A stretch of 58,088 bases of DNA from Acidobacteriota bacterium (lineage in GTDB: Bacteria > Acidobacteriota > Vicinamibacteria > Vicinamibacterales > UBA8438): the NCBI GenBank assembly GCA_009861545.1, contig VXME01000132.1:1-58088 (forward strand), in the 5' to 3' direction. Position 1 is the stretch's first letter; each line of letters starts with the position of its first letter. The position numbers and the translations under genes were made by a program. Under the pieces are notes generated by a model, which ran no database searches, was not told the DNA's origin, and saw only the letters and a program-made list of their open reading frames with translations. Shown here in pieces: positions 1 through 58,088 of this stretch.

Positions 1-121
1 GGTCCCGGTAACCTATTGAATCTATTGGAGTAATTCCTGGGACACTACTGGGTCGTACCGTCACGCCGTAAAGAACCTCAAGGACGCCCTGCGCCTCCAC
101 GGACCGGATTTCGCCGATGCT

Positions 122-607
122 TTGCACAATAACCAGCGCTGGCTTGCCGACCGCATCGAAGGACCGAACATAGCGAACGTATTCAAGCGCACGTTCTACC
201 AGATGATGCTCAAGTTCCAACTCGGGCTGCACCCGCGATCCGTCGGCACAGCGCTGGCGATTCCGCAGGCCGTCTGGGACAGTTGGCAACCTCACCTCGG
301 CCGGCCTCGTCTCGTTCCGCAAGCGAACGGGACACACGCGTTGCCAGGTCCGGCGACGAGAGACAGGGACGTAAATGCCTGGATCTACATCTTCGATATA
401 GACGCGGCTTCTGACGTGCAACCGAACCCCATCATCGTGAGGCGAGAGATCGCAACCAGCGCAGCATCCATTGCATACCACGCGCTGCAGGAAGTTCCGG
501 CGCACGCGTTCTCGGAAGCCGGAGCCGCCGGCACGATCGTGAACGCGATCCACCGCCGACTGGCCGCGTGGTGGCCGGAGCTGGAATCGCCTCGCGAAGC
601 TCCGTAG
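122..607 (+). CDS. Hypothetical protein, possibly 5'-truncated
   Basis: I do not recognise this protein. It has 161 residues if read from the TTG at 122. The same frame is open from position 20, and the 34 upstream codons look equally protein-like (they include WDTTGSYRHAV), but they contain no ATG, GTG or TTG, and an in-frame TGA stands at 17-19. The gene may therefore be a remnant that lost its beginning, or it may use an unusual start. There is no signal peptide or membrane segment. It ends 46 bp before the PD-(D/E)XK-like gene at 654 on the same strand, so the two may be co-transcribed and may belong to one restriction or defence locus. That link rests on position only. Confidence 0.5.
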   Translation: MHNNQRWLADRIEGPNIANVFKRTFYQMMLKFQLGLHPRSVGTALAIPQAVWDSWQPHLGRPRLVPQANGTHALPGPATRDRDVNAWIYIFDIDAASDVQPNPIIVRREIATSAASIAYHALQEVPAHAFSEAGAAGTIVNAIHRRLAAWWPELESPREAP

Positions 608-653
608 CCCAACGGTCGTTGCGCGAGACGACGAAATTGTCGAAGGAGAGACC

Positions 654-1283
654 ATGCCGGGACCGCTTCCGATTGATGATGTCATCAGCAAGACACTCCG
701 TGGAATCGCCAGGGCCCAAAAGGACTACGAATACTGGACGGACGGCTATTGGCTTCAAGAGGCGCCGGAATACATGACGACAGTGTACGTAGCCCGGGAA
801 ATCTGCAAGACAAGAGATCGTGGATACTACTTGACACTGGAGTCCAACGCCAGACAGACTCTGCGCGATGCGGGTGGAATCGGCAAGGGCAGAGTATCCC
901 CGGAGTCACGCCTTGGCGGCAAGTTCGATATCGTGTTGTATTGGGCCGATGGTTATCCGAGAATCGTTATCGAGCTGAAGAAGCAGGTCACCAACTTCAA
1001 ACAACTGAAACAAGACTCCTACAGAATATGCAACGCACTGAGGAATCCCTCGAATAGAGTCCAGCGCGGGCTGATAGCCTTCTATACGTCGTGTAAGGAC
1101 AGGAGAGATGCCGGCCCGCGGAACCGCATAGTCGAGATACTGGACGGTGTAGAGCGTGACGTCGAGGAATATCTCAAGAACAGACGACCGGCCGTGAAGG
1201 TGAAGGCCTCCATGCATCGCAGAATTCGGGAAGCTGGAAACAGCGCCTGGGTGGCCGCGGTATTGGAGATGGAACGCGCGTGA
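654..1283 (+). CDS. PD-(D/E)XK-like nuclease domain protein
   Basis: A 209-residue protein with a core typical of PD-(D/E)XK nucleases. GGKFDIVLYWADGYPRIVIELKK lies around residues 86-108, giving an acidic residue, a spacer strand, then E-x-K in IELKK. The region before it (GYYLTLESNARQTLRDAG) could be the helix carrying the first acidic residue. The start is an ATG with a good ribosome site (GAAGGAGAG) a few bases upstream. There is no methyltransferase or helicase domain, so if it cuts DNA it does so alone or with the unknown protein encoded just upstream. The C-terminus is basic. The fold call is fairly safe. A restriction or anti-phage role is inferred from the family and from the neighbouring gene. 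Confidence 0.6.
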   Translation: MPGPLPIDDVISKTLRGIARAQKDYEYWTDGYWLQEAPEYMTTVYVAREICKTRDRGYYLTLESNARQTLRDAGGIGKGRVSPESRLGGKFDIVLYWADGYPRIVIELKKQVTNFKQLKQDSYRICNALRNPSNRVQRGLIAFYTSCKDRRDAGPRNRIVEILDGVERDVEEYLKNRRPAVKVKASMHRRIREAGNSAWVAAVLEMERA

Positions 1284-1351
1284 TGAGTCGACGTCGTGGC
1301 GCCGCGGGCGCGGACGAGCTGCGACAGTAAACAACTCATCGGCGTCGCGGG

Positions 1352-1642
1352 TCAGGACCGTTTCGGCCGGCGCCACCAGGACCGCATCCGTCTGGCCGCC
1401 TCCGGACCGGCCATCGCGGCGCCGCCCCAGAAAATGACTTCCGCGACGACGATCATGGCGGTCGCCACCGTGCCGCGCGCCGCGACACCAAGCGGCAGGA
1501 ACGGCACGCCGAGCAAGAGGACCCAGAGGACGAGCGACGCGCTCATCAGCACCACGCCGACTACCGCCCATGGGCTCGCTCGCAGTGGAGCACGAACCGG
1601 AGCGCGCCCGGACGTGTCTGACGGCGACGCGGAGAGTGTCAC
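1352..1642 (-). CDS. Transporter suffix domain-like small membrane protein
   Basis: A 96-residue protein with two hydrophobic segments: about residues 25-50 (WAVVGVVLMSASLVLWVLLL, continuing through PFLPLG) and 55-80 (VATAMIVVAEVIFWGGAAM), then a basic C-terminal tail. The arrangement, with a PFLPLG linker and an E-x-x-FW-G motif in the second helix, matches the short two-helix transporter suffix domain found alone or at the end of RND-type transporters. The function of that domain is unknown. The gene is convergent with the nuclease-like gene at 654-1283 and lies downstream of the alpha/beta hydrolase on the same strand with a 52-bp gap. Family assignment is from memory of the motif pattern. 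Confidence 0.55.
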   Translation of the reverse strand: MTLSASPSDTSGRAPVRAPLRASPWAVVGVVLMSASLVLWVLLLGVPFLPLGVAARGTVATAMIVVAEVIFWGGAAMAGPEAARRMRSWWRRPKRS

Positions 1643-1694
1643 GTAGCAGTGGATCCGTTCTCGTCTGCCGGCCGGCCGTCGCGGGCCGCAACCG

Positions 1695-2897
1695 CTACTG
1701 CCCAGTCGACTGCGCGCCGTTGCGGCCGACGGAGAAGCGACCGGTCGAGTGCCCCCGGAACGTCCCGTGCTCGAGCCACTCTTGTGACGCCGCGTGCATG
1801 AATCGGTACTGCGTCGTCTCCCAGACCGCGAAGTGCGTCGCGCAGGCCATCGTCACCAGCACCTTCGCGTCCGTCCCCGCGAGATCCTCGTAGAGCTGCT
1901 CGTCGGGTGCGAGCAGGCGGTCCTGCTCGCCGACCAGGATGAGCGTCGGCGCCTGCACCTTGCCCGCGTACTCGCGGTTCCAGCCCCACGAGCCCGCCGA
2001 GGTACGGACCCGCATCACGCCGTGCGGCGGGCCCCAGACCGCGCCGCGCTGGTCGTAGGCCATGACCGTCTGCCAGATGACCCGCTGAATGCCCGGGTCG
2101 ATCTGGCCGTCGCAGGCGACGGTGGAACGCCAACGCCCGTTCTCCAGCGTGTCCCGCGTCTGGAGCCGCATCGGCACGTCGCCGGCCGGGATGGCCGCCG
2201 GGGGCTCCGACGGCCCCTCCCGCCGGTAGCCCGGGGCGAACAGGACGAGCTTGTCGATCTTGTCGGGATGGCGCGCGGCAAAGCCGCCGGTACGCGGACC
2301 GCCGGCGGACCAGCCGACCAGGCTGACCTTGTCGACGCCCCGCAGCTCGCGGATGTAGTCGACGACGCGGCCGATCTCGTCCCAGTCGGACTGGCTCGTG
2401 GCCAGCCCGTGCCGGTAGCTCGGCTCGCAGTCCCCGGCCAGCGGATTGGGCGTGACGATGGCGCGGTTCTCGGCCGCCATGTTGCACGGGTCGTCCATCA
2501 TCGGACGCGGCGACAGGCCGTAGCCGGTCTGGTCCATCGAGAAGGTGTCGAACCCGGCCACCGCGAGATGCTCCATCCAGGAGTAGTCCTTGTAGGGCAG
2601 GTCGTAGTCCGGCACGGAGGGGATCGACCCGCCGTGGACGAAGAGCACGACCCGGCCGTCCGGCCGCTCGCCCGCCGCGATCCGGTCCGCGAGGTCGCGG
2701 CTCAGCTTCTCGTGCAGGAAGAGGCCGACCCGCTCGCCCTCGTTGGCCGGAACCGTCGAGGTGTGCGGCACGAAGCGGTCGACGGTGACGAACGCGTCGT
2801 CCGCCGCGTCGAGCCCCGTGACCGCCAACGCGAGCGCACCGAGAATCGCCGCCGCCGCACCGCCCACCCGCCGTGTCGATGTCATGGTTCCGAACAT
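1695..2897 (-). CDS. Exported alpha/beta hydrolase
   Basis: A 400-residue alpha/beta-hydrolase-fold enzyme with an N-terminal signal peptide (hydrophobic residues about 11-30, ending near LDAAD). The oxyanion-loop motif VHGG is at residues 87-90. The nucleophile elbow GWSAGG is at 195-200 with the catalytic Ser at 197. A strand plus acid region (LILVGEQDRLLAPDE) lies near 320, and the candidate catalytic His is in ATHFAVWE near 355. It probably hydrolyses an ester or a similar bond in the periplasm; the substrate cannot be told. Two ATG starts are possible (2897 and 2885), and both leave the signal peptide intact. The rhodanese gene on the same strand ends 111 bp upstream, so the two exported proteins may be transcribed together. 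Confidence 0.85.
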   Translation of the reverse strand: MFGTMTSTRRVGGAAAAILGALALAVTGLDAADDAFVTVDRFVPHTSTVPANEGERVGLFLHEKLSRDLADRIAAGERPDGRVVLFVHGGSIPSVPDYDLPYKDYSWMEHLAVAGFDTFSMDQTGYGLSPRPMMDDPCNMAAENRAIVTPNPLAGDCEPSYRHGLATSQSDWDEIGRVVDYIRELRGVDKVSLVGWSAGGPRTGGFAARHPDKIDKLVLFAPGYRREGPSEPPAAIPAGDVPMRLQTRDTLENGRWRSTVACDGQIDPGIQRVIWQTVMAYDQRGAVWGPPHGVMRVRTSAGSWGWNREYAGKVQAPTLILVGEQDRLLAPDEQLYEDLAGTDAKVLVTMACATHFAVWETTQYRFMHAASQEWLEHGTFRGHSTGRFSVGRNGAQSTGQ

Positions 2898-3008
2898 GGC
2901 TCACCCCTGTTGCTGACGCCGACGACTTCGGGTCGCAGGCGCCCGTCGGCCGGTCGACGCCGGGTCCGCCCGACCCCCGTTGCCGTGAAGGTCACCGCGC
3001 GCGACGCA

Positions 3009-3443
3009 TCACCGCGCCGGCTGAATCGGTCCCGCCGCCGGGCGAGCCGTCTCGTCGACCTCGTAGCCTCTCGCCTTCCAGTCGTTCAGTGCGCAGAACT
3101 CGCCGGCGTCGTAACCGTTGGATCTGAAGAGCTCCGCAGCCCGGGAGCTCCGCCCACCGGCGTTTCAAAAGAAGACGAGCCGGATGTCCTTAGGAATATC
3201 CGGCATGCGGGCTTCGAGCTCACCCACCGGAATGTGGATCGAGCCGGGAATCGAGCCGCTCTCGACCTCGTAGTCCTCGCGGACGTCGATCAGCAGCACG
3301 TCGGCGCCGGCGTCGAGCTGGGCCTTCAGCTCGTCGACCTCGAGCCGCTCGGTCTGCGCGGCTGCCGGCGCGGCCAGCAGCAGGCCAAGCAGCGGAAGCC
3401 ATGCGGCAACCAGTGCCCGTTTCACGAATCGCTCCGTTCTCAT
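3009..3443 (-). CDS. Exported rhodanese with in-frame TGA at the catalytic position (candidate selenoprotein)
   Basis: A single-domain rhodanese. From the ATG at 3443 it has a signal peptide (hydrophobic core about residues 12-30, ending AAPAAAQ), then DVREDYEVESGSIPGSIHIP and LVFF, then a TGA codon at 3167-3165, and then NAGGRSSRAAELF, NGYD and LNDWKARGYEV to a TAG-free end at the TGA at 3009. Rhodaneses carry C-x4-R-S here, with the Cys forming the persulfide. The TGA takes exactly the place of that Cys (U-N-A-G-G-R-S), and the family pattern continues for 51 codons. Read through with selenocysteine the protein has 144 residues with Sec at 93; read as a stop it has 92 residues and no active-site loop. 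A hairpin fitting bacterial SECIS rules follows the TGA. The alternatives are a fresh nonsense mutation or a sequencing error. No selA, selB, selC or selD lies in the window. Confidence 0.7.
3129..3150 (-). promoter_or_regulatory. Candidate bacterial SECIS hairpin
   Basis: On the minus strand, 14 nt after the TGA of the rhodanese, GAGCTCC and GGAGCTC form a perfect 7-bp stem around the 8-nt loop CGGGCTGC, and a G-U pair could extend the base. The loop begins 21 nt after the TGA and has G at its second position. Bacterial SECIS elements lie immediately inside the coding region downstream of the UGA, with an apical loop roughly 16-37 nt away and a G among its first two bases, so position and shape fit. 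In a GC-rich genome short hairpins are common, so this supports the selenocysteine reading but does not prove it. Confidence 0.55.
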
Positions 3444-3679
3444 CGGTGGCACCTCGCTGTTGGAGATCGATAGTCGCTTGCCAGAATTCCGTCTGCTGTC
3501 GGCTCAATGATGCCTCATGCGGCGCATTCGCACCAGTCCGGCATGATCCTGCGCCTGCGAACCGACCATCGCCGACAACGAACCGACTCCGCCGGGCGCA
3601 CATGCCACAGTATCCTCCCGTCTTGCCGCTACAGAAACTTGACGAGCCGGTAGCCCGTCGATCATGCTCGCGCGGCAGC

Positions 3680-4843
3680 ATGCCTCTCGACACGACACTT
3701 GCCGACATCACGGTCCGGCTGCGCCAGAACGAGTTTCCGAACGAGCAGGCGATCTCTCAGGGAATCGTCCTCCGGATGCTCCAGGAGCTCGGCTGGAACA
3801 CGTGGGACACGAGTGTGGTCTGGCCCGAATACAAGACCGGCGGCGGACGAGCCGACTTCGCGCTGTGCAGCCCGCCCTCGAAGCCCGCCATCTTTATCGA
3901 GGTCAAGCATGTGGGCAAGGCCGAGGGCGCCGTACGACAGGCGCTTCAGTACGCCTTCGAGTGCGGCGTGCCGTTCGTCGTCCTGACCGACGGCAGGACA
4001 TGGAGTTTTTACCTCCCGGCCGAGCAGGGAGACTACGAAGATCGGCGCGTCTACAAGATCGACCTGTACGAACGATCTTCGAGCGAAGCCGCCGAGGCTT
4101 TCCGCCGCTATCTCTCCCGCTCGACCGTGGAATCCGGCAAGTCTCTCGAGGACGCGCGTACCGAGTACCGGAACCTCAACCGCCGTTCGCAGGCAAGGGC
4201 CGCCATCCCGGTTGCCTGGCAAGAACTGGTGGACAAGAGAGACGCCGGCCTCATCGAGATTCTGGTCGATACGGTGGAATCGAAGGTTGGGTTTCAACCC
4301 GACCCGAGCGACGTCGCGGGGTTCCTCGGCAACCTGCAAGCGTCCGCCCCGTCCCGCGTCCGGCTCGGGGACGCGCAGACTCGCGCTCGCTCTTCCGGAT
4401 TGGCGCCATCAGGTCCAGCCAGCCTGGGCGCATCCACTTCACCGAGGCCTCCTGCAAGCACGGGCAAGGCTCCCTTACCCGCGCCCAATCCACCGGTATC
4501 TCCGGGACCCCAGAGGCTCTCTGTTCGCGGCAAGGAGCACGACTTCAGGAACGCGAAGGACGCGATGGTTATCGTCCTTCGCGAGTTGGCCAGGACGGAC
4601 CCTTCTCTTCTCGAACGCTGCGCCGGGCATGCTGACGGTCAGGGCCGCAAGCGCCGGTACATTGCCCGGACACCGGAAGATCTCTATCCGGACCGCCCGG
4701 ATCTCCAGGACCGCTACGAGAAATTGCCCGGCGGCTGGCTGGTCATGACGAACATGAGCAACGAGTACAAGCGGAAGGTGGTCGAACTCGCCGTCAAGCT
4801 CGCCGGGTTGCAGGTGGGCACGGACGTCGTGGTCCCGTTCTGA
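3680..4843 (+). CDS. HSDR_N-like nuclease domain protein with a separate C-terminal domain
   Basis: From the ATG at 3680 the protein has 387 residues. The N-terminal half resembles the type I restriction R-subunit N-terminal nuclease. GIVLRMLQELGWNTWD is followed by an acidic position in GRADFALCS, by IFIEVKHVGKAEGAVRQALQYA (the E-x-K of the catalytic core), and by VPFVVLTDGRTWSFYLP. A Pro/Ser/Ala-rich linker (about residues 215-280) leads to a conserved-looking C-terminal domain of about 105 residues (SVRGKEHDFRNAKDAM through GTDVVVPF) that I cannot name. There is no helicase or methylase nearby, so this is an orphan nuclease-type protein. The frame is also open upstream of 3680, but that part overlaps the rhodanese promoter region and looks non-coding. 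Confidence 0.65.
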   Translation: MPLDTTLADITVRLRQNEFPNEQAISQGIVLRMLQELGWNTWDTSVVWPEYKTGGGRADFALCSPPSKPAIFIEVKHVGKAEGAVRQALQYAFECGVPFVVLTDGRTWSFYLPAEQGDYEDRRVYKIDLYERSSSEAAEAFRRYLSRSTVESGKSLEDARTEYRNLNRRSQARAAIPVAWQELVDKRDAGLIEILVDTVESKVGFQPDPSDVAGFLGNLQASAPSRVRLGDAQTRARSSGLAPSGPASLGASTSPRPPASTGKAPLPAPNPPVSPGPQRLSVRGKEHDFRNAKDAMVIVLRELARTDPSLLERCAGHADGQGRKRRYIARTPEDLYPDRPDLQDRYEKLPGGWLVMTNMSNEYKRKVVELAVKLAGLQVGTDVVVPF

Positions 4844-4882
4844 GTTCCACGAGGCCGAACTGCCCCTCCGAAGACTGGTAGA

Positions 4883-7843
4883 ATGGCAGCCGGCCGCGTG
4901 ACAGCCCGTCTGACCCGCCGCATCGGCGTCGCACTCATCGTCGCGTCCATCGCGATGACTCCCGCGGTTTCGGCTCAGGAACCGCGGACCCTCGCCGTAG
5001 CCCCGTTCACCAACATCAGCGCCGAGCCGTCCCGGAACTGGATCGGTGTGGGAATCGCCGAGACGGTCGGCACGGATCTGCGCGACGCCGACGGGATCGA
5101 CGTGCTCAGCCGCGCGGTCGTCGACGGGGCGGTCGCCAGCCTGGGCCGCGCGGGTTCCGGCGCTTCGGCCGAGCGCGTCCTGCTGGAGGTGGTGCGCGAG
5201 CTCGGAGCCGACTACGTGCTGGCGGGAGCGTTCCAGCAGCTCGGCGATCGACTGCGGCTCACCGCGCGGCTGATCGACGTCCAGAGCGAGACGGCGGTCG
5301 AGGCGTTCAAGGTCGACGGACGACTGGGCGACCTCTTCGAATTGCAGGATCGACTGACCCGCGAGGTTCGCGGTGCGGTGAGACGGATGCTCGGCCGGGG
5401 AGCCGGAACCCGGATCGCCTCCGACGGCGCGGCTCGGGAGAGCAACGGCAGCGGCAACGGCAACGGCGAGGGCGAAGTCCCGCTGCAGGCGGGCAACGGC
5501 AACGGCGCCGGGCGCTACGCTCGATACGACGAAGACGGCCCGAACGGCGGACTCAACGCCTCGACGTCAGCCGGACCGCGGGGCCTCTCACCAGGGACGG
5601 TTTCTGCGGACGGCAGCGGCGGCGCCGGCGGTGAGCTGCTGCTGGGTGACGCGTATGCGGCACGATCCGGGTCGGTGCCCGCGCCAGCGGCGCAGGCCGG
5701 ACCGGCAGCCGGCTTCGCGATTGGCGGCGGCCGGCGCAGCGTGCAGGCGCAACGGGCCACCGAGCCGCCCATCATCGACGGCCGGCTGGACGACGCAGCC
5801 TGGCGCGACGCGGTGCTCGTCACCGACTTCACCCAGACCAACCCGGTCGAGGGCGCGGCGCCGACCGAGCAGACCGAGGTGCGGATCGCCTACGACGCCG
5901 ACCACCTCTACTTCGCCTTCTACGCACACTACACCGACCCGACCCAGATACGGGCGAACCGTGCCGACCGGGACCAGCTCCGGCGCGACGACTGGATCGC
6001 GGTGATGTTCGATCCGTTTCTCGACCAGCAGCGCGCGTATCGCTTCTCCGTCAACGCCTACGGGATCCAGGGGGACGCCATCCTCCGGGGCGGCCGGAGC
6101 ATGCGCGGGCCGCCGGGGGGCGGCGGCGATTCGTCCTGGGACGCGCTGTTCGAGACCGGCGGCGCCATCGTCCACGACGGATGGACGGCCGAGATGGCGA
6201 TCCCCTTCAAGAGCCTGCGCTATCCGTCCCGCGGCGCCGGCGAGCACCGCTGGGGCTTCCAGATCACCCGCACCCTGCAGACCAAGGACGAGACCCTGGT
6301 CTGGGCGCCGATGACGCGGGCCGTCGCGGGCGTCCTCACGCAGATGGGCACGCTGGGCGGCTTGCGCGGCCTGTCGGTGAGCAGGAACCTGGAGATTCTC
6401 CCGACCGCGACCGCCATTCAGCTCGGCCGCCTGACCGACACCGGCTACGTGGAGGACGACACCCAACCCGACCTCGGGTTCAACATGAAGTACGGCGTCA
6501 CGTCGAACCTCACCGCCGACTTCACGCTCAATCCCGACTTCTCGCAGATCGAGGCGGACCGCCCGCAGATCGAGACGAACCAGCGGTACGCGCTGTTCTT
6601 CCCCGAGCTGCGGCCGTTCTTTCTCGAAGGGCAGGAGATCTTCCGCACGCCGGGCCGTTCGAATCTGGTCCACACCAAGACCATCGTCGACCCGCAGATC
6701 GGCGCCAAGCTCACCGGCAAGACCGGCAACACGACGCTCGGGGTGCTCGTCGCGAACGACGCGGCGCCCGGCAAGCTCGACGACGCAAGCGATTACGGCT
6801 TCGGCGAGACGGCGAACTTCGTCATCGGGCGCGCCCGCTACGATCTCTACTCGCAGTCGTACATCGGCGCGATCATGACCGACCGCGAGTTCCTCGACTC
6901 GTACAGCCGGGTGGCGGGGGTCGACGGGCGGTTCCGGCTGGGCCAGACCCACCGCGCGCAGTTCCTGGCGGTCACCTCGTCGCACCGCGACCTCGACGGC
7001 ATCGCGGGGAGCGGACCGATGTTCAACGCCGAGATCCGGCGCGACAGCCGCCACCTGAGCTACAGCCTCGACTTCAACAGCATCGACCCGGACTTCCGCA
7101 CCGACGCCGGCTTCGTCCGCCGCGTCGACATGCAGCAGCTCGACGCCGACGTCGAGTACCTGTGGTGGCCCGAGAGCTGGCTGATCAGCTGGGGACCGGA
7201 ATTCCGCTACCGGCGGAACGTCGACCATGCCGGGACCCTGCAGGACGAGGACTTCCGCGCCGACATGAGCCTGCGGTTCGCGCGCAACATCTTCTTTCGC
7301 GCCGACGCGCAACGGGAAATGGAGCGCTTCCAGGGCATCGACTTCCACAAGACCCGCTTCTCGATGCGGAACGGCATCAACACGAGCCGGCGCTTCTCGC
7401 TGTTCTACGGCATGGACTGGGGCGAGCAGATCCGCTTCGTCGAGAACCCGTTCCTCGGCCGCATGTTCGACTACAACGTCAGCCTGACGCTGCTGCCCAC
7501 CTCCCGTCTCAATTCGCAGTTCCGTCTCGACACGGCCCGCTTCGCCGACATGCACACCGGCGAGCTGGTCTTCGACGTGAAGATCCTGCGCACGTTCACG
7601 ACCTACCAGTTCACCGACCGCCTCCTCGTGAGGAACATCCTGGAGCACAACACGGGCAACGGGAAGGTGGGGATCAACCTCCTGTTCACCTATCGCGTCA
7701 ACGCAGGCACGGCCTTCTACATCGGCTACGACGACCGGTTGCAGGAGGGCATCTACCTGGACAGGGAGCGGTTCTACAACCACGACCTGCAGCGGCAGCA
7801 GCGCGCGTTCTTCACGAAGCTGCAGTACCTGTTCCGCTATTGA
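4883..7843 (+). CDS. DUF5916 protein with TolB-like N-terminal and CBM9-like domains
   Basis: A 986-residue exported protein with three parts. After the signal peptide (to about residue 31, VSAQ) comes a domain of about 150 residues, starting RTLAVAPFTNISAEPSRNWIGVGIAETV, of the TolB/FlgO-like type often seen in stress-related proteins. A Gly/Asn/Ser-rich linker follows. From about residue 285 there is a CBM9-like domain (PPIIDGRLDDAAWRDA, then DHLYFAFYAHY). The remaining 500 residues are the DUF5916 region, with alternating hydrophobic strands ending in LQYLF-R-Y, as expected of an outer-membrane beta-barrel. The function of DUF5916 is not established; an outer-membrane location is likely. 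A TAGAAT hexamer (4879-4884) overlaps the ATG, so the GTG at 4898 is a real alternative start and also gives a good signal peptide. Joining the TolB-like part to DUF5916 is unusual to me. Confidence 0.85.
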   Translation: MAAGRVTARLTRRIGVALIVASIAMTPAVSAQEPRTLAVAPFTNISAEPSRNWIGVGIAETVGTDLRDADGIDVLSRAVVDGAVASLGRAGSGASAERVLLEVVRELGADYVLAGAFQQLGDRLRLTARLIDVQSETAVEAFKVDGRLGDLFELQDRLTREVRGAVRRMLGRGAGTRIASDGAARESNGSGNGNGEGEVPLQAGNGNGAGRYARYDEDGPNGGLNASTSAGPRGLSPGTVSADGSGGAGGELLLGDAYAARSGSVPAPAAQAGPAAGFAIGGGRRSVQAQRATEPPIIDGRLDDAAWRDAVLVTDFTQTNPVEGAAPTEQTEVRIAYDADHLYFAFYAHYTDPTQIRANRADRDQLRRDDWIAVMFDPFLDQQRAYRFSVNAYGIQGDAILRGGRSMRGPPGGGGDSSWDALFETGGAIVHDGWTAEMAIPFKSLRYPSRGAGEHRWGFQITRTLQTKDETLVWAPMTRAVAGVLTQMGTLGGLRGLSVSRNLEILPTATAIQLGRLTDTGYVEDDTQPDLGFNMKYGVTSNLTADFTLNPDFSQIEADRPQIETNQRYALFFPELRPFFLEGQEIFRTPGRSNLVHTKTIVDPQIGAKLTGKTGNTTLGVLVANDAAPGKLDDASDYGFGETANFVIGRARYDLYSQSYIGAIMTDREFLDSYSRVAGVDGRFRLGQTHRAQFLAVTSSHRDLDGIAGSGPMFNAEIRRDSRHLSYSLDFNSIDPDFRTDAGFVRRVDMQQLDADVEYLWWPESWLISWGPEFRYRRNVDHAGTLQDEDFRADMSLRFARNIFFRADAQREMERFQGIDFHKTRFSMRNGINTSRRFSLFYGMDWGEQIRFVENPFLGRMFDYNVSLTLLPTSRLNSQFRLDTARFADMHTGELVFDVKILRTFTTYQFTDRLLVRNILEHNTGNGKVGINLLFTYRVNAGTAFYIGYDDRLQEGIYLDRERFYNHDLQRQQRAFFTKLQYLFRY

Positions 7844-7958
7844 CGGCCGACCGCGGCACCACCCCGCTCGCCCTCTTCGCGCATCCCCCTCGCTTGCCGG
7901 CCACGCGCTGCCACGCCCCGACGGTGCATCGCCGGGCGTGTTGTACGATGGCGGACGC

Positions 7959-9154
7959 ATGGTCGATACCGCCCAGCGCTCGTCACTCGACCACGTGCTG
8001 CAGGCCGGGCTGGAAGACCGCGACCGGCGCGCCATCCGCCGCCGGCTGCACCCCCTCGACGGCGGCATCGGTCCGCGCGTGACCATCGACGGGCGTTCCG
8101 TCATCCAGCTCTGCTCGAACGACTACCTGGGGCTCGCGGCACACCCGGCGGTGAGACGCGCGGCGGCCGACGCGGCGCTGGAGCACGGTGCGGGAGCCGG
8201 GTCGGCGCGGCTGATAGTCGGGACATCGACCGCGCATGCCGCCCTCGAGCGCGACATCGCGGCGTTGAAGCAGACCGAGGCGGCCGTCGTGCTCTCCTCC
8301 GGGTATCACGCCAACACCGGCGTGCTGCCGATACTGGCCGGACCGGAAGACGTCATCTTCAGCGACGAGCTGAACCACGCCAGTCTCATCGACGGCTGCC
8401 GGCTCTCGCGCGCCGCCGTACGCATCTACAGGCACGCCGACGCCGGCCATCTCGAGCGGCTGCTGCGCGAGGCGGAGAGCTTCCGGCGGCGCCTAATGGT
8501 CAGCGAGACGGTCTTCGGCATGGACGGCGATCTGGCGCCGCTGGCCGATCTGGTCGCGATCGCGCAGCGCCACGACGCCTGGATCGTGGTGGACGAGGCG
8601 CATGCGACCGGCGTCTTCGGACGCAGCGGGGGCGGGCTCGTCTCCCAGCTCGGCCTGACGGACGCGGTCGACGTCCAGATCGGCACGCTGAGCAAGGCGC
8701 TCGGCTCGCTGGGGGGCTACGTGGCGGGTTCGGCGGCCCTCGTCGACTGGGTGATCAACGCCGCCCGCACGTTCATCTACACGACCGCCCTGCCCCCGGC
8801 TGCCGTGGCCGCGGCGCGGGCCGCCATCGCGGTGCTGGCCGCCGAGCCGGAACGCAGGGACCGCGTCTGGTCGCACGCTACGTGGCTGCGCGAGCGCCTG
8901 ACGGAGATCGGTTTCCGGCTCGGGCCCAGCCGGTCGCCGATCCTGCCGGTCCTCGTCGGCCACGCGGACCGAGCGGTGCGGCTCAGCGAGGCGTTGCTGG
9001 CGCGCGGCGTGCTCGTGCCTGCCATCCGCCCGCCCACGGTACCCGACGGCACGGCCCGCCTGCGGGTCGCGCCGATGGCGACGCACACGGAGAACGACCT
9101 GGCCGCGGCGGTCGACGCCTTCGCGGCGGCAGGGCGCGAGACGGGCCACCTCCG

Positions 9155-9158
<4 letters not shown>
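7959..9158 (+). CDS. bioF: 8-amino-7-oxononanoate synthase
   Basis: PLP enzyme that condenses pimeloyl thioester with L-alanine to 8-amino-7-oxononanoate, the first ring-forming step of biotin synthesis in the cytosol. The family pattern is complete: CSNDYLGLAAHPAVRRAA, HGAGAGSARLIVGT, FSDELNHASLIDG, VVDEAHATGVFG, and the PLP lysine in GTLSKALGSLGGYV. About 399 residues from the ATG at 7959, normal for the family; a GTG 21 bp upstream is in frame and is the alternative start. The stop overlaps the start of bioA (ATGA), so bioF, bioA and bioD form one translationally coupled operon. A TACGAT hexamer stands 11 bp before the ATG. Confidence 0.95.
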
Positions 9159-11247
<2,089 letters not shown>

Positions 11248-11295
11248 CCGGGAGGCGCGCCAGCCCTGGCGGCAGGCGGCCCATGCCGGGCGGCG

Positions 11296-12294
11296 CTACG
11301 CACGCGCCGCGGCGGGCGTTTCTCCGTGCAGGCCGAGGCGCTCCAGAAAGGCGGCGTCCGCGTCCGGCTGGGGGTTGGGAGTGGTCAGGAGACGGTCGCC
11401 GAGGAAGATGGAGTTCGCTCCGGCCAGGAGGCAGAAAGCCTGGGTGACCTCCGCCATCTGCAAGCGTCCTGCACTGAGTCGCACCTTCGAGCCCGGCATC
11501 AGGATCCGAGCTGTGGCGATCATCCGCACGACGTCGTCCCAGGGAACCGGAGGACGGTCGGCGAGCGGCGTACCGTCCACGGCTACGAGCGTGTTGATCG
11601 GCACGCTCTCCGGCTGCGGGCGCTGCCGGGCGAGCTCGAACAGGAGATCGATGCGGTCGTCGTGACTCTCGCCCATCCCGAGAATGCCGCCGCAGCAGAC
11701 CTTGATGCCGGCGTCCCGGACGTGGCGCAGCGTCTCGAGGCGGTCGTCGTAGTTCCGCGTGGTGACGATCGACTCGTAGAAGTCGCGCCCGCTGTCGAGA
11801 TTGTGGTTGTAGTAGTCGAGCCCGGCTTCCCGCAGACGCTCGGCCTGCCCGCGATCGAGCATCCCGAGGGTGGCGCAACTCTCCAGACCTTGCGCCTTGA
11901 TCGCGCCGACCATGGCGATGACCCGGTCGAACGCCGGGCCGTCGGTCGCCTGCCGCCACGCCGCGCCGATACAGAAGCGGTCCGCGCCGCCCGCCCGCGC
12001 CCGCGCCGCGGCGGTCGCGACCTCCGACACGCTCATCAGTCGGGTCGCTTCGACACCCGCGTCGTAGTGGGCCGACTGCGGGCAGTACGCGCAGTCCTCC
12101 GGGCAACCGCCGGTCTTCACGCTCAGCAGTGACGCGCACTGCACGGCCGCCGGATCATGGTGGCGCCGGTGCACGCCGGCCGCCTCATGGACGAGGTCGA
12201 GCAACCCGCGGCCATAGAGGGAGGCGACGTGGTCCCGGGTCAACGAGTCGTTTTCCATGGCTGCCGCGACGAGGGATCGGGCGTTCGACCGCAT
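11296..12294 (-). CDS. bioB: Biotin synthase
   Basis: Radical SAM enzyme that inserts sulfur into dethiobiotin. The radical cluster motif CPEDCAYC is near residues 64-71. Further conserved residues are in SAGR (the arginine ligand region of the auxiliary cluster), YYNHNLDS, CCGGILGMGE and ANSIFLGDRLLTTPNP. It has 332 residues from the ATG at 12294; a second Met 36 bp downstream (MENDSLTRDHV) is also plausible. A minus-strand TATAAT (12318-12313) lies 18 bp before the first ATG and would give a very short leader. With bioF, bioA and bioD it covers the late biotin pathway. No BirA box is visible to me. Confidence 0.95.
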   Translation of the reverse strand: MRSNARSLVAAAMENDSLTRDHVASLYGRGLLDLVHEAAGVHRRHHDPAAVQCASLLSVKTGGCPEDCAYCPQSAHYDAGVEATRLMSVSEVATAAARARAGGADRFCIGAAWRQATDGPAFDRVIAMVGAIKAQGLESCATLGMLDRGQAERLREAGLDYYNHNLDSGRDFYESIVTTRNYDDRLETLRHVRDAGIKVCCGGILGMGESHDDRIDLLFELARQRPQPESVPINTLVAVDGTPLADRPPVPWDDVVRMIATARILMPGSKVRLSAGRLQMAEVTQAFCLLAGANSIFLGDRLLTTPNPQPDADAAFLERLGLHGETPAAARA

Positions 12295-12383
12295 CCGGCC
12301 GACCGACTGCGAATTATAGTCGCCTTCACGCCGAAGATCCGTCGCGTCTGCCCCGCCCGCCGGTCGCCCTATAATTGAAGGTC

Positions 12384-13676
12384 ATGTTCGACGGTCTGAG
12401 TCACGAAGCCCTGGCGGCGCGCGAGCGCGCGCTGTCCGCGGAGTTCGAGTCGCTGAAGCGCGCCGGTCTCGCGTTCGATCTGACGCGCGGCAAGCCGAGC
12501 CGCGAGCAGGTGGCGCTCTCGGACGGCCTGGAGGACGTTCTCCGGGGAGACTACCGCCTCGCCGACGGAACGGACGCCCGCAACTACGGCGGCCTGCTCG
12601 GCATCCCGGAGGCCAGGCGCCTCGGCGCCGAGCTGCTCGGCGTGCGGCCGGAGGAGACCATAGCCGGGGGGAACGCCAGCCTCACGTTCATGCACCAGTA
12701 CCTGCTGCACGCCTGGCTGAACGGGCCGCTCGGCCCCGAGACGGCCTGGCGGCGCGAGCCCGGCCCGCTGAAGTTCCTCTGCGTCGTGCCGGGCTACGAC
12801 CGGCATTTCACGATCACCGAGAGCCTCGGCTTCGAGCTGGTCAACGTGCCGATCACCGGCAGCGGGCCCGACATGGACCGTGTCGAAGCGCTCGTCGCGG
12901 ACGACCCGCGCATCAAGGGCATCTGGTGCGTGCCGAAGTACTCGAATCCGACCGGAGACGTCTACTCGGACGAGGTGGTCGAGCGTTTTGCGCACCTGGC
13001 GCGGCGGGCCGGCCCGAACTTCCGCATCCTGTGGGACAACGCGTACGCCGTGCACGATTTCGACGACGATCCCCCCGTGCTGGCGAACCTGATGGAACGC
13101 TGCCGCGCGGCGGGCACCGCGGACAGCGTGGTCCTGTTCGCGTCCACCTCGAAGATCACCCGCGCGGGAGCGGGCATCGCGTTCATGGCGGCCTCGGCCG
13201 CCAACCTCGCGTCGTTCAGCAGATTCCTCGGGGTGCAGACGATCGGCCCCGACAAGATCAACCAGCTCCGCCACGTCCGCTTCCTGCGGGACGGCGAAGG
13301 CATCCGCGCGCACATGCGGCGGCAGGCGGCCATCGTCCGGCCGAAGTTCGAGCGGGTGCTCCACCACCTGCAGGCAGGGCTCGCGGCCGACGGCCTGGCA
13401 TCGTGGAGCCGGCCGCGCGGCGGGTACTTCCTCTCCGTCGACGCGCCGGAGGGACTGGCCGCCGAGATCGTCAGGCTGGCCGGCGAGGCGGGGGTGAAGC
13501 TGACCCCGGCCGGGGCGACCTTCCCGCACGGGCGGGACCCGCGCGACTCCAACATCCGACTCGCGCCGACCTACCCGTCGCTCGACGAGATCGACCAGGC
13601 CATGCCGGTGTTCGTCACCGCGGTGGCGCTGGCCGCGGCGCGGCGGCAACTCCAGCAGGGCGCGGTCCACGCCTGA
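12384..13676 (+). CDS. Class I aminotransferase, MocR-like/type Ic aspartate aminotransferase
   Basis: A 430-residue PLP enzyme of the aminotransferase group often labelled MocR-like or aspartate aminotransferase type Ic, with no DNA-binding domain. Family features include FDLTRGKPSREQ, NYGGLLGIPEARRLGAELLG, CVVPGYDRHFTITESLGFE, WCVPKYSNPTGDVYSDE, ILWDNAYAVHDF, and the PLP lysine in FASTSKITRAGAGIAF. It probably transfers the amino group between aspartate and 2-oxoglutarate, but other substrates are possible. A TATAAT hexamer ends 8 bp before the ATG, so the transcript may be leaderless or nearly so. It diverges from bioB; whether the two are co-regulated is unknown. Confidence 0.88.
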   Translation: MFDGLSHEALAARERALSAEFESLKRAGLAFDLTRGKPSREQVALSDGLEDVLRGDYRLADGTDARNYGGLLGIPEARRLGAELLGVRPEETIAGGNASLTFMHQYLLHAWLNGPLGPETAWRREPGPLKFLCVVPGYDRHFTITESLGFELVNVPITGSGPDMDRVEALVADDPRIKGIWCVPKYSNPTGDVYSDEVVERFAHLARRAGPNFRILWDNAYAVHDFDDDPPVLANLMERCRAAGTADSVVLFASTSKITRAGAGIAFMAASAANLASFSRFLGVQTIGPDKINQLRHVRFLRDGEGIRAHMRRQAAIVRPKFERVLHHLQAGLAADGLASWSRPRGGYFLSVDAPEGLAAEIVRLAGEAGVKLTPAGATFPHGRDPRDSNIRLAPTYPSLDEIDQAMPVFVTAVALAAARRQLQQGAVHA

Positions 13677-13700
13677 CGGCCGGATCGCGCAGAGCAGCCA

Positions 13701-15884
13701 ATGAACGTCATGCGAAGCCGGGTTCCTGCGCGACTGTCCACGCTCGCCGTTCTCATCGGCGGGGCCGTCCCGGCGCTCGCGGCCGGCCAGGCCGCAGTGA
13801 CCTATGACGACGTGGCGCCGCTGCTGAGCGAGAACTGCGTCCGCTGCCACCGTCCGGGCGGCCTGGGCCCGTTCAGCCTGGCCACCTACGACGAGGCGCG
13901 GGCGCGCGCCGAGCGGATCGCGGAGATGGTCGTCGCGCGTCGGATGCCCCCCTGGCAGCCGGCGCAGGCCTATGCGGCGAGCGCCTTCGAGGGCGAACCG
14001 CAACTCACCGGCGCCGACGGCGACCTTCTCCGGCGCTGGGCCGCAGCCGGCGCCCCGGCCGGCAGCGGGCGCGGCGCGGCGCCGCCCGCGCCCGGCGTCG
14101 AGTGGCCGCTCGGAGAGCCGGACCTCGTCGTTTCGATGCCCGCTGCCTACACCGTGGCGGCTGGCAACGGCGTCGAGTACCGCAACTTCGCCCTGCCGGT
14201 GGAGATCGCCGCGCCCCGCTGGGTGCGCGCCGTGGATGTCCGAACGGACCCGGCGGCGCAGGCCGTCCTGCAGCGCGCCCAGGTGACGCTGGACGACACC
14301 GCAACCGGGAGCCGGCTTCAGGAGGAGCAGGAGGCTCCGGGCTATCCCGGCCTCGCCCCCGACCACGGGCGTTTCCCGCCCGGCGACTTCCTGGTCTGGG
14401 CCGGCGGGCGCCGGACCGCTCCGGCCGCGGCAAACTTGGCGTGGCAGCTCGATCCGGGCACCGACCTCCTGCTGCAGCTCGGCCTCCGGTCGCGCGGACA
14501 GCCGGTCGACGTACGGGCCTCCATCGGACTGTACTTCGCGGACGATCCGCCGGCGCGGCGAGCCCTCGGCGTGATACTCGACGCGCCGGCGCTCGACATC
14601 CCGGCCGGCGAGCCTGCGCACGTCGTCGAGGACCGCTACATCCTGCCTGTCGCGGTCGACGTGACCGGCGTCTACGCCTACATGCACCGTCTGGGCAGGG
14701 CGGTCGAAGTCATGGCCGAGGCTCCCGGAGAACCCGCTCGGGGCCTGCTGCGCATCGACGACTGGCGCTTCGACTGGCAGGACGGCTACCGCTACGCGGA
14801 GCCGATCCGCCTGCCCGCGGGGACCCTGTTGCGAGCCCAGTTCAGCTTCGACAATTCGGGCGCGCATCCGCACGCCCCGGCGATCCCGCCGGTCCGCGTG
14901 CGGTACACCCCGGACGACAACTCCGTGCGAGCCGAGGCCTTCCTGCAGGCCGTGCCCGTCAGTCCCGACGACGAAGCGGAGCTGGTCCGGACGCTGAGCC
15001 TGAAGCAGGCCCGCAACGACCTGCTCGGCCTGCAGGCGATGCTGCGGGTGGATCCGGACGACTACCGGAGCCATACCGACCTGGCGGCCCGTTACCTGAC
15101 CCTGGGCCAGAGAGATCTGGCCCGGCAGCACCTGGACCGGGCGCTGGCCCTGGCCCCGGAGCACGCGACGGCGCACTACAACCTGGGCTCGCTGCTGGTA
15201 GTGGAAGGCGATACGGCAGGCGCCATCGACGCGTTCCGCGAGGCGGTGGCCCAACGGCCGCGGTACGCCGCCGCGCACAACAACCTGGGCGCCCTGCTCG
15301 CCGCCACCGGCTCGTTGGACGACGCGATCGTCTACTACCGCCTCGCGCTGCAGTTCGGAACGCGCGATGCCAGCGCCCACTACAACCTGGCGAACGCGCT
15401 GCTCTCGACGGGGGAGACCGAGGAGGCGATAACCCATTTCCGCGAGGCGCTCACCCTCACGCCCGACGACGCGGACGTGCACACCAATCTCGCGCGCGCC
15501 CTCGTCGCCACCGACGATCTCGCCGGCGGGGTCACCCACTACCGGCGTGCCCTCGACCTGAACCCGCGGATTCCCCTGGCGCTGGTCGGTCTGTCCTGGC
15601 TGCGGGCGGCGGCGCCCGACGCGGCGATCCGCTCGTCGTCCGAGGCTCTCTCGCTGGCCCAGCAGGCGGTCGCGCTGATCGGCGGCGACCACCCGGAGGT
15701 CCTCGACACGCTGGCCGTGGCCTACGCCGCGGTGGGCCGCTTCGACGACGCGCTGTCGACGGCGCGCCGCGCCGCCGAAGCGGCCCGCGGCACCGCCTTC
15801 GCCCGGCTCGTACCGGCCATCGAGGGGCGCATCCGCCTCTTCCTCACCTTCCGGCCCTACCGCATGCCGGTCCCGGAACCCTGA
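13701..15884 (+). CDS. Exported cytochrome c-type and TPR protein
   Basis: A 727-residue protein with a signal peptide (about residues 1-28). A haem c motif CVRCH at 46-50 lies in SENCVRCHRPGGLGPFSL. A middle region of about 380 residues includes YMHRLGRAVEVMA, DDWRFDWQDGYRY, and LRAQFSFDNSGAHPHAP. This matches the cytochrome/TPR proteins of Acidobacteria and Planctomycetes that carry a domain like copper type II ascorbate-dependent monooxygenases. From about residue 440 there are at least five TPR units (AHYNLGSLL, AHNNLGALLA, AHYNLANALL and similar). It probably acts in the periplasm in electron transfer or as a scaffold; the substrate is unknown. The start follows the aminotransferase by 24 bp. 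The last 28 bp overlap the convergent LOG-like gene. Confidence 0.82.
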   Translation: MNVMRSRVPARLSTLAVLIGGAVPALAAGQAAVTYDDVAPLLSENCVRCHRPGGLGPFSLATYDEARARAERIAEMVVARRMPPWQPAQAYAASAFEGEPQLTGADGDLLRRWAAAGAPAGSGRGAAPPAPGVEWPLGEPDLVVSMPAAYTVAAGNGVEYRNFALPVEIAAPRWVRAVDVRTDPAAQAVLQRAQVTLDDTATGSRLQEEQEAPGYPGLAPDHGRFPPGDFLVWAGGRRTAPAAANLAWQLDPGTDLLLQLGLRSRGQPVDVRASIGLYFADDPPARRALGVILDAPALDIPAGEPAHVVEDRYILPVAVDVTGVYAYMHRLGRAVEVMAEAPGEPARGLLRIDDWRFDWQDGYRYAEPIRLPAGTLLRAQFSFDNSGAHPHAPAIPPVRVRYTPDDNSVRAEAFLQAVPVSPDDEAELVRTLSLKQARNDLLGLQAMLRVDPDDYRSHTDLAARYLTLGQRDLARQHLDRALALAPEHATAHYNLGSLLVVEGDTAGAIDAFREAVAQRPRYAAAHNNLGALLAATGSLDDAIVYYRLALQFGTRDASAHYNLANALLSTGETEEAITHFREALTLTPDDADVHTNLARALVATDDLAGGVTHYRRALDLNPRIPLALVGLSWLRAAAPDAAIRSSSEALSLAQQAVALIGGDHPEVLDTLAVAYAAVGRFDDALSTARRAAEAARGTAFARLVPAIEGRIRLFLTFRPYRMPVPEP

Positions 15885-16432
15885 TCGCCCCTGGCCGACC
15901 GACACGCCGCCCGGACGAAGGCCTCGACCGCCGGGAACCCGGACTCCACGGGCACCGCATCCGGCAGCCCGGGCACGTCACCGCGGTTTGCCAGCCACGC
16001 GATGCACGGGCGTCCGTAACGGACCGCCAGACGAGCCTCGCTCGCCGTGCCCACCGAGCCGGGCAGGACGATGACGACGTCCGACGTGAGCACGTTCAGG
16101 TGGTTCCGCGAGGCCGCGCCGGCGCCGTGCGCGCCGACCTCGGGCAGATGCGTGCGAACGGCGATCTCCACCCACGGATTCGGATACCCCGGCCGCGCGG
16201 CGCCGGCGCTGTCGCCCCCCGCGGCAGGCAGAATGCCGATGGCGAGGCCGCGGCGCTCCTCCACGCCGACGAATGCCTCGGTGACCGCGGCCATCACGCC
16301 CGCTCCGCCGCCCGTCAGCAGGTGATACCCGGCCCGCGCGATCCACTCGCCGACGCGGCGGGCGCGCTGCACGTGCGGCTCGCGGCCGGACCCCATCACC
16401 CCGACGACCGGCCGCCGCTGCAGGAGCTCCAT
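15857..16432 (-). CDS. LOG-like/TIGR00725-type nucleotide-binding protein
   Basis: A 191-residue Rossmann-like protein of the SLOG superfamily. It has VVGVMGSG near the start, the glycine loop LTGGGAGVMAAVTEAF, and the motif PGSVGTASEARLAV, corresponding to PGG-x-GT-x-x-E of LOG/lysine-decarboxylase-like proteins. The TIGR00725 subgroup is the best fit. Some LOG relatives release cytokinin-type bases from nucleotides, and others bind nucleotides or cofactors; the role here cannot be told. It converges with the cytochrome/TPR gene with a 28-bp overlap and diverges from the lipoprotein at 16455 across only 22 bp. Confidence 0.8.
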   Translation of the reverse strand: MELLQRRPVVGVMGSGREPHVQRARRVGEWIARAGYHLLTGGGAGVMAAVTEAFVGVEERRGLAIGILPAAGGDSAGAARPGYPNPWVEIAVRTHLPEVGAHGAGAASRNHLNVLTSDVVIVLPGSVGTASEARLAVRYGRPCIAWLANRGDVPGLPDAVPVESGFPAVEAFVRAACRSARGDQGSGTGMR

Positions 16433-16454
16433 CGGCGCCCACTATAATGTCCTC

Positions 16455-16961
16455 ATGCGGAGCCAGCGGCCGCGCGAGGCGCCAACCCCGTTCCCGCTCG
16501 TCCTGCTCGCGACCTGTCTGACCGCCGCGTGCGGCGCCGGAGGCGCGTCCTCCGATGCAGCATCGGGGATGGAGACCGTGCAGCTCGTCGTCGAGCACCG
16601 GTCCGAGTGGCGGCAGCTCTGGATCGAGGGTACGACCGACCTGCCCGACGGGGCGTTCGTCGACTTTCAGGTGGCGCACGAGATGAGCGACACCACGCCT
16701 GCGGACGAATGGCCGGCCACCAACCTGATCGAGTCCGGGCGGGCATCGGTGGCGGAGGGCCACTTCTGGACGCGGATCAACACGTTCAACTGGCCCCGCG
16801 GCAGCGTACGCATCGTGGTGCAGTTCCCCCTGCCCCCGCAGCCAGCGGACGTCGAGGCGCGCTACGGCGCGTTCGGCGAGCGCCTCGCCGGCGACAACGT
16901 CGTCACCGTGGCGGGCGCGAAGGTGGTCGAAGTCGAGCACGTCTTCGACCACCGCCGGTAA
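16455..16961 (+). CDS. Hypothetical lipoprotein
   Basis: A 168-residue protein with a lipoprotein signal: hydrophobic PFPLVLLATCLTAAC, with a lipobox-like LTAAC at residues 22-26, so it is likely anchored to a membrane facing the periplasm. The mature part is mostly beta (VQLVVEHRSEWRQLWIEGTT, VRIVVQFPLPP) and I do not recognise it. TATAAT at 16443-16448 ends 6 bp before the ATG and there is no room for a ribosome site, so a leaderless transcript is likely. It diverges from the LOG-like gene and is followed by tRNA-Pro. Confidence 0.7.
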   Translation: MRSQRPREAPTPFPLVLLATCLTAACGAGGASSDAASGMETVQLVVEHRSEWRQLWIEGTTDLPDGAFVDFQVAHEMSDTTPADEWPATNLIESGRASVAEGHFWTRINTFNWPRGSVRIVVQFPLPPQPADVEARYGAFGERLAGDNVVTVAGAKVVEVEHVFDHRR

Positions 16962-17036
16962 CCGACTCCATCGGGTCACCGGCGAGACGCCGGATGTGGT
17001 AGCGTGTCTGACGGCGTTCGAAACGACGCCGGCCGG

Positions 17037-17113
17037 CGGGGCGTGGCGCAGTCCGGTAGCGCGCCTGCTTTGGGAGCAGGAGGTCCCGAGTTCGAACCTC
17101 GGCGCCCCGACCA
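17037..17113 (+). tRNA. tRNA-Pro (TGG)
   Basis: A complete cloverleaf of 77 nt. The acceptor arms CGGGGCG and CGCCCCG pair fully. The anticodon stem CCTGC/GCAGG encloses TTTGGGA with anticodon TGG. The T arm carries GTTCGAACC, and CCA is encoded at 17111-17113 after the discriminator A. Confidence 0.95.
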
Positions 17114-17182
17114 TTCGCATCGACCGCGCAGACACCCGACCCGGTTCCCGCACAACGGCAGGGGCCTCTGCGGCGCGCTCCA

Positions 17183-18016
17183 ATGACTCCGTCCCCGAGC
17201 CGATCACCGCTGCTGGTCTTTCTCGTGCTGGGGGTCGGCGTGCTCGCCGTCGAGCGCTGGCTGGCGGACGGGAACAGCGAGGAGCGTGTCGTCACGGTCA
17301 CCGGCGAGCAGGTGGACGCGCTCCGCGCCCGTTGGGACGCGCAGTGGGGCCGGCCGCCGACCGATCGGGAACTGCAGGGCCTGCTCGACGAGGCGGTCCG
17401 GGAAGAGATTCTCTATCGCGAGGCGCTGCGGCTGAGGCTCGACCGCGACGACCCGATCGTGCGCCGCCGGCTCGCCGAGAAGATGACCTTCATGCTGGAA
17501 GACAATGCGCAACTGCCGGCACCCGGCGCCCGCGAGGTGGAAGCCTACTTCGCAGCGCACGCCGAGCGGTACCGCGAGCCGCAGCGGACGACCTTCCGGC
17601 ACGTCTATCTGAGCGGCGACCGGCGGGCGGACCCGCAGCGCGACGCGGCGGATCTGCTTCGCGTGGTGCGCGACGGAGCGGACGGCTGGAGACGGGCCGG
17701 CGACCCGTTTTCGCTGCTGAGAGAGTACACGGACCGGACCGACCGGGAGATAGCGGAACTGTTCGGGGCAGACTTCGCGGCGGCGCTCGACGGCCTTCCG
17801 GCCGGGGAGTGGCACGGGCCGCTCGATTCCGCGCTGGGTTCGCACCTGGTCCAGGTGCTGAACAGGAGGACGCCGCGGCGTCCGGCGCTCGACGACGTGC
17901 GGGAGCGGGTCGTCCCGGATCTGGTGGCGGCGCAGCGTCGGGATCAGAATCGGGCCGCGTTGCGGGCGCTGCGGGAACGCTACGACCTCCGGACGCCCGC
18001 CGCGGAGCGACCGTAG
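17183..18016 (+). CDS. PpiC-like peptidyl-prolyl isomerase
   Basis: A 277-residue protein with an N-terminal membrane anchor or uncleaved signal (LLVFLVLGVGVLAVERWL, about residues 9-26). A SurA/PpiD-like helical segment follows (DRELQGLLDEAVREEILYREALRLRLDRDDPIVRRRLAEKM). The C-terminal parvulin-like region includes FRHVYLSGD, DPFSLL, the substrate-pocket segment AALDGLPAGEWHGPLDSALGSHLVQVL, and VRERV. It probably helps fold exported proteins. It ends 4 bp before the HupE/UreJ gene, so the two are one unit, a pairing common in related genomes. Some parvulin active-site residues look substituted, so catalysis is not certain. Confidence 0.8.
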   Translation: MTPSPSRSPLLVFLVLGVGVLAVERWLADGNSEERVVTVTGEQVDALRARWDAQWGRPPTDRELQGLLDEAVREEILYREALRLRLDRDDPIVRRRLAEKMTFMLEDNAQLPAPGAREVEAYFAAHAERYREPQRTTFRHVYLSGDRRADPQRDAADLLRVVRDGADGWRRAGDPFSLLREYTDRTDREIAELFGADFAAALDGLPAGEWHGPLDSALGSHLVQVLNRRTPRRPALDDVRERVVPDLVAAQRRDQNRAALRALRERYDLRTPAAERP

Positions 18017-18020
18017 GGAC

Positions 18021-19091
18021 ATGTCCGCTTCGACATGGGCGACCGCGAAGCCGCGGGCCGCACACCGCGCCGGGCGCCGGCTGCCGTTTGTTCTCCTGGC
18101 ATCGCTCGCCCTTCCCGCAGCTCTCGGCGCCCACGAAGTGCGGCCCGCCTACCTCGAGGTGACGGAGGTATCCGCCGGACGCTTCGAGGTGCTCTGGAAG
18201 CAGCCGATCCTGCCGGACGACGACCCCGGACTCGTCCTCCGGCTGCCGATCGCGCCACGATTCCCCGCGCACTGCCGGGAGACCGGCCGCGCGCTCCCCG
18301 ACCTGACGGCGGCTGCCCTCATCGAGCGCTGGACGCTGACCTGCGGCGAGATGGGGCTCGCGGGCGCGGAGATCTCCATCGACGGCCTGCCGCGCACCCT
18401 TACCGACGTCCTGCTCCGGGCGCGCCTGCTGGACGGGACGTCCGTCGACCACCTTCTCCGCTCGGAGGCGCCGCGCGTGGTCCTGTCCGCGGAGTCGACC
18501 GGCGGGGCATCGGTACCCACCTACCTGGTGCTCGGCATCGAGCACCTGCTGTTCGGATTCGACCACATCCTGTTCGTCGTGGGCCTGTTGTTCTTCGTAC
18601 GCCGGCCGCTGCAACTCGTGCAGGTCGTGACGGCGTTCACCGCGGCGCACAGCGTCACTCTGGCGCTGTCGTCGCTGGGGGTCGTCAGGCTTTCGCAACG
18701 GCCGGTCGAGGCCGTGATCGCGCTCAGCATCCTGTTCCTGGCCGTCGAGCTGGCCCGCGGCGCGCGGCGAGAACGGTCGGCGATGGCGCGCTCGCCATGG
18801 GCGATCGCCTTCGGTTTCGGTCTGCTGCACGGCTTCGGGTTCGCCGGCGCGCTGGCCGAGATCGGGCTCCCCGAGTCGGCCCGCGCGACGGCCCTGCTGT
18901 TGTTCAACGTGGGAGTCGAGATCGGACAGCTCGCCATCGTCGGGGCGCTGCTAGCGCTGCTGCAAACGGTTAGAATCTGGCGGGTCCCGGTGCCCGCGTT
19001 CGCCGCGCAGATGCCGATCTACGTCATGGGCACGGTTTCCGCCTACTGGTTCGTCGAACGGGTGCTGTCGATGGTGTCGGCCGCGCCGTGA
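18021..19091 (+). CDS. HupE/UreJ-family membrane protein
   Basis: A 356-residue protein. The signal peptide ends near ALGAHE, then comes an exported domain of about 140 residues starting HEVRPAYLEVTEVSAGRFEVLWKQP. The C-terminal membrane domain carries LGIEHLLFGFDHILFVVGLLFF, FTAAHSVTLALSSLGV and FGFGLLHGFGFAGALAEIG, the His-rich helix motifs of HupE/UreJ. These families are linked to nickel or cobalt uptake, but this extended type occurs away from hydrogenase and urease genes, and its substrate is unproven. Its start is 4 bp after the PpiC-like gene; the DUF3604 gene follows after 34 bp. Confidence 0.85.
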   Translation: MSASTWATAKPRAAHRAGRRLPFVLLASLALPAALGAHEVRPAYLEVTEVSAGRFEVLWKQPILPDDDPGLVLRLPIAPRFPAHCRETGRALPDLTAAALIERWTLTCGEMGLAGAEISIDGLPRTLTDVLLRARLLDGTSVDHLLRSEAPRVVLSAESTGGASVPTYLVLGIEHLLFGFDHILFVVGLLFFVRRPLQLVQVVTAFTAAHSVTLALSSLGVVRLSQRPVEAVIALSILFLAVELARGARRERSAMARSPWAIAFGFGLLHGFGFAGALAEIGLPESARATALLLFNVGVEIGQLAIVGALLALLQTVRIWRVPVPAFAAQMPIYVMGTVSAYWFVERVLSMVSAAP

Positions 19092-19125
19092 TCGCCGCAC
19101 CTGCTCGGACCGCGTTGGAGGTGTC

Positions 19126-21069
19126 ATGCCGCGTCACGACCACCGTTCAGGAGTTTCTCTCGCACCCCGTCGACGGATTGCCGCACGACTCGGCGCCGTC
19201 GCGCTGCTGGGGCTGACGCTTGCGGGCTGCGGCGGCGACGAGGGTCGCGTCGCCGCCGCGGCGCCGCGGAACGCCGCCGCATCCGCCAGTCCCGCCGAGT
19301 CGGCCGGCGCCGCCGCGACGGTTCCCGACCCGCTGCGCAACGTCTACTTCGGCGACCTCCACACGCACACCAACTTCTCCTACGACGCGTTCCTAAACGG
19401 CACGCGGGCCACCCCGGACGACGCCTACCGCTACGCGCAGGGCGAGCCGCTGACCCACGCGGCCGGATTCGAGATCCAGCTCGACAGGCCGCTGGACTTC
19501 TTCGCGGTCACCGACCACGCCAGCTTCCTGGGCATGCTGCCGGCGATGCTGGATCCCGGGCAGGAGGCGTCGCGGCACCCGGACGCCGAGCTGGCGCGGC
19601 GCATCGCCGCCGGCGAGCTGACCGGCGCCGAGCGGGGCGCGGCGTACGCGGACATCCGGGCCCACACCCTGGGAACGCGCGACGGCCTGCTCGACCTCGA
19701 CGTGGTGCGCTCCGCCTGGCGCGAGACCATCGCAGCGGCCGAGCGCCACAACGATCCGGGCCGTTTCACCACCTTCATCGCCTACGAGTTCACCGGCAGC
19801 CCCGAGAACCAGAACCTGCACCGCAACGTGATCTTCCGCGGCAGCGCGGCGCCCGAGGTGCCGTTCAGCCGTCTCGACTCGTTCAATCCGGAGGCGCTGT
19901 GGGCGTGGATGGACCGCAACCGCGAGGCGGGAATGGAGGCCCTGGCCATCCCGCACAACTCGAACGGCTCCAACGGCCTGATGTTCCGGCTGGCGACCTA
20001 CGCCGGCGAGCCGCTCGACGCCGCCTACGCCGAGACGCGCACGCGCAACGAGCCGCTGGTGGAGATCACCCAGACCAAGGGCACCTCCGACACCCATCCG
20101 GCCCTCTCCCCCAACGACGAGTGGGCGGACTTCGAGATCTGGTCCTACCGCATCGGCGGCGGCACCACACCGAGCCAGCCGTCCGGCAGCTACGTGCGCG
20201 AGGCCTACCTGAACGGCCTGCGCCTGGAGGAGGAACGCGGGATCAACCCGTTCCGCTTCGGGCTCGTCGGGGCCACCGACAACCATGCCGGCTCGGGCGC
20301 GCCGAGCGAGTCCGACTACTTCACCGCCGGCGGCCGCCCGCAGCGGGGCGCCTCGATACCGTTCGACCCGCCGCGGCCGGACGGCAGCCTCTACAGCGCC
20401 TCGCCGCTCGGGGCGATCCGCGGCGCGTCGGGCCTGACCGGAGTGTGGGCGGAGGAGAACACGCGCGAGTCGATATACGACGCCTTCCGGCGCAAGGAGA
20501 CGTTCGCCACCACCGGGCCGCGCATGCGGCTGCGGTTCTTCGCCGGCTACGACTATGCGGACGACCTCGCGGACGACCCGGACCTCGTTGCGGCGGCCTA
20601 TGCCGGCGGCGTCGCCATGGGCGGCGAGCTGGCCGCACCGGGCCGGCGCGTCCCGAGGTTCCTGGTCTGGGCGAGCCGCGATCCGGAAAGCAACCCGCTG
20701 GCCCGGCTCCAGGTCATCAAGGGCTGGCTCGAGGACGGCGAGACGCACGAACGGGTCTACGATGTCGCCTGCTCGGACGGCGCGTCGGTGGACCCGGAGA
20801 CGCACCGCTGCCCCGACAACGGCGCCACCGTGGACCTCGGCACCTGTATCGCGAGCGATGACGCCGGCGACGCCGAGCTGCGCACGCTGTGGGCCGATCC
20901 CGACTTCGATCCGGCGCAACGCGCCATCTACTACGTGCGGGCGCTCGAGAACCCCTCCTGCCGCTGGTCCACCTGGGAGGCGGTCCGCGCCGGCGTGGAG
21001 CCGCGTCCCGATCTCCCGGCCACCATCCAGGAGCGGGCCTGGTCGTCGCCGATCTGGGTCACGCCCTGA
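19126..21069 (+). CDS. DUF3604 lipoprotein, PHP-like metal-dependent hydrolase fold
   Basis: A 647-residue protein with a lipoprotein signal (VALLGLTLAGC, lipobox near residues 31-34). The DUF3604 domain opens with NVYFGDLHTHTNFSYDA, whose D-x-H-x-H is the first metal site of PHP-like phosphoesterase folds. It continues with DFFAVTDHASFLGM, ALAIPHNSNGSNGLMF, ITQTKGTSDTHP, LVGATDNHAGSGAPSE, and a C-terminal stretch RAIYYVRALENPSCRWSTW. Length and motif order match the family. It is probably a periplasmic or surface metal-dependent hydrolase of unknown substrate. A good ribosome site (GGAGGTGTC) precedes the ATG. Confidence 0.88.
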   Translation: MPRHDHRSGVSLAPRRRIAARLGAVALLGLTLAGCGGDEGRVAAAAPRNAAASASPAESAGAAATVPDPLRNVYFGDLHTHTNFSYDAFLNGTRATPDDAYRYAQGEPLTHAAGFEIQLDRPLDFFAVTDHASFLGMLPAMLDPGQEASRHPDAELARRIAAGELTGAERGAAYADIRAHTLGTRDGLLDLDVVRSAWRETIAAAERHNDPGRFTTFIAYEFTGSPENQNLHRNVIFRGSAAPEVPFSRLDSFNPEALWAWMDRNREAGMEALAIPHNSNGSNGLMFRLATYAGEPLDAAYAETRTRNEPLVEITQTKGTSDTHPALSPNDEWADFEIWSYRIGGGTTPSQPSGSYVREAYLNGLRLEEERGINPFRFGLVGATDNHAGSGAPSESDYFTAGGRPQRGASIPFDPPRPDGSLYSASPLGAIRGASGLTGVWAEENTRESIYDAFRRKETFATTGPRMRLRFFAGYDYADDLADDPDLVAAAYAGGVAMGGELAAPGRRVPRFLVWASRDPESNPLARLQVIKGWLEDGETHERVYDVACSDGASVDPETHRCPDNGATVDLGTCIASDDAGDAELRTLWADPDFDPAQRAIYYVRALENPSCRWSTWEAVRAGVEPRPDLPATIQERAWSSPIWVTP

Positions 21070-21149
21070 CCGTCACGGCCCAACCCATCGGAACCTGGCG
21101 GCGCCGCGAGGCGGCGCCAGCCGCGCGTACGCAGCACGCGGCCGGCGGG

Positions 21150-22415
21150 GTGATCGCCGGCATGCTCGCCCTGGCGATTGCCGGCGCCGTGTGGCCGGCG
21201 GTGCCGGACGTGTCGGCGGCGATGCTCGCGTGGGTGGCGCTGGCGCTGCTCTGGCCGGGGATCGGCCGCCGGCAGCAGCTTCAGGCGCTGGTGTTCATCG
21301 CCGTGGGTCTGGCCGCCCTGCTCTGGGGCGCCAGCCGCGGGGCGCCGCTGCGTCTCGACAGCCTCCTGGGCCAGAACCAGCCGATCCTGTCGATGCTGGC
21401 CTCGATCACCCTGCTGCGGCTGCTGAACCGCCCGCCGCGCACGAACGATCCCGAGTTGCCGCGCGGCGTGGGCGCCTACCTGCAGAGCATGTTCGGCATT
21501 CACGCGTTCGGGTCGGTCATCAACATCTCGGCCGTGATCATCATGTGCGACAGGCTGACGCGCATGCGGCCGCTGGGGTTCGAACAGGCGCAGCTCTTCA
21601 GCCGGGCGTTCAGCGCGGTCGCCTTCTATTCCCCGTTCATCGGCGGCGTCGCCCTGGCCCTGTCCTACACGCCCGGGTCGAGCCCGCTGGTGATGATGCT
21701 GTTCGGCCTGCCGCTGGCCGCGGCCGCCTTCCTGCTGCTGTACTGGTTCGCGCGCAGGGGCCGGGCCGAAGATGTGGAGGGCTTCCGGGGGTACCCGCTG
21801 CATCCGCAGGATCTGAAGGTGCCGCTGGCGCTCGGCGCCGGGGTCCTCGTCGCCTCCGTGGCGATGCCCGGCTACTCGGTGCTGACCCTGATCACCATGG
21901 TCACGCCCGCGGTGGTCGTGGGAGTCCTGCTCAAGCGCCGCGGCGTACGCGGTCTGCGGCCGGCGCTCGCGGAGTACGTGCGGGAGCGCGCGCCGCAGAT
22001 GGGCGGCGAGCTGGCGCTGTTTCTCGGCGCCGGCATGCTGGCGGCGGGGGTGGTCGCCGCCGCGGGAGCGGGCGACTGGACGATCCTTCCGCGCCTGGAC
22101 GCCTTCCACGCGAGCCTGCTGGTGCTGGCCTGCATCGTGACCTCGCTGATCTGCATCCACCCGGCGGTGCTGGTCGGGGTCACGGTGGCGCTTGTGGAGA
22201 CCATCGAGGTGGACCCGACGCTGCTCGCCACGGCCTTCGCGATGAGCTGGGGCCTCGGGTGCGCCGTCAACCCGCTGTCGGGCGTCAACGTGGTGCTCGC
22301 CACCCGCTACGGCGCCGACAACTGGCGCATCGCGCGCAGCAACGTGCCCTTCAGCGCCGCCCTGTTCGTCGTGGCGGTGGGACTGCTCTACCTGTACGAG
22401 TTCACGCGGCTGTAG
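21150..22415 (+). CDS. Polytopic membrane permease-like protein
   Basis: From the GTG at 21150 the protein has 421 residues and is hydrophobic nearly throughout, with about 11-12 candidate membrane helices (for example MLAWVALALLWPGI, LQALVFIAVGLAALLWGA, LPLAAAAFLLLYWFA, FLGAGMLAAGVVAAAGAG). Charged motifs sit in loops (QSMFGIHAFGSVINISAVIIMCDRLTRMRP, GLGCAVNPLSGVNVV). The layout recalls ion-transporter-superfamily permeases, but I cannot assign a substrate. An ATG at 21162 is the other possible start. The frame is open further back into the DUF3604 gene, but that part is not protein-like. It begins about 80 bp after the DUF3604 gene and may be co-transcribed with it. Confidence 0.65.
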   Translation: MIAGMLALAIAGAVWPAVPDVSAAMLAWVALALLWPGIGRRQQLQALVFIAVGLAALLWGASRGAPLRLDSLLGQNQPILSMLASITLLRLLNRPPRTNDPELPRGVGAYLQSMFGIHAFGSVINISAVIIMCDRLTRMRPLGFEQAQLFSRAFSAVAFYSPFIGGVALALSYTPGSSPLVMMLFGLPLAAAAFLLLYWFARRGRAEDVEGFRGYPLHPQDLKVPLALGAGVLVASVAMPGYSVLTLITMVTPAVVVGVLLKRRGVRGLRPALAEYVRERAPQMGGELALFLGAGMLAAGVVAAAGAGDWTILPRLDAFHASLLVLACIVTSLICIHPAVLVGVTVALVETIEVDPTLLATAFAMSWGLGCAVNPLSGVNVVLATRYGADNWRIARSNVPFSAALFVVAVGLLYLYEFTRL

Positions 22416-22416
22416 A

Positions 22417-22908
22417 TCAGAAGAACGCGCGCGCATGCCACGAATCGGACGCCGGCACCTCCCACCGTCCGGCCCGCACGTCGCCCAGGCTGGTCAGCGT
22501 GTTGTTGAACACGGTGGTGCCGGGACCGACCTCGCCCGCCTCGGCCAGCTCCGCGAACGCATCCCGCGGCACCCGGGCGATCTCCTCACCTTGCCGGAAC
22601 AGCACGGGGGCATGGTCGACGAGTTCCACCCCGATCTCCTGCTGCAGCGCCTTCATCTGCCGGACGAGGGCATCGACGGAGCAACCGGAGGGGCCGGCCG
22701 CGCGCTGGTCCACCGCGACGAAGAGGAACTGGTCGTACTCCAGGGCACGACCCGCGGTCAGCGGCATCCCGTGCGCCCCCCACTGATCGATGAAGGCATC
22801 GACCTCGGACAGCAACCGTGCCCGTTCCGGCCCGCTCAGCCTTCGCTCCGCCGAGAAGATCCAGACTCGTGCATCCTCGGGCAACTCATCGAACGCAATC
22901 CGCGGCAT
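22417..22908 (-). CDS. Conserved hypothetical protein (sometimes mislabelled ABC transporter ATPase)
   Basis: A 163-residue soluble protein. The pattern ELPEDARVWIFSAERRLSGPER, DAFIDQWGAHGMPLTA, YDQFLFVAVDQRAAGPSGCSVDALVRQMKALQQEIG, and VFNNTLTSLGDVR matches a widespread family that database records often call an ABC transporter ATPase. It has no Walker motifs, so that label is wrong. Function unknown. It is convergent with the permease gene, with 1 bp between the stops, and diverges from the esterase at 22950. Confidence 0.75.
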   Translation of the reverse strand: MPRIAFDELPEDARVWIFSAERRLSGPERARLLSEVDAFIDQWGAHGMPLTAGRALEYDQFLFVAVDQRAAGPSGCSVDALVRQMKALQQEIGVELVDHAPVLFRQGEEIARVPRDAFAELAEAGEVGPGTTVFNNTLTSLGDVRAGRWEVPASDSWHARAFF

Positions 22909-22949
22909 CCGCTCCTCCTCCCCTCAGGGCTCTCATTAGAATACAGCCC

Positions 22950-23669
22950 GTGACCACCCGCACCCACGACGCGGCATCGCCGGCCGGCGCTGCGGTCCAA
23001 CCCGCCGTACAGGCTGCCGTGGCCGCCCATACGATCCCAGCGACGACGCACGGCCGCTATCTCGTCGCGCCGGCCGACGGGCCGGGGCCGGCGCCGCTGC
23101 TGGTCGGGTTCCACGGCTACGGCGAGCACGCCGAGCGTCATCTGGCCGAGCTCGACCGTATTCCCGGGGCCGCGCGGTGGACGCGGGCGGCGGTGCAGGC
23201 TCTCCACCGGCACTACAGCGACAGCCGCCGGCACGTCGTCGGAAGCTGGATGACGCGCCAGGACCGCGAGCTGGCCATCGCCGACAACATCGCCTACGTC
23301 CGCGACGTGGTCGGCGCCGTGCGGAGGACGCGCGAAACGACCGGTACGCTCGTCTACTGCGGCTTCTCGCAGGGCGCCGCCATGGCCTACCGCGCCGGAC
23401 TGCGCGCCGGACACGCCTGCCGCGGCATCATCGCGCTGGCGGGCGACGTACCGCCGGACCTGCGGGCGGACCCCGACCTCGCGTGGCCGCCGGTCCTCAT
23501 CGGCCGGGGCCGCCTGGACGCGTGGTACACCCAGGAGAAAATGGACGTCGACCTCGCCTTCCTGGAGAGCGCCGGCGCGCCGGTCACGCCGCTCGTCTTC
23601 GACGGCGGCCACGAGTGGACGGACGACTTCCGTGCGGAGGCGGGGCGATTCCTGGGAGGACTCGCGTGA
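22950..23669 (+). CDS. Phospholipase/carboxylesterase-type alpha/beta hydrolase
   Basis: From the GTG at 22950 the protein has 239 residues. It shows LLVGFHGYGEHAERH (oxyanion region), the nucleophile elbow YCGFSQGAAMAYRAG, an acid in the GRGRLDAWYTQEKMD region, and a C-terminal His in FDGGHEW, the order of the alpha/beta-hydrolase triad. No export signal is present, so it is cytosolic. Substrate unknown. TAGAAT at 22937-22942 ends 7 bp before the GTG, which favours this start and a leaderless transcript. The stop overlaps the start of the next hydrolase gene (TGATG), so the two are coupled. Confidence 0.8.
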   Translation: MTTRTHDAASPAGAAVQPAVQAAVAAHTIPATTHGRYLVAPADGPGPAPLLVGFHGYGEHAERHLAELDRIPGAARWTRAAVQALHRHYSDSRRHVVGSWMTRQDRELAIADNIAYVRDVVGAVRRTRETTGTLVYCGFSQGAAMAYRAGLRAGHACRGIIALAGDVPPDLRADPDLAWPPVLIGRGRLDAWYTQEKMDVDLAFLESAGAPVTPLVFDGGHEWTDDFRAEAGRFLGGLA

Positions 23670-24397
23670 TGGCCGCGCCCTTCACCGTCACTCTCGCGGC
23701 CGGCGAGTCGGTCAGCGCGCTCGACTACCCCGCCGACGCGCGGCCGGCGGCGGCCGGCACGACCGTTGTACCCGAGACGACGCTCGTCCTCGCCCACGGC
23801 GCCGGCGCGCCGCAGACCCACCCGTTCATGACCGCCTTCGCGCGGGGCCTGTCGAGCCGCGGTATCGGCGTGGTCACCTTCAACTTCCTCTACAAGGAGC
23901 GGGGGCGCCGCGCCCCGGACCCGCCCGCCCGCCTCGAAGCGTGCTACCGGTCCGTTATCGCGGCGGTGCGCGAACGCGAGTCGGTCGCCGGCCGCCGCCT
24001 CCTGGTCGGCGGAAAATCCATGGGCGGGCGCATCGCGTCGCAGGTGGTCGCCGCCGACACGCGCGACGGGGTCTCGTCCGGCGTCGATGGTCTGGTCCTG
24101 CTCGGCTATCCGCTGCATCCGCCGGGCCGGCCGGAGAAGTTACGCGATGCGCACCTGCCGGCGATCACCGCGCCGATGCTGTTCGTGCAGGGTAGCCGGG
24201 ACACGTTCGGCACCCCCGACGAGCTCCGCCCGGTGCTCGCCGCCTGCCCCGCCGCGGAGCTGTTCGTCGTCGACGGCGGGGATCATTCCTTCAAGGTTCG
24301 CGGAAAGAACGCGCCGGCGGAAGCGGAAGTACACGCGCGCGTCCAGGACGCGATCGGCGACTGGATCGGCCGGCATCTCAGTTCCAGCGGCAAGTGA
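23669..24397 (+). CDS. KANL3/Tex30-like alpha/beta hydrolase
   Basis: A 242-residue hydrolase-fold protein. LVLAHGAGAPQTHPFMTAFARGL is the usual opening of the KANL3/Tex30 (dienelactone-hydrolase-like) family. It is followed by VVTFNFLYKERGRRAPDPP, the nucleophile motif GGKSMGGRIASQVVA (Ser in GKSMGG), LLGYPLHPPGRPEKLRDAHL, FVQGSRDTFGTPDEL with the acid, and VDGGDHSF with the His. The triad appears complete. It is cytosolic and its substrate is unknown. The ATG overlaps the stop of the upstream esterase, so both hydrolases are probably made together. Confidence 0.85.
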   Translation: MAAPFTVTLAAGESVSALDYPADARPAAAGTTVVPETTLVLAHGAGAPQTHPFMTAFARGLSSRGIGVVTFNFLYKERGRRAPDPPARLEACYRSVIAAVRERESVAGRRLLVGGKSMGGRIASQVVAADTRDGVSSGVDGLVLLGYPLHPPGRPEKLRDAHLPAITAPMLFVQGSRDTFGTPDELRPVLAACPAAELFVVDGGDHSFKVRGKNAPAEAEVHARVQDAIGDWIGRHLSSSGK

Positions 24398-24739
24398 GAC
24401 CGAGAGCGCGGACAAGACCCAATTTGCCTTGACTTCGCACCGGGTCAGGCGCAGCATGGCTTCCGGGTGCTGAACGGCCGCGCGGTGCGGTTGTCCAGAC
24501 CGAGAACGCGAACATCGTCAGGTAGACGTCGGTCGTCGTCGAGCCCGTAACCGGAAAGCGAGTTGCCGGGCAGATGCATGGCGTCGTCGTTCGCGAGCCT
24601 TCGTGCGGACTTGCCCGCTCCCGGCAGGCGGCTGCCCGCCACCTGCACCCCGCCCGCATCGTTAGGATCCGGCCGCCCTCGTGCGGTCGCCCTTCGCATC
24701 TCTCGTTCTGCTCCCGTAAACCGGCAAGGAGGCGTAGCG
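24398..24739. other. Intergenic region upstream of the TonB receptor
   Basis: These 342 bp hold no convincing gene. Frames are open on the minus strand, but they give low-complexity, Arg-rich translations. I see no cobalamin-riboswitch B12 box and no clear terminator. A strong ribosome site, AAGGAGG, at 24726-24732 belongs to the receptor gene. Confidence 0.5.
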
Positions 24740-27700
24740 ATGACTCGTAGCCCCTTGGACATGTCCCTGACGAGCCGCGCGACCCCGCGCGCCCGCCACG
24801 ACCTGACTGTCCTGTCGAGAAGCCCCCGTTCGAGCGACGCCCGCCGCATCGCGTCGGCGATCATCGGCGCGGTGCTGATCCTGCCCGTCGCCGCTGCGGC
24901 GCAGCAGTCCTCTGGCATCGCCGGCTCGGTGACCGACGACACCGGCGGCCTGCTGCCCGGCGTGACCGTCGAAGTCGCCAGCCCGGCCCTGATCGAGGGC
25001 TCCCGCACCGTCTTCACGGACGGCCAGGGCAACTACAACGCCATCAACCTGATACCGGGGGAGTACTCGGTCACCTTCACGCTGCCGGGGTTCTCCACGG
25101 TCATCCGGGAGGGCGTCGTGCTGACGGCGGGGTTCACCGCCAACATCGACGCCGAGATGGCGGTGGGCGGCATCGAGGAGACGATCACGGTCACCGGGGC
25201 GAGCCCGCTGGTCGACATCCAGAACACCGTCGCCCAGCAATCGCTGACGACCGAGCAGCTCGAGACCCTGCCGACCGGGTTGAAGGCCGTGGCGTCGTCG
25301 CTCATCTCGCTCGTCCCCGGGGTGACCGGCACCGCCGACGTCGGCGGGACGTCGGGTCTCTACCGGGCCAACGGCCAGAGCGGCGCGCTGTTCTTCCATG
25401 GCAAGAGCGACTCCGAGATGCTGTTCGACGGGATGGGCATCGCCGACCCGAACGGGGTGTCGATCATCTACATGGTGAACACGGCGTTCTCGTCGGAAAC
25501 GGTCCTGGAAACGAGCGGCGGCAATGCCGAAAGCAAGGCGACGCTGGTGATGAACCTGATTCCCGAAGAGGGCGGGAACCAGTTCTCGGGCATGTTCGAC
25601 GCGCGCTATTCCAATGACAGCCTGCAGGCCGACAACCTGGATCAGGGACTGATGGACCAGGGTGTGACCTTCACCAACGAGATGCTGAAGTTCTACAACG
25701 TCGACGCGACCCTCGGCGGCCCGATCGCCGAGGACCGGGTGTGGTTCTTCGCGGCGTCCCGCGCCGCCCGCAACAAGAACACCGTGCCCGGCCCGTTCTT
25801 CAACACCAGCATCGGGAGCCCGACGTTCGAATACACGCCCGACGAGAGTCGGAAGGCGTACCGCACGGAGTGGATGCGGAGCGTCGGCGGACGGATCACG
25901 TGGCAGGCCTCGGAGAGAAACAAGATCGGCGTCTTTGCCGACTTCCAGTCGTTCTTCAATCGGGGCCGGGGCGAGTTCTACTCGCCGGAAGCCTTCGTCC
26001 ACCAGTACAACCTCTCGCCCGAGCAGTTGTACCAGACCACCTGGACGTCGCCGGTGTCGAGCCGGCTGCTGCTCGAGGCCGGCTTCTCGAACATGCGCGG
26101 CCGGTGGCCCTACCCGTCGCCCGGAGACGGCGAGTTCGCGTCGGCGCCGGACGCAGTCCACCTCCGGGAGCTGACCACCGGTTTTCGGTGGAACGCCCGG
26201 CAGTACTACTCCGACCACATCAAGAAACACCGCTACTCCGAGCGGGGCTCGCTCTCCTACGTCACGGGGTCGCATGCCTTCAAGGCCGGCTTCCAGTTGG
26301 AGCACGGCATCTCCGAGTTCCAGCAGGAGATCCACGGCGACGTGTGGTACCACCTCCGGAACGGGCTGCCGAGCCGGATAACCCAGCATGCGACATACGC
26401 CGACGACCCCCGCAAGGAGCACCTGACCCCCCTGGGCATCTTCGTCCAGGACCAGTGGACGCTGCCCCGCATGACGCTCAACCTCGGCGTGCGCTTCGAC
26501 CGCTTCAACGGCCGCGTGCCGGCCCAGAGCTTCCGCGCCACCCGGTTCGTTCCGGCGCGCGAATACGCCGAGATCGCGGACGCCGTCCGGTTCACGGACA
26601 TCAATCCGCGGATCGGCGTCGCGTACGATCTGGCCGGCAGTGGCCGGACCGCCCTGAAGTTCGCCCTCGGGCGCTACGTGGAGACGGCGTTGAGCGGTCT
26701 GGTCACGAACCTCAACCCGCTCGTGACCTCGGTGAACAGCGTGACGCGCACCTGGAACGACGACAATCTCAACTTCGTGCCGGATTGCGCTCTGACCAAC
26801 TTCGGCCAGAACGGCGAGTGCGGGCCCATCAGCGACCTCAACTTCGGTCTGGACCGGCCCGGCGCGACCATCTACGACGACTCGATCACCCAGGGCTTCG
26901 GCAACCGGAACTACACCTGGGACATGTCGGCGGAAGTGGTGCACGAGCTGGCCGCCGGCGTCTCGCTGACCGCCGGCTACTATCGCAACTGGGCCGGCAA
27001 CTGGCGGGCCCGGGACAACATCCTCGTGGGTCCGGAGGACTTCGATCCCTACTGCGTCACCGCGCCGATGCATCCGCAACTGCCGGGCGGCGGGGGCTAC
27101 GAGATCTGCGGTCTCTACGACGTGAAGCCCGAGAAGTTCGGGCAGAACCAGACGGTGGCGACCGAGGCGGGGCAGTTCATCTCGGGAGCCGCCGGGGTCA
27201 CCTGCGGCGAGCAGCGCACGTCGTCCGGCCGCGCCCCGTTCGCCGGCAGGAACTGCGGCACGTCGGACTTCTTCGGCGTCAACATCGACACGCGGTTCCT
27301 CAACGGCGCGCAGCTCGGCGGGGGCTTCGACACCGGTCGGACGGTCATCAACACCTGCTTCACGATCGATTCGCCGCAGGCCCTGCTGAACTGCGACACC
27401 CGGATCCCGTTCAGCGCGCACCACAACTTCAAGATGTTCGGCAGCTACCCCCTGCCCTACGACATCTCGTTCAGCGGCTCGTTCCGGACCGTGGCCGGGA
27501 GACCGATCGACGCGGACTGGCGCGTGCCCAACGACCTGATCGCGCCGTCGCTCGGGCGGAACCTGGCGGCGTGCGGCACGCGGACGGAGTGCACCTCGAC
27601 GGCGGCCGTGCCGCTGATCGCGCCGTATACGCAGTTCCTGGACCGGCGCAACGTGCTCGACCTGCGGTTCTCGAAGGCCGTGGACGCCGGCGGGGCCCGG

Positions 27701-27868
27701 GTGACGTTCAATCTCGACATCTACAACATGTTCAACGGCAACCAGGTACTGGGGGTCAACGAGCGGTTCGGTTCCCGCTGGCTCGTGCCGGCGTCGCTGC
27801 AGAACAACGAGGTGGATTCGATCCTTGCGGGCCGGTTGATTCACGTCGGCGGCTCGCTGGAATTCTAG
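24740..27868 (+). CDS. OAR-type TonB-dependent receptor
   Basis: A 1042-residue outer-membrane receptor. The signal region ends near AAAAQQ. A carboxypeptidase-regulatory-like domain follows (SGIAGSVTDDTGGLLPGVTVEVASPAL, YNAINLIPGEYSVTFTLPGF), then the plug (IEETITVTGASPLVDIQNT, LETLPTG, SLISLVPGV) and a long beta-barrel ending HVGGSLEF, with the terminal aromatic needed for barrel assembly. The ATG lies 8 bp after AAGGAGG, which fixes the start. The cargo is unknown; such receptors import siderophores, glycans or oligopeptides. The CRTAC1 gene begins 26 bp downstream and the TPR gene overlaps that one, so the three form an operon that may handle one class of substrate at the cell surface. 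Confidence 0.93.
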   Translation: MTRSPLDMSLTSRATPRARHDLTVLSRSPRSSDARRIASAIIGAVLILPVAAAAQQSSGIAGSVTDDTGGLLPGVTVEVASPALIEGSRTVFTDGQGNYNAINLIPGEYSVTFTLPGFSTVIREGVVLTAGFTANIDAEMAVGGIEETITVTGASPLVDIQNTVAQQSLTTEQLETLPTGLKAVASSLISLVPGVTGTADVGGTSGLYRANGQSGALFFHGKSDSEMLFDGMGIADPNGVSIIYMVNTAFSSETVLETSGGNAESKATLVMNLIPEEGGNQFSGMFDARYSNDSLQADNLDQGLMDQGVTFTNEMLKFYNVDATLGGPIAEDRVWFFAASRAARNKNTVPGPFFNTSIGSPTFEYTPDESRKAYRTEWMRSVGGRITWQASERNKIGVFADFQSFFNRGRGEFYSPEAFVHQYNLSPEQLYQTTWTSPVSSRLLLEAGFSNMRGRWPYPSPGDGEFASAPDAVHLRELTTGFRWNARQYYSDHIKKHRYSERGSLSYVTGSHAFKAGFQLEHGISEFQQEIHGDVWYHLRNGLPSRITQHATYADDPRKEHLTPLGIFVQDQWTLPRMTLNLGVRFDRFNGRVPAQSFRATRFVPAREYAEIADAVRFTDINPRIGVAYDLAGSGRTALKFALGRYVETALSGLVTNLNPLVTSVNSVTRTWNDDNLNFVPDCALTNFGQNGECGPISDLNFGLDRPGATIYDDSITQGFGNRNYTWDMSAEVVHELAAGVSLTAGYYRNWAGNWRARDNILVGPEDFDPYCVTAPMHPQLPGGGGYEICGLYDVKPEKFGQNQTVATEAGQFISGAAGVTCGEQRTSSGRAPFAGRNCGTSDFFGVNIDTRFLNGAQLGGGFDTGRTVINTCFTIDSPQALLNCDTRIPFSAHHNFKMFGSYPLPYDISFSGSFRTVAGRPIDADWRVPNDLIAPSLGRNLAACGTRTECTSTAAVPLIAPYTQFLDRRNVLDLRFSKAVDAGGARVTFNLDIYNMFNGNQVLGVNERFGSRWLVPASLQNNEVDSILAGRLIHVGGSLEF

Positions 27869-27894
27869 GGAGAGAGTACGCCACCATCGTCCGC

Positions 27895-29805
27895 ATGCGC
27901 ATCAGGCTTCCGGGGGCTCGTGGCGACACCCGCGCAGGGTCTCACCACGGGCTCCTTCTTCTCCGGCGCCTGATAGCCTCCGCGGCCCGCGATGGCAAGA
28001 CTCACGCTGAGTTTCGCCACCGGCTCCTGGCCGCGTTCGTGGCGGTGGCGCTGCTTCCGGGCTGCGGTGCCGAGACGCCGGACGCGGGTGCGTCCGGCGC
28101 GTCCGAGGGAAGCGAGCTTCGCACGATCGCGGGCGATGCCGGGCGTCCCCGGCCGGAGAACGGGTCCGATTGGTTCACGGACCGCGCCGAAGAGACCGGC
28201 CTCGACTTCGTGCACTTCAACGGCATGTCGGGGGAGTTCTACTTTCCCGAGATCATGCCGCCCGGCGTCGGGGTGCTGGACATCGACAACGACGGCGACC
28301 TCGACGTCTACCTCGTGCAAGGACAGTTGCTCGGCACGGGAACGGTCGACGAGGCCCTGTTCCCGCCGCCGGGATCGCTCCCGCTCACCGGCCGCCTGTA
28401 CCGCAACGATCTGACGGTGCAGCCGGACGGGACCCGCACGCTGCGGTTCACCGACATTACGGAAGCAAGCGGGATAGATGCGCGCGGGTACGGGATGGGG
28501 CTGGCCACCGGCGATGTCGACAACGACGGCCGGGTCGACCTCTACCTCACGAATCTCGGCCCGAACCAGCTCTTTCGCAACAATGGCGACGGAACGTTCA
28601 GCGACGTGTCACGACAGAGTGGCCTCGACGACCCGGGATGGGGCATCTCGGCGTCGTTCGTGGACTACGACCGCGACGGATGGCTGGATCTCTACGTGGG
28701 CAACTACGTGGACTACAGCACCGAAACGGAAAGGGAATGCCCCAGCGAAACGGGCCGGCTCGGCTATTGTGTGCCACAGGTGTACCGAGCGCAGCCCGAC
28801 AGGCTCTATCGGAACCGGGGCGACGGCAGCTTCGTCGACGTCACGGCCACCGCCCTGGCGACGAGCACATTCGGGCCCGCCCTCGGCGTGTCGACCGCCG
28901 ACTTCAACGGCGACGCGTGGCTGGACATCTACGTCGCCAACGACGGCGAGGCGAACCAGTTGTGGATGAACCGGCGGGACGGAACGCTCGTCGACACGGG
29001 ACCGCTGTCGGGCACGGCCCTGAACGGCAACGGCAACGCCGAGGGAAGCATGGGCGTGGACGCCGGCGACTTCGACAATGACGGGGACGAAGACCTGTTC
29101 ATGACCCACCTGACCACCGAGACGAACACGCTCTATGTCAACGACGGCACCGGACTGTTCGAGGACCGGAGCGCGCTTTCGGGTCTCGGGCCGCCGAGCC
29201 TCCGGTTGACCGGCTTCGGGACCGCCTGGCTCGACTTCGACAACGACGGTTGGCTCGACGTCCTGACCGTCAACGGCAGAGTGAGCCGAACGGAGGAGCG
29301 CGCCAACGAACCGTTCCCGTACGATCAGCCGAAGCAACTGTTCCGCAATCTCGGCGACGGCCGGTTCGAGGAGGTCACCGGCCGGGCCGGCGCGACGTTC
29401 GCGACCTCCGAGGTGGGGCGCGGGGCCGCCTTCGGCGACGTGGACAACGACGGCGACATGGACGTGCTGGTCGGCAACGACAGCGGACGGGTCCGCCTGC
29501 TCGTCAACCAGGTGGAGCGCGCGCACCACTGGCTGGGGCTGCGGCTGGTCGGGGGCGCCGAGGCCCCGCGCGACATGTTGGGCGCCGGAGTCGAGGTCGC
29601 GACGAGCGACGGAAGGACCTTGTGGCGGCGGGCGCGCGCCGACGGCAGCTACGGGTCGGCCAACGACCCGCGCGTGCACGTGGGGCTGGGCGATGCGACG
29701 GCGGTCTCGCGCATCCGCGTGCACTGGCCCGGCGGGCGGGTGGAGGTGTGGACGGACGTTCCTCTCGATCGCTGGACGACGCTGACGGAAGGGACCGGGC
29801 GGTGA
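27895..29805 (+). CDS. CRTAC1-like FG-GAP/VCBS repeat protein with ASPIC/UnbV domain
   Basis: A 636-residue exported protein. The signal is long, with hydrophobic core LLAAFVAVALLPGC and a lipobox-like cysteine near residue 60. FG-GAP/VCBS-type repeats follow, each with a calcium-loop pattern: DIDNDGDLDVY, DVDNDGRVDLY, DYDRDGWLDLY, DFNGDAWLDIY, DFDNDGDEDLF, DFDNDGWLDVL and DVDNDGDMDVL. The C-terminal ASPIC/UnbV domain includes HHWLGLRLVG, GAGVEVATSDGRTLWRR, and VHVGLGDATAVSRIRVHWPGGRVE. It probably forms a seven-bladed propeller on the outer surface or in the periplasm. It sits between the TonB receptor and the TPR protein, an association seen often in Acidobacteria; a role with the receptor is inferred. 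No other in-frame start lies close to the signal. Confidence 0.9.
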   Translation: MRIRLPGARGDTRAGSHHGLLLLRRLIASAARDGKTHAEFRHRLLAAFVAVALLPGCGAETPDAGASGASEGSELRTIAGDAGRPRPENGSDWFTDRAEETGLDFVHFNGMSGEFYFPEIMPPGVGVLDIDNDGDLDVYLVQGQLLGTGTVDEALFPPPGSLPLTGRLYRNDLTVQPDGTRTLRFTDITEASGIDARGYGMGLATGDVDNDGRVDLYLTNLGPNQLFRNNGDGTFSDVSRQSGLDDPGWGISASFVDYDRDGWLDLYVGNYVDYSTETERECPSETGRLGYCVPQVYRAQPDRLYRNRGDGSFVDVTATALATSTFGPALGVSTADFNGDAWLDIYVANDGEANQLWMNRRDGTLVDTGPLSGTALNGNGNAEGSMGVDAGDFDNDGDEDLFMTHLTTETNTLYVNDGTGLFEDRSALSGLGPPSLRLTGFGTAWLDFDNDGWLDVLTVNGRVSRTEERANEPFPYDQPKQLFRNLGDGRFEEVTGRAGATFATSEVGRGAAFGDVDNDGDMDVLVGNDSGRVRLLVNQVERAHHWLGLRLVGGAEAPRDMLGAGVEVATSDGRTLWRRARADGSYGSANDPRVHVGLGDATAVSRIRVHWPGGRVEVWTDVPLDRWTTLTEGTGR

Positions 29806-31448
29806 GGCGACATGGCTCTCGGCGGCACCCGGCGTTCCGCCACGGGCTGCTGGCGGGGGCGCTGGCCGCCGCGGTGGCCGGCTGCACGGCCGACCCGCGG
29901 GCGCCGGACGGGTCCGGGACAACGCCGCCCGACGTACCCGGCGCCGAGGCGTTGCGGCCCACCCCGCTGCCCGATCTCTCGGACATGACGCCCGCCGTGC
30001 GGGAGCAGATCCGCGAGCGCTACGCGGCACTGACGGCGGCCATCGAAGGCGCGGACGAGGCCGGCGCGTTGAGCGAAGCGTACGGCGCGATGGGCACCGT
30101 GCTGATGGCGGCACGCTACGTCGACGCGCCCGAGCCCTTCTACCGCAACGCGCAGGCGCTGGCGCCGGACGACAGGCGCTGGCCGTACTATCTCGGACAC
30201 CTCTACACGACCCGCGGCGCCTTCGCCGAGGCCGCGTCGGCCCTCGAGCGGGCCCTCGCGCTACGGCCGGACGACGTCCCGACACTGATCTCGCTCGGCG
30301 AGGTCCACCTGGAGCAGGGCCGGCCCGCGGCGGCCGAACCGCTGTTGGCGCAGGCGCTGGCGCTACGGCCCGACTCGGTCTGGGCGCGGGTCGGCCTGGG
30401 ACGGGCGGCCGTGATGCGACAGGACTACCTGCAGGCCGTGGAGCATCTGGAGGCAGCCCTGGCGGTGGATCCGGGGGCCGCCGACATCCACTATCCGCTC
30501 GCGATGGCCTATCGCGGCCTGGGCGAGCTGGAGAGGGCCGAAGGGCACCTGCGGCAGCGGGACAGCGGCCAGGTCCGCCGGCCCGACCCGTTGATGCAGG
30601 CCATGCGGGACTCTCTGCAAAGTCCGAGCGCCTACGAGCGCGAGGGGATTCAGGCGCTCGCCGGCGGAGACTGGGAAGCCGCGGCGGCGGCCTTCCGCCG
30701 GGGCATCGAGCTGGCGCCCGAGAACCCGTCGCTGCGGCACCGGCTGGGAACGGCGTTGTTCATGGCGGGCGACGAGCGCGGGGGCCGGACACAGTTCGAA
30801 GCGGCCCTGCGGGCAGCGCCGGAGTATGCCCAGGCGCACTACAGCCTCGGGCTGCTCCTGGAGGGAAACGGCCGTTTCGAGGAGGCGCTCCACCGGTTCT
30901 CGACCGCGGTGCGGCACGAGCCGAGCTACGTCGAGGCCCGCGTCCGGCTGGCTCGTCTCCTGCGGCGGATGGGGCGGCCGAACGAAGCGCTCGCCGAGTA
31001 CGACCAGGTCATCGCCGCCGATGCTCGAGATCCCGAGGCCCGGTTCGGATACGCGATGACGCTCGTCCTCCTCGGACGCTACCAGGAGGCTCGGGACCGA
31101 CTGGAGGCAGGGATCACGAGCCATCCCGACCAGGTGATGTTCCGCAAGGCGCTCGCCCGCCTGCTGGCCGCCGCGCCCGACGCGCGCGCCCGCGACGGGC
31201 AGCGGGCGCTGGTGCTGGTGCAGGAGCTGCTCGCGCAGGAGCGGAGCTTCGATCTGGGCGAAGCCATGGCGATGGCGCTCGCCGAGGTCGGACGCTACGC
31301 CGAAGCGGCGTCGTGGCAGCGGGAGGTCATCTCGATGGCCGCGCAGGCGGGACGCAACGACCTGGTGCAGTTGATGGGCGGAAATCTCCGGCTGTACGAG
31401 CGCGGCGAGCCGTCCCGCACTCCCTGGCGCGACGACGAGATGCCGTGA
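29802..31448 (+). CDS. TPR-repeat lipoprotein
   Basis: A 548-residue protein. The GTG start overlaps the CRTAC1 stop (GTGA), so translation is coupled. The signal has a lipobox (LAAAVAGC, Cys near residue 28). The rest is almost all TPR: two blocks of repeats (WPYYLGHLYTTRGAFAEAASALERALALRPDD, followed by similar units to about residue 240, and again from about 285 to 470). It probably scaffolds a periplasmic or outer-membrane complex with the receptor and CRTAC1 proteins encoded upstream. Partners are unknown. Confidence 0.85.
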   Translation: MRRHGSRRHPAFRHGLLAGALAAAVAGCTADPRAPDGSGTTPPDVPGAEALRPTPLPDLSDMTPAVREQIRERYAALTAAIEGADEAGALSEAYGAMGTVLMAARYVDAPEPFYRNAQALAPDDRRWPYYLGHLYTTRGAFAEAASALERALALRPDDVPTLISLGEVHLEQGRPAAAEPLLAQALALRPDSVWARVGLGRAAVMRQDYLQAVEHLEAALAVDPGAADIHYPLAMAYRGLGELERAEGHLRQRDSGQVRRPDPLMQAMRDSLQSPSAYEREGIQALAGGDWEAAAAAFRRGIELAPENPSLRHRLGTALFMAGDERGGRTQFEAALRAAPEYAQAHYSLGLLLEGNGRFEEALHRFSTAVRHEPSYVEARVRLARLLRRMGRPNEALAEYDQVIAADARDPEARFGYAMTLVLLGRYQEARDRLEAGITSHPDQVMFRKALARLLAAAPDARARDGQRALVLVQELLAQERSFDLGEAMAMALAEVGRYAEAASWQREVISMAAQAGRNDLVQLMGGNLRLYERGEPSRTPWRDDEMP

Positions 31449-31554
31449 ACGCGAACCATCTGCGGGACCGGACACAAGCCTGCGTTGGGGAAGTCGCTCG
31501 ACGGCATAGAATGGCGTCATTGGTGCGCAATCACCCGAGGAGGCTGCCCGAACC

Positions 31555-32886
31555 GTGTTCCTCAAACGCATCCGCATCGACAACGTACGCGCCATCGCGG
31601 GTTTGGAGGTCGACTTCAACAGCGAGGACGGCGGCGCGCGGAAATGGACGCTGCTACTCGGCGAGAACGGTACGGGCAAGAGCACGATCCTGCGCTGCAT
31701 CGCCCTTCTCCTCTGCGGGCGCGATGCTCTGCCGGAGTTGTTGGGGCGGGATCCGTCGAGCTGGATTCGCTCCGGGCGAACGAACGCCCGCATCGAAGGC
31801 ACCATTGCAACCGCCCAGGGAGACGATCGCGTACACCTGGAGCTGCATCGGGACGAGACGATCTCCAAGACGATCGATCGAAACGCCGAACCGCTAGCCC
31901 CACTAGAAGATGCTCTCGCGCACACCGGGCGAAGCTATTTCCTCACCGGCTATGGGGCATCGCGTCGCCTCGGCCGTCCCGGCATACCTGGAGACGAGCA
32001 ACGATCAGGCCGGGCTGCCAGGGTCCGCACCTTGTTCGACGCCGACGCAGCGCTCCGGCCGCTTGCATCGTGGGCTATGGACCTGCACTACGTCCGGGGT
32101 GAGAGCTTTCTTTCGCTGATACGATCGGCGCTTGCCGAGCTTCTTCCCGACGCTAGATTCAAGGACATCGACAAGACGCGCAAGACCCTGGTCTTCGATA
32201 CGGCAGACGGACCCGTGTCGCTCGATGACCTGAGCGACGGCTACCAGAACGTGGCGGCCTGGGTAGGAGATCTGCTCTACCGGACCACCGGGACGTTCGA
32301 CGACTATTCGAATCCCCTGGCAACGCGGGGACTCCTGTTGATTGATGAGATCGACCTGCACCTGCACGTCAAGTGGCAACGGCGACTGCGACGTTTCATC
32401 GACAACAAGCTGCCCAATTTCCAGATCGTGGCGACCACGCATTCTCCCATGACCGCCCAGCAGGCCGGTCGAGGTGAAGTCCATGTCCTTGCTCGCCCGA
32501 CACCCGCAGCCGCACCCGAGATCCGAGGCTACGACACATCTCCCGACCGGCTCGCGCTTCATCAGCTCATCGAGCCGTTCTTCGGCATCGATACGGTCGA
32601 TTCTGCCCGGATTACCGGTCTCAAGGACGAATACCGGGCTCTCAAGGGCAAGAGACGTCGCTCTGCCGATGAAAATCGACGGCTGGAAGTTCTGCGCGAA
32701 CAGCTCGCCGACGCGCCGCCGGCGTGGAACGGCGGCGAGGGAACCAAGGCGCAAACCGAGGCGCTCAGGTCAATTCAAGCCCTGATCGAGAACGCCGCGG
32801 TCCGCGCCTCGGGGACTTCCGACGACAAGACACCGAAGACGAAGCCCTTACGCTCCCAGGTCGGGCGCAAGGTCGTGGTCAAGTAG
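31555..32886 (+). CDS. Septu-like AAA/ABC-type ATPase (PtuA-like)
   Basis: A 443-residue ATPase of the ABC/SMC-like group used in defence systems. It opens with MFLKRIRIDNVRAIAGLEVDF. Walker A GENGTGKST is at residues 36-44, a signature-like LSDGYQNVAAW follows, Walker B LLLIDEIDLHLH is near 259, and the H-loop is in VATTHSPMTAQQ. The GTG start is preceded by GAGGAGG. The HNH gene follows 44 bp downstream. ATPase plus HNH with these features is the composition of Septu (PtuA/PtuB) and of the effector pair in some retrons. No reverse transcriptase is present, so Septu-like is the better label. Anti-phage activity is inferred. Confidence 0.8.
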   Translation: MFLKRIRIDNVRAIAGLEVDFNSEDGGARKWTLLLGENGTGKSTILRCIALLLCGRDALPELLGRDPSSWIRSGRTNARIEGTIATAQGDDRVHLELHRDETISKTIDRNAEPLAPLEDALAHTGRSYFLTGYGASRRLGRPGIPGDEQRSGRAARVRTLFDADAALRPLASWAMDLHYVRGESFLSLIRSALAELLPDARFKDIDKTRKTLVFDTADGPVSLDDLSDGYQNVAAWVGDLLYRTTGTFDDYSNPLATRGLLLIDEIDLHLHVKWQRRLRRFIDNKLPNFQIVATTHSPMTAQQAGRGEVHVLARPTPAAAPEIRGYDTSPDRLALHQLIEPFFGIDTVDSARITGLKDEYRALKGKRRRSADENRRLEVLREQLADAPPAWNGGEGTKAQTEALRSIQALIENAAVRASGTSDDKTPKTKPLRSQVGRKVVVK

Positions 32887-32930
32887 CAGACCACGAACCC
32901 TCCGAAGCGGATTCCCAGACGCCGGACGCC

Positions 32931-33806
32931 GTGATCAAACTGACGAGAACCGCAGAGCCGCCCGCAGGGTTTGCCGGCGAACAGCGGATCGAGAAGAATC
33001 TGGCGCTCATCAGGCTGCGGCAGGACGGGAAGAAGCCCTCGAACAAGGTCTGGAAACAGGCGAAGACGCACCTGAAGGCAGAGAGCCACGGCAAGTGCGC
33101 CTACTGCGAGTCTGACACCAGCACCGTCGCCTACGGCGACGTCGAACACTTTCGTCCCCAGAGCGTCTATTGGTGGTTGGCGTACTGCTACGACAATTTC
33201 TCCTACAGTTGCCAGCTCTGCAACCAGATGTACAAGATAGCCACCTTCAGGGTTGCCAGGGAGGCCCGTCGCTGGCGAGGTCCGGCAATGCCCGCTCCAA
33301 CCGAAGAGATCGCCGCGCAGGAACATGCCAGATTGATGACTCCCGATCCACGGGACCGAGCTACCGGAGGCATGCCGTTCGATGAGTTCCTACGGTCAGC
33401 AATCAAGGAGAAGCCGTTTCTGGTCGATCCCTACGTCGAAGACCCGGAAGAGCTCTACGGCTGGGAAGCGGACCCCGTCCTCAAGGAAGTTCGCGTCACC
33501 GCACGCACGAACCGGATCCGTGCAATTCGAGCCATTCGAGCGGCGGAGGACGATCTCGGCCTCAACCGGGAAGAGTTGCGCCGTCGCCGATGGCAGAATT
33601 ACGAGGTGCTCAAGACGCTTGCGGACGTCATCAAGACACTCCCGCCAGATCATGCGACAGAAGCGAAGGAAGTGGCCGCGGCCGCGATCCGAGCCATGAT
33701 GGCACCGGAGCGCGAGTACGCGGCCATGGCGCGCTACTTTGTCCGAGTCGAGTGGCGACTGGACGTCACCACCGCGGAGGAACAGGTGGAAACGCCCGTG
33801 CGGTAA
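32931..33806 (+). CDS. Septu-like HNH endonuclease (PtuB-like, TIGR02646 type)
   Basis: A 291-residue protein with an HNH nuclease core: CAYCES near residue 57, DVEHFRPQS (catalytic His region) near 72, and YSCQLCNQMYK near 95, so the two zinc-binding Cys pairs flank the active site. WWLAYCYDNF between them is typical of the TIGR02646/PtuB group. The C-terminal half is helical and charged, ending in AMARYFVRVEWRLD. The GTG at 32931 is the likely start; the frame is open further upstream but only over the end of the ATPase gene. It is probably the nuclease effector of the Septu-like pair, held inactive with the ATPase until infection. That model comes from the family. Confidence 0.8.
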   Translation: MIKLTRTAEPPAGFAGEQRIEKNLALIRLRQDGKKPSNKVWKQAKTHLKAESHGKCAYCESDTSTVAYGDVEHFRPQSVYWWLAYCYDNFSYSCQLCNQMYKIATFRVAREARRWRGPAMPAPTEEIAAQEHARLMTPDPRDRATGGMPFDEFLRSAIKEKPFLVDPYVEDPEELYGWEADPVLKEVRVTARTNRIRAIRAIRAAEDDLGLNREELRRRRWQNYEVLKTLADVIKTLPPDHATEAKEVAAAAIRAMMAPEREYAAMARYFVRVEWRLDVTTAEEQVETPVR

Positions 33807-33820
33807 CGATGAGTCTCGGC

Positions 33821-33928
33821 TGGTCGGTCTACGGCTTCGACGTGGACGCCGGACGGCCGCCGAACCCATCGGGGTCGCCACAAACCGCCGCTGCACGCCG
33901 GACGAGCGCTTTTGGCTGAACGCGCAAC
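33821..33928 (+). pseudogene. Broken copy of a segment of the downstream SEC-C gene
   Basis: These 108 bp closely match 35936-36044 inside the SEC-C gene. Both begin TGGTCGGTCTAC and end CTGAACGCGCAAC, with GACGAGCGC and CCGCTGCAC in between. By eye about three quarters of bases agree, with a replaced block in the middle. The translation (WSVYGFDVD against WSVYNFEVD) soon leaves frame and no start or domain remains. It lies just after the HNH gene and is most simply a leftover of a duplicated or recombined SEC-C gene. Confidence 0.75.
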
Positions 33929-33964
33929 ACACCATCACACCACGGAGAGCGCGGGAGGAAGCCG

Positions 33965-34334
33965 ATGCCACCGACTAGCACGTCTTCGACCAGAACGCGG
34001 GTGACCATCTCGGTACCGACCGACATCGCGCAGTACCTCCGATCGACCCCCAACCCAGCGCCCTGGTCTGCGAGGCGATCAGGACTTACCAGGCCCACGA
34101 TCTGGCCCGTCGCCTCGAGGAGTACCGGGCAGATTGCGCGGAGGCGGAGCGGATCAACCGGGAATGGGAAAGCGCCGATACCGGTGTCTGGATGAGCTCG
34201 GCGCTCGAACGGGAGATCGTCGTGAACGTGCGGCTCGATCCTGCGGAAGGACGGGAAGATCCGCAGGGCACGACCGGCTATCGTGGAGTAGAGCGCAACG
34301 GCCCAGAACCTCGTCGCTCTACCGCGGCCGGCTG
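33965..34334 (+). pseudogene. Decayed MazE/MazF-type toxin-antitoxin pair
   Basis: The first 31 codons from the ATG at 33965 read as the start of a MazE-like antitoxin (RVTISVPTDIAQYLRSTPN). The sequence then continues in another frame: PSALVCEAIRTYQAHDLARRLEEY, AEAERINREWESADTGV, typical of the antitoxin's C-terminal half. Next come the first residues of a MazF-type toxin (EREIVVNVRLDPAEGRE, compare RGEIVVVRLDPTEGRE). After a further frame change this continues as KIRRARPAIVE and then a stop. At least two frameshifts and a truncated toxin make it non-functional. It lies in the gap between the Septu-like pair and the SEC-C gene. Confidence 0.7.
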
Positions 34335-34372
34335 AAACCCCGCTATCATCGATCTGCACGCGAGCATTTCAG

Positions 34373-34534
34373 ATGCCGGACAAGAACGCGACGAACGCCG
34401 GGATCGGATTCTGGGGCTTCGGCAGCGCACTGGCGATCACGATCTCGTGGTCACTGCACATGTCCGTCCTGTGGGCAACCGTCCACGGCGTCCTGTCGTG
34501 GTTCTACGTCATCTATTTCGTGGCTACCCGTTAG
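34373..34534 (+). CDS. Small membrane protein
   Basis: A 53-residue reading frame from the ATG at 34373. After a short polar start it is hydrophobic (IGFWGFGSALAITISWSLH and VLWATVHGVLSWFYVIYFV), giving two membrane segments with a short turn. A TATCAT hexamer (34344-34349) is placed to serve as -10. No clear ribosome site is seen. Composition and the pair of helices look protein-like, and I recall similar short proteins of unknown function. In this setting (toxin-antitoxin debris on one side, SEC-C gene on the other) it could be a stand-alone small membrane protein or a toxin-like peptide. Confidence 0.5.
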   Translation: MPDKNATNAGIGFWGFGSALAITISWSLHMSVLWATVHGVLSWFYVIYFVATR

Positions 34535-34594
34535 CGTCCCGAACCGTCCGCGCGTGACACGGTATCATCCCGCCATGGCAGGCGGGCTCGCCAG

Positions 34595-37036
34595 GTGAAG
34601 CGCCGGCCCAACAGGCGGCAGCGCAGCACTGGCGCGGCTCCAGGGCGCCGAGAGTGGATCGGCGGCGTTTTCGCGCCCCCGTTCTACGTTGTCGATCGCG
34701 AAGAACCCCGCCGTCCCAAGGTGGTGCTCTGGCTCGAGCTACCCGAGGGGCTCGTCGTCGGCCAAGCCGCGGTCATGCCCGAGGACCTCGACGGCGCCGT
34801 CGGCCGCGTACTGCGCACGGCGTTGACGGTCCCTCTCGTCGGTGCGCCGCGTCGGCCGGACGCCATCCGCGTAGACGACCCCGTCTCCGCCGACGAAGTA
34901 CGCGCTGCGATCGACGGAACCATCCCCGTCACGGTCGCTCCCGTACCCGAGTTGGACGAGGTGTTCAATCACCTGGTCGAGTCGATGCCGCCGGGCGACG
35001 CCGACGAGAGCTACCTCGCCGACAGCCGGGTCTCGCCCGCCGCGGTCGAACGTCTGTTCACGGCCGCGCGCGGATTGTTCGCGACGGCGCCCTGGTCGAT
35101 CGCCGCCGACGTGCAGGTGCTACGGATGGACGTTCCGGCGCTGGACGTCGAGGGCGCCTGCCTGTCGATCCTCGGTCAGGCGACCGGCAGGCACGGTGTC
35201 CTGATCTTCCCGTCGCTCGATGGCTTCGAGGCGTTCATGGACGCAGCCGGCGACCTCGAGGACGGTCAGATCGACCTCGGTTCCGGCTGGCTGGCGCTCA
35301 TGTACGAACGGGCCGCGGATCTGCCGCCGGCGATGCGGCGCGAGGCGATGACGCACGGCTGGCCGGTGGAGAGCCCGGACGCCTATCCGGTGGTCGAGCG
35401 CCGCGACCCGGACGGCGTGCTGCGCCCGCTCGTCGAGCGCGACGTCGAGATAGCCGCCGCCTGCGCCCGATCGCTCGGCGCGTTCATCCTCAAGTACGCG
35501 GCGACGTTCTCCTCGGACACGTTCACGCCGGTGTGCGAGTCGTATTTCGACGAGGACGACCAGGAGGTACGGTTCACCGTACCCTATGAAGCGTACGCCG
35601 ACGTCGACCTGTCGGACCCGGTGGACGACCTGCGTGCGGACATGGAGTTCGACGTCGCACTCGCCCCCGAACCGGCGCCGGTAGCGCCCTTCAGACCACG
35701 GGTCGCCCGCAACGCCCCCTGTCCGTGCGGCAGCGGACGCAAGTACAAGAAATGCTGCCTGCCGGACGACGAGGCCCAACATGCAGATCGACAGCGCGCC
35801 CCGGCGATACACGAGTCGGACGAACGACTGGTGGCCCGCCTCACCCGCTTCGCGATGCGGGAATTCGGCGCCGCCTGGGCATCTTTCAGGGAAGATTTCC
35901 GGAGCCTGCGCGAAGCCGTGCCGCTGGCCGCACCCTGGTCGGTCTACAACTTCGAGGTGGACGGCCGGACGGCCGTCGAGGCGTACCTCGAACGCCATGG
36001 CCACCGCTGCACGGCGGACGAGCGCGCCTGGCTGAACGCGCAACGCGCCGCCTGGCTGTCGGTGTGGGAAGTGGTTGCGGTCGATCCGGGCAAGACGGTG
36101 AAGCTACGCGATCTCCTGTCCGACGTGCAGCGCACCGTGCAGGAAAAACGCGGCTCGCGGACCCTGGTCCCCCGTGACACGATCCTCGCCCGTGTCGTGG
36201 ACCACGAGGGGATCTCGCTCCTCTGCGGCATGCATCCGCGTCCTCTGTCTCCGGTCGGCGCGGCCGAGGTCGTGCGGTACACCGGACGCCGACTGCAGCG
36301 CCGGGGAACGGTCCCCATCGACCGCCTGCGGGATCCCGCTGTTGGCAGCTACCTGATTCGCCACTGGGAGGATGCCGTGGACGTGGCGGACGCGCAACGC
36401 GCCGCGCCGCCGCAGTTCTGCAACCAGGACGGTGACCCGTTGCTGCCCACGACGGATCACTTCGACGTGACGCCCGGCGCCGCCGCGGCAGTCGAGGCCC
36501 GCGTGGCCGCGCTCGACGGCGCCGAGCGGGGCGAGACCATCGAGGACCGAACGGAGTACGCGTTCCTGCGACCGCACGACCCGCCGCATCCTGACGGGGA
36601 GCAGGCCGTCATCGGCCACGTACGCGTCGAACCGACGGTGCTCCGACTCGAAACCAACTCGGTGACCAGGGCGGACGCCCTGCGCGCGCGGATCGAGACC
36701 GCGTGCGGTACCCGGATACGCCATCGCGCGCGCGAACACACCGATCCACAGGCACTGCTGAAGGACCGCGAGGAACGGCCGCCTCCCCCTGCCCCCGGCT
36801 CGCCCGAGGCCAGGGCCGTAGCGGAATTCAAGAGGCGCCACTACGCGCGCTGGCTCGACCAGCCGCTACCCGCCCTGCAAGGACGGACGCCGCGCGATGC
36901 GGCGCGAACCGCGGCCGGACGCGCCGAACTCGAACTGGTGTTCAAGCAGATGGAGCACATGGAGAACCATGCCCCCGGCGATGCGCCCTTCGATTTCTCC
37001 CCGCTTCGCCGTGAGTTGCGGCTCGACATCACGTGA
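34595..37036 (+). CDS. Large SEC-C motif protein
   Basis: An 813-residue protein from a GTG start. The only part I recognise is the SEC-C zinc motif NAPCPCGSGRKYKKCC at about residues 371-386, the C-x-C-x8-CC metal-binding element found at the end of SecA and in many other proteins. Before it is a region of about 370 residues with mixed secondary structure. After it comes WSVYNFEVDGRTAVEAYLERHG and ADERAWLNAQRAAWLSVWEVVAVDPGKTV, then a helical C-terminus. A second copy of part of that region lies broken at 33821. A TATCAT at 34563-34568 and a 7-codon mini frame (34575-34598) overlap the GTG, which might couple initiation. Function unknown; its place in a defence island suggests but does not prove a defence role. 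Confidence 0.75.
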   Translation: MKRRPNRRQRSTGAAPGRREWIGGVFAPPFYVVDREEPRRPKVVLWLELPEGLVVGQAAVMPEDLDGAVGRVLRTALTVPLVGAPRRPDAIRVDDPVSADEVRAAIDGTIPVTVAPVPELDEVFNHLVESMPPGDADESYLADSRVSPAAVERLFTAARGLFATAPWSIAADVQVLRMDVPALDVEGACLSILGQATGRHGVLIFPSLDGFEAFMDAAGDLEDGQIDLGSGWLALMYERAADLPPAMRREAMTHGWPVESPDAYPVVERRDPDGVLRPLVERDVEIAAACARSLGAFILKYAATFSSDTFTPVCESYFDEDDQEVRFTVPYEAYADVDLSDPVDDLRADMEFDVALAPEPAPVAPFRPRVARNAPCPCGSGRKYKKCCLPDDEAQHADRQRAPAIHESDERLVARLTRFAMREFGAAWASFREDFRSLREAVPLAAPWSVYNFEVDGRTAVEAYLERHGHRCTADERAWLNAQRAAWLSVWEVVAVDPGKTVKLRDLLSDVQRTVQEKRGSRTLVPRDTILARVVDHEGISLLCGMHPRPLSPVGAAEVVRYTGRRLQRRGTVPIDRLRDPAVGSYLIRHWEDAVDVADAQRAAPPQFCNQDGDPLLPTTDHFDVTPGAAAAVEARVAALDGAERGETIEDRTEYAFLRPHDPPHPDGEQAVIGHVRVEPTVLRLETNSVTRADALRARIETACGTRIRHRAREHTDPQALLKDREERPPPPAPGSPEARAVAEFKRRHYARWLDQPLPALQGRTPRDAARTAAGRAELELVFKQMEHMENHAPGDAPFDFSPLRRELRLDIT

Positions 37037-37040
37037 CGCC

Positions 37041-38198
37041 TCAGATTCCCAGATCGACGGACAACCGATTCGCCGCCACAGCCCGAACCCTGCCCGCCAA
37101 CCGGTAGGAGTCGCCGCCGGCGTGGACGACGATCGCCTCGGAGAGATCCAGGTCGGCGAGCGCCGAGCGCATCGAGCGCGTGACCTTCGGCGCGGTCGTG
37201 CGCTTGATTTCGATCCCGATCCGCCGGCGTCCGCGGGAAATCAGCAGATCCAGCTCCGCGCCGGTATGCGCGGCCCAGAAGTGGACCTGCTCGTCCGGCA
37301 GGCTCAGCCGGTCGATGATCGTCTCCAGCACGAATCCCTCCCACGACGCGCCGGACTTGGGATGTGCATTCAGGGACCGCATGTCGCCGATGCCGAGCAG
37401 TGCATGCAGCACTCCCGTATCGCGAAGGTAGATCTTCGGGGCTCGGACCTGCCGCTTGGCGATGTTTGCGTGCCATGGTTGCAGTTGACGCACCACCAGC
37501 GCGCCGGTCAGAAGATCGAGATAGCGCCGCACCGCGCCATCCGAGACGCCGAACGACCGCGCGAACTCCGACGAGTTCCAGATCTGCCCGTGCCAGTGGG
37601 CCAGCATCGTCCAGAAACGACGCAGCGTCGGTCCCGGCACGCGCACGCCGAGCGCCGGCAGGTCGCGCTCGAGGAACGTCCGCACGAAGTTCTCGAGCCA
37701 GAGGAATGCCGCGGCGTGCGAGCGCGCGAGCCATGCTCCGGGAAAGCCGCCTCGCAGCCAGCGCCGATCTAGCCCCCCGGCCCCGATCTCGTCCAAACTC
37801 AGCCCGCCGAGGCTGCGGTAATGGATGCGCCCGGCGAGCGATTCCGACGACTGCCGGATCAGGTCGGGCGACGCGCTGCCGAGTACGAGGAAACGGGCCG
37901 GCCGCGGCCGGCGGTCCGCCAGCACGCGCAGGACCGTGAACAGATCGGGGCGGCGTTGCACCTCGTCGATCACGACCAGGCCACGCAGACCTTCCAGGAC
38001 GAGAAGCGGGTCGTCGAGCAATCGGTTGAGATCCGCGGGATGCTCCAGATCGAGGTGATGCGTCGGACCCGCATGCGCCTCGGTCACCTGCCGCGCCAGC
38101 GTCGTCTTGCCGATCTGACGCGGCCCCAGGATGGCGACGACGGGGAACGCCCGGAGCCGTTGCCGGATGGTGCGCACATGGCCGACCCGTTCGATCAT
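37041..38198 (-). CDS. AAA_14/DUF4143 ATPase
   Basis: A 385-residue protein of the large AAA_14 plus DUF4143 family. Walker A GPRQIGKTT is at residues 25-33, Walker B in LRGLVVIDEVQRRPDLF, and the sensor-like RFLVLGSASPDLIRQSSESLAGR follows. The C-terminal DUF4143 domain carries the PD-(D/E)XK-like pattern GAELDLLISRGRRRIGIEIKRTTAP near 312-335. The role of this family is not settled. The gene converges with the SEC-C gene (4 bp between stops). A perfect 16-bp inverted repeat lies 13 bp before its ATG and is probably its control site. Confidence 0.9.
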   Translation of the reverse strand: MIERVGHVRTIRQRLRAFPVVAILGPRQIGKTTLARQVTEAHAGPTHHLDLEHPADLNRLLDDPLLVLEGLRGLVVIDEVQRRPDLFTVLRVLADRRPRPARFLVLGSASPDLIRQSSESLAGRIHYRSLGGLSLDEIGAGGLDRRWLRGGFPGAWLARSHAAAFLWLENFVRTFLERDLPALGVRVPGPTLRRFWTMLAHWHGQIWNSSEFARSFGVSDGAVRRYLDLLTGALVVRQLQPWHANIAKRQVRAPKIYLRDTGVLHALLGIGDMRSLNAHPKSGASWEGFVLETIIDRLSLPDEQVHFWAAHTGAELDLLISRGRRRIGIEIKRTTAPKVTRSMRSALADLDLSEAIVVHAGGDSYRLAGRVRAVAANRLSVDLGI

Positions 38199-38211
38199 GG
38201 CGTGAAGCTAC

Positions 38212-38248
38212 CATGAAATCTCGATGGTAAACATCGAGATTTCATGGC
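38212..38248. promoter_or_regulatory. Perfect inverted repeat before the AAA/DUF4143 gene
   Basis: CCATGAAATCTCGATG, then GTAAA, then the exact reverse complement CATCGAGATTTCATGG. The arms are much more AT-rich than the surroundings. It lies 13 bp upstream of the ATG at 38198. It could be an operator for a dimeric regulator or a stable hairpin in the 5' leader that controls translation. No T-run follows on the coding strand, so it is not a typical terminator. Confidence 0.7.
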
Positions 38249-38431
38249 AGTGGCGCGCTGTCTCGGAGACAGCCACGCGAGCCGCTACGCCGGAAGTCGG
38301 GGTCTCGGCCACGGTCGAACGCCCATTTGCAGGCTCGACCGCTTCCGAACACCACCGGCGTCTTGATTTCGACCCTCGCCCCCGGAGTCCGCCGGTGCTA
38401 TCGTCTACTGCGACCAAACGGAAAGCGAGCC

Positions 38432-38845
38432 ATGGGAGAGATACACGCCGACGTCACACTCGAAAACCCCGGTGACCGCGCCGTCGTCGAGCGCGGACAC
38501 GGCCAGGAATCCGACATCCGTCGTTCGACCATCGACGCCATCGTCGATACGGGGGCCGTCACGCTGGTTCTGCCACAGAACGTGGTGGAACGCCTGGGCC
38601 TGGGCCAACGGGGTACCGCGTTCGTCACGTACGCCGACGAGCGCCGGGAGGAACGGACGCTGGCCGGGCCGGTGACAGTTCAGATCGGCAACCGTTCCAT
38701 GAGCATGGACTGTGTCGTCGGCCCGCCCCTGAGCGAACCCTTGATCGGCCAGGTCGTCCTCGAAACCCTCGATCTGATCGCCGATTGCACGAATCGGACG
38801 CTCGCTCCGCGATACCCCGACTATCCGCTGCTCAAGCTGAAGTAG
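38432..38845 (+). CDS. Retropepsin-like (clan AA) aspartic protease family protein
   Basis: A 137-residue protein with one retropepsin-like fold. The catalytic motif is [15 protein letters not shown], with Asp at residue 39 in D-T-G-A. It is followed by VVERLGL, a middle sheet region, and the hydrophobic-Gly partner motif [15 protein letters not shown]. Like retroviral protease it would act as a dimer. Many bacterial members are encoded beside toxin-antitoxin or defence genes and have no known substrate. The J-domain gene starts 8 bp after the stop, so the two are probably transcribed together. Confidence 0.75.
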
Positions 38846-38853
38846 GCGGCCGA

Positions 38854-39510
38854 ATGGCGCGACAGGACCATAACCCGTACGACGTGCTGGGCCTGGAGTC
38901 GAATGCTACGCGCGTTGAGATAAGAGCTGCATACCTGCGTCTCGCAAAGAAACATCATCCGGACAAGAACCCGGGAGACAAGACATCCGAGTGGATATTC
39001 AAGGAGATTCGTTGGGCATATGAGACGCTCTGGGCCTCAAGCGATACCGGGACGACACGCGACGGCGAATCACGACGTGAACGTGCCGCACAAACCCGCG
39101 CTCGACGTGAACGCGAAGCCCGGGCAGAGGAACGTGAGCGTCGAGTACGAACGGAGTACGGCCGTCAGCAGGATCGAGATGAACAGCAGGCGCATGAACG
39201 GGATGAGCCTGAACGTCGAAAGCGTGAGGAGTGGCAAGAGCACAACCGTCGTCAGAAACATAGCGAGTCGACCGTATCGGAGCTTCCTCTGCCCCAAGCG
39301 TTGGCCTACGTCCTTGGGTTTCCGTCAGCAGTCGTCGGTTTCGGCATTCTCGGAGGAGTCGATAGCACACCGGACACGCATCTTGGCGTATGGCTATTGT
39401 TTGCCGGGATGGCGGCAGCGGGGGTGAGGTCCGCATCCAAAGACTGGTTATTCTGGACTGGCGTGATCATCCTCGTGGCAACTGTGGTGTTCCTTCTCCC
39501 AGCAAGTTAG
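38854..39510 (+). CDS. J-domain protein with C-terminal membrane segments
   Basis: A 218-residue protein. Residues 7-62 form a J-domain ([36 protein letters not shown]), with HPD at 35-37 that activates a DnaK-type ATPase. A highly charged Arg/Glu-rich helix, probably coiled coil, spans about 70-140. Three hydrophobic segments follow ([56 protein letters not shown]). It probably recruits a DnaK to the inner membrane. It is not a standard DnaJ: there is no Gly/Phe region and no zinc centre. The link to the retropepsin-like gene upstream, by 8-bp spacing, suggests joint function. Confidence 0.8.
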
Positions 39511-39654
39511 GCCAGTAGTCTGGAGTACGAGTGGGGAATCCGGATCCGCAACGCGCGCTAGTCGACTGTTGCTTTTACTCTCGCGTGCCCGACGTCAATG
39601 AGCTCCAGTGCTTGACAAGAACGCTCGACGGTGGGGCAGTCTACGGCGGTCCAG

Positions 39655-40560
39655 TCACTCCAAACGCTGCCCAAGGCGACGGATGGCGTCGAGGCCGTCC
39701 TGGTATGTCGGAGTCTCGTTCTCCGTGCCGTAGCACATAGCGTGGACGAAGCGCTCGTAATCTGCCGCGTGTCGCTGCTCGGTCAGTACATTGAGCGCAG
39801 TAGCGAGACGTTCGACGGGGGTCAGCGTGTCGAGGTGCGGACCCGGGCCGCCTCGCGTGGCGTCGGCTTCCAGCAATCGACGTAGCAACGCGGGGAACGC
39901 CTGGTGCGCCGTTGCGAGAGGTTCAAGTGCCGCCAGATCGTGCACATGTCGAATCAGCGTGCGATCGTTGCGGGTACGCTGATCCAATACGCGCCAGGTA
40001 AGGGCGCTGATCTTGTCGGCCGCGGTCTCTGCCGGCGCAACACAGTTGATCTGTGGGACCTCGGGCTGTTCCTGTCGCGCCTCGGCGACGAAGCTCCGCA
40101 GCGAACGTTCCTCCGGTGCAAGGGCCGGACGGGCAAGCGTTACCTCGAGCTGCAGCCTCGGACGCAAGGCAGGTGCCACAGTGAAGCGCGTGGGATAGGC
40201 GACCTGACATCGGAAGAAGTGGTGGTCATTCCCGACCTCCACGTCGTCATCTTCAAGCGTCCAGTCGTCATCGGCGCGGATCGCCTCGAGAATCGCTCTC
40301 CGGTAGTTCCGGCGAGCGGGCCGTGTGATCCCGACGTCTGGAAGAAGAACTTTGAAGTCGAGGTCCTCGGAGAAACGCTGGATGAGGTCGTAGCCCTTGG
40401 AAAGGCTGGTGCCGCCGGAGAAGACAAGCATGAGATTGTCCTGCCTGACATTGGTAATCGTCGCAACCAGCCGGATCGCGTACCAGTCCTTCTCCACCAA
40501 GGACGGATCGACACCGAGATCCGTGGCAATCGCCTCGATCAGCTCAGGCTCCGGTGGCAC
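39655..40560 (-). CDS. AbiEii/AbiGii-type nucleotidyltransferase toxin
   Basis: From the GTG at 40560 the protein has 301 residues. It has the nucleotidyltransferase core of AbiEii: LMLVFSGGTSLSKGYDLIQRFSEDLDFKV, with GG-T-S-x-x-K near residue 49 and the metal-binding E-D-L-D-F near 65. Further on it has TAADKISALTWRVLDQR and LIRHVHDLAAL, as in family members. AbiEii toxins transfer nucleotides to targets such as tRNA and stop growth during phage infection. The start overlaps the end of the DUF6088 gene by 17 bp, which identifies the pair as a toxin-antitoxin operon. Confidence 0.88.
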   Translation of the reverse strand: MPPEPELIEAIATDLGVDPSLVEKDWYAIRLVATITNVRQDNLMLVFSGGTSLSKGYDLIQRFSEDLDFKVLLPDVGITRPARRNYRRAILEAIRADDDWTLEDDDVEVGNDHHFFRCQVAYPTRFTVAPALRPRLQLEVTLARPALAPEERSLRSFVAEARQEQPEVPQINCVAPAETAADKISALTWRVLDQRTRNDRTLIRHVHDLAALEPLATAHQAFPALLRRLLEADATRGGPGPHLDTLTPVERLATALNVLTEQRHAADYERFVHAMCYGTENETPTYQDGLDAIRRLGQRLE

Positions 40561-40966
40561 GCTCGAAGACGGCGTACTTGCCGCCGTAGCCGATCTTGCG
40601 CGAGAAGCGCCCCTTGACGGCAATCACACGCCCGGTCGGCACCTGGGTCGTGGTTCCCGCGTTGTAGGCGCGAGCGAAACTCGATGGCGCAGCTTCGACG
40701 TTGAGACGTGACAGAACCTCGACCGCAAGCGCGGGGAGCGGCTTCGCAGGAACGGTCTTGCCGGAGAGCGGCGACAGAACCGCCCGGGCGTAAACGCCGT
40801 AGCCGATCCGGATGATCTGCCCCTTGGCGGTCAGCTTCCGCAGGCCCCGGCCGATCTGATCGTACCCACCGAGATCCTTGAAATCGTCGCGCAGGAAGAC
40901 GCTCGCTTTCTTGCGCGCGATCCGCTCCGCCATACGGCGCTCCAGCGGTTTCCTGGCCGTGCTCAT
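40544..40966 (-). CDS. DUF6088/AbiEi-like antitoxin
   Basis: A 140-residue protein from the ATG at 40966. It has an N-terminal helix-turn-helix-like region (RMAERIARKKASVFLRDDFKDLGGYDQIGRGLRKLTAKGQIIRIGYGVYAR) and a basic, sheet-rich C-terminus (GRVIAVKGRFSRKIGYGGKYAVFERA). This is the layout of DUF6088 and AbiEi antitoxins, in which the winged helix represses the operon. Its end overlaps the toxin start by 17 bp. Two copies of an AT-rich direct repeat lie just upstream, probably its operator. A TTG 30 bp further upstream is in frame but falls in the repeats, so it is unlikely. Confidence 0.85.
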   Translation of the reverse strand: MSTARKPLERRMAERIARKKASVFLRDDFKDLGGYDQIGRGLRKLTAKGQIIRIGYGVYARAVLSPLSGKTVPAKPLPALAVEVLSRLNVEAAPSSFARAYNAGTTTQVPTGRVIAVKGRFSRKIGYGGKYAVFERATGA

Positions 40967-40976
40967 GGTCGTCGGT

Positions 40977-41025
40977 CCCCTGCGAAAATACAACACTCAG
41001 CCCATACAAAAATACGACACTTCAG
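40977..41025. promoter_or_regulatory. Direct repeats before the AbiE-like operon, probable operator
   Basis: Two neighbouring units of 24 and 25 bp: 40977-41000 and 41001-41025. Both begin CCC, contain AAAATAC followed by ACACT, and end CAG. They differ at only a few positions. They lie 11 bp upstream of the antitoxin ATG and would cover the promoter, as expected for autorepression by an AbiEi-type antitoxin. Confidence 0.65.
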
Positions 41026-41126
41026 GACGGCCGGTCAACGGCGGAAACCCCTCGATTCCGCGATTCCGACAGGGACGTGCGCCCCGTTCCGACCGACCGT
41101 TCGTGATGGCCGAAAGAACGCTACCC

Positions 41127-42140
41127 CTACACGTCCTCCTTCAGCGTCACCGCGTCGAGGAACGGCATCATCGCCCGCAGCTCCTCCCCCACCTTCTCGA
41201 TCCGGTGCGCCTGCTCCTGCCGCCGCTGCGCCATGAACCAGGGCCGCCCCGCCTTGTCCTCGTCGATCCATTTGCGGGCGTAGGTGCCGTCCTGGATCTC
41301 CTGCAGGACCTGCTGCATCGCCGCGCGGGTCTCGTCGGTGACGATGCGCGGGCCACCGGTGTAGTCGCCGTGCTCGGCGGTGTCGCTGACCGAGTAGCGC
41401 ATGTAGTTGAGGCCTCCGCGGTAGAACAGGTCGACGATCAGCTTCAACTCGTGCATGCACTCGAAGTAGGCGACCTCCGGCTGGTAGCCCGCCTTGACCA
41501 GCGTCTCGAAACCGGCCTTGACCAGCGCGCTGACGCCGCCGCAGAGCACGGTCTGCTCGCCGAACAGATCGGTCTCGGTCTCCTCGGCGAACGTGGTCTC
41601 GATGACACCGGCGCGGGTCAGGCCGAGCGCCTTGGCGTAGGAAAGGGCGTGCTCCTTCGCATGGCCGGTAGCGTCCTGCTCGACCGCGATGAGGGCCGGC
41701 GTGCCGCCGCCTTCGAGGAAGACCTCGCGGACCCGATGACCAGGGGCCTTCGGCGCGATCAGGGTGACGTCGACGTCGGCCGGCGGCTGGATGGTCTTGA
41801 AGCGGATGTTGAACCCGTGGGCGAACATCAGCATCTTGCCGGCGCCGAGGTGCGGCGCGATCTGCGCGGCGTAGATCCCGGCCTGCGTCGTGTCGGGAGT
41901 CAGGATCATGACGACGTCGGCCCAGGCCGCGGCATCGCCGCCGGCCACGACCGTCAGGCCCTCGGCCTCCGCCTTCGCCTTCGAGCGGCTGCCGGCATGC
42001 AGGGCCACCCGCACCTCGACGCCGCTGTCCTTCAGGTTCAGCGCATGGGCGTGCCCCTGCGAACCGTAGCCGAAGATCGCGACCTTCCGGCCCTGGATGT
42101 GCGAGAGGTCCGCGGAGTCGTCGTAGTAGATCGTTGCCAT
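41127..42140 (-). CDS. ilvC: Ketol-acid reductoisomerase
   Basis: NADPH- and magnesium-dependent enzyme that isomerises and reduces acetolactate or acetohydroxybutyrate in valine, leucine and isoleucine synthesis. It has 337 residues, the short class I form. The start [40 protein letters not shown] includes the nucleotide-binding loop. It continues with [37 protein letters not shown] (metal-binding acids), and [36 protein letters not shown]. The ATG at 42140 follows a GAGGA ribosome site. It is the last gene of the ilv cluster, 214 bp after ilvN, and may also have its own promoter in that gap. Confidence 0.96.
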
Positions 42141-42354
42141 CTGCTCAAATCCTCGCGATGTTGCTGGTGAATCGGCGGGTGCCGGCCCGGCGTCGTCGGC
42201 GCCGTCTCCGCGGCACGGATGCCGAGCCGGCGTCATCGGCCCGGCGCGCCCTCGCCGCGCAGACTCTCGGCTGACGATCAGCCGCCGCCCGCCCGGGACC
42301 GGGGTCCCCTGTCGGGAAACCGGTGCATGCGAGTCGAACGCGAAACGCGACAGT

Positions 42355-42945
42355 CTACACCGAGTACGACACGTTCGGGTCGTCCGCGTCGGCTGCGTCG
42401 GCCGCCGTGGTCGGAGAGAACGGTTCCTGCCGCTCCTCCGGATCGATCATCACGCTGCGGGCGCCGCGCGTCATGCCGACGCGGCCCGTCCGGACCAGCT
42501 CGATGATGCCGTAGGGGCGGAGCACTTCGAGCAGGCCGTCGATCTTGTCCTCGGTGCCGGTCGTCTCGATGACCACCGAGTCGGGCGCCACGTCGACCAC
42601 CCGCGCCCGGAAGACGTCGACGAGCTGCATGACGTGGGTCCGCGTGTCGGCGTTCGCCCCGACCTTGATCATCGCCAGCTCGCGGAAAATCGTGGGGCCG
42701 GTGGTGATGTCGTGAACCCGCAGCACGTTGACCAGCTTGTAGAGATTGGCCTCCAGCCGCCGGGCGCCGATGGCGTCGGTACGGACCACGATGGTCATGC
42801 GCGAGGCGCCCGGGATCTCGGCGTGGCCGACGGTCAGCGACTCGATGTTGAAGGCGCGCCGGCGAAACAGCGACGCGACCCGGTTGAGCACGCCCGGCTT
42901 GTCCTCCACGTAGACCACGAAGGTGTGCCGCTTGCTACTCGTCAT
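42355..42945 (-). CDS. ilvN: Acetolactate synthase small (regulatory) subunit
   Basis: A 196-residue regulatory subunit of acetohydroxyacid synthase. An N-terminal ACT domain ([48 protein letters not shown]) binds valine for feedback inhibition. A second ACT-like domain follows ([49 protein letters not shown], then [13 protein letters not shown]). The length is slightly above the usual 160-175 because of a short C-terminal extension. Its start overlaps the end of ilvB by 11 bp, so the two subunits are coupled. The name ilvH is used for the same gene in some genomes. Confidence 0.94.
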
Positions 42946-44656
42946 CGGCGGTCTCCACGATCGGCGCCGGGCTCGGGCGCCGGATCATGTTGTGCAGGTC
43001 GGCGCCGGCCGGCACCATCGGGTAGACCGTGTCCTCCTGCTCCACCTGGAAATCGATGACCACGGTCCGCTCGTCGGCCCGCGCCCGCTCCACCGTCGGC
43101 TCGACCTCACCGCGGGTCTTCACCGTCGCGCCGCCGAGGCCGAAGCACTCGGCCAGCTTCGCGAAGTCGGGGCTCAGCAGCGGCGTCGCCGCGTAGCGCC
43201 GCTCGTAGAAGAACTCCTGCCACTGGCGGACCATGCCCAGATAGCCGTTGTTGATGATCGCGACGTTGATCTTGATCTTCTCCTGCGCGATCGTCGCCAG
43301 CTCGGCCATCGTCATCTGGAACCCGCCGTCGCCGGCCACCACCCACACCTCGGCGTCGGGCCGCGCCAGCTTCGCGCCGACGGCGGCCGGCAGGGCGAAG
43401 CCCATCGTCCCGAGGCCGCCCGACGTGATCAGTGTTCGCGGGTCCCGGTGGTGGTAGTACTGCGCCTCCCACATCTGGTGCTGGCCTACGTCGGTGACGA
43501 CGATGGCCCGCCCGCCGGTCATGCGCCAGATGTCGTTGATGACGTGCGCCGCGTAGAGGTGCCCGCTGTCGGGCAGGTTCTGGATGTCGCGCACCGCGAC
43601 GTCGCCCTTCATGTCGTTGATCGTGGCGAGCCACGAGGCGCGGTCGCCCGCCTCGACGAGCGGGGCCAGGTCGTCCAGAACGGCCGACAGGTCGCCGGCG
43701 AGGGCCACGTCCACCTTGACGTTCTTGTTGAACTCGGCCGGATCGATGTCGATGTGGATCTTGCGCGCGTTCGGGGCGTAGGTCCGCACGTTGCCGGTGA
43801 CCCGGTCGTCGAAGCGCATGCCGAGGGCCAGCAGCAGGTCCGCCTCCTGGATGGCGGCGTTGACCCACGCCTCGCCGTGCATCCCCATCATGCCCATGTT
43901 CAGCGGGTGCTCGGCCGGCACCCCGCCGATGCCGAGCAAGGTCATGGCGATCGGGATGTCGGCGCGCTCGGCCAGCTCGCGGACCTGGTTCATCGCACCC
44001 GAGAGCAGCACGCCGTGGCCGGCGAAGATGATCGGCCGCTTGGCGCTGTTCAGCAGCTCGGCGGCGCGCCGGTACTCCGCTTCCGAGGCGCGCAGGTCGG
44101 GCCGGTAGCCGGGCAGCTTGACGTCCCGCGGATGCCAGTCGCCCTCGGTCGATCCCTGCTGCGCGTCCTTGGTGATGTCGACGAGCACCGGCCCCGGCCG
44201 GCCGGAGCGGGCGACGTACATCGCCTCGTGGATCACCGGCGCGATCTCGTCGACGTGCGACACCAGGTAGTTGTGCTTGGTGATCGGCAGGGTGACGCCG
44301 GTGACGTCGGTCTCCTGGAACGCGTCCGACCCGATCAGCTTGCTGCCCACCTGACCTGTGATGCACAGCAGCGGCGACGAATCGAGCATCGCCGTCGCGA
44401 TGCCGGTCACCATGTTCGTGGCGCCGGGCCCGGAGGTGGCGACCGCCACGCCCACTTCCCCGCTCGCGCGCGCGTAGCCGTCGGCCATGTGCGTGGCGCC
44501 CTGCTCGTGGCGCACCAGCACGTGGCGGATCGGGTACTCCAGCATCGCATCGTAGGCGGGCAGAATAGCCCCCCCCGGATAGCCGAAGACGGTGCTGACG
44601 CCCTCGCGCACCAGCGCTTCCCAGATGATCTGCGCGCCCGTTCTCATCGAAGCCAT
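42935..44656 (-). CDS. ilvB: Acetolactate synthase large (catalytic) subunit
   Basis: ThDP- and FAD-dependent enzyme that condenses two pyruvates, or pyruvate with 2-oxobutyrate. From the ATG at 44656 it has 573 residues. Key regions are FGYPGGAILPAYDAM, LVRHEQGATHMADGYARASGEVGVAVATSGPGATN (with the catalytic Glu), QVGSKLIGSDAFQETDVTGVTLPITKHNYLV, the FAD region GVLLSGAMNQVRELAE, and the ThDP motif VAGDGGFQMTMAELATI with NNGYLGMVRQWQEFFYERRY. The frame is open to 44734, but the family starts at about this Met. It lies 90 bp after ilvD and overlaps ilvN. Confidence 0.96.
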   Translation of the reverse strand: MASMRTGAQIIWEALVREGVSTVFGYPGGAILPAYDAMLEYPIRHVLVRHEQGATHMADGYARASGEVGVAVATSGPGATNMVTGIATAMLDSSPLLCITGQVGSKLIGSDAFQETDVTGVTLPITKHNYLVSHVDEIAPVIHEAMYVARSGRPGPVLVDITKDAQQGSTEGDWHPRDVKLPGYRPDLRASEAEYRRAAELLNSAKRPIIFAGHGVLLSGAMNQVRELAERADIPIAMTLLGIGGVPAEHPLNMGMMGMHGEAWVNAAIQEADLLLALGMRFDDRVTGNVRTYAPNARKIHIDIDPAEFNKNVKVDVALAGDLSAVLDDLAPLVEAGDRASWLATINDMKGDVAVRDIQNLPDSGHLYAAHVINDIWRMTGGRAIVVTDVGQHQMWEAQYYHHRDPRTLITSGGLGTMGFALPAAVGAKLARPDAEVWVVAGDGGFQMTMAELATIAQEKIKINVAIINNGYLGMVRQWQEFFYERRYAATPLLSPDFAKLAECFGLGGATVKTRGEVEPTVERARADERTVVIDFQVEQEDTVYPMVPAGADLHNMIRRPSPAPIVETADDE

Positions 44657-44746
44657 CGCCTGTTCCTGCTTCCTGTTCCCGATCCCTCGTCTCCAAGCGC
44701 GGGCTGCGCTCGCTTCCGCCGCCGCACGCGTCACCGACGGCCGCCC

Positions 44747-46411
44747 TCAGCTCGTCACCGCACCCGTCGCAGCCGACGAAACCAGCCGCGCGTACTTGGC
44801 CATCACGCCACTCTCGAAGCGCGGCTCCGGCGCCCGCCACACGGCCAGACGCGCCTGCAGCTCTTCGTCGCCCACCTCGAGCTGCAACCTCCGGTTGCGC
44901 TCGTCGAACAGAATCGTGTCGCCGTCACGCACCACGGCTATCGGGCCTCCGCGCGCCGCCTCCGGAGCCACGTGCCCGGCCATCATGCCGCGGGTGGCGC
45001 CCGAGAACCGGCCGTCGGTCAGCAGGGCCACCGACTCGCCCAGCCCCGCGCCGACGATGGCGGCGGTCACCCCCAGCATCTCCCGCATGCCCGGCCCGCC
45101 GCTCGGCCCCTCGTAGCGAATCACCACGACGTCGCCGGGTCGAATCCGCCCCTGCTCGACCGCCTCGAAGGCGTCTTCCTCGCAGTCGAACACCCGAGCC
45201 GGTCCGCGATGCGTCGCCGGGTCGTGGCCCGCCACCTTCACCACGCACCCGTCCGGGGCCAGGTTCCCCTTGAGGATGACGAGGCCGCCTGTCGGTGTTA
45301 TCGGCGCGGATACGGGCCGCACCACCTCCTGGCCCGCCGTTTCCGCCGCCGCATCCGCGACCTCGCCGATGGTCTGCCCCGTCACCGTGACGCAGTCGCG
45401 GTTGAGCAGGCCGGCCTCGCTCAGCCGCCTGGCCACCAGACCGATTCCGCCGGCCCGGTAGAGGTCGGTGGCGACGAAACGTCCGCCCGGCTTCAGGTCC
45501 GCCAGCAGCGGCGTGCGCTCGCTGACGCGGTCGAAGTCCTCGATCTTCAGGTCGACGCCCGCCTCGTGGGCTATCGCCAGCAGGTGCAGGACCGCGTTGG
45601 TCGAGCCGCCGGTGGACGCAACCGCGGCGATGGCGTTGTCGAGCGCCTCCCGCGTGACGATCCGCCGCGGCCGGAGATCCTCCTTCACCAGGTCCATCAC
45701 GAGCGCGCCGGCGCGGCGGGACACGTCGCCCTTCTCCGCCTCCATGGCCGGCACCCCGTTCGCGCTCATCGGCGACACGCCGAGCAGCTCGCAGACCGTC
45801 GACATCGTGTTGGCGGTGAACTGCCCGCCGCAGGCCCCGGGCCCCGGACAGGCGACGTCCTCGAGCGCGCAGAGCTGCTCGTCGGTCATCTTGCCCGCCG
45901 CGTGAGTGCCGACCGCCTCGAACACGTCCTGGATCGTGACATCGCGTCCCTCCCACCGTCCCGGCGCGATCGAGCCGCCGTAGAGCACCAGACCGGGAAT
46001 GTCGAGCCGCACCAGCGCCATCACCCCGCCGGGAATCGTCTTGTCGCAGCCGACCAGGATCACGATGCCGTCGAACAGGTTGCCGCGCGCGACCAGCTCG
46101 ATGGAATCGGCCACCACCTCGCGGCTGACGAGCGAGGCCTTCATCCCCTCGCTGCCCATCGTGATGCCGTCGGAGATCGACACCGTGTTGAACTCCATCG
46201 GCGTCCCGCCGGCGGCCCGGATGCCCGCCTTCACCTCCTCGGCGAGATCGCGCAGGTGGTAGTTGCACGGCCCGATCTCGATCCAGGTGTTGGCGACCCC
46301 GATGATCGGCCGGGCCAGGTCGGCGTCGGTGAAACCGACCGCCTTCAGCATGGCGCGGGCCGGCGCCCGGCTCGGTCCTTCGGTAATCGCGGCGCTCTTG
46401 CGTGTGCTCAT
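44747..46411 (-). CDS. ilvD: Dihydroxy-acid dehydratase
   Basis: Iron-sulfur enzyme that dehydrates 2,3-dihydroxy acids to 2-oxo acids, the third common step of branched-chain amino acid synthesis. It has 554 residues from the ATG at 46411. Cluster and active-site motifs are [53 protein letters not shown], and [25 protein letters not shown], with [17 protein letters not shown] following. The C-terminal [16 protein letters not shown] and [13 protein letters not shown] complete the family. It is the first structural gene of the operon. A leader peptide and a terminator-type hairpin lie directly before its ATG. Confidence 0.96.
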
Positions 46412-46414
46412 AGC

Positions 46415-46447
46415 AAAAAGGCCATCACCCGGTGTCGGATGATGGCC
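46415..46447 (-). terminator. Attenuator terminator before ilvD, with competing antiterminator
   Basis: On the minus strand GGCCATCA (46447-46440) pairs with TGATGGCC (46427-46420) around a 12-nt loop, and TTTTT follows (46419-46415), ending 4 bp before the ilvD ATG. This is an intrinsic terminator. The 5' arm overlaps CATCATCC (46444-46437), which is perfectly complementary to GGATGATG upstream (46487-46480). The two structures exclude each other, as in classical amino acid attenuators. Confidence 0.8.
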
Positions 46448-46479
46448 CCTCGTGGTCTCTCTGTTGATGGTGTCGGGAA

Positions 46480-46515
46480 CATCATCCGTTAGCGGCCGGC
46501 GCAATCGCGCCGGCC
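46480..46515 (-). promoter_or_regulatory. Attenuator leader hairpin and antiterminator arm
   Basis: GGCCGGCGC (46515-46507) and GCGCCGGCC (46502-46494) form a perfect 9-bp hairpin with a 4-nt loop. It sits immediately after the Ile/Val codons of the leader peptide, where the pause hairpin of an attenuator belongs. Next to it, GGATGATG at 46487-46480 is the arm that can pair with 46444-46437 to block the terminator. A ribosome stalled on the Ile/Val codons would disrupt the first hairpin. Confidence 0.65.
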
Positions 46516-46565
46516 ACGATAACGATGACGATGGCGATGTCGAGGAACTCCCGTGTCGTGTGCAT
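46482..46565 (-). CDS. ilv leader peptide
   Basis: A 27-codon reading frame in the leader of ilvD. It starts at the ATG at 46565 and ends at the TGA at 46484-46482. Residues 10-17 read IAIVIVIV, and a further Ile follows at 21. Five Ile and three Val among 27 residues, bunched just before a hairpin, is the hallmark of an ilv attenuator peptide. When charged Ile- or Val-tRNA is scarce the ribosome would stall there and allow read-through into ilvD-ilvB-ilvN-ilvC. No strong ribosome site is visible, which is common for such peptides. Confidence 0.8.
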
Positions 46566-46595
46566 GGGTCGAAGGGCCGCCCCGGCGGCTGCACC

Positions 46596-46626
46596 ATTCT
46601 ACCGCGCCTCCAGGCCTGGCAGTCAA
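46596..46626 (-). promoter_or_regulatory. Probable sigma70-type promoter of the ilv operon
   Basis: On the minus strand TTGACT (46626-46621) and TAGAAT (46601-46596) are separated by 19 bp. Transcription would begin near 46589, giving a leader of about 180 nt that holds the Ile/Val-rich peptide and the attenuator. The spacer is a little long. An AT-rich block just upstream (about 46627-46655) would suit an UP-like element. Confidence 0.55.
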
Positions 46627-46811
46627 GTTTATGATCTTTACACTTTCATAATCCACACGCATCACCACCGCCGCCGGATCGAAGCGCTGCGCCGGGTGCG
46701 TTCGCGACGCTGGCGGACTCGGGAGTCCGCGCCGCGGATATAGTGGTGCCTGCGCTATCATCAGTCAGGCACCGAGCGCCCCGGCAGGCGCACCGAAGGA
46801 GGTAGAGAAGC

Positions 46812-47258
46812 ATGCAAGAGCGAGCAGTACCCCACGGGGCAGAAACCGGCCTGCGCCTGCTCGCGGTGGCGGCCGTAGCCACGATGGTCGGCTGTTCCCC
46901 ACCGCCCCCGAACCCGACCGCAAGCGTCAGCGACGTGCAGGTGGAGATCGCGACGAATCCGGAGACGGGCAACCCGATGGGTCGCCGGATCACCGGATCG
47001 CTCCAGCTTGCGGATCCGGGCACGCCGGCTGCCAGCGATCCGTTCCCGCGGATCCAGGCGTTGGTCTGGCGTGGCGAGACCGCCTCACGACGCACCTGCG
47101 AGCACACGTTCCCCGACGGAATCGCAACGGGCGAGACGCACGAGTTCGAGATCATCTGCAGCGCGCCCGGCAACGATCTGTCGTTCGTGGTCCGATCGGG
47201 GGGCGATCGAGACAGGACGTACCCGTGCGACGGTTGTGAACGAAGACCGATACTCTGA
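46812..47258 (+). CDS. Hypothetical lipoprotein
   Basis: A 148-residue protein with a lipoprotein signal (LRLLAVAAVATMVGC, Cys at about residue 28) followed by a Pro-rich linker. The mature domain is probably beta (VSDVQVEIATNPETGNPMGRRITGSLQLADPG), with four cysteines towards the C-terminus (CEHTF, EIICSAPG, PCDGC) that may form disulfides. I do not recognise a family. AAGGAGGTAG 8 bp before the ATG is a strong ribosome site. It diverges from the ilv operon across about 185 bp between the promoters and is convergent with the DUF481 gene. Confidence 0.7.
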   Translation: MQERAVPHGAETGLRLLAVAAVATMVGCSPPPPNPTASVSDVQVEIATNPETGNPMGRRITGSLQLADPGTPAASDPFPRIQALVWRGETASRRTCEHTFPDGIATGETHEFEIICSAPGNDLSFVVRSGGDRDRTYPCDGCERRPIL

Positions 47259-47329
47259 CCTGAGCCGAACCGTCGCTCAAGTGTTTCCCGCTCGAATGAT
47301 CCGCGCTTGGGGCGGTGGCGCGACCAGCT

Positions 47330-48301
47330 TCAGAAGCTGATCACGAGCGCGGTCCGAAGGATCGCGTCGAGGCCGGCCTTGCGGATCCGACCCGTGCCGA
47401 GGTCGAGCACGGCGCCGCCCGCCGCGGCCGTCTCGAACACTTCGTCGCCGCTGCCCGGCGTGCCGTCGGGGTCGTTCAGCATGACGTGCGCACGGATGGC
47501 GGCATCCTCCAGAGCCGGCCGATGCTCATACAGATGCTGGAGGCTGATCCGCAACGACAAGTGATCGTTCATGGCGACGCCGGCCGCGTTGGTGACGTTC
47601 AGGGAGTAGTCGGAGGCCGACAGAAGATTCACGTTCAGCGCCAGGTCGCTGTCCAACTCCAGTGCGGCGCCGAGCCGGTGATGATAGTCGCTGTCCAGAC
47701 GGAAGCCTCCGAACCGGTCGTCCTTCGCGGCGTCCGGTTCGAGTTCCTCCCGCGCGGTGTAGCTGATCCCGTAGCCGGTGGAGAACGACAGGTCGTCCGT
47801 GTCGGCCCAGACGTTGCCGACGCCGCCGAAGGCGATGTAGCGGTTGCGAATGCCGGCGTCGTTGTTGCGATCCCAACTCGTGCCCGTATTCCAGAAGAAC
47901 CGGTCGCTGATGTTCACCTCCAGACGTCCCTCGACGAAGTACTGCTCGACGTCCGGCGGGCCGTCCGCCCGGGCGACAGCCGTCTCGAACTCGTCCGGGA
48001 GCTCGCCGGGCACGAAGCGCAGCCCCGGCTCGACGACGAGAATCCGGTCGCCGCCCGTCCGCGCGCGAATGCCGTCCACGCGCAACCGGGCCCGCGCCGC
48101 GGTCCAGTTGCGGCGCAGGGTGTTCTTGAATCCGAACGTCTGGGTATCGGCGTTCCCACCGGCCCGGACGACACTCAGCTCCGTTGCGTTCGACCAGCCG
48201 GCGTCTTCCTCGGCCGTGTCGGGTTCCTGTGCGCCGCCGCCGGCCACCATCGTCGCCAGCCAGGCCAGCAGCAGCGGTACCGTCCGCCAATCCGTTCGCA
48301 T
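47330..48301 (-). CDS. DUF481 outer-membrane protein
   Basis: A 323-residue exported protein. The signal covers about residues 1-25 (LLLAWLATMVAGGGAQ). The mature part has the DUF481 opening GWSNATELSVVRAGGNADTQTFGFKNTLRRNW and then amphipathic strands to the end (AILRTALVISF), with a terminal Phe as in outer-membrane barrels. DUF481 proteins are seen in many Gram-negative bacteria, some being salt-stress related. A GGAGGAAG site 7 bp before the ATG at 48301 fixes the start; the long open frame upstream is Arg-rich and not coding. Confidence 0.85.
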   Translation of the reverse strand: MRTDWRTVPLLLAWLATMVAGGGAQEPDTAEEDAGWSNATELSVVRAGGNADTQTFGFKNTLRRNWTAARARLRVDGIRARTGGDRILVVEPGLRFVPGELPDEFETAVARADGPPDVEQYFVEGRLEVNISDRFFWNTGTSWDRNNDAGIRNRYIAFGGVGNVWADTDDLSFSTGYGISYTAREELEPDAAKDDRFGGFRLDSDYHHRLGAALELDSDLALNVNLLSASDYSLNVTNAAGVAMNDHLSLRISLQHLYEHRPALEDAAIRAHVMLNDPDGTPGSGDEVFETAAAGGAVLDLGTGRIRKAGLDAILRTALVISF

Positions 48302-48579
48302 TCGGGTCTTCCTCCACGGGGTTGCTGAAGCTGCGGAAACTGGACGCTGGCGACGGGCCAGCTCCAAGCGTCGGTGATCGTAGACCGAACGGCCGAAGGA
48401 CCGGTCTGCCGACCGCACCAGACTGAAACTCGAACCGTTCCTGTCCCCTCCGGGCGCGTGCTGAGGGCTGCGAAGCGCCCTCGCAAGCTCGCGTAGAGTG
48501 GCTGCAGGCCCACGGCGGACCCGCACGGATGCCGGCTTCATCCGGCGCGCCACCAGCGGCACAGAGCGTAGAATCCGGC
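48302..48579. other. Divergent intergenic region
   Basis: A region of 278 bp between the DUF481 and DUF5655 genes. It holds the ribosome site of the former, and TAGAAT at 48569-48574, which ends 5 bp before the ATG of the latter. I see no other gene or structured RNA. Confidence 0.5.
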
Positions 48580-48990
48580 ATGAGCGGCCACGAGTGCTAC
48601 CACTGCAAGCAGTGGGTCGAAGAAGGCGAGGAGCACGACTGCTGGACGACGACCGAAGCGGCGTTGACCGCCGACCTCTCCGAGGAACTGCAGGAGGCCT
48701 GGGAACGGCTGCGCGAGACCGCAACCGAGTTCGGCGCCCAACGGATCTACGCGTCGCACAAGTCGATCATGTTCGCGAGGAGGTCCTGCTACTTCTTCGT
48801 CCGACCGAAGCGGACGTTCCTCGAGGTGTGCGTCTTCCTCTGCCGCGTCGTCGAGGCCCCGCAGGTGCGCCGTGTGGACCGGGTGTCGAAATCCAAGCTG
48901 CGGCACACGATTCCCATCCGCCACCGGGACGAGGTGGAGCCGCCCATTACCGACTGGCTGGCAGAGGCTTACGAGCTCTCCGGCGCGTAG
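48580..48990 (+). CDS. DUF5655-like protein with N-terminal zinc-binding motif
   Basis: From the ATG at 48580 the protein has 136 residues. It starts with CYHCKQWVEEGEEHDC, a likely zinc-binding C-x-x-C...H-x-C element. The main domain reads LRETATEFGAQRIYASHKSIMFARRSCYFFVRPKRTFLEVCVFL, then VRRVDRVSKSKLRHTIPIRHRDEVEPPITDWLAEAYELS, the pattern of DUF5655-type domains found alone or beside nucleases. It is cytosolic and its function is unknown. The TAGAAT 5 bp before the ATG leaves no room for a ribosome site and suggests a leaderless mRNA. Confidence 0.7.
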   Translation: MSGHECYHCKQWVEEGEEHDCWTTTEAALTADLSEELQEAWERLRETATEFGAQRIYASHKSIMFARRSCYFFVRPKRTFLEVCVFLCRVVEAPQVRRVDRVSKSKLRHTIPIRHRDEVEPPITDWLAEAYELSGA

Positions 48991-49192
48991 CCGGAATTCG
49001 TCGCCAGCAGCTCCGACGCCGCCGTGCGGCGCGGCCACCCGGCGCTGGAGCGAAGCATGTCGGGCTCGGTCGCCGCCGCGGACGCGCCGGCCGCGACGTC
49101 CTCCAGCGCCCGGACCCCGATGGTCTCGGTCCATGATGCGGGGTACGACGTCAGCACGGCCCCGAAACGGCGAGCGGGACTTGCCCACGAAG

Positions 49193-49208
49193 TGATTGCA
49201 TGCAATCA
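49193..49208. promoter_or_regulatory. 16-bp perfect palindrome before the FitAB-type operon
   Basis: TGATTGCATGCAATCA is its own reverse complement. It ends 28 bp before the antitoxin ATG, where the FitA-type repressor of this pair would be expected to bind. FitAB operators are inverted repeats with a similar half-site (TGATAGCA type), so an operator role is likely. Confidence 0.65.
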
Positions 49209-49236
49209 TCAGGAGAATGATCGCGCAGGAAGTTCT

Positions 49237-49479
49237 ATGGCAAGCATCACGATTCGCAACCTGTCAGCAGAATCGAAGGCGCGGCTGCGGCGATGCGCCG
49301 AACAGCGCGGTTGGAGCCTCGAAGCCCTAGTGCGCTCGATCCTCGACCAAGCCGCCGAGGAAGCTTCGTCCGCGGGCAGGTTCCCGCACGACCTCATCGC
49401 TCTGGTCGACCCCGGCGAGGACATCGAGCCATTCATCCGAGAGCACAGACAGCAGCAGGAGCCGGCAGAACTCGCGTGA
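49237..49479 (+). CDS. FitA/VapB-type antitoxin
   Basis: An 80-residue ribbon-helix-helix antitoxin. MASITIRNLSAESKARLRRCAEQRGWSLEALVRSILDQAA is the DNA-binding half. The charged tail (FPHDLIALVDPGEDIEPFIREHRQQ) would wrap the toxin. An AGGAAG site precedes the ATG. Its stop overlaps the toxin start (GTGA), so the pair is coupled. It should repress the operon by binding the palindrome upstream. Confidence 0.85.
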   Translation: MASITIRNLSAESKARLRRCAEQRGWSLEALVRSILDQAAEEASSAGRFPHDLIALVDPGEDIEPFIREHRQQQEPAELA

Positions 49480-49886
49480 TCCTGGTCGACACCAACGTCC
49501 TGTCGGAACTGACAAAGTCGACGCCGGAGCCACGCGTGATCGCGTGGCTGGAAGTCAACGAGCCGGCACTCGGGCTGCCGACCATCGCCCTGGCAGAACT
49601 ACGGTACGGGATCGCACGCCTGCCCGACGGCCGCCGACAATCAAGCCTGCTGCACTTCTGGCAAGCGACCTGCATGCAGTTCCGCGGCAGGGTCTTCTCA
49701 TTCGACGAACGCGCCGCCGAGCGGTACGGGGACGTGGCCGCAGCCGCGGAACGCGCCGGCCGACGGCTCAACATCCAGGACGGGCAGATCGCAGCGATCG
49801 CACTGGTCCACGGAATGCGCGTCGCGACGCGCAACGTCGGCGACTTCGAGCCGACAGGGGTCGCGATCGTGAATCCGTGGGACTAG
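49476..49886 (+). CDS. FitB/VapC-type PIN-domain toxin
   Basis: A 136-residue PIN-domain RNase. The opening MILVDTNVLSELTK has the first catalytic Asp at residue 5. The second acidic residue is in LPTIALAELRYGIARLP, the third in LNIQDGQIAAIALVHG, and the last in VATRNVGDFE. All four metal-binding acids seem present, so the toxin should be active, cutting RNA when freed from the antitoxin. The GTG start overlaps the antitoxin stop. It belongs to the FitB branch of VapC-like toxins by length and sequence. Confidence 0.9.
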   Translation: MILVDTNVLSELTKSTPEPRVIAWLEVNEPALGLPTIALAELRYGIARLPDGRRQSSLLHFWQATCMQFRGRVFSFDERAAERYGDVAAAAERAGRRLNIQDGQIAAIALVHGMRVATRNVGDFEPTGVAIVNPWD

Positions 49887-50251
49887 AGCGGTGCTCAACG
49901 ACCGCGACTCAGGGACGGGAACGCCCGGCGGGACTGCTGTACGCTTGAGGCTGATGCAAGGTGCTACGCGGGGCAGCCCGGCGCGCCGGTCGCGCACCGT
50001 TCAAGGTGTATCGAATCCGGGATGCTATCGCGACAGGACGGCGGACGTGGCGGACGCTCCTGATCTGCACGGCCGCACGGATCCGGAGAAGACGACGATC
50101 TCTACGCCCGCCGCAACTGGAGAACACGTCGAGGCGATCGAGCGACTTCGGCGCGCCGAGGCGACATCGGACGCGATTCCGTACCGGAACGGCTGGCAGA
50201 ACCGGCCGGCAGTGAAACGACGTTTCGCGTAAGCTATTGATTCTAAAGGAT
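49887..50251. other. Gap between the FitAB-type pair and tRNA-Arg
   Basis: A region of 365 bp. A plus-strand frame (49891-50232) is open, but the translation lacks a recognisable domain and a ribosome site. No structured RNA is apparent. The tRNA promoter should lie in its last part, where AAGCTATTGATTCTAAAG is AT-rich. Confidence 0.45.
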
Positions 50252-50328
50252 GCGCCCGTAGCTCAGCAGGATAGAGCATCGGTCTTCTAAACCGAGGGTC
50301 GCTGGTTCGAATCCAGCCGGGCGCGCCA
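50252..50328 (+). tRNA. tRNA-Arg (TCT)
   Basis: A complete 77-nt cloverleaf. The acceptor arms GCGCCCG/CGGGCGC pair, the anticodon stem TCGGT/ACCGA surrounds CTTCTAA with anticodon TCT, the T arm has GTTCGAATC, and CCA is encoded at 50326-50328. It stands at the left limit of the island-like region and may be its integration site. Confidence 0.95.
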
Positions 50329-50405
50329 CCTCTCGCGGCCTGTTTCTGTAGTAAAAACGCCCTGTTTTCGCGCTTTTTTGGAGCCCGTAGCGCGATCTGC
50401 CGCAG

Positions 50406-50476
50406 GGTCAGAACAGGTCAGAAAGTGCCGCAAAAAGGCCCCTGATAACTCCAAAAGTTAGCAGAAAAGTTAGCAG
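50406..50476 (+). repeat. Two sets of short tandem repeats next to tRNA-Arg
   Basis: GGTCAGAA occurs at 50406-50413 and 50416-50423. AAAAGTTAGCAG occurs twice without a gap at 50453-50464 and 50465-50476. Such short direct repeats just beyond a tRNA 3' end are typical of the arm sites bound by tyrosine recombinases at attL or attR. No duplicate of the tRNA end is seen inside the window. Confidence 0.55.
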
Positions 50477-51180
50477 GCAGAGGTCGGCGGCAGACCTGCG
50501 CCGTCTGAGCCAGCGTCATCGCCGGCTAGGAACGTACGATCACGTCGGAGATCGGCCGTCAACGCGGTCGCCGTTCTCGCCCTCCAGCCGTCCGACGCGT
50601 GTTCATCCGAGCCCGCATCCCGGGTCCCGGCAGTCGCCGTCGACTCCGTGCCGACTCGGCGAGCTGCATGCCTCCGTCGCGTCGTGATTGCAACGCAATC
50701 GTCGTCTGGGGTTAGGGATCTCCGGGGCTCACTCGGCGAGTGCCAGGGGTTCATCCGCGGGCCGGTTGGTGGCGGCTGCGCCCGTGTGGATCCTTCTGGC
50801 TCATTGTCCTTGTTGAAGGAGCGGGAGACCTGGGTGTTCGGTCGGGGAAGCGGTGTCCCGCCGTGGCGGTTGCCGTCGTCGCCGCCGCGGTCCTGGCCCC
50901 GGTGGTCTCTGGCGGGTTTACACGCCCGGGCGTGCGCTTTGCGACTACCGGTCGACGCTTCCCGACCGGGCTTGGGAAGCCCTCGGGCGCGTTGCGACTC
51001 CCGGTCCAGTCCGGCCGCCTCGCCGGCGCTTGCGGCGTCTTGCGGGTGGACGACGTGCCGCGCTGCGGTTCGGTCTACGCCGCGGGCGGCCTCTCGCTGA
51101 CTGCTGTCGGTCCTGTCCGCGTGTCGACCCCTCGTCGCGTGTGTCGGTCCGGCGCTGTTCGACGCGTTCGGTTCGTGGCT
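50477..51180. other. Gene-poor stretch after tRNA-Arg
   Basis: A region of 704 bp with no convincing gene. The long plus-strand frame starting at 50740 gives a low-complexity translation. From about 50745 short GC hairpin-like segments recur every 50-61 bp (for example near 50915, 50958, 51018, 51075 and 51127). They are too diverged to call, but resemble the arrays at 52.0 and 55.5 kb. Confidence 0.4.
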
Positions 51181-51897
51181 CTACGCTCGGGCTTGTCCGG
51201 CGTCTCCCGACCCTCCGTTGCGTGTCGCTTCGTCCTCGATCCAGCTGATGAACCGACCTTGCCTGTTGAACAGCCATTCGTTCGCTTCGAGGCTGTCGTC
51301 GACCGCCTCGTCCGAGCATTCGGCCTCGTACTCGCTCTCGAGCTGCCGGTACAGCCACCGCGCCAGGTCGCGCAGCGTCTCGGCGGCCGATTCGGCGGTT
51401 CCTTCGGTCGGTTCGCGGCCGTCGGCGTCGTCCCGCTCGATGCTGATCGTCATCGAGTGCTCGTGGTAGTAGAGCCCCTGGTGCCCGATGTCGGCCCGCA
51501 AGCGATAGAAGTTCGGACGTTGCGCTGCGGTCAGGGCGTCGGCGATCACGTGCAGTTGCGCGTCCGTGGCCGCGTGCTTGCGGATCCGCTGGCTGCACCC
51601 GCCGGCGTACTCCCACTCTCCCTCGAAGCACGCACCGTCCCCTTGGTGGCAGAACCCGCTGAACCAGATGCACGGTCGCTCGACGGCGCTCCCCCTGCGC
51701 CCCGCGACGCGTTGCTGGTGCTTTTTCAGCGTGATGCCCAGGATCGTGCAAATCTGCTCGAAGTCGTCGAACACCGCCTCGTGCCACGTCCCGCTCGTGT
51801 TGAGGACCTCGTCGATGTACCAGCGCCGGGCGCGGTCCTTGGCCTTTCCTTCGAGCTCGCCGATCCCGTACGCCGTCGTGTGGATGACTCGCGGCAT
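51181..51897 (-). CDS. Phage/plasmid-type hypothetical protein
   Basis: A 238-residue soluble protein. The pattern VIHTTAYGIGELEGKAKDRARRWYIDEV, HEAVFDDFEQICTILGI, CIWFSGFCHQGDGACFEGEWEYAGGCSQRIRKHAATDAQLHVIADAL, and YHEHSMTISIERDD matches a family of unknown function found on phages and plasmids, sometimes labelled as an antitoxin of a stability system. I recognise the family, not a function. The ATG is at 51897. The diverged repeat array lies immediately upstream, between this gene and the next minus-strand gene. Confidence 0.7.
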   Translation of the reverse strand: MPRVIHTTAYGIGELEGKAKDRARRWYIDEVLNTSGTWHEAVFDDFEQICTILGITLKKHQQRVAGRRGSAVERPCIWFSGFCHQGDGACFEGEWEYAGGCSQRIRKHAATDAQLHVIADALTAAQRPNFYRLRADIGHQGLYYHEHSMTISIERDDADGREPTEGTAESAAETLRDLARWLYRQLESEYEAECSDEAVDDSLEANEWLFNRQGRFISWIEDEATRNGGSGDAGQARA

Positions 51898-51957
51898 CTT
51901 CTCCTCGCGCCGTTCTCGATCACGGCTCCCGGGCGACCATCTCTGCGGTCGCTTTGG

Positions 51958-52444
51958 TGTTTACTCATCCCCGCCCTGCGCGGGGCAGTTGCTGGTCGTC
52001 GAGCTGGCCCCAGCTCGGAGAGCGGCCGATCCCCGAGCGGGCGGGGGAGCCGAAAAGCCCCTGGGTGAAGGCGGTCTCCACCGTGGTCCATTCCCGTGCA
52101 CGGGCCGGCTGCCTCGTTGGAAACCCGTCAGGCGGCCCGTGCGCGCTGGACCATCACCACGGGTGCGGGGCCGCTGTGCGGTTCCTTCGGCCTCGCCTCG
52201 GACGATCCACGGCGCATCCCCACAGGTGTGGGTTGGGTTGCCGAAGCAGCGCTACCCGCAGCGTGCGTGCTGGCCCTCCCCGCACGTTGCGGGGGTCTCG
52301 CAGCCTCTTGAGGCGCTCGCAGACCCGCTTCGGTTCATCCCGCTGGTTGTTGCCGGGCGTTGCCTGCTGCCGCCTTGCGCGCTTCCCCGGCGTGCGGGGC
52401 GGGCTCGCTGTGCGAGCTTGTGGCGGCGTGCTTTGCACGGACCA
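51958..52444 (-). CRISPR. Degenerate type I-E-like CRISPR array
   Basis: Nine units with related ends occur at regular spacing. The CAT-like anchor of each unit is at 51966, 52028, 52089, 52152, 52215, 52275, 52336, 52382 and 52443, so steps are 60-63 bp except one of 46. Read on the minus strand most units follow CCCCGC, a few bases, then GCGGGGATG and a GG/CC end. This is the hairpin repeat shape of type I-E arrays (29-bp repeat plus 32-bp spacer gives 61). The units differ from each other at many positions, unlike a live array. No cas gene is in the window. Diverged remains of an array are the best reading; a run of unrelated GC hairpins is the alternative. Confidence 0.5.
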
Positions 52445-52936
52445 TCAGCCGTTGGCGTCGGCGGTGGGGATCGGGTACCCGCGCTCGCTGCGCACGTCGA
52501 GCAGGTACTTGCGCGCTGCGGTCCGGCGCGCTTCCGGCGGGGCGTCCGTCCCGAGGCCGTCGGCGGCCAGTGCCGCGTGCAGGGTGATGCGGTTCACCCA
52601 CCTGTTGTTTCCCCTGCACACGTAGTCGGGTTCGATGCCGTACTTCTCCCAGTGCGGCTCCATCTCGGTGAACGACTGGAAATCGTTCCTGCAGTCGCCG
52701 GAGAAGTCCGGGCGGTGGCGGTCGCCGCACCCGCTGCATCCCTCGTCGAGCTCGGCGTCCGCCTCGGTCGCGCATCCCTCGATGATGCGTTCGCGGGCGG
52801 CGCGCGCGTCCGGCTCGAGCTCGTCCGGCTCGTAGTCGAGCAGGTAGATCGGCAGGCGTTCCTCGGGGTCGAGCCGCTTGCCGCCGCTCCGGAAGTGCAA
52901 GTCGTCGCTGCCCTGGCCGCGGATCTGTTCGATCAT
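52445..52936 (-). CDS. Hypothetical protein with a Cys cluster
   Basis: A 163-residue acidic protein from the ATG at 52936. It starts MIEQIRGQGSDDLHFRSGGKRLDPEERLPIYLLDYEPDELEPDARAARERI. A cluster, CATEADAELDEGCSGCGDRHRPDFSGDC, could bind a metal. The second half has FTEMEPHWEKYGIEPDYVCRGNNRWVNRITLHAALAADGLG. I do not recognise a family. The last repeat unit of the diverged array touches its stop codon. The acid-rich, phage-like composition matches its neighbours in the island. Confidence 0.6.
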   Translation of the reverse strand: MIEQIRGQGSDDLHFRSGGKRLDPEERLPIYLLDYEPDELEPDARAARERIIEGCATEADAELDEGCSGCGDRHRPDFSGDCRNDFQSFTEMEPHWEKYGIEPDYVCRGNNRWVNRITLHAALAADGLGTDAPPEARRTAARKYLLDVRSERGYPIPTADANG

Positions 52937-53333
52937 CGTGTTGTCCTCGCTAACGTCGTGGTGCGTACTGCACCGCGGGGTCGTGGTGGCTGCCCTTGGG
53001 TACGGTGGCGTTGACCATCGGGAAGCCGCACTGCGGGCAGCACGGCAGGTGCACGCATTCGTCCTCGCCTGCCGCGCTCTGCTCGCATTCGCTTCGATCG
53101 GTGGTCCGTCTGGGCGGACGTCCCGGGCGCCTTCGCGGCGGTGCTGTTGTTTCGCTTCGATCCCCGCTGGTCGGGGCGTCGTCTGTCGGCGGACGCCGAC
53201 GGGGATGGTGTTCGGGTCGACGCGGTCCCGTTTACCTGGCCTGCGTTTCCGGGGTTCCGGCGCTCGCGTCCACCGCTTCGTAGCGTGTGGAGCGTCCCTC
53301 GCGCAGCGATCGGACGCGGCCCCGCTCGCGCAG
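52937..53333. other. Gene-poor stretch with a zinc-finger-like remnant
   Basis: A region of 397 bp. On the minus strand a frame ending at the stop at 52950 reads CVHLPCCPQCGFPMVNATVPKG, which looks like the end of a small zinc-ribbon protein, but no start codon lies in a sensible place before it. Near 53159 one unit (GATCCCCGCTGGTCGGGG) resembles the repeats of the two arrays. Nothing else is seen. Confidence 0.4.
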
Positions 53334-53744
53334 TCACTTCAGGTTCGCGTCGATGCCGCCGGGCGTGGCGCCGTCGGGCTGCAGCCGCGCGATGATGGCG
53401 TTCCGGCCGCACGGTCCCTCGTGCTCGATCATCCGCAGGATGCGCGCGGTCAGCGTGCCCCCGGCGGCTTTGCGCTCGGCCGCGATGGCCTCCCACGCCC
53501 GCTTGTAGTCGGCCTCGACGACGCCGCGGCCGGTGCGCCGTATCAGCCCTGCTGCGCACAGCTCCGCGACCGCGTTGTCGATCGACGTGCGCCTGGTGCC
53601 CAGCGGCTCGAACGCGGCCAGCGTCTCCGCGCGCGTGCGGCCGTCGCCCTCGGCGATGAACCCGAGGACGCGGGTCGCCATCGGCGCGTCGCCGTCCCTG
53701 CGCGCGTAGTCCTGCAGGGCCATCTGCTCGCCGACCAAGCGCAC
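53334..53744 (-). CDS. Winged-helix-like hypothetical protein, possibly 5'-frameshifted
   Basis: A 136-residue protein from the GTG at 53744. It holds two helix-turn-helix-like segments: MATRVLGFIAEGDGRTRAETLAAFEPLGTRRTSIDNAVAELCAAGLIRRTGRGVV and GTLTARILRMIEHEGPCGRNAIIARLQPDGATPGGIDANL. A regulatory or replication role on the mobile element is possible. In-frame codons continue upstream as STAIADGRNTIEVV. One base out of frame before that lies a good helical stretch (RDIIEGLKKDVENGERLLADLQRDTK to VAELNELETKL, about 53785-53945). The original gene was therefore probably longer and is now broken near 53780, unless this is a sequencing error. Confidence 0.5.
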   Translation of the reverse strand: MRLVGEQMALQDYARRDGDAPMATRVLGFIAEGDGRTRAETLAAFEPLGTRRTSIDNAVAELCAAGLIRRTGRGVVEADYKRAWEAIAAERKAAGGTLTARILRMIEHEGPCGRNAIIARLQPDGATPGGIDANLK

Positions 53745-54010
53745 GACCTCGATCGTGTTGCGGCCGTCGGCGATCGCCGTCGAGCTTGGTTTCGAGCTCG
53801 TTCAGCTCGGCCACCTTGGGCTGGTCGCCGGCCGCCGCCGCCGCCTTCGTGTCGCGTTGCAGGTCCGCGAGAAGCCTCTCGCCGTTCTCGACGTCCTTCT
53901 TGAGCCCTTCGATGATGTCTCTCGCGGCAGCCTCGGGGTCGGGTCGTTGCCTGTCGCTCTGCGGTCTCTCTGGGACCGTCGGTCGTGCTCTGCCGCTGGC
54001 CGGGTTGCGC

Positions 54011-54670
54011 TCAGCGCCGGGGTGGCGCGCCGATCTCGATCTCGACGGCGCGGCCGCCGGTTTCGCGGTTGTAGATGCTGTCGTGCCAGTAGGCCGCCGG
54101 GTCGGTGTGCGCCCGCACGGCCGTTTCGGCGCACAGCGCCTCGGCCTCTTCCCTGGTCGTCGGGCGCGCGACGCACGTGTCGCCGACGACGACCTCCCAG
54201 TCGCCTGCCTCGGTCGGTCGCGCTGCCGGCTGGCCCGGGTCGAACTTGTCGCCCGCCTCGAAGCGGATGACGATGCGGTTGTCGCTTGCCTCAAGCGTGC
54301 CCACGTAGCCGTCGCGCGAGAGCAGCGGCCAGCTCGTCGGGGGCCGTGTGGTGGCGATCGTGGCAGCGCAGTCCGCCAGCCCCAGCGCCGCGAGCTCGCG
54401 GGCTGTTGCCGTGGCCTTCGGTGTTCGTGGGGTGCGTGGCTCCGGTGCGTCCCCGAGCACCGCCTCGGCCGCCGGCAGCCAGTTCTCCGCGTCGGTGTCG
54501 CACGAGTCCGCCCACTCGATCGCGCGCAGCGTCTCGCTGCAGGCCGCTAGGTGGACCGCCAGCCGGCGCCGCAGCAGCGGGTGGTTGCCGCCATTGATTA
54601 TCGACTTGTCGAACTCCTCGATCGCGGCGTTGATCCGCGTGTACGCGTAGTCCATCGATCCGCCGCCCAT
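54011..54670 (-). CDS. Hypothetical protein of the island
   Basis: A 219-residue protein. The ATG at 54670 is 8 bp after AGGAGG, which settles the start although the frame is open further upstream. The N-terminal half is helical (MDYAYTRINAAIEEFDKSIINGGNHPLLRRRLAVHLAACSETLRAIEWADSC). The C-terminal half reads GYVGTLEASDNRIVIRFEAGDKFDPGQPAARPTEAGDWEVVVGDTCVARPTTREEAEALCAETAVRAH. I do not recognise it. It lies between the SLATT-like gene and the winged-helix gene on the same strand, so the three may form one unit. Confidence 0.6.
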   Translation of the reverse strand: MGGGSMDYAYTRINAAIEEFDKSIINGGNHPLLRRRLAVHLAACSETLRAIEWADSCDTDAENWLPAAEAVLGDAPEPRTPRTPKATATARELAALGLADCAATIATTRPPTSWPLLSRDGYVGTLEASDNRIVIRFEAGDKFDPGQPAARPTEAGDWEVVVGDTCVARPTTREEAEALCAETAVRAHTDPAAYWHDSIYNRETGGRAVEIEIGAPPRR

Positions 54671-54869
54671 CGGTTTCCTCCTGGGTTGCTTGTGTGTCCG
54701 CGGTGCCGTTCTTCGAGGTTTCGCGGTTTTGGCCGCGACGGCTGGTTCCGGAACCCCCGGGCGGCTCGTTCCGGGAGGGGTAGCGCGGCCGCCGTGGAGC
54801 TGTGGCGGCGCGCGTGTCTCTTGCAGCTGCGGCTCGCGATGAGGCGCGTCGGGTCCGGCGCTTGGCGGG

Positions 54870-55433
54870 TCAGTGGGCGGCAGCGCGAAGATCGGCGGCC
54901 TTCTCGATCCGGTGGGCACCGACGTCGAAGAAGTGCCGCCACCGCCGTTGCCACCTGGTGACGTTCGTGCGTTGGGCGGGATCGCGCCCCAGCGCCGTCA
55001 CCAGCTCGTCGTGGCAGACCGCGTCGAGCACGCGGTATACCGGGGGCTCGGTCGCCTCGATGTCGAGCCTGCGGGTCTGCAGTTCCATGAGCGTCTCTGG
55101 CGTCAGCGCCGGTGCGGCTCGCAGGATGTCCTTCTCGAGGCCGATGAAACTCACCGCGAGCGTGTCGTGGTGCCGTGCCGCGCGCGCTGGACCGGAAACG
55201 ATTCTGGCGACCGCGACCACCGCGGTGAGCGCCCCGGCGACCAGCGGCCGCCACGTCCAGGCGGCGGACGGTTGCGCGAGCAGGCTGACGACGGTTGCCA
55301 CGCCCAGGAACGCGATTCCGAGGGTGCTGACTTGGTGGACCCGATTAAAGAAGCCTTCGCGGTGGCGGTGGTATCGGACGGAACGGCGTGCTGCGAACAG
55401 CAGTTCGTCGCAATCGGTCTGGAGCTGATCCAT
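54870..55433 (-). CDS. Two-helix membrane protein, SLATT/DUF4231-like
   Basis: From the ATG at 55433 the protein has 187 residues. A charged N-terminal helix (MDQLQTDCDELLFAARRSVRYHRHREGFFNRVHQ) is followed by two membrane helices (VSTLGIAFLGVATVVSLLA and WRPLVAGALTAVVAVARIV) and a long soluble helix region (HHDTLAVSFIGLEKDILRAAP, MELQTRRLDIEATEPPVYRVLDAVCHDEL). This is the layout of SLATT and DUF4231-type proteins, some of which are proposed pore-forming effectors next to nucleotide-signal enzymes. No such enzyme is seen here. GGGAGAAC before the ATG serves as ribosome site. The second repeat array begins about 70 bp upstream. Confidence 0.6.
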   Translation of the reverse strand: MDQLQTDCDELLFAARRSVRYHRHREGFFNRVHQVSTLGIAFLGVATVVSLLAQPSAAWTWRPLVAGALTAVVAVARIVSGPARAARHHDTLAVSFIGLEKDILRAAPALTPETLMELQTRRLDIEATEPPVYRVLDAVCHDELVTALGRDPAQRTNVTRWQRRWRHFFDVGAHRIEKAADLRAAAH

Positions 55434-55501
55434 TGTTGTTCTCCCACCGACAGCACCTTGAGCTCGGGGCGGGCGTCGGCTATGACCGAAGGCTAGTGCT
55501 C

Positions 55502-55712
55502 CGTTGTCACTTTTCCGCACCTGCGGGGCGACGTTCCGGACCTGGAGTCGCAGCACGAATCGGAACGGGCCATCCCCACGCTGGCGGGGGAACGCCTGCT
55601 GTGCATTTGACCTTGTCAACCGTGCCGGACCATTCCCGCCCGTGCGGGATCGCCAGCAACAAGCTCTACAGCTTGATCCAGGACGGGGGTTCATCCCCAC
55701 TGTCACGGGTCA
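55502..55712 (-). CRISPR. Second degenerate type I-E-like CRISPR array
   Basis: Four repeat-like units with anchors at 55510, 55571, 55631 and 55692, spaced 61, 60 and 61 bp. On the minus strand they carry TTCCCCCGCCAGCGTGGGGATG, TCCCGCACGGGCGGGAATGG or GTGGGGATGAACC, close in form to type I-E repeats (compare the GCGGGGATGAACC end). Spacer-length sequences between them are unrelated. The repeats differ from each other more than a live array would allow. The left-most unit on the plus strand (55510) is the most worn. The last unit adjoins the wecB fragment. No cas genes are present. Confidence 0.5.
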
Positions 55713-55956
55713 CCGGACGCTCTGTCGAGTCGCGAACGGTCAGGCATGGGACGCCCAGCCAGGTCGTCTCTTCCTGCACGCCGCCGGATTCGGCCACCTC
55801 CACCGCGGCCGCCAGATCGAGCTCCGCGAAGAAGAAGATCGCAGACATCGCGGCGTCATGGAACTGGCCGGTGTGCACCAGCATCTGCTGTGCGCGGCCC
55901 CAGAGGTCGCACATGACGGGGGCCGCCTTGACGAAGTTCGGGCGGGCGCCGACCAC
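55666..55956 (-). pseudogene. wecB remnant with a large internal deletion
   Basis: The reading frame joins the two ends of a UDP-N-acetylglucosamine 2-epimerase. Residues 1-46 (MVGARPNFVKAAPVM, MLVHTGQFHDAAMSAIFF) are its start. They are followed at once by ESGGVQEETTWLGVPCLTVRDSTERPVT, which belongs near residue 290 of the normal protein of roughly 370. About 230 residues are missing, so the enzyme cannot work. The similarity ends where the last repeat unit of the CRISPR-like array starts, and the final 13 codons are repeat sequence. No other polysaccharide gene is nearby. Confidence 0.75.
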
Positions 55957-56045
55957 GTGGCAGGATCCTCACGACTCCGGCCCGTATCCCGATTCCCGGA
56001 GTCCGTGACCGGGGGAGAAGGCAACTCCCGGCCATGGCACCGGCC

Positions 56046-56633
56046 TCAGGGCCAGAGGCCGCCGAGGCTGAAGGTGACGGCGTCGAAGGGACGGATGCAG
56101 ACTGGATCGGCGTCCTTCGCGCTCGCAATCAGCACCCACTGCCCTTCGCGCAGTTCCAGCGCCTCCAGCGTCCGGTCCGCCGGGTCCACCAGCCACAGGT
56201 GCTCGACCCCTTCGCGGGCGTAGATCGGACGCTTGCCGTGCAGGTCGAGCTTGCGCGTCGAGGGGGAGAGCACCTCGCATACCCAGTCCGGCGCCAGGTT
56301 GAAGTACGCCGTTTCGGGATAGTCGGGCATCCGCTCTCGGCGCCACCCCGCCAAGTCCGGCACCAGGATGTCCTCGTCGAGATGCAGTTCCGGCTCGTCG
56401 ATGATCCACCACCCGCCCGGACCGTCGCGGCCCTTGCCGAAGGGGCCGACCAGTTCATCGCCCAGATACGAGCTCGCCAGCGCATGGGGCGCGGCCGGCC
56501 GCGGCTGGGTGTAGAGCTTCCCATCGACGATCTCGGCCACCCGATGCGCCGGGGCGTCGAGCACGTCCTGGTAGGTGGCCCGGGGAGGCGCTTCGGGCTC
56601 GCCGCGCCGCGCCGCCGCACCGGCGCCGCTCAT
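56046..56633 (-). CDS. Uma2-family (DUF820) putative endonuclease
   Basis: A 195-residue protein of the Uma2 family, PD-(D/E)XK-like nucleases of unknown role. Features are ATYQDVLDAPAHRVAEIVDGKLYTQPRPAAPHALASSYLGDEL, GGWWIIDEPELHLDEDILVPDLAGWRRERMP, and PDWVCEVLSPSTRKLDLHGKRPIYAREGVEHLWLVDPADRTLEAL. The D...E-V-L...K core needed for metal binding is present. The ATG at 56633 lies behind a GAGAGGGCG site. Uma2 genes occur in many copies in some phyla and may be tied to mobile DNA. It stands alone among pseudogene pieces. Confidence 0.85.
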   Translation of the reverse strand: MSGAGAAARRGEPEAPPRATYQDVLDAPAHRVAEIVDGKLYTQPRPAAPHALASSYLGDELVGPFGKGRDGPGGWWIIDEPELHLDEDILVPDLAGWRRERMPDYPETAYFNLAPDWVCEVLSPSTRKLDLHGKRPIYAREGVEHLWLVDPADRTLEALELREGQWVLIASAKDADPVCIRPFDAVTFSLGGLWP

Positions 56634-57616
56634 CGCCCTCTCCTGTGCGCCGGCCGGGATGTCTTCGTTTCCATTGTTCTATGATCTCACGGCGTCCAAT
56701 CGGCAAGTTCGTTTCGTACCCGACCAGCAACCCACGCTCGGCCGCCGAGCGCTGGATGGAGGTTGGTTCAGCTACTCGTCGGGGTCGCGGGCACGCCGCG
56801 GCGCCGACGAGCAGCATCGCAATCGACGTCACGCAGGCCGTACCCCGGCGAGAAGCCGAGGTCCGCGACCATGGCTACGGCCCGGAACACGTAGCGGTCC
56901 GCGTAATCCGTCCGGCAGTGCACACGTAGCCGGGTGGCGCCCGGTCCGCGCAGCATGGGGGTCTGGGCGACGATCTCCTAGGCGCCGACCGTCACCGTCT
57001 GACCTATCCGCGCGCCCTCCAGCAGGAATTCGAATCGCAAGGCCGGTGGGGCCAATCGCCGCATCGCACACCTGGACGTCCAGAGCGAGATGGAAGAGGC
57101 CGCGCCGCCAAAGGGCAGCTTCCCCTTCGAGTACGTACGGCACGAAGTGGGCGGCGCTCGACCGGTAGGCATTTCGCAGGTGCGGACTCGCGGCGTGGAC
57201 ATAGGAACTGGGGTCCCGAATCGAGTCGACGCGGTCTATCGAGACTTCGACACCGAGCTGGTCGACGTGCGCCGCAGGGCCATCCGGCCTACCGACGCGT
57301 ATGCCAGCGGATGCACCGGCTCATCGCCGAAGAGGCCGGCCACGCTGCCCTTGCGGCCGCGATGACTTTCGTGGATCATTCGGCAGTCAAACTTGAGCGT
57401 TTGGAGTCCGAGCGCTCCATCGACCGGAAGCGCGCAACGAGAAGTGCCGCAGAATACTGAGGACTGGCAGAATCCGGGATCTGGCTCCAAGAACGGAACC
57501 AGAGATCATCAAACCCTGCCTCACGCTGGTGCTCAAAGACCGGCGGCGGGCACGGCAACGACGGGCGGGGCACCGTAGTGTGTGCGAAACTGTAACACGG
57601 TAGGCGGCCAACGAGG
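56634..57616. other. Gene-poor stretch with broken reading frames
   Basis: A region of 983 bp. On the minus strand protein-like pieces occur in different frames: PYVLEGEAALWRRGLFHLALDVQVCDAAIGP about 57050-57143, LRFEFLLEGARIGQTVTVGA ending at 56978, and RVHCRTDYADRYVFRAVAMVADLGFSPGYGLRDVDCD about 56830-56940. Together they look like one frameshifted gene of about 120 codons whose family I cannot name. The rest, 57210-57616, shows nothing. The low gene content fits a decaying element. Confidence 0.4.
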
Positions 57617-58088
57617 TTATTGCCTTGGTCTCCGGACCGTCGCTGGTGCGGACTCGGAGGATTCTGTACCGTTACTCAACTTCTGAAAGCGAGCGGCGGC
57701 GATCTGCATGTACGCCGGGACGTGGCCTAGCGTGTACCGTTCGGTCATGGCTGCGGTCGAGTGCCCCAGCAACTCCTTCACGATGCGGGTGTCGCCGGTG
57801 ACCTGATACATGGCGGTCCCGTAGCTGTGGCGGAGGTCGTAAGGACGAATGCCCGTGATTCCGAGCCTCGCGAGGGCGAGGCGGAATGCTCGATGGACGG
57901 TGGAGGTCGAGAACCGCCCGACGGCCCCGAGTGCCTCAAGATCGCGCAATGCCGCTTCTCCTTCGGCCGTGAGGGGAATCGTGCGTGTCCGGCCACCTTT
58001 GCCCGTGAGAACGGTCAAGACGCGGTCGACGCGATTCCAGTGCTCGGGCCGATAGCGCATGATCTCCGACGGCCGCATCCCGGTGAAT
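57617..58088 (-). CDS. Tyrosine recombinase/integrase, C-terminal part (runs off the window)
   Basis: The catalytic domain of a phage-type integrase. The first residues in the window are FTGMRPSEIM, with the first catalytic Arg. They are followed by LTGKGGRTRTIPL (the Lys), YDLRHSYGTAMYQ (H-x-x-R), LLGHSTAAMTERYTLGHVP (His and the nucleophile Tyr), and a short tail. All active-site residues are present, so the domain looks intact. The frame is open to the right edge, so the N-terminal domain lies outside. It is transcribed leftward. It may have inserted the region that starts at tRNA-Arg, though the matching attachment sites are not both visible. Confidence 0.88.
   Translation of the reverse strand, partial: FTGMRPSEIMRYRPEHWNRVDRVLTVLTGKGGRTRTIPLTAEGEAALRDLEALGAVGRFSTSTVHRAFRLALARLGITGIRPYDLRHSYGTAMYQVTGDTRIVKELLGHSTAAMTERYTLGHVPAYMQIAAARFQKLSNGTESSESAPATVRRPRQ

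Follow-up and report, generated by a model that had tools for sequence, protein, structure and literature searches.

A rhodanese of Acidobacteriota that very probably carries selenocysteine at its catalytic position, with an invariant partner cysteine

Introduction

Rhodaneses that are selenoproteins have been on record since 2005 (PMC1088965, PMC2398784), and the statement on marine representatives in an earlier, model-made reading of the DNA studied here, which used the letters alone (below, the sequence-only reading), was correct (PMC1088965, PMC2398784). Five forms of rhodanese selenoprotein are distinguished in a 2026 review, in whose text Acidobacteria are absent, and whose table gives no second cysteine for forms 2 and 4 (PMC13188914). 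No paper was found by a literature search pairing Vicinamibacter with selenoprotein.

Among the described proteins, form 2 (PF00581/COG0607, UxxG, MBM9537886.1; PMC13188914, PMC9312934) fits by motif and domain number: like the protein reported here, it has a single domain and selenocysteine (Sec) in a UxxG motif (U93-N-A-G96 in our case). On this comparison of motif and description, our subfamily may be form 2 itself. Form 4 (COG2897 SseA type, MCY3690685.1), first reported from the Sargasso Sea (PMC1088965), is also a UxxG Sec rhodanese, but it is classed in COG2897/cd01449, the SseA family, usually composed of two domains, whereas ours has one. Form 1 (WP_010941598.1) is likewise a rhodanese-like protein with Sec, but its motif is UxxS instead of UxxG. 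In form 3, represented by NF041203 (rhodanese_LYCAU, CxU), Sec stands two residues after a Cys, whereas no Cys precedes it in our protein. Although NF041203 is the best-scoring Sec family model in NCBIfam, identity with it was rejected, as our protein reaches 38.3 bits against a cut-off of 115 and has U-x4-R without CxU. Identity with form 5, NF045694 (TsoB), was rejected as well (17.7 bits against a cut-off of 805, and a length of only 144 amino acids); a rhodanese domain with Sec is what the two have in common, but TsoB is a rhodanese/DsbD fusion with two Sec residues in UxxxxU. Finally, the single-domain sulfurtransferases PspE and GlpE share with our protein the fold and the six-residue C/U-x4-R loop, but they have Cys in place of Sec, and our protein falls below their cut-offs (22 bits against 102). 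Sec rhodaneses are already known; what is new here is a single invariant Cys at Sec+24 in the Sec proteins.

Results

A rhodanese frame interrupted by one TGA

The window, that is, the whole stretch of 58,088 nucleotides that was analysed, contains on its minus strand a rhodanese frame running from 3443 to 3009 (Table 1). It consists of 145 codons, giving a product of 144 residues with Sec, and its sole internal stop is the TGA at 3165-3167, surrounded by the motif LVFF-U-NAGGRS. The sequence-only reading had placed this TGA at the active-site Cys of a rhodanese, and both reading of the frame and a Pfam match confirm it: the read-through product matches Rhodanese (PF00581) with an E-value of 2e-14 and 54.3 bits, the gathering cut-off being 22.2. 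Equally borne out is the rhodanese C-terminus of 51 codons past the TGA, including NGYD and W-x-x-RGY. The six-residue loop U-N-A-G-G-R is that of a normal sulfurtransferase with Sec93 in place of the catalytic Cys, and both U93 and R98 are invariant among 14 orthologues. The predicted mature protein has no cysteine other than Cys117. This small acidobacterial rhodanese, with predicted export to the periplasm, very probably carries Sec as the catalytic residue.

Table 1. Positions of the Sec-rhodanese gene and its features in the window
Feature	Position	Strand	Basis
Sec-rhodanese gene	3009..3443	(-)	frame and orthologues; terminal stop TGA 3009-3011
ATG start	3441-3443	(-)	
In-frame TGA, predicted selenocysteine, residue/codon 93, catalytic position	3165..3167	(-)	TGA in all subfamily members
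bSECIS-compatible hairpin GGAGCTCC-CGGGCTGC-GGAGCTCT, loop 21 nt past the TGA	3128..3151	(-)	covariation in distant members
Cys117 codon, partner cysteine invariant at Sec+24	3093..3095	(-)	alignment of Sec and Cys rows
Arg98 codon, active-site loop U-x4-R	3150..3152	(-)	invariant in orthologues
Rhodanese domain, residues 36-111	3111..3338	(-)	Pfam match
Probable signal peptide (KR, hydrophobic stretch, APAAA/Q)	3357..3443	(-)	judged from the sequence by eye
Shine-Dalgarno-like GAGG, 8 nt upstream of the ATG	3452..3455	(-)	sequence

Conservation of the TGA and of the tail behind it

A search for the protein covered 28 genomes from the family of the host and found an orthologue in 16, the host included. 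At the homologous column, which the sequence-only reading had singled out for inspection, all 16 orthologues have TGA at the equivalent of codon 93 and never another stop codon; neither TAA, TAG nor TGC occurred at the Sec column in any subfamily member examined. Since 15 other genomes of the family have TGA at the same codon, with no further stop within the matched stretch, sharing of this codon cannot be ascribed to chance. In 15 genomes the contig extends to the gene's end, and there the tail past the TGA comprises 50-53 codons; its dN/dS (0.18-0.32 in seven computable pairs) is similar to that of the upstream part; by this measure, the tails of about 51 codons are under purifying selection. 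One of the orthologues sits on a contig of 6.1 Mb. The remaining 12 of the 28 genomes have no orthologue, yet most of them keep selB.

Seen in one genome, a frame intact but for a lone stop is what one would expect of a pseudogene or an assembly error, in which a true TGC or TGT was mutated or misread as TGA. However, independent genomes share the identical TGA, which is also seen in further families of the phylum, and selection extends past it. Mutation or sequencing error is refuted by the orthologues, which share the TGA and have constrained tails, and its probability is practically negligible. It is also highly improbable that the TGA is a real stop, or that weak readthrough places Trp or some other residue there. 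Nothing favours this except the stop codon itself, whereas conservation of the tail would have no explanation if the product were truncated ahead of the active site, and Sec machinery is present in the host genome. Reassignment of the code was dropped, because TGA is also the terminal stop of this gene and of several orthologues.

Selenocysteine machinery

The host assembly (6.35 Mb in 174 contigs, 99.3% complete) was checked for the genes of Sec synthesis and insertion, as the sequence-only reading had suggested. It contains selA (531 bits), selD (294 bits) and tRNA-Sec (selC; 59.6 bits, anticodon TCA). Also present is selB (274 bits), represented by its N-terminal part only, the frame leaving the contig end after 331 codons (locus L011, 2-994, host contig C24); the C-terminal domain of SelB (PF09107) was not found in the host assembly. 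In genomes of the same genus, selB is complete. The host selD (locus L017, 1387-3864, host contig C27) is fused behind an N-terminal half resembling FAD/NAD oxidoreductases, in one frame of 825 codons.

In the phylum sample described below, selB (E≤1e-60) was found in 12 of the 14 genomes with the Sec rhodanese, the other two being 72% and 75% complete. Such co-occurrence alone is weak evidence, since selB is common in the phylum (256 of the 396 Acidobacteriota genomes sampled); as far as gene content tells, use of Sec is widespread in Acidobacteriota. For the TGA of our gene, insertion of Sec in vivo appears nearly certain, with all the support that comparative data can give.

A candidate recoding hairpin

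According to published rules, a bSECIS hairpin has a loop of 3-9 nt with G in the first two positions, lying 16-37 nt from the UGA, and a stem of 4-16 bp with an energy of ≤ -7.5 kcal/mol (PMC13188914). A hairpin conforming to these rules was found downstream of the TGA in 27 of 27 members tested. In the host, the stem GAGCTCC/GGAGCTC has 7 bp, or 8 when a G-U pair is counted, so that the hairpin predicted in the sequence-only reading, with respect to both stem and loop distance, was recovered as bSECIS-compatible and with covariation in distant members.

This hairpin is supported by its geometry, by conservation at synonymous sites and by covariation, but not by folding stability: over the 51 nt after the TGA, folding energy did not go beyond that of synonymous shuffles (mean z -0.36). 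For single genes, the hairpin has p of 0.02-0.25 against synonymous shuffles, which is weak per gene in GC-rich DNA, and an Rfam scan of the gene returned no family matching it, only a chance hit. The codons GCG GAG CTC TTC at U+10 to U+13 are invariant in all 16 orthologues of the family, though every one of them has synonyms, and the window of nine codons from U+5 to U+13 is, by a small margin, the least variable of the gene in these orthologues. In seven members of the distant ITAU group, double compensatory changes are seen in three stem pairs, all of them in the third position of codons in either arm. The covariation score of these seven is 0.446 against 0.144 in shuffled alignments, none of 500 shuffles scoring as high, and it is 0.10 or less in slid registers. 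In members of the VFYU type the stem is almost invariant, and hence uninformative for covariation.

Distribution in the phylum

Profiles built from the family orthologues found more members with TGA, some within the host's order and some in further families of the phylum. In the phylum sample, an eight-row profile was run against 396 Acidobacteriota genomes; it gave 14 matches at 108-174 bits, all with TGA, while the remaining matches, at 91 bits or less, were all Cys rhodaneses, mostly inside longer frames. Relatives outside the profile search were taken from the 80 best tblastn matches from a species-level genome collection, and among these matches the relatives belonged to Acidobacteria/Vicinamibacterales. 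Neither the phylum profile sample nor these 80 best matches contained a Cys version of this clade. In a tree of 70 rows, computed from only 108 columns and rooted at the midpoint, a branch with support of 98/95 divides the 29 Sec rows from the 41 Cys rows. The gap in bit scores and the grouping of the Sec rows make the Sec trait consistent with one origin.

A further rhodanese-like frame with one internal TGA (G001:C148:1266-1490) was encountered outside the score range of the Sec clade; it might be of a second kind or have an ordinary stop.

The partner cysteine

The comparison covered the region that starts about 60 residues ahead of Sec and ends about 40 past it. There, each of the 31 Sec rows contains exactly one Cys, always at Sec+24 and within the motif (F/Y)-C-(G/A/V/P)-(L/I). 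In contrast to them, none of 88 Cys-type rhodaneses has a Cys in the +24 column or within four columns on either side; they show in this region the usual motif of the N-L-x-G-G kind.

The AlphaFold model (mean pLDDT 74) has a rhodanese fold, with Z of 10-14 to rhodaneses in structure comparison (14.1 to 3flh) and 3gk5 as the best Foldseek match. Its strands 88-92 and 112-116 end immediately before Sec93 and Cys117, respectively, which places Sec93 at the end of strand 4 and Cys117 at the end of strand 5. In the rhodanese fold, the strands ahead of these two positions are neighbours, and therefore both residues should, according to the model, face the same pocket. A conserved TGA together with one conserved partner cysteine across the subfamily suggests a selenium-sulfur redox switch. 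A selenosulfide role had been put forward as a possibility in the sequence-only reading, and this putative function gains specific support from the invariant Cys at Sec+24.

Discussion

The best explanation of our results as a whole, to which we assign a probability of roughly 0.6, is that the gene encodes an exported Sec rhodanese, in which Sec insertion is directed by the hairpin, and which works via a selenylsulfide between Sec93 and Cys117. SelB and tRNA-Sec would insert Sec at the TGA under direction of the hairpin at 3128-3151. In the periplasm, the selenolate of Sec93 would attack a sulfane-sulfur substrate or an oxidised sulfur or selenium species, both the export and the substrate being presumed. 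Cys117 would then resolve the adduct, with formation of the Sec93-Cys117 selenylsulfide and release of the reduced product, and a periplasmic thiol donor would reset the enzyme. Sec, together with one invariant Cys, the retained sulfurtransferase loop and the probable signal peptide, suggests a periplasmic enzyme taking or reducing sulfane sulfur or oxidised species of sulfur or selenium. For the Se-S bond between Sec93 and Cys117 taken by itself, we consider the chances to be about even.

The main rival of this mechanism is a plain thiosulfate or persulfide sulfurtransferase, in which Sec93 would carry a selenosulfide (Se-S-) intermediate through the normal rhodanese cycle, and Cys117 would be structural or only protective. 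The length of the loop and the invariant Arg98 are indeed as in active sulfurtransferases, and the fold resembles that of PspE/GlpE-type and persulfide-handling rhodaneses. Nevertheless, we regard such an enzyme as rather unlikely, for it leaves unexplained why the lone Cys occurs in every one of the Sec proteins and in none of the Cys rhodaneses compared. Another possibility would be an antioxidant enzyme similar to thiol peroxidases, with Sec93 reducing peroxides and the resulting selenenic acid being resolved by Cys117. It would employ the same U...C pair, and it would fit the fact that selenoproteins of known function are mostly antioxidant or redox enzymes (PMC9312934, PMC13188914). However, the rhodanese anion-cradle loop is wholly retained, which favours sulfur or oxyanion substrates, and no peroxidase-like feature was seen; a peroxidase is thus an improbable alternative to the selenylsulfide mechanism.

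A broader proposal, which we make tentatively and hold to be somewhat doubtful, is that these proteins form a Sec-obligate rhodanese subfamily of one origin, with no Cys version and always with Sec-x23-Cys, in which a sulfurtransferase fold would have been turned into a periplasmic selenylsulfide oxidoreductase in Acidobacteriota. Since the phylum sample yielded no Cys version, and Sec is invariably accompanied by a second Cys, the clade provides a clean test case for the question of why certain proteins are unable to return from Sec to Cys. It also provides a hypothesis on how Sec alters rhodanese chemistry, open to test by two point mutants, and it brings one more protein whose translation, under the standard code, would end ahead of its active site.

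The genomic neighbourhood was also considered as a clue to function. The upstream gene for a DUF5916/CBM9 protein and the downstream alpha/beta hydrolase gene are kept next to the Sec rhodanese in close genera only, and no conservation of synteny was found beyond these; for this reason, neither a partner gene nor a substrate was inferred from the neighbours. The DUF5916/CBM9-like protein (4883-7843 of the window, plus strand) has 986 residues and a weakly FlgO-like N-terminus; in close genera, it is encoded next to the Sec rhodanese in divergent orientation. Also divergent to the Sec rhodanese is the gene at 3680-4843 (plus strand), which encodes a lone protein with a weak match to HSDR_N, the N-terminus of type I restriction R-subunits.
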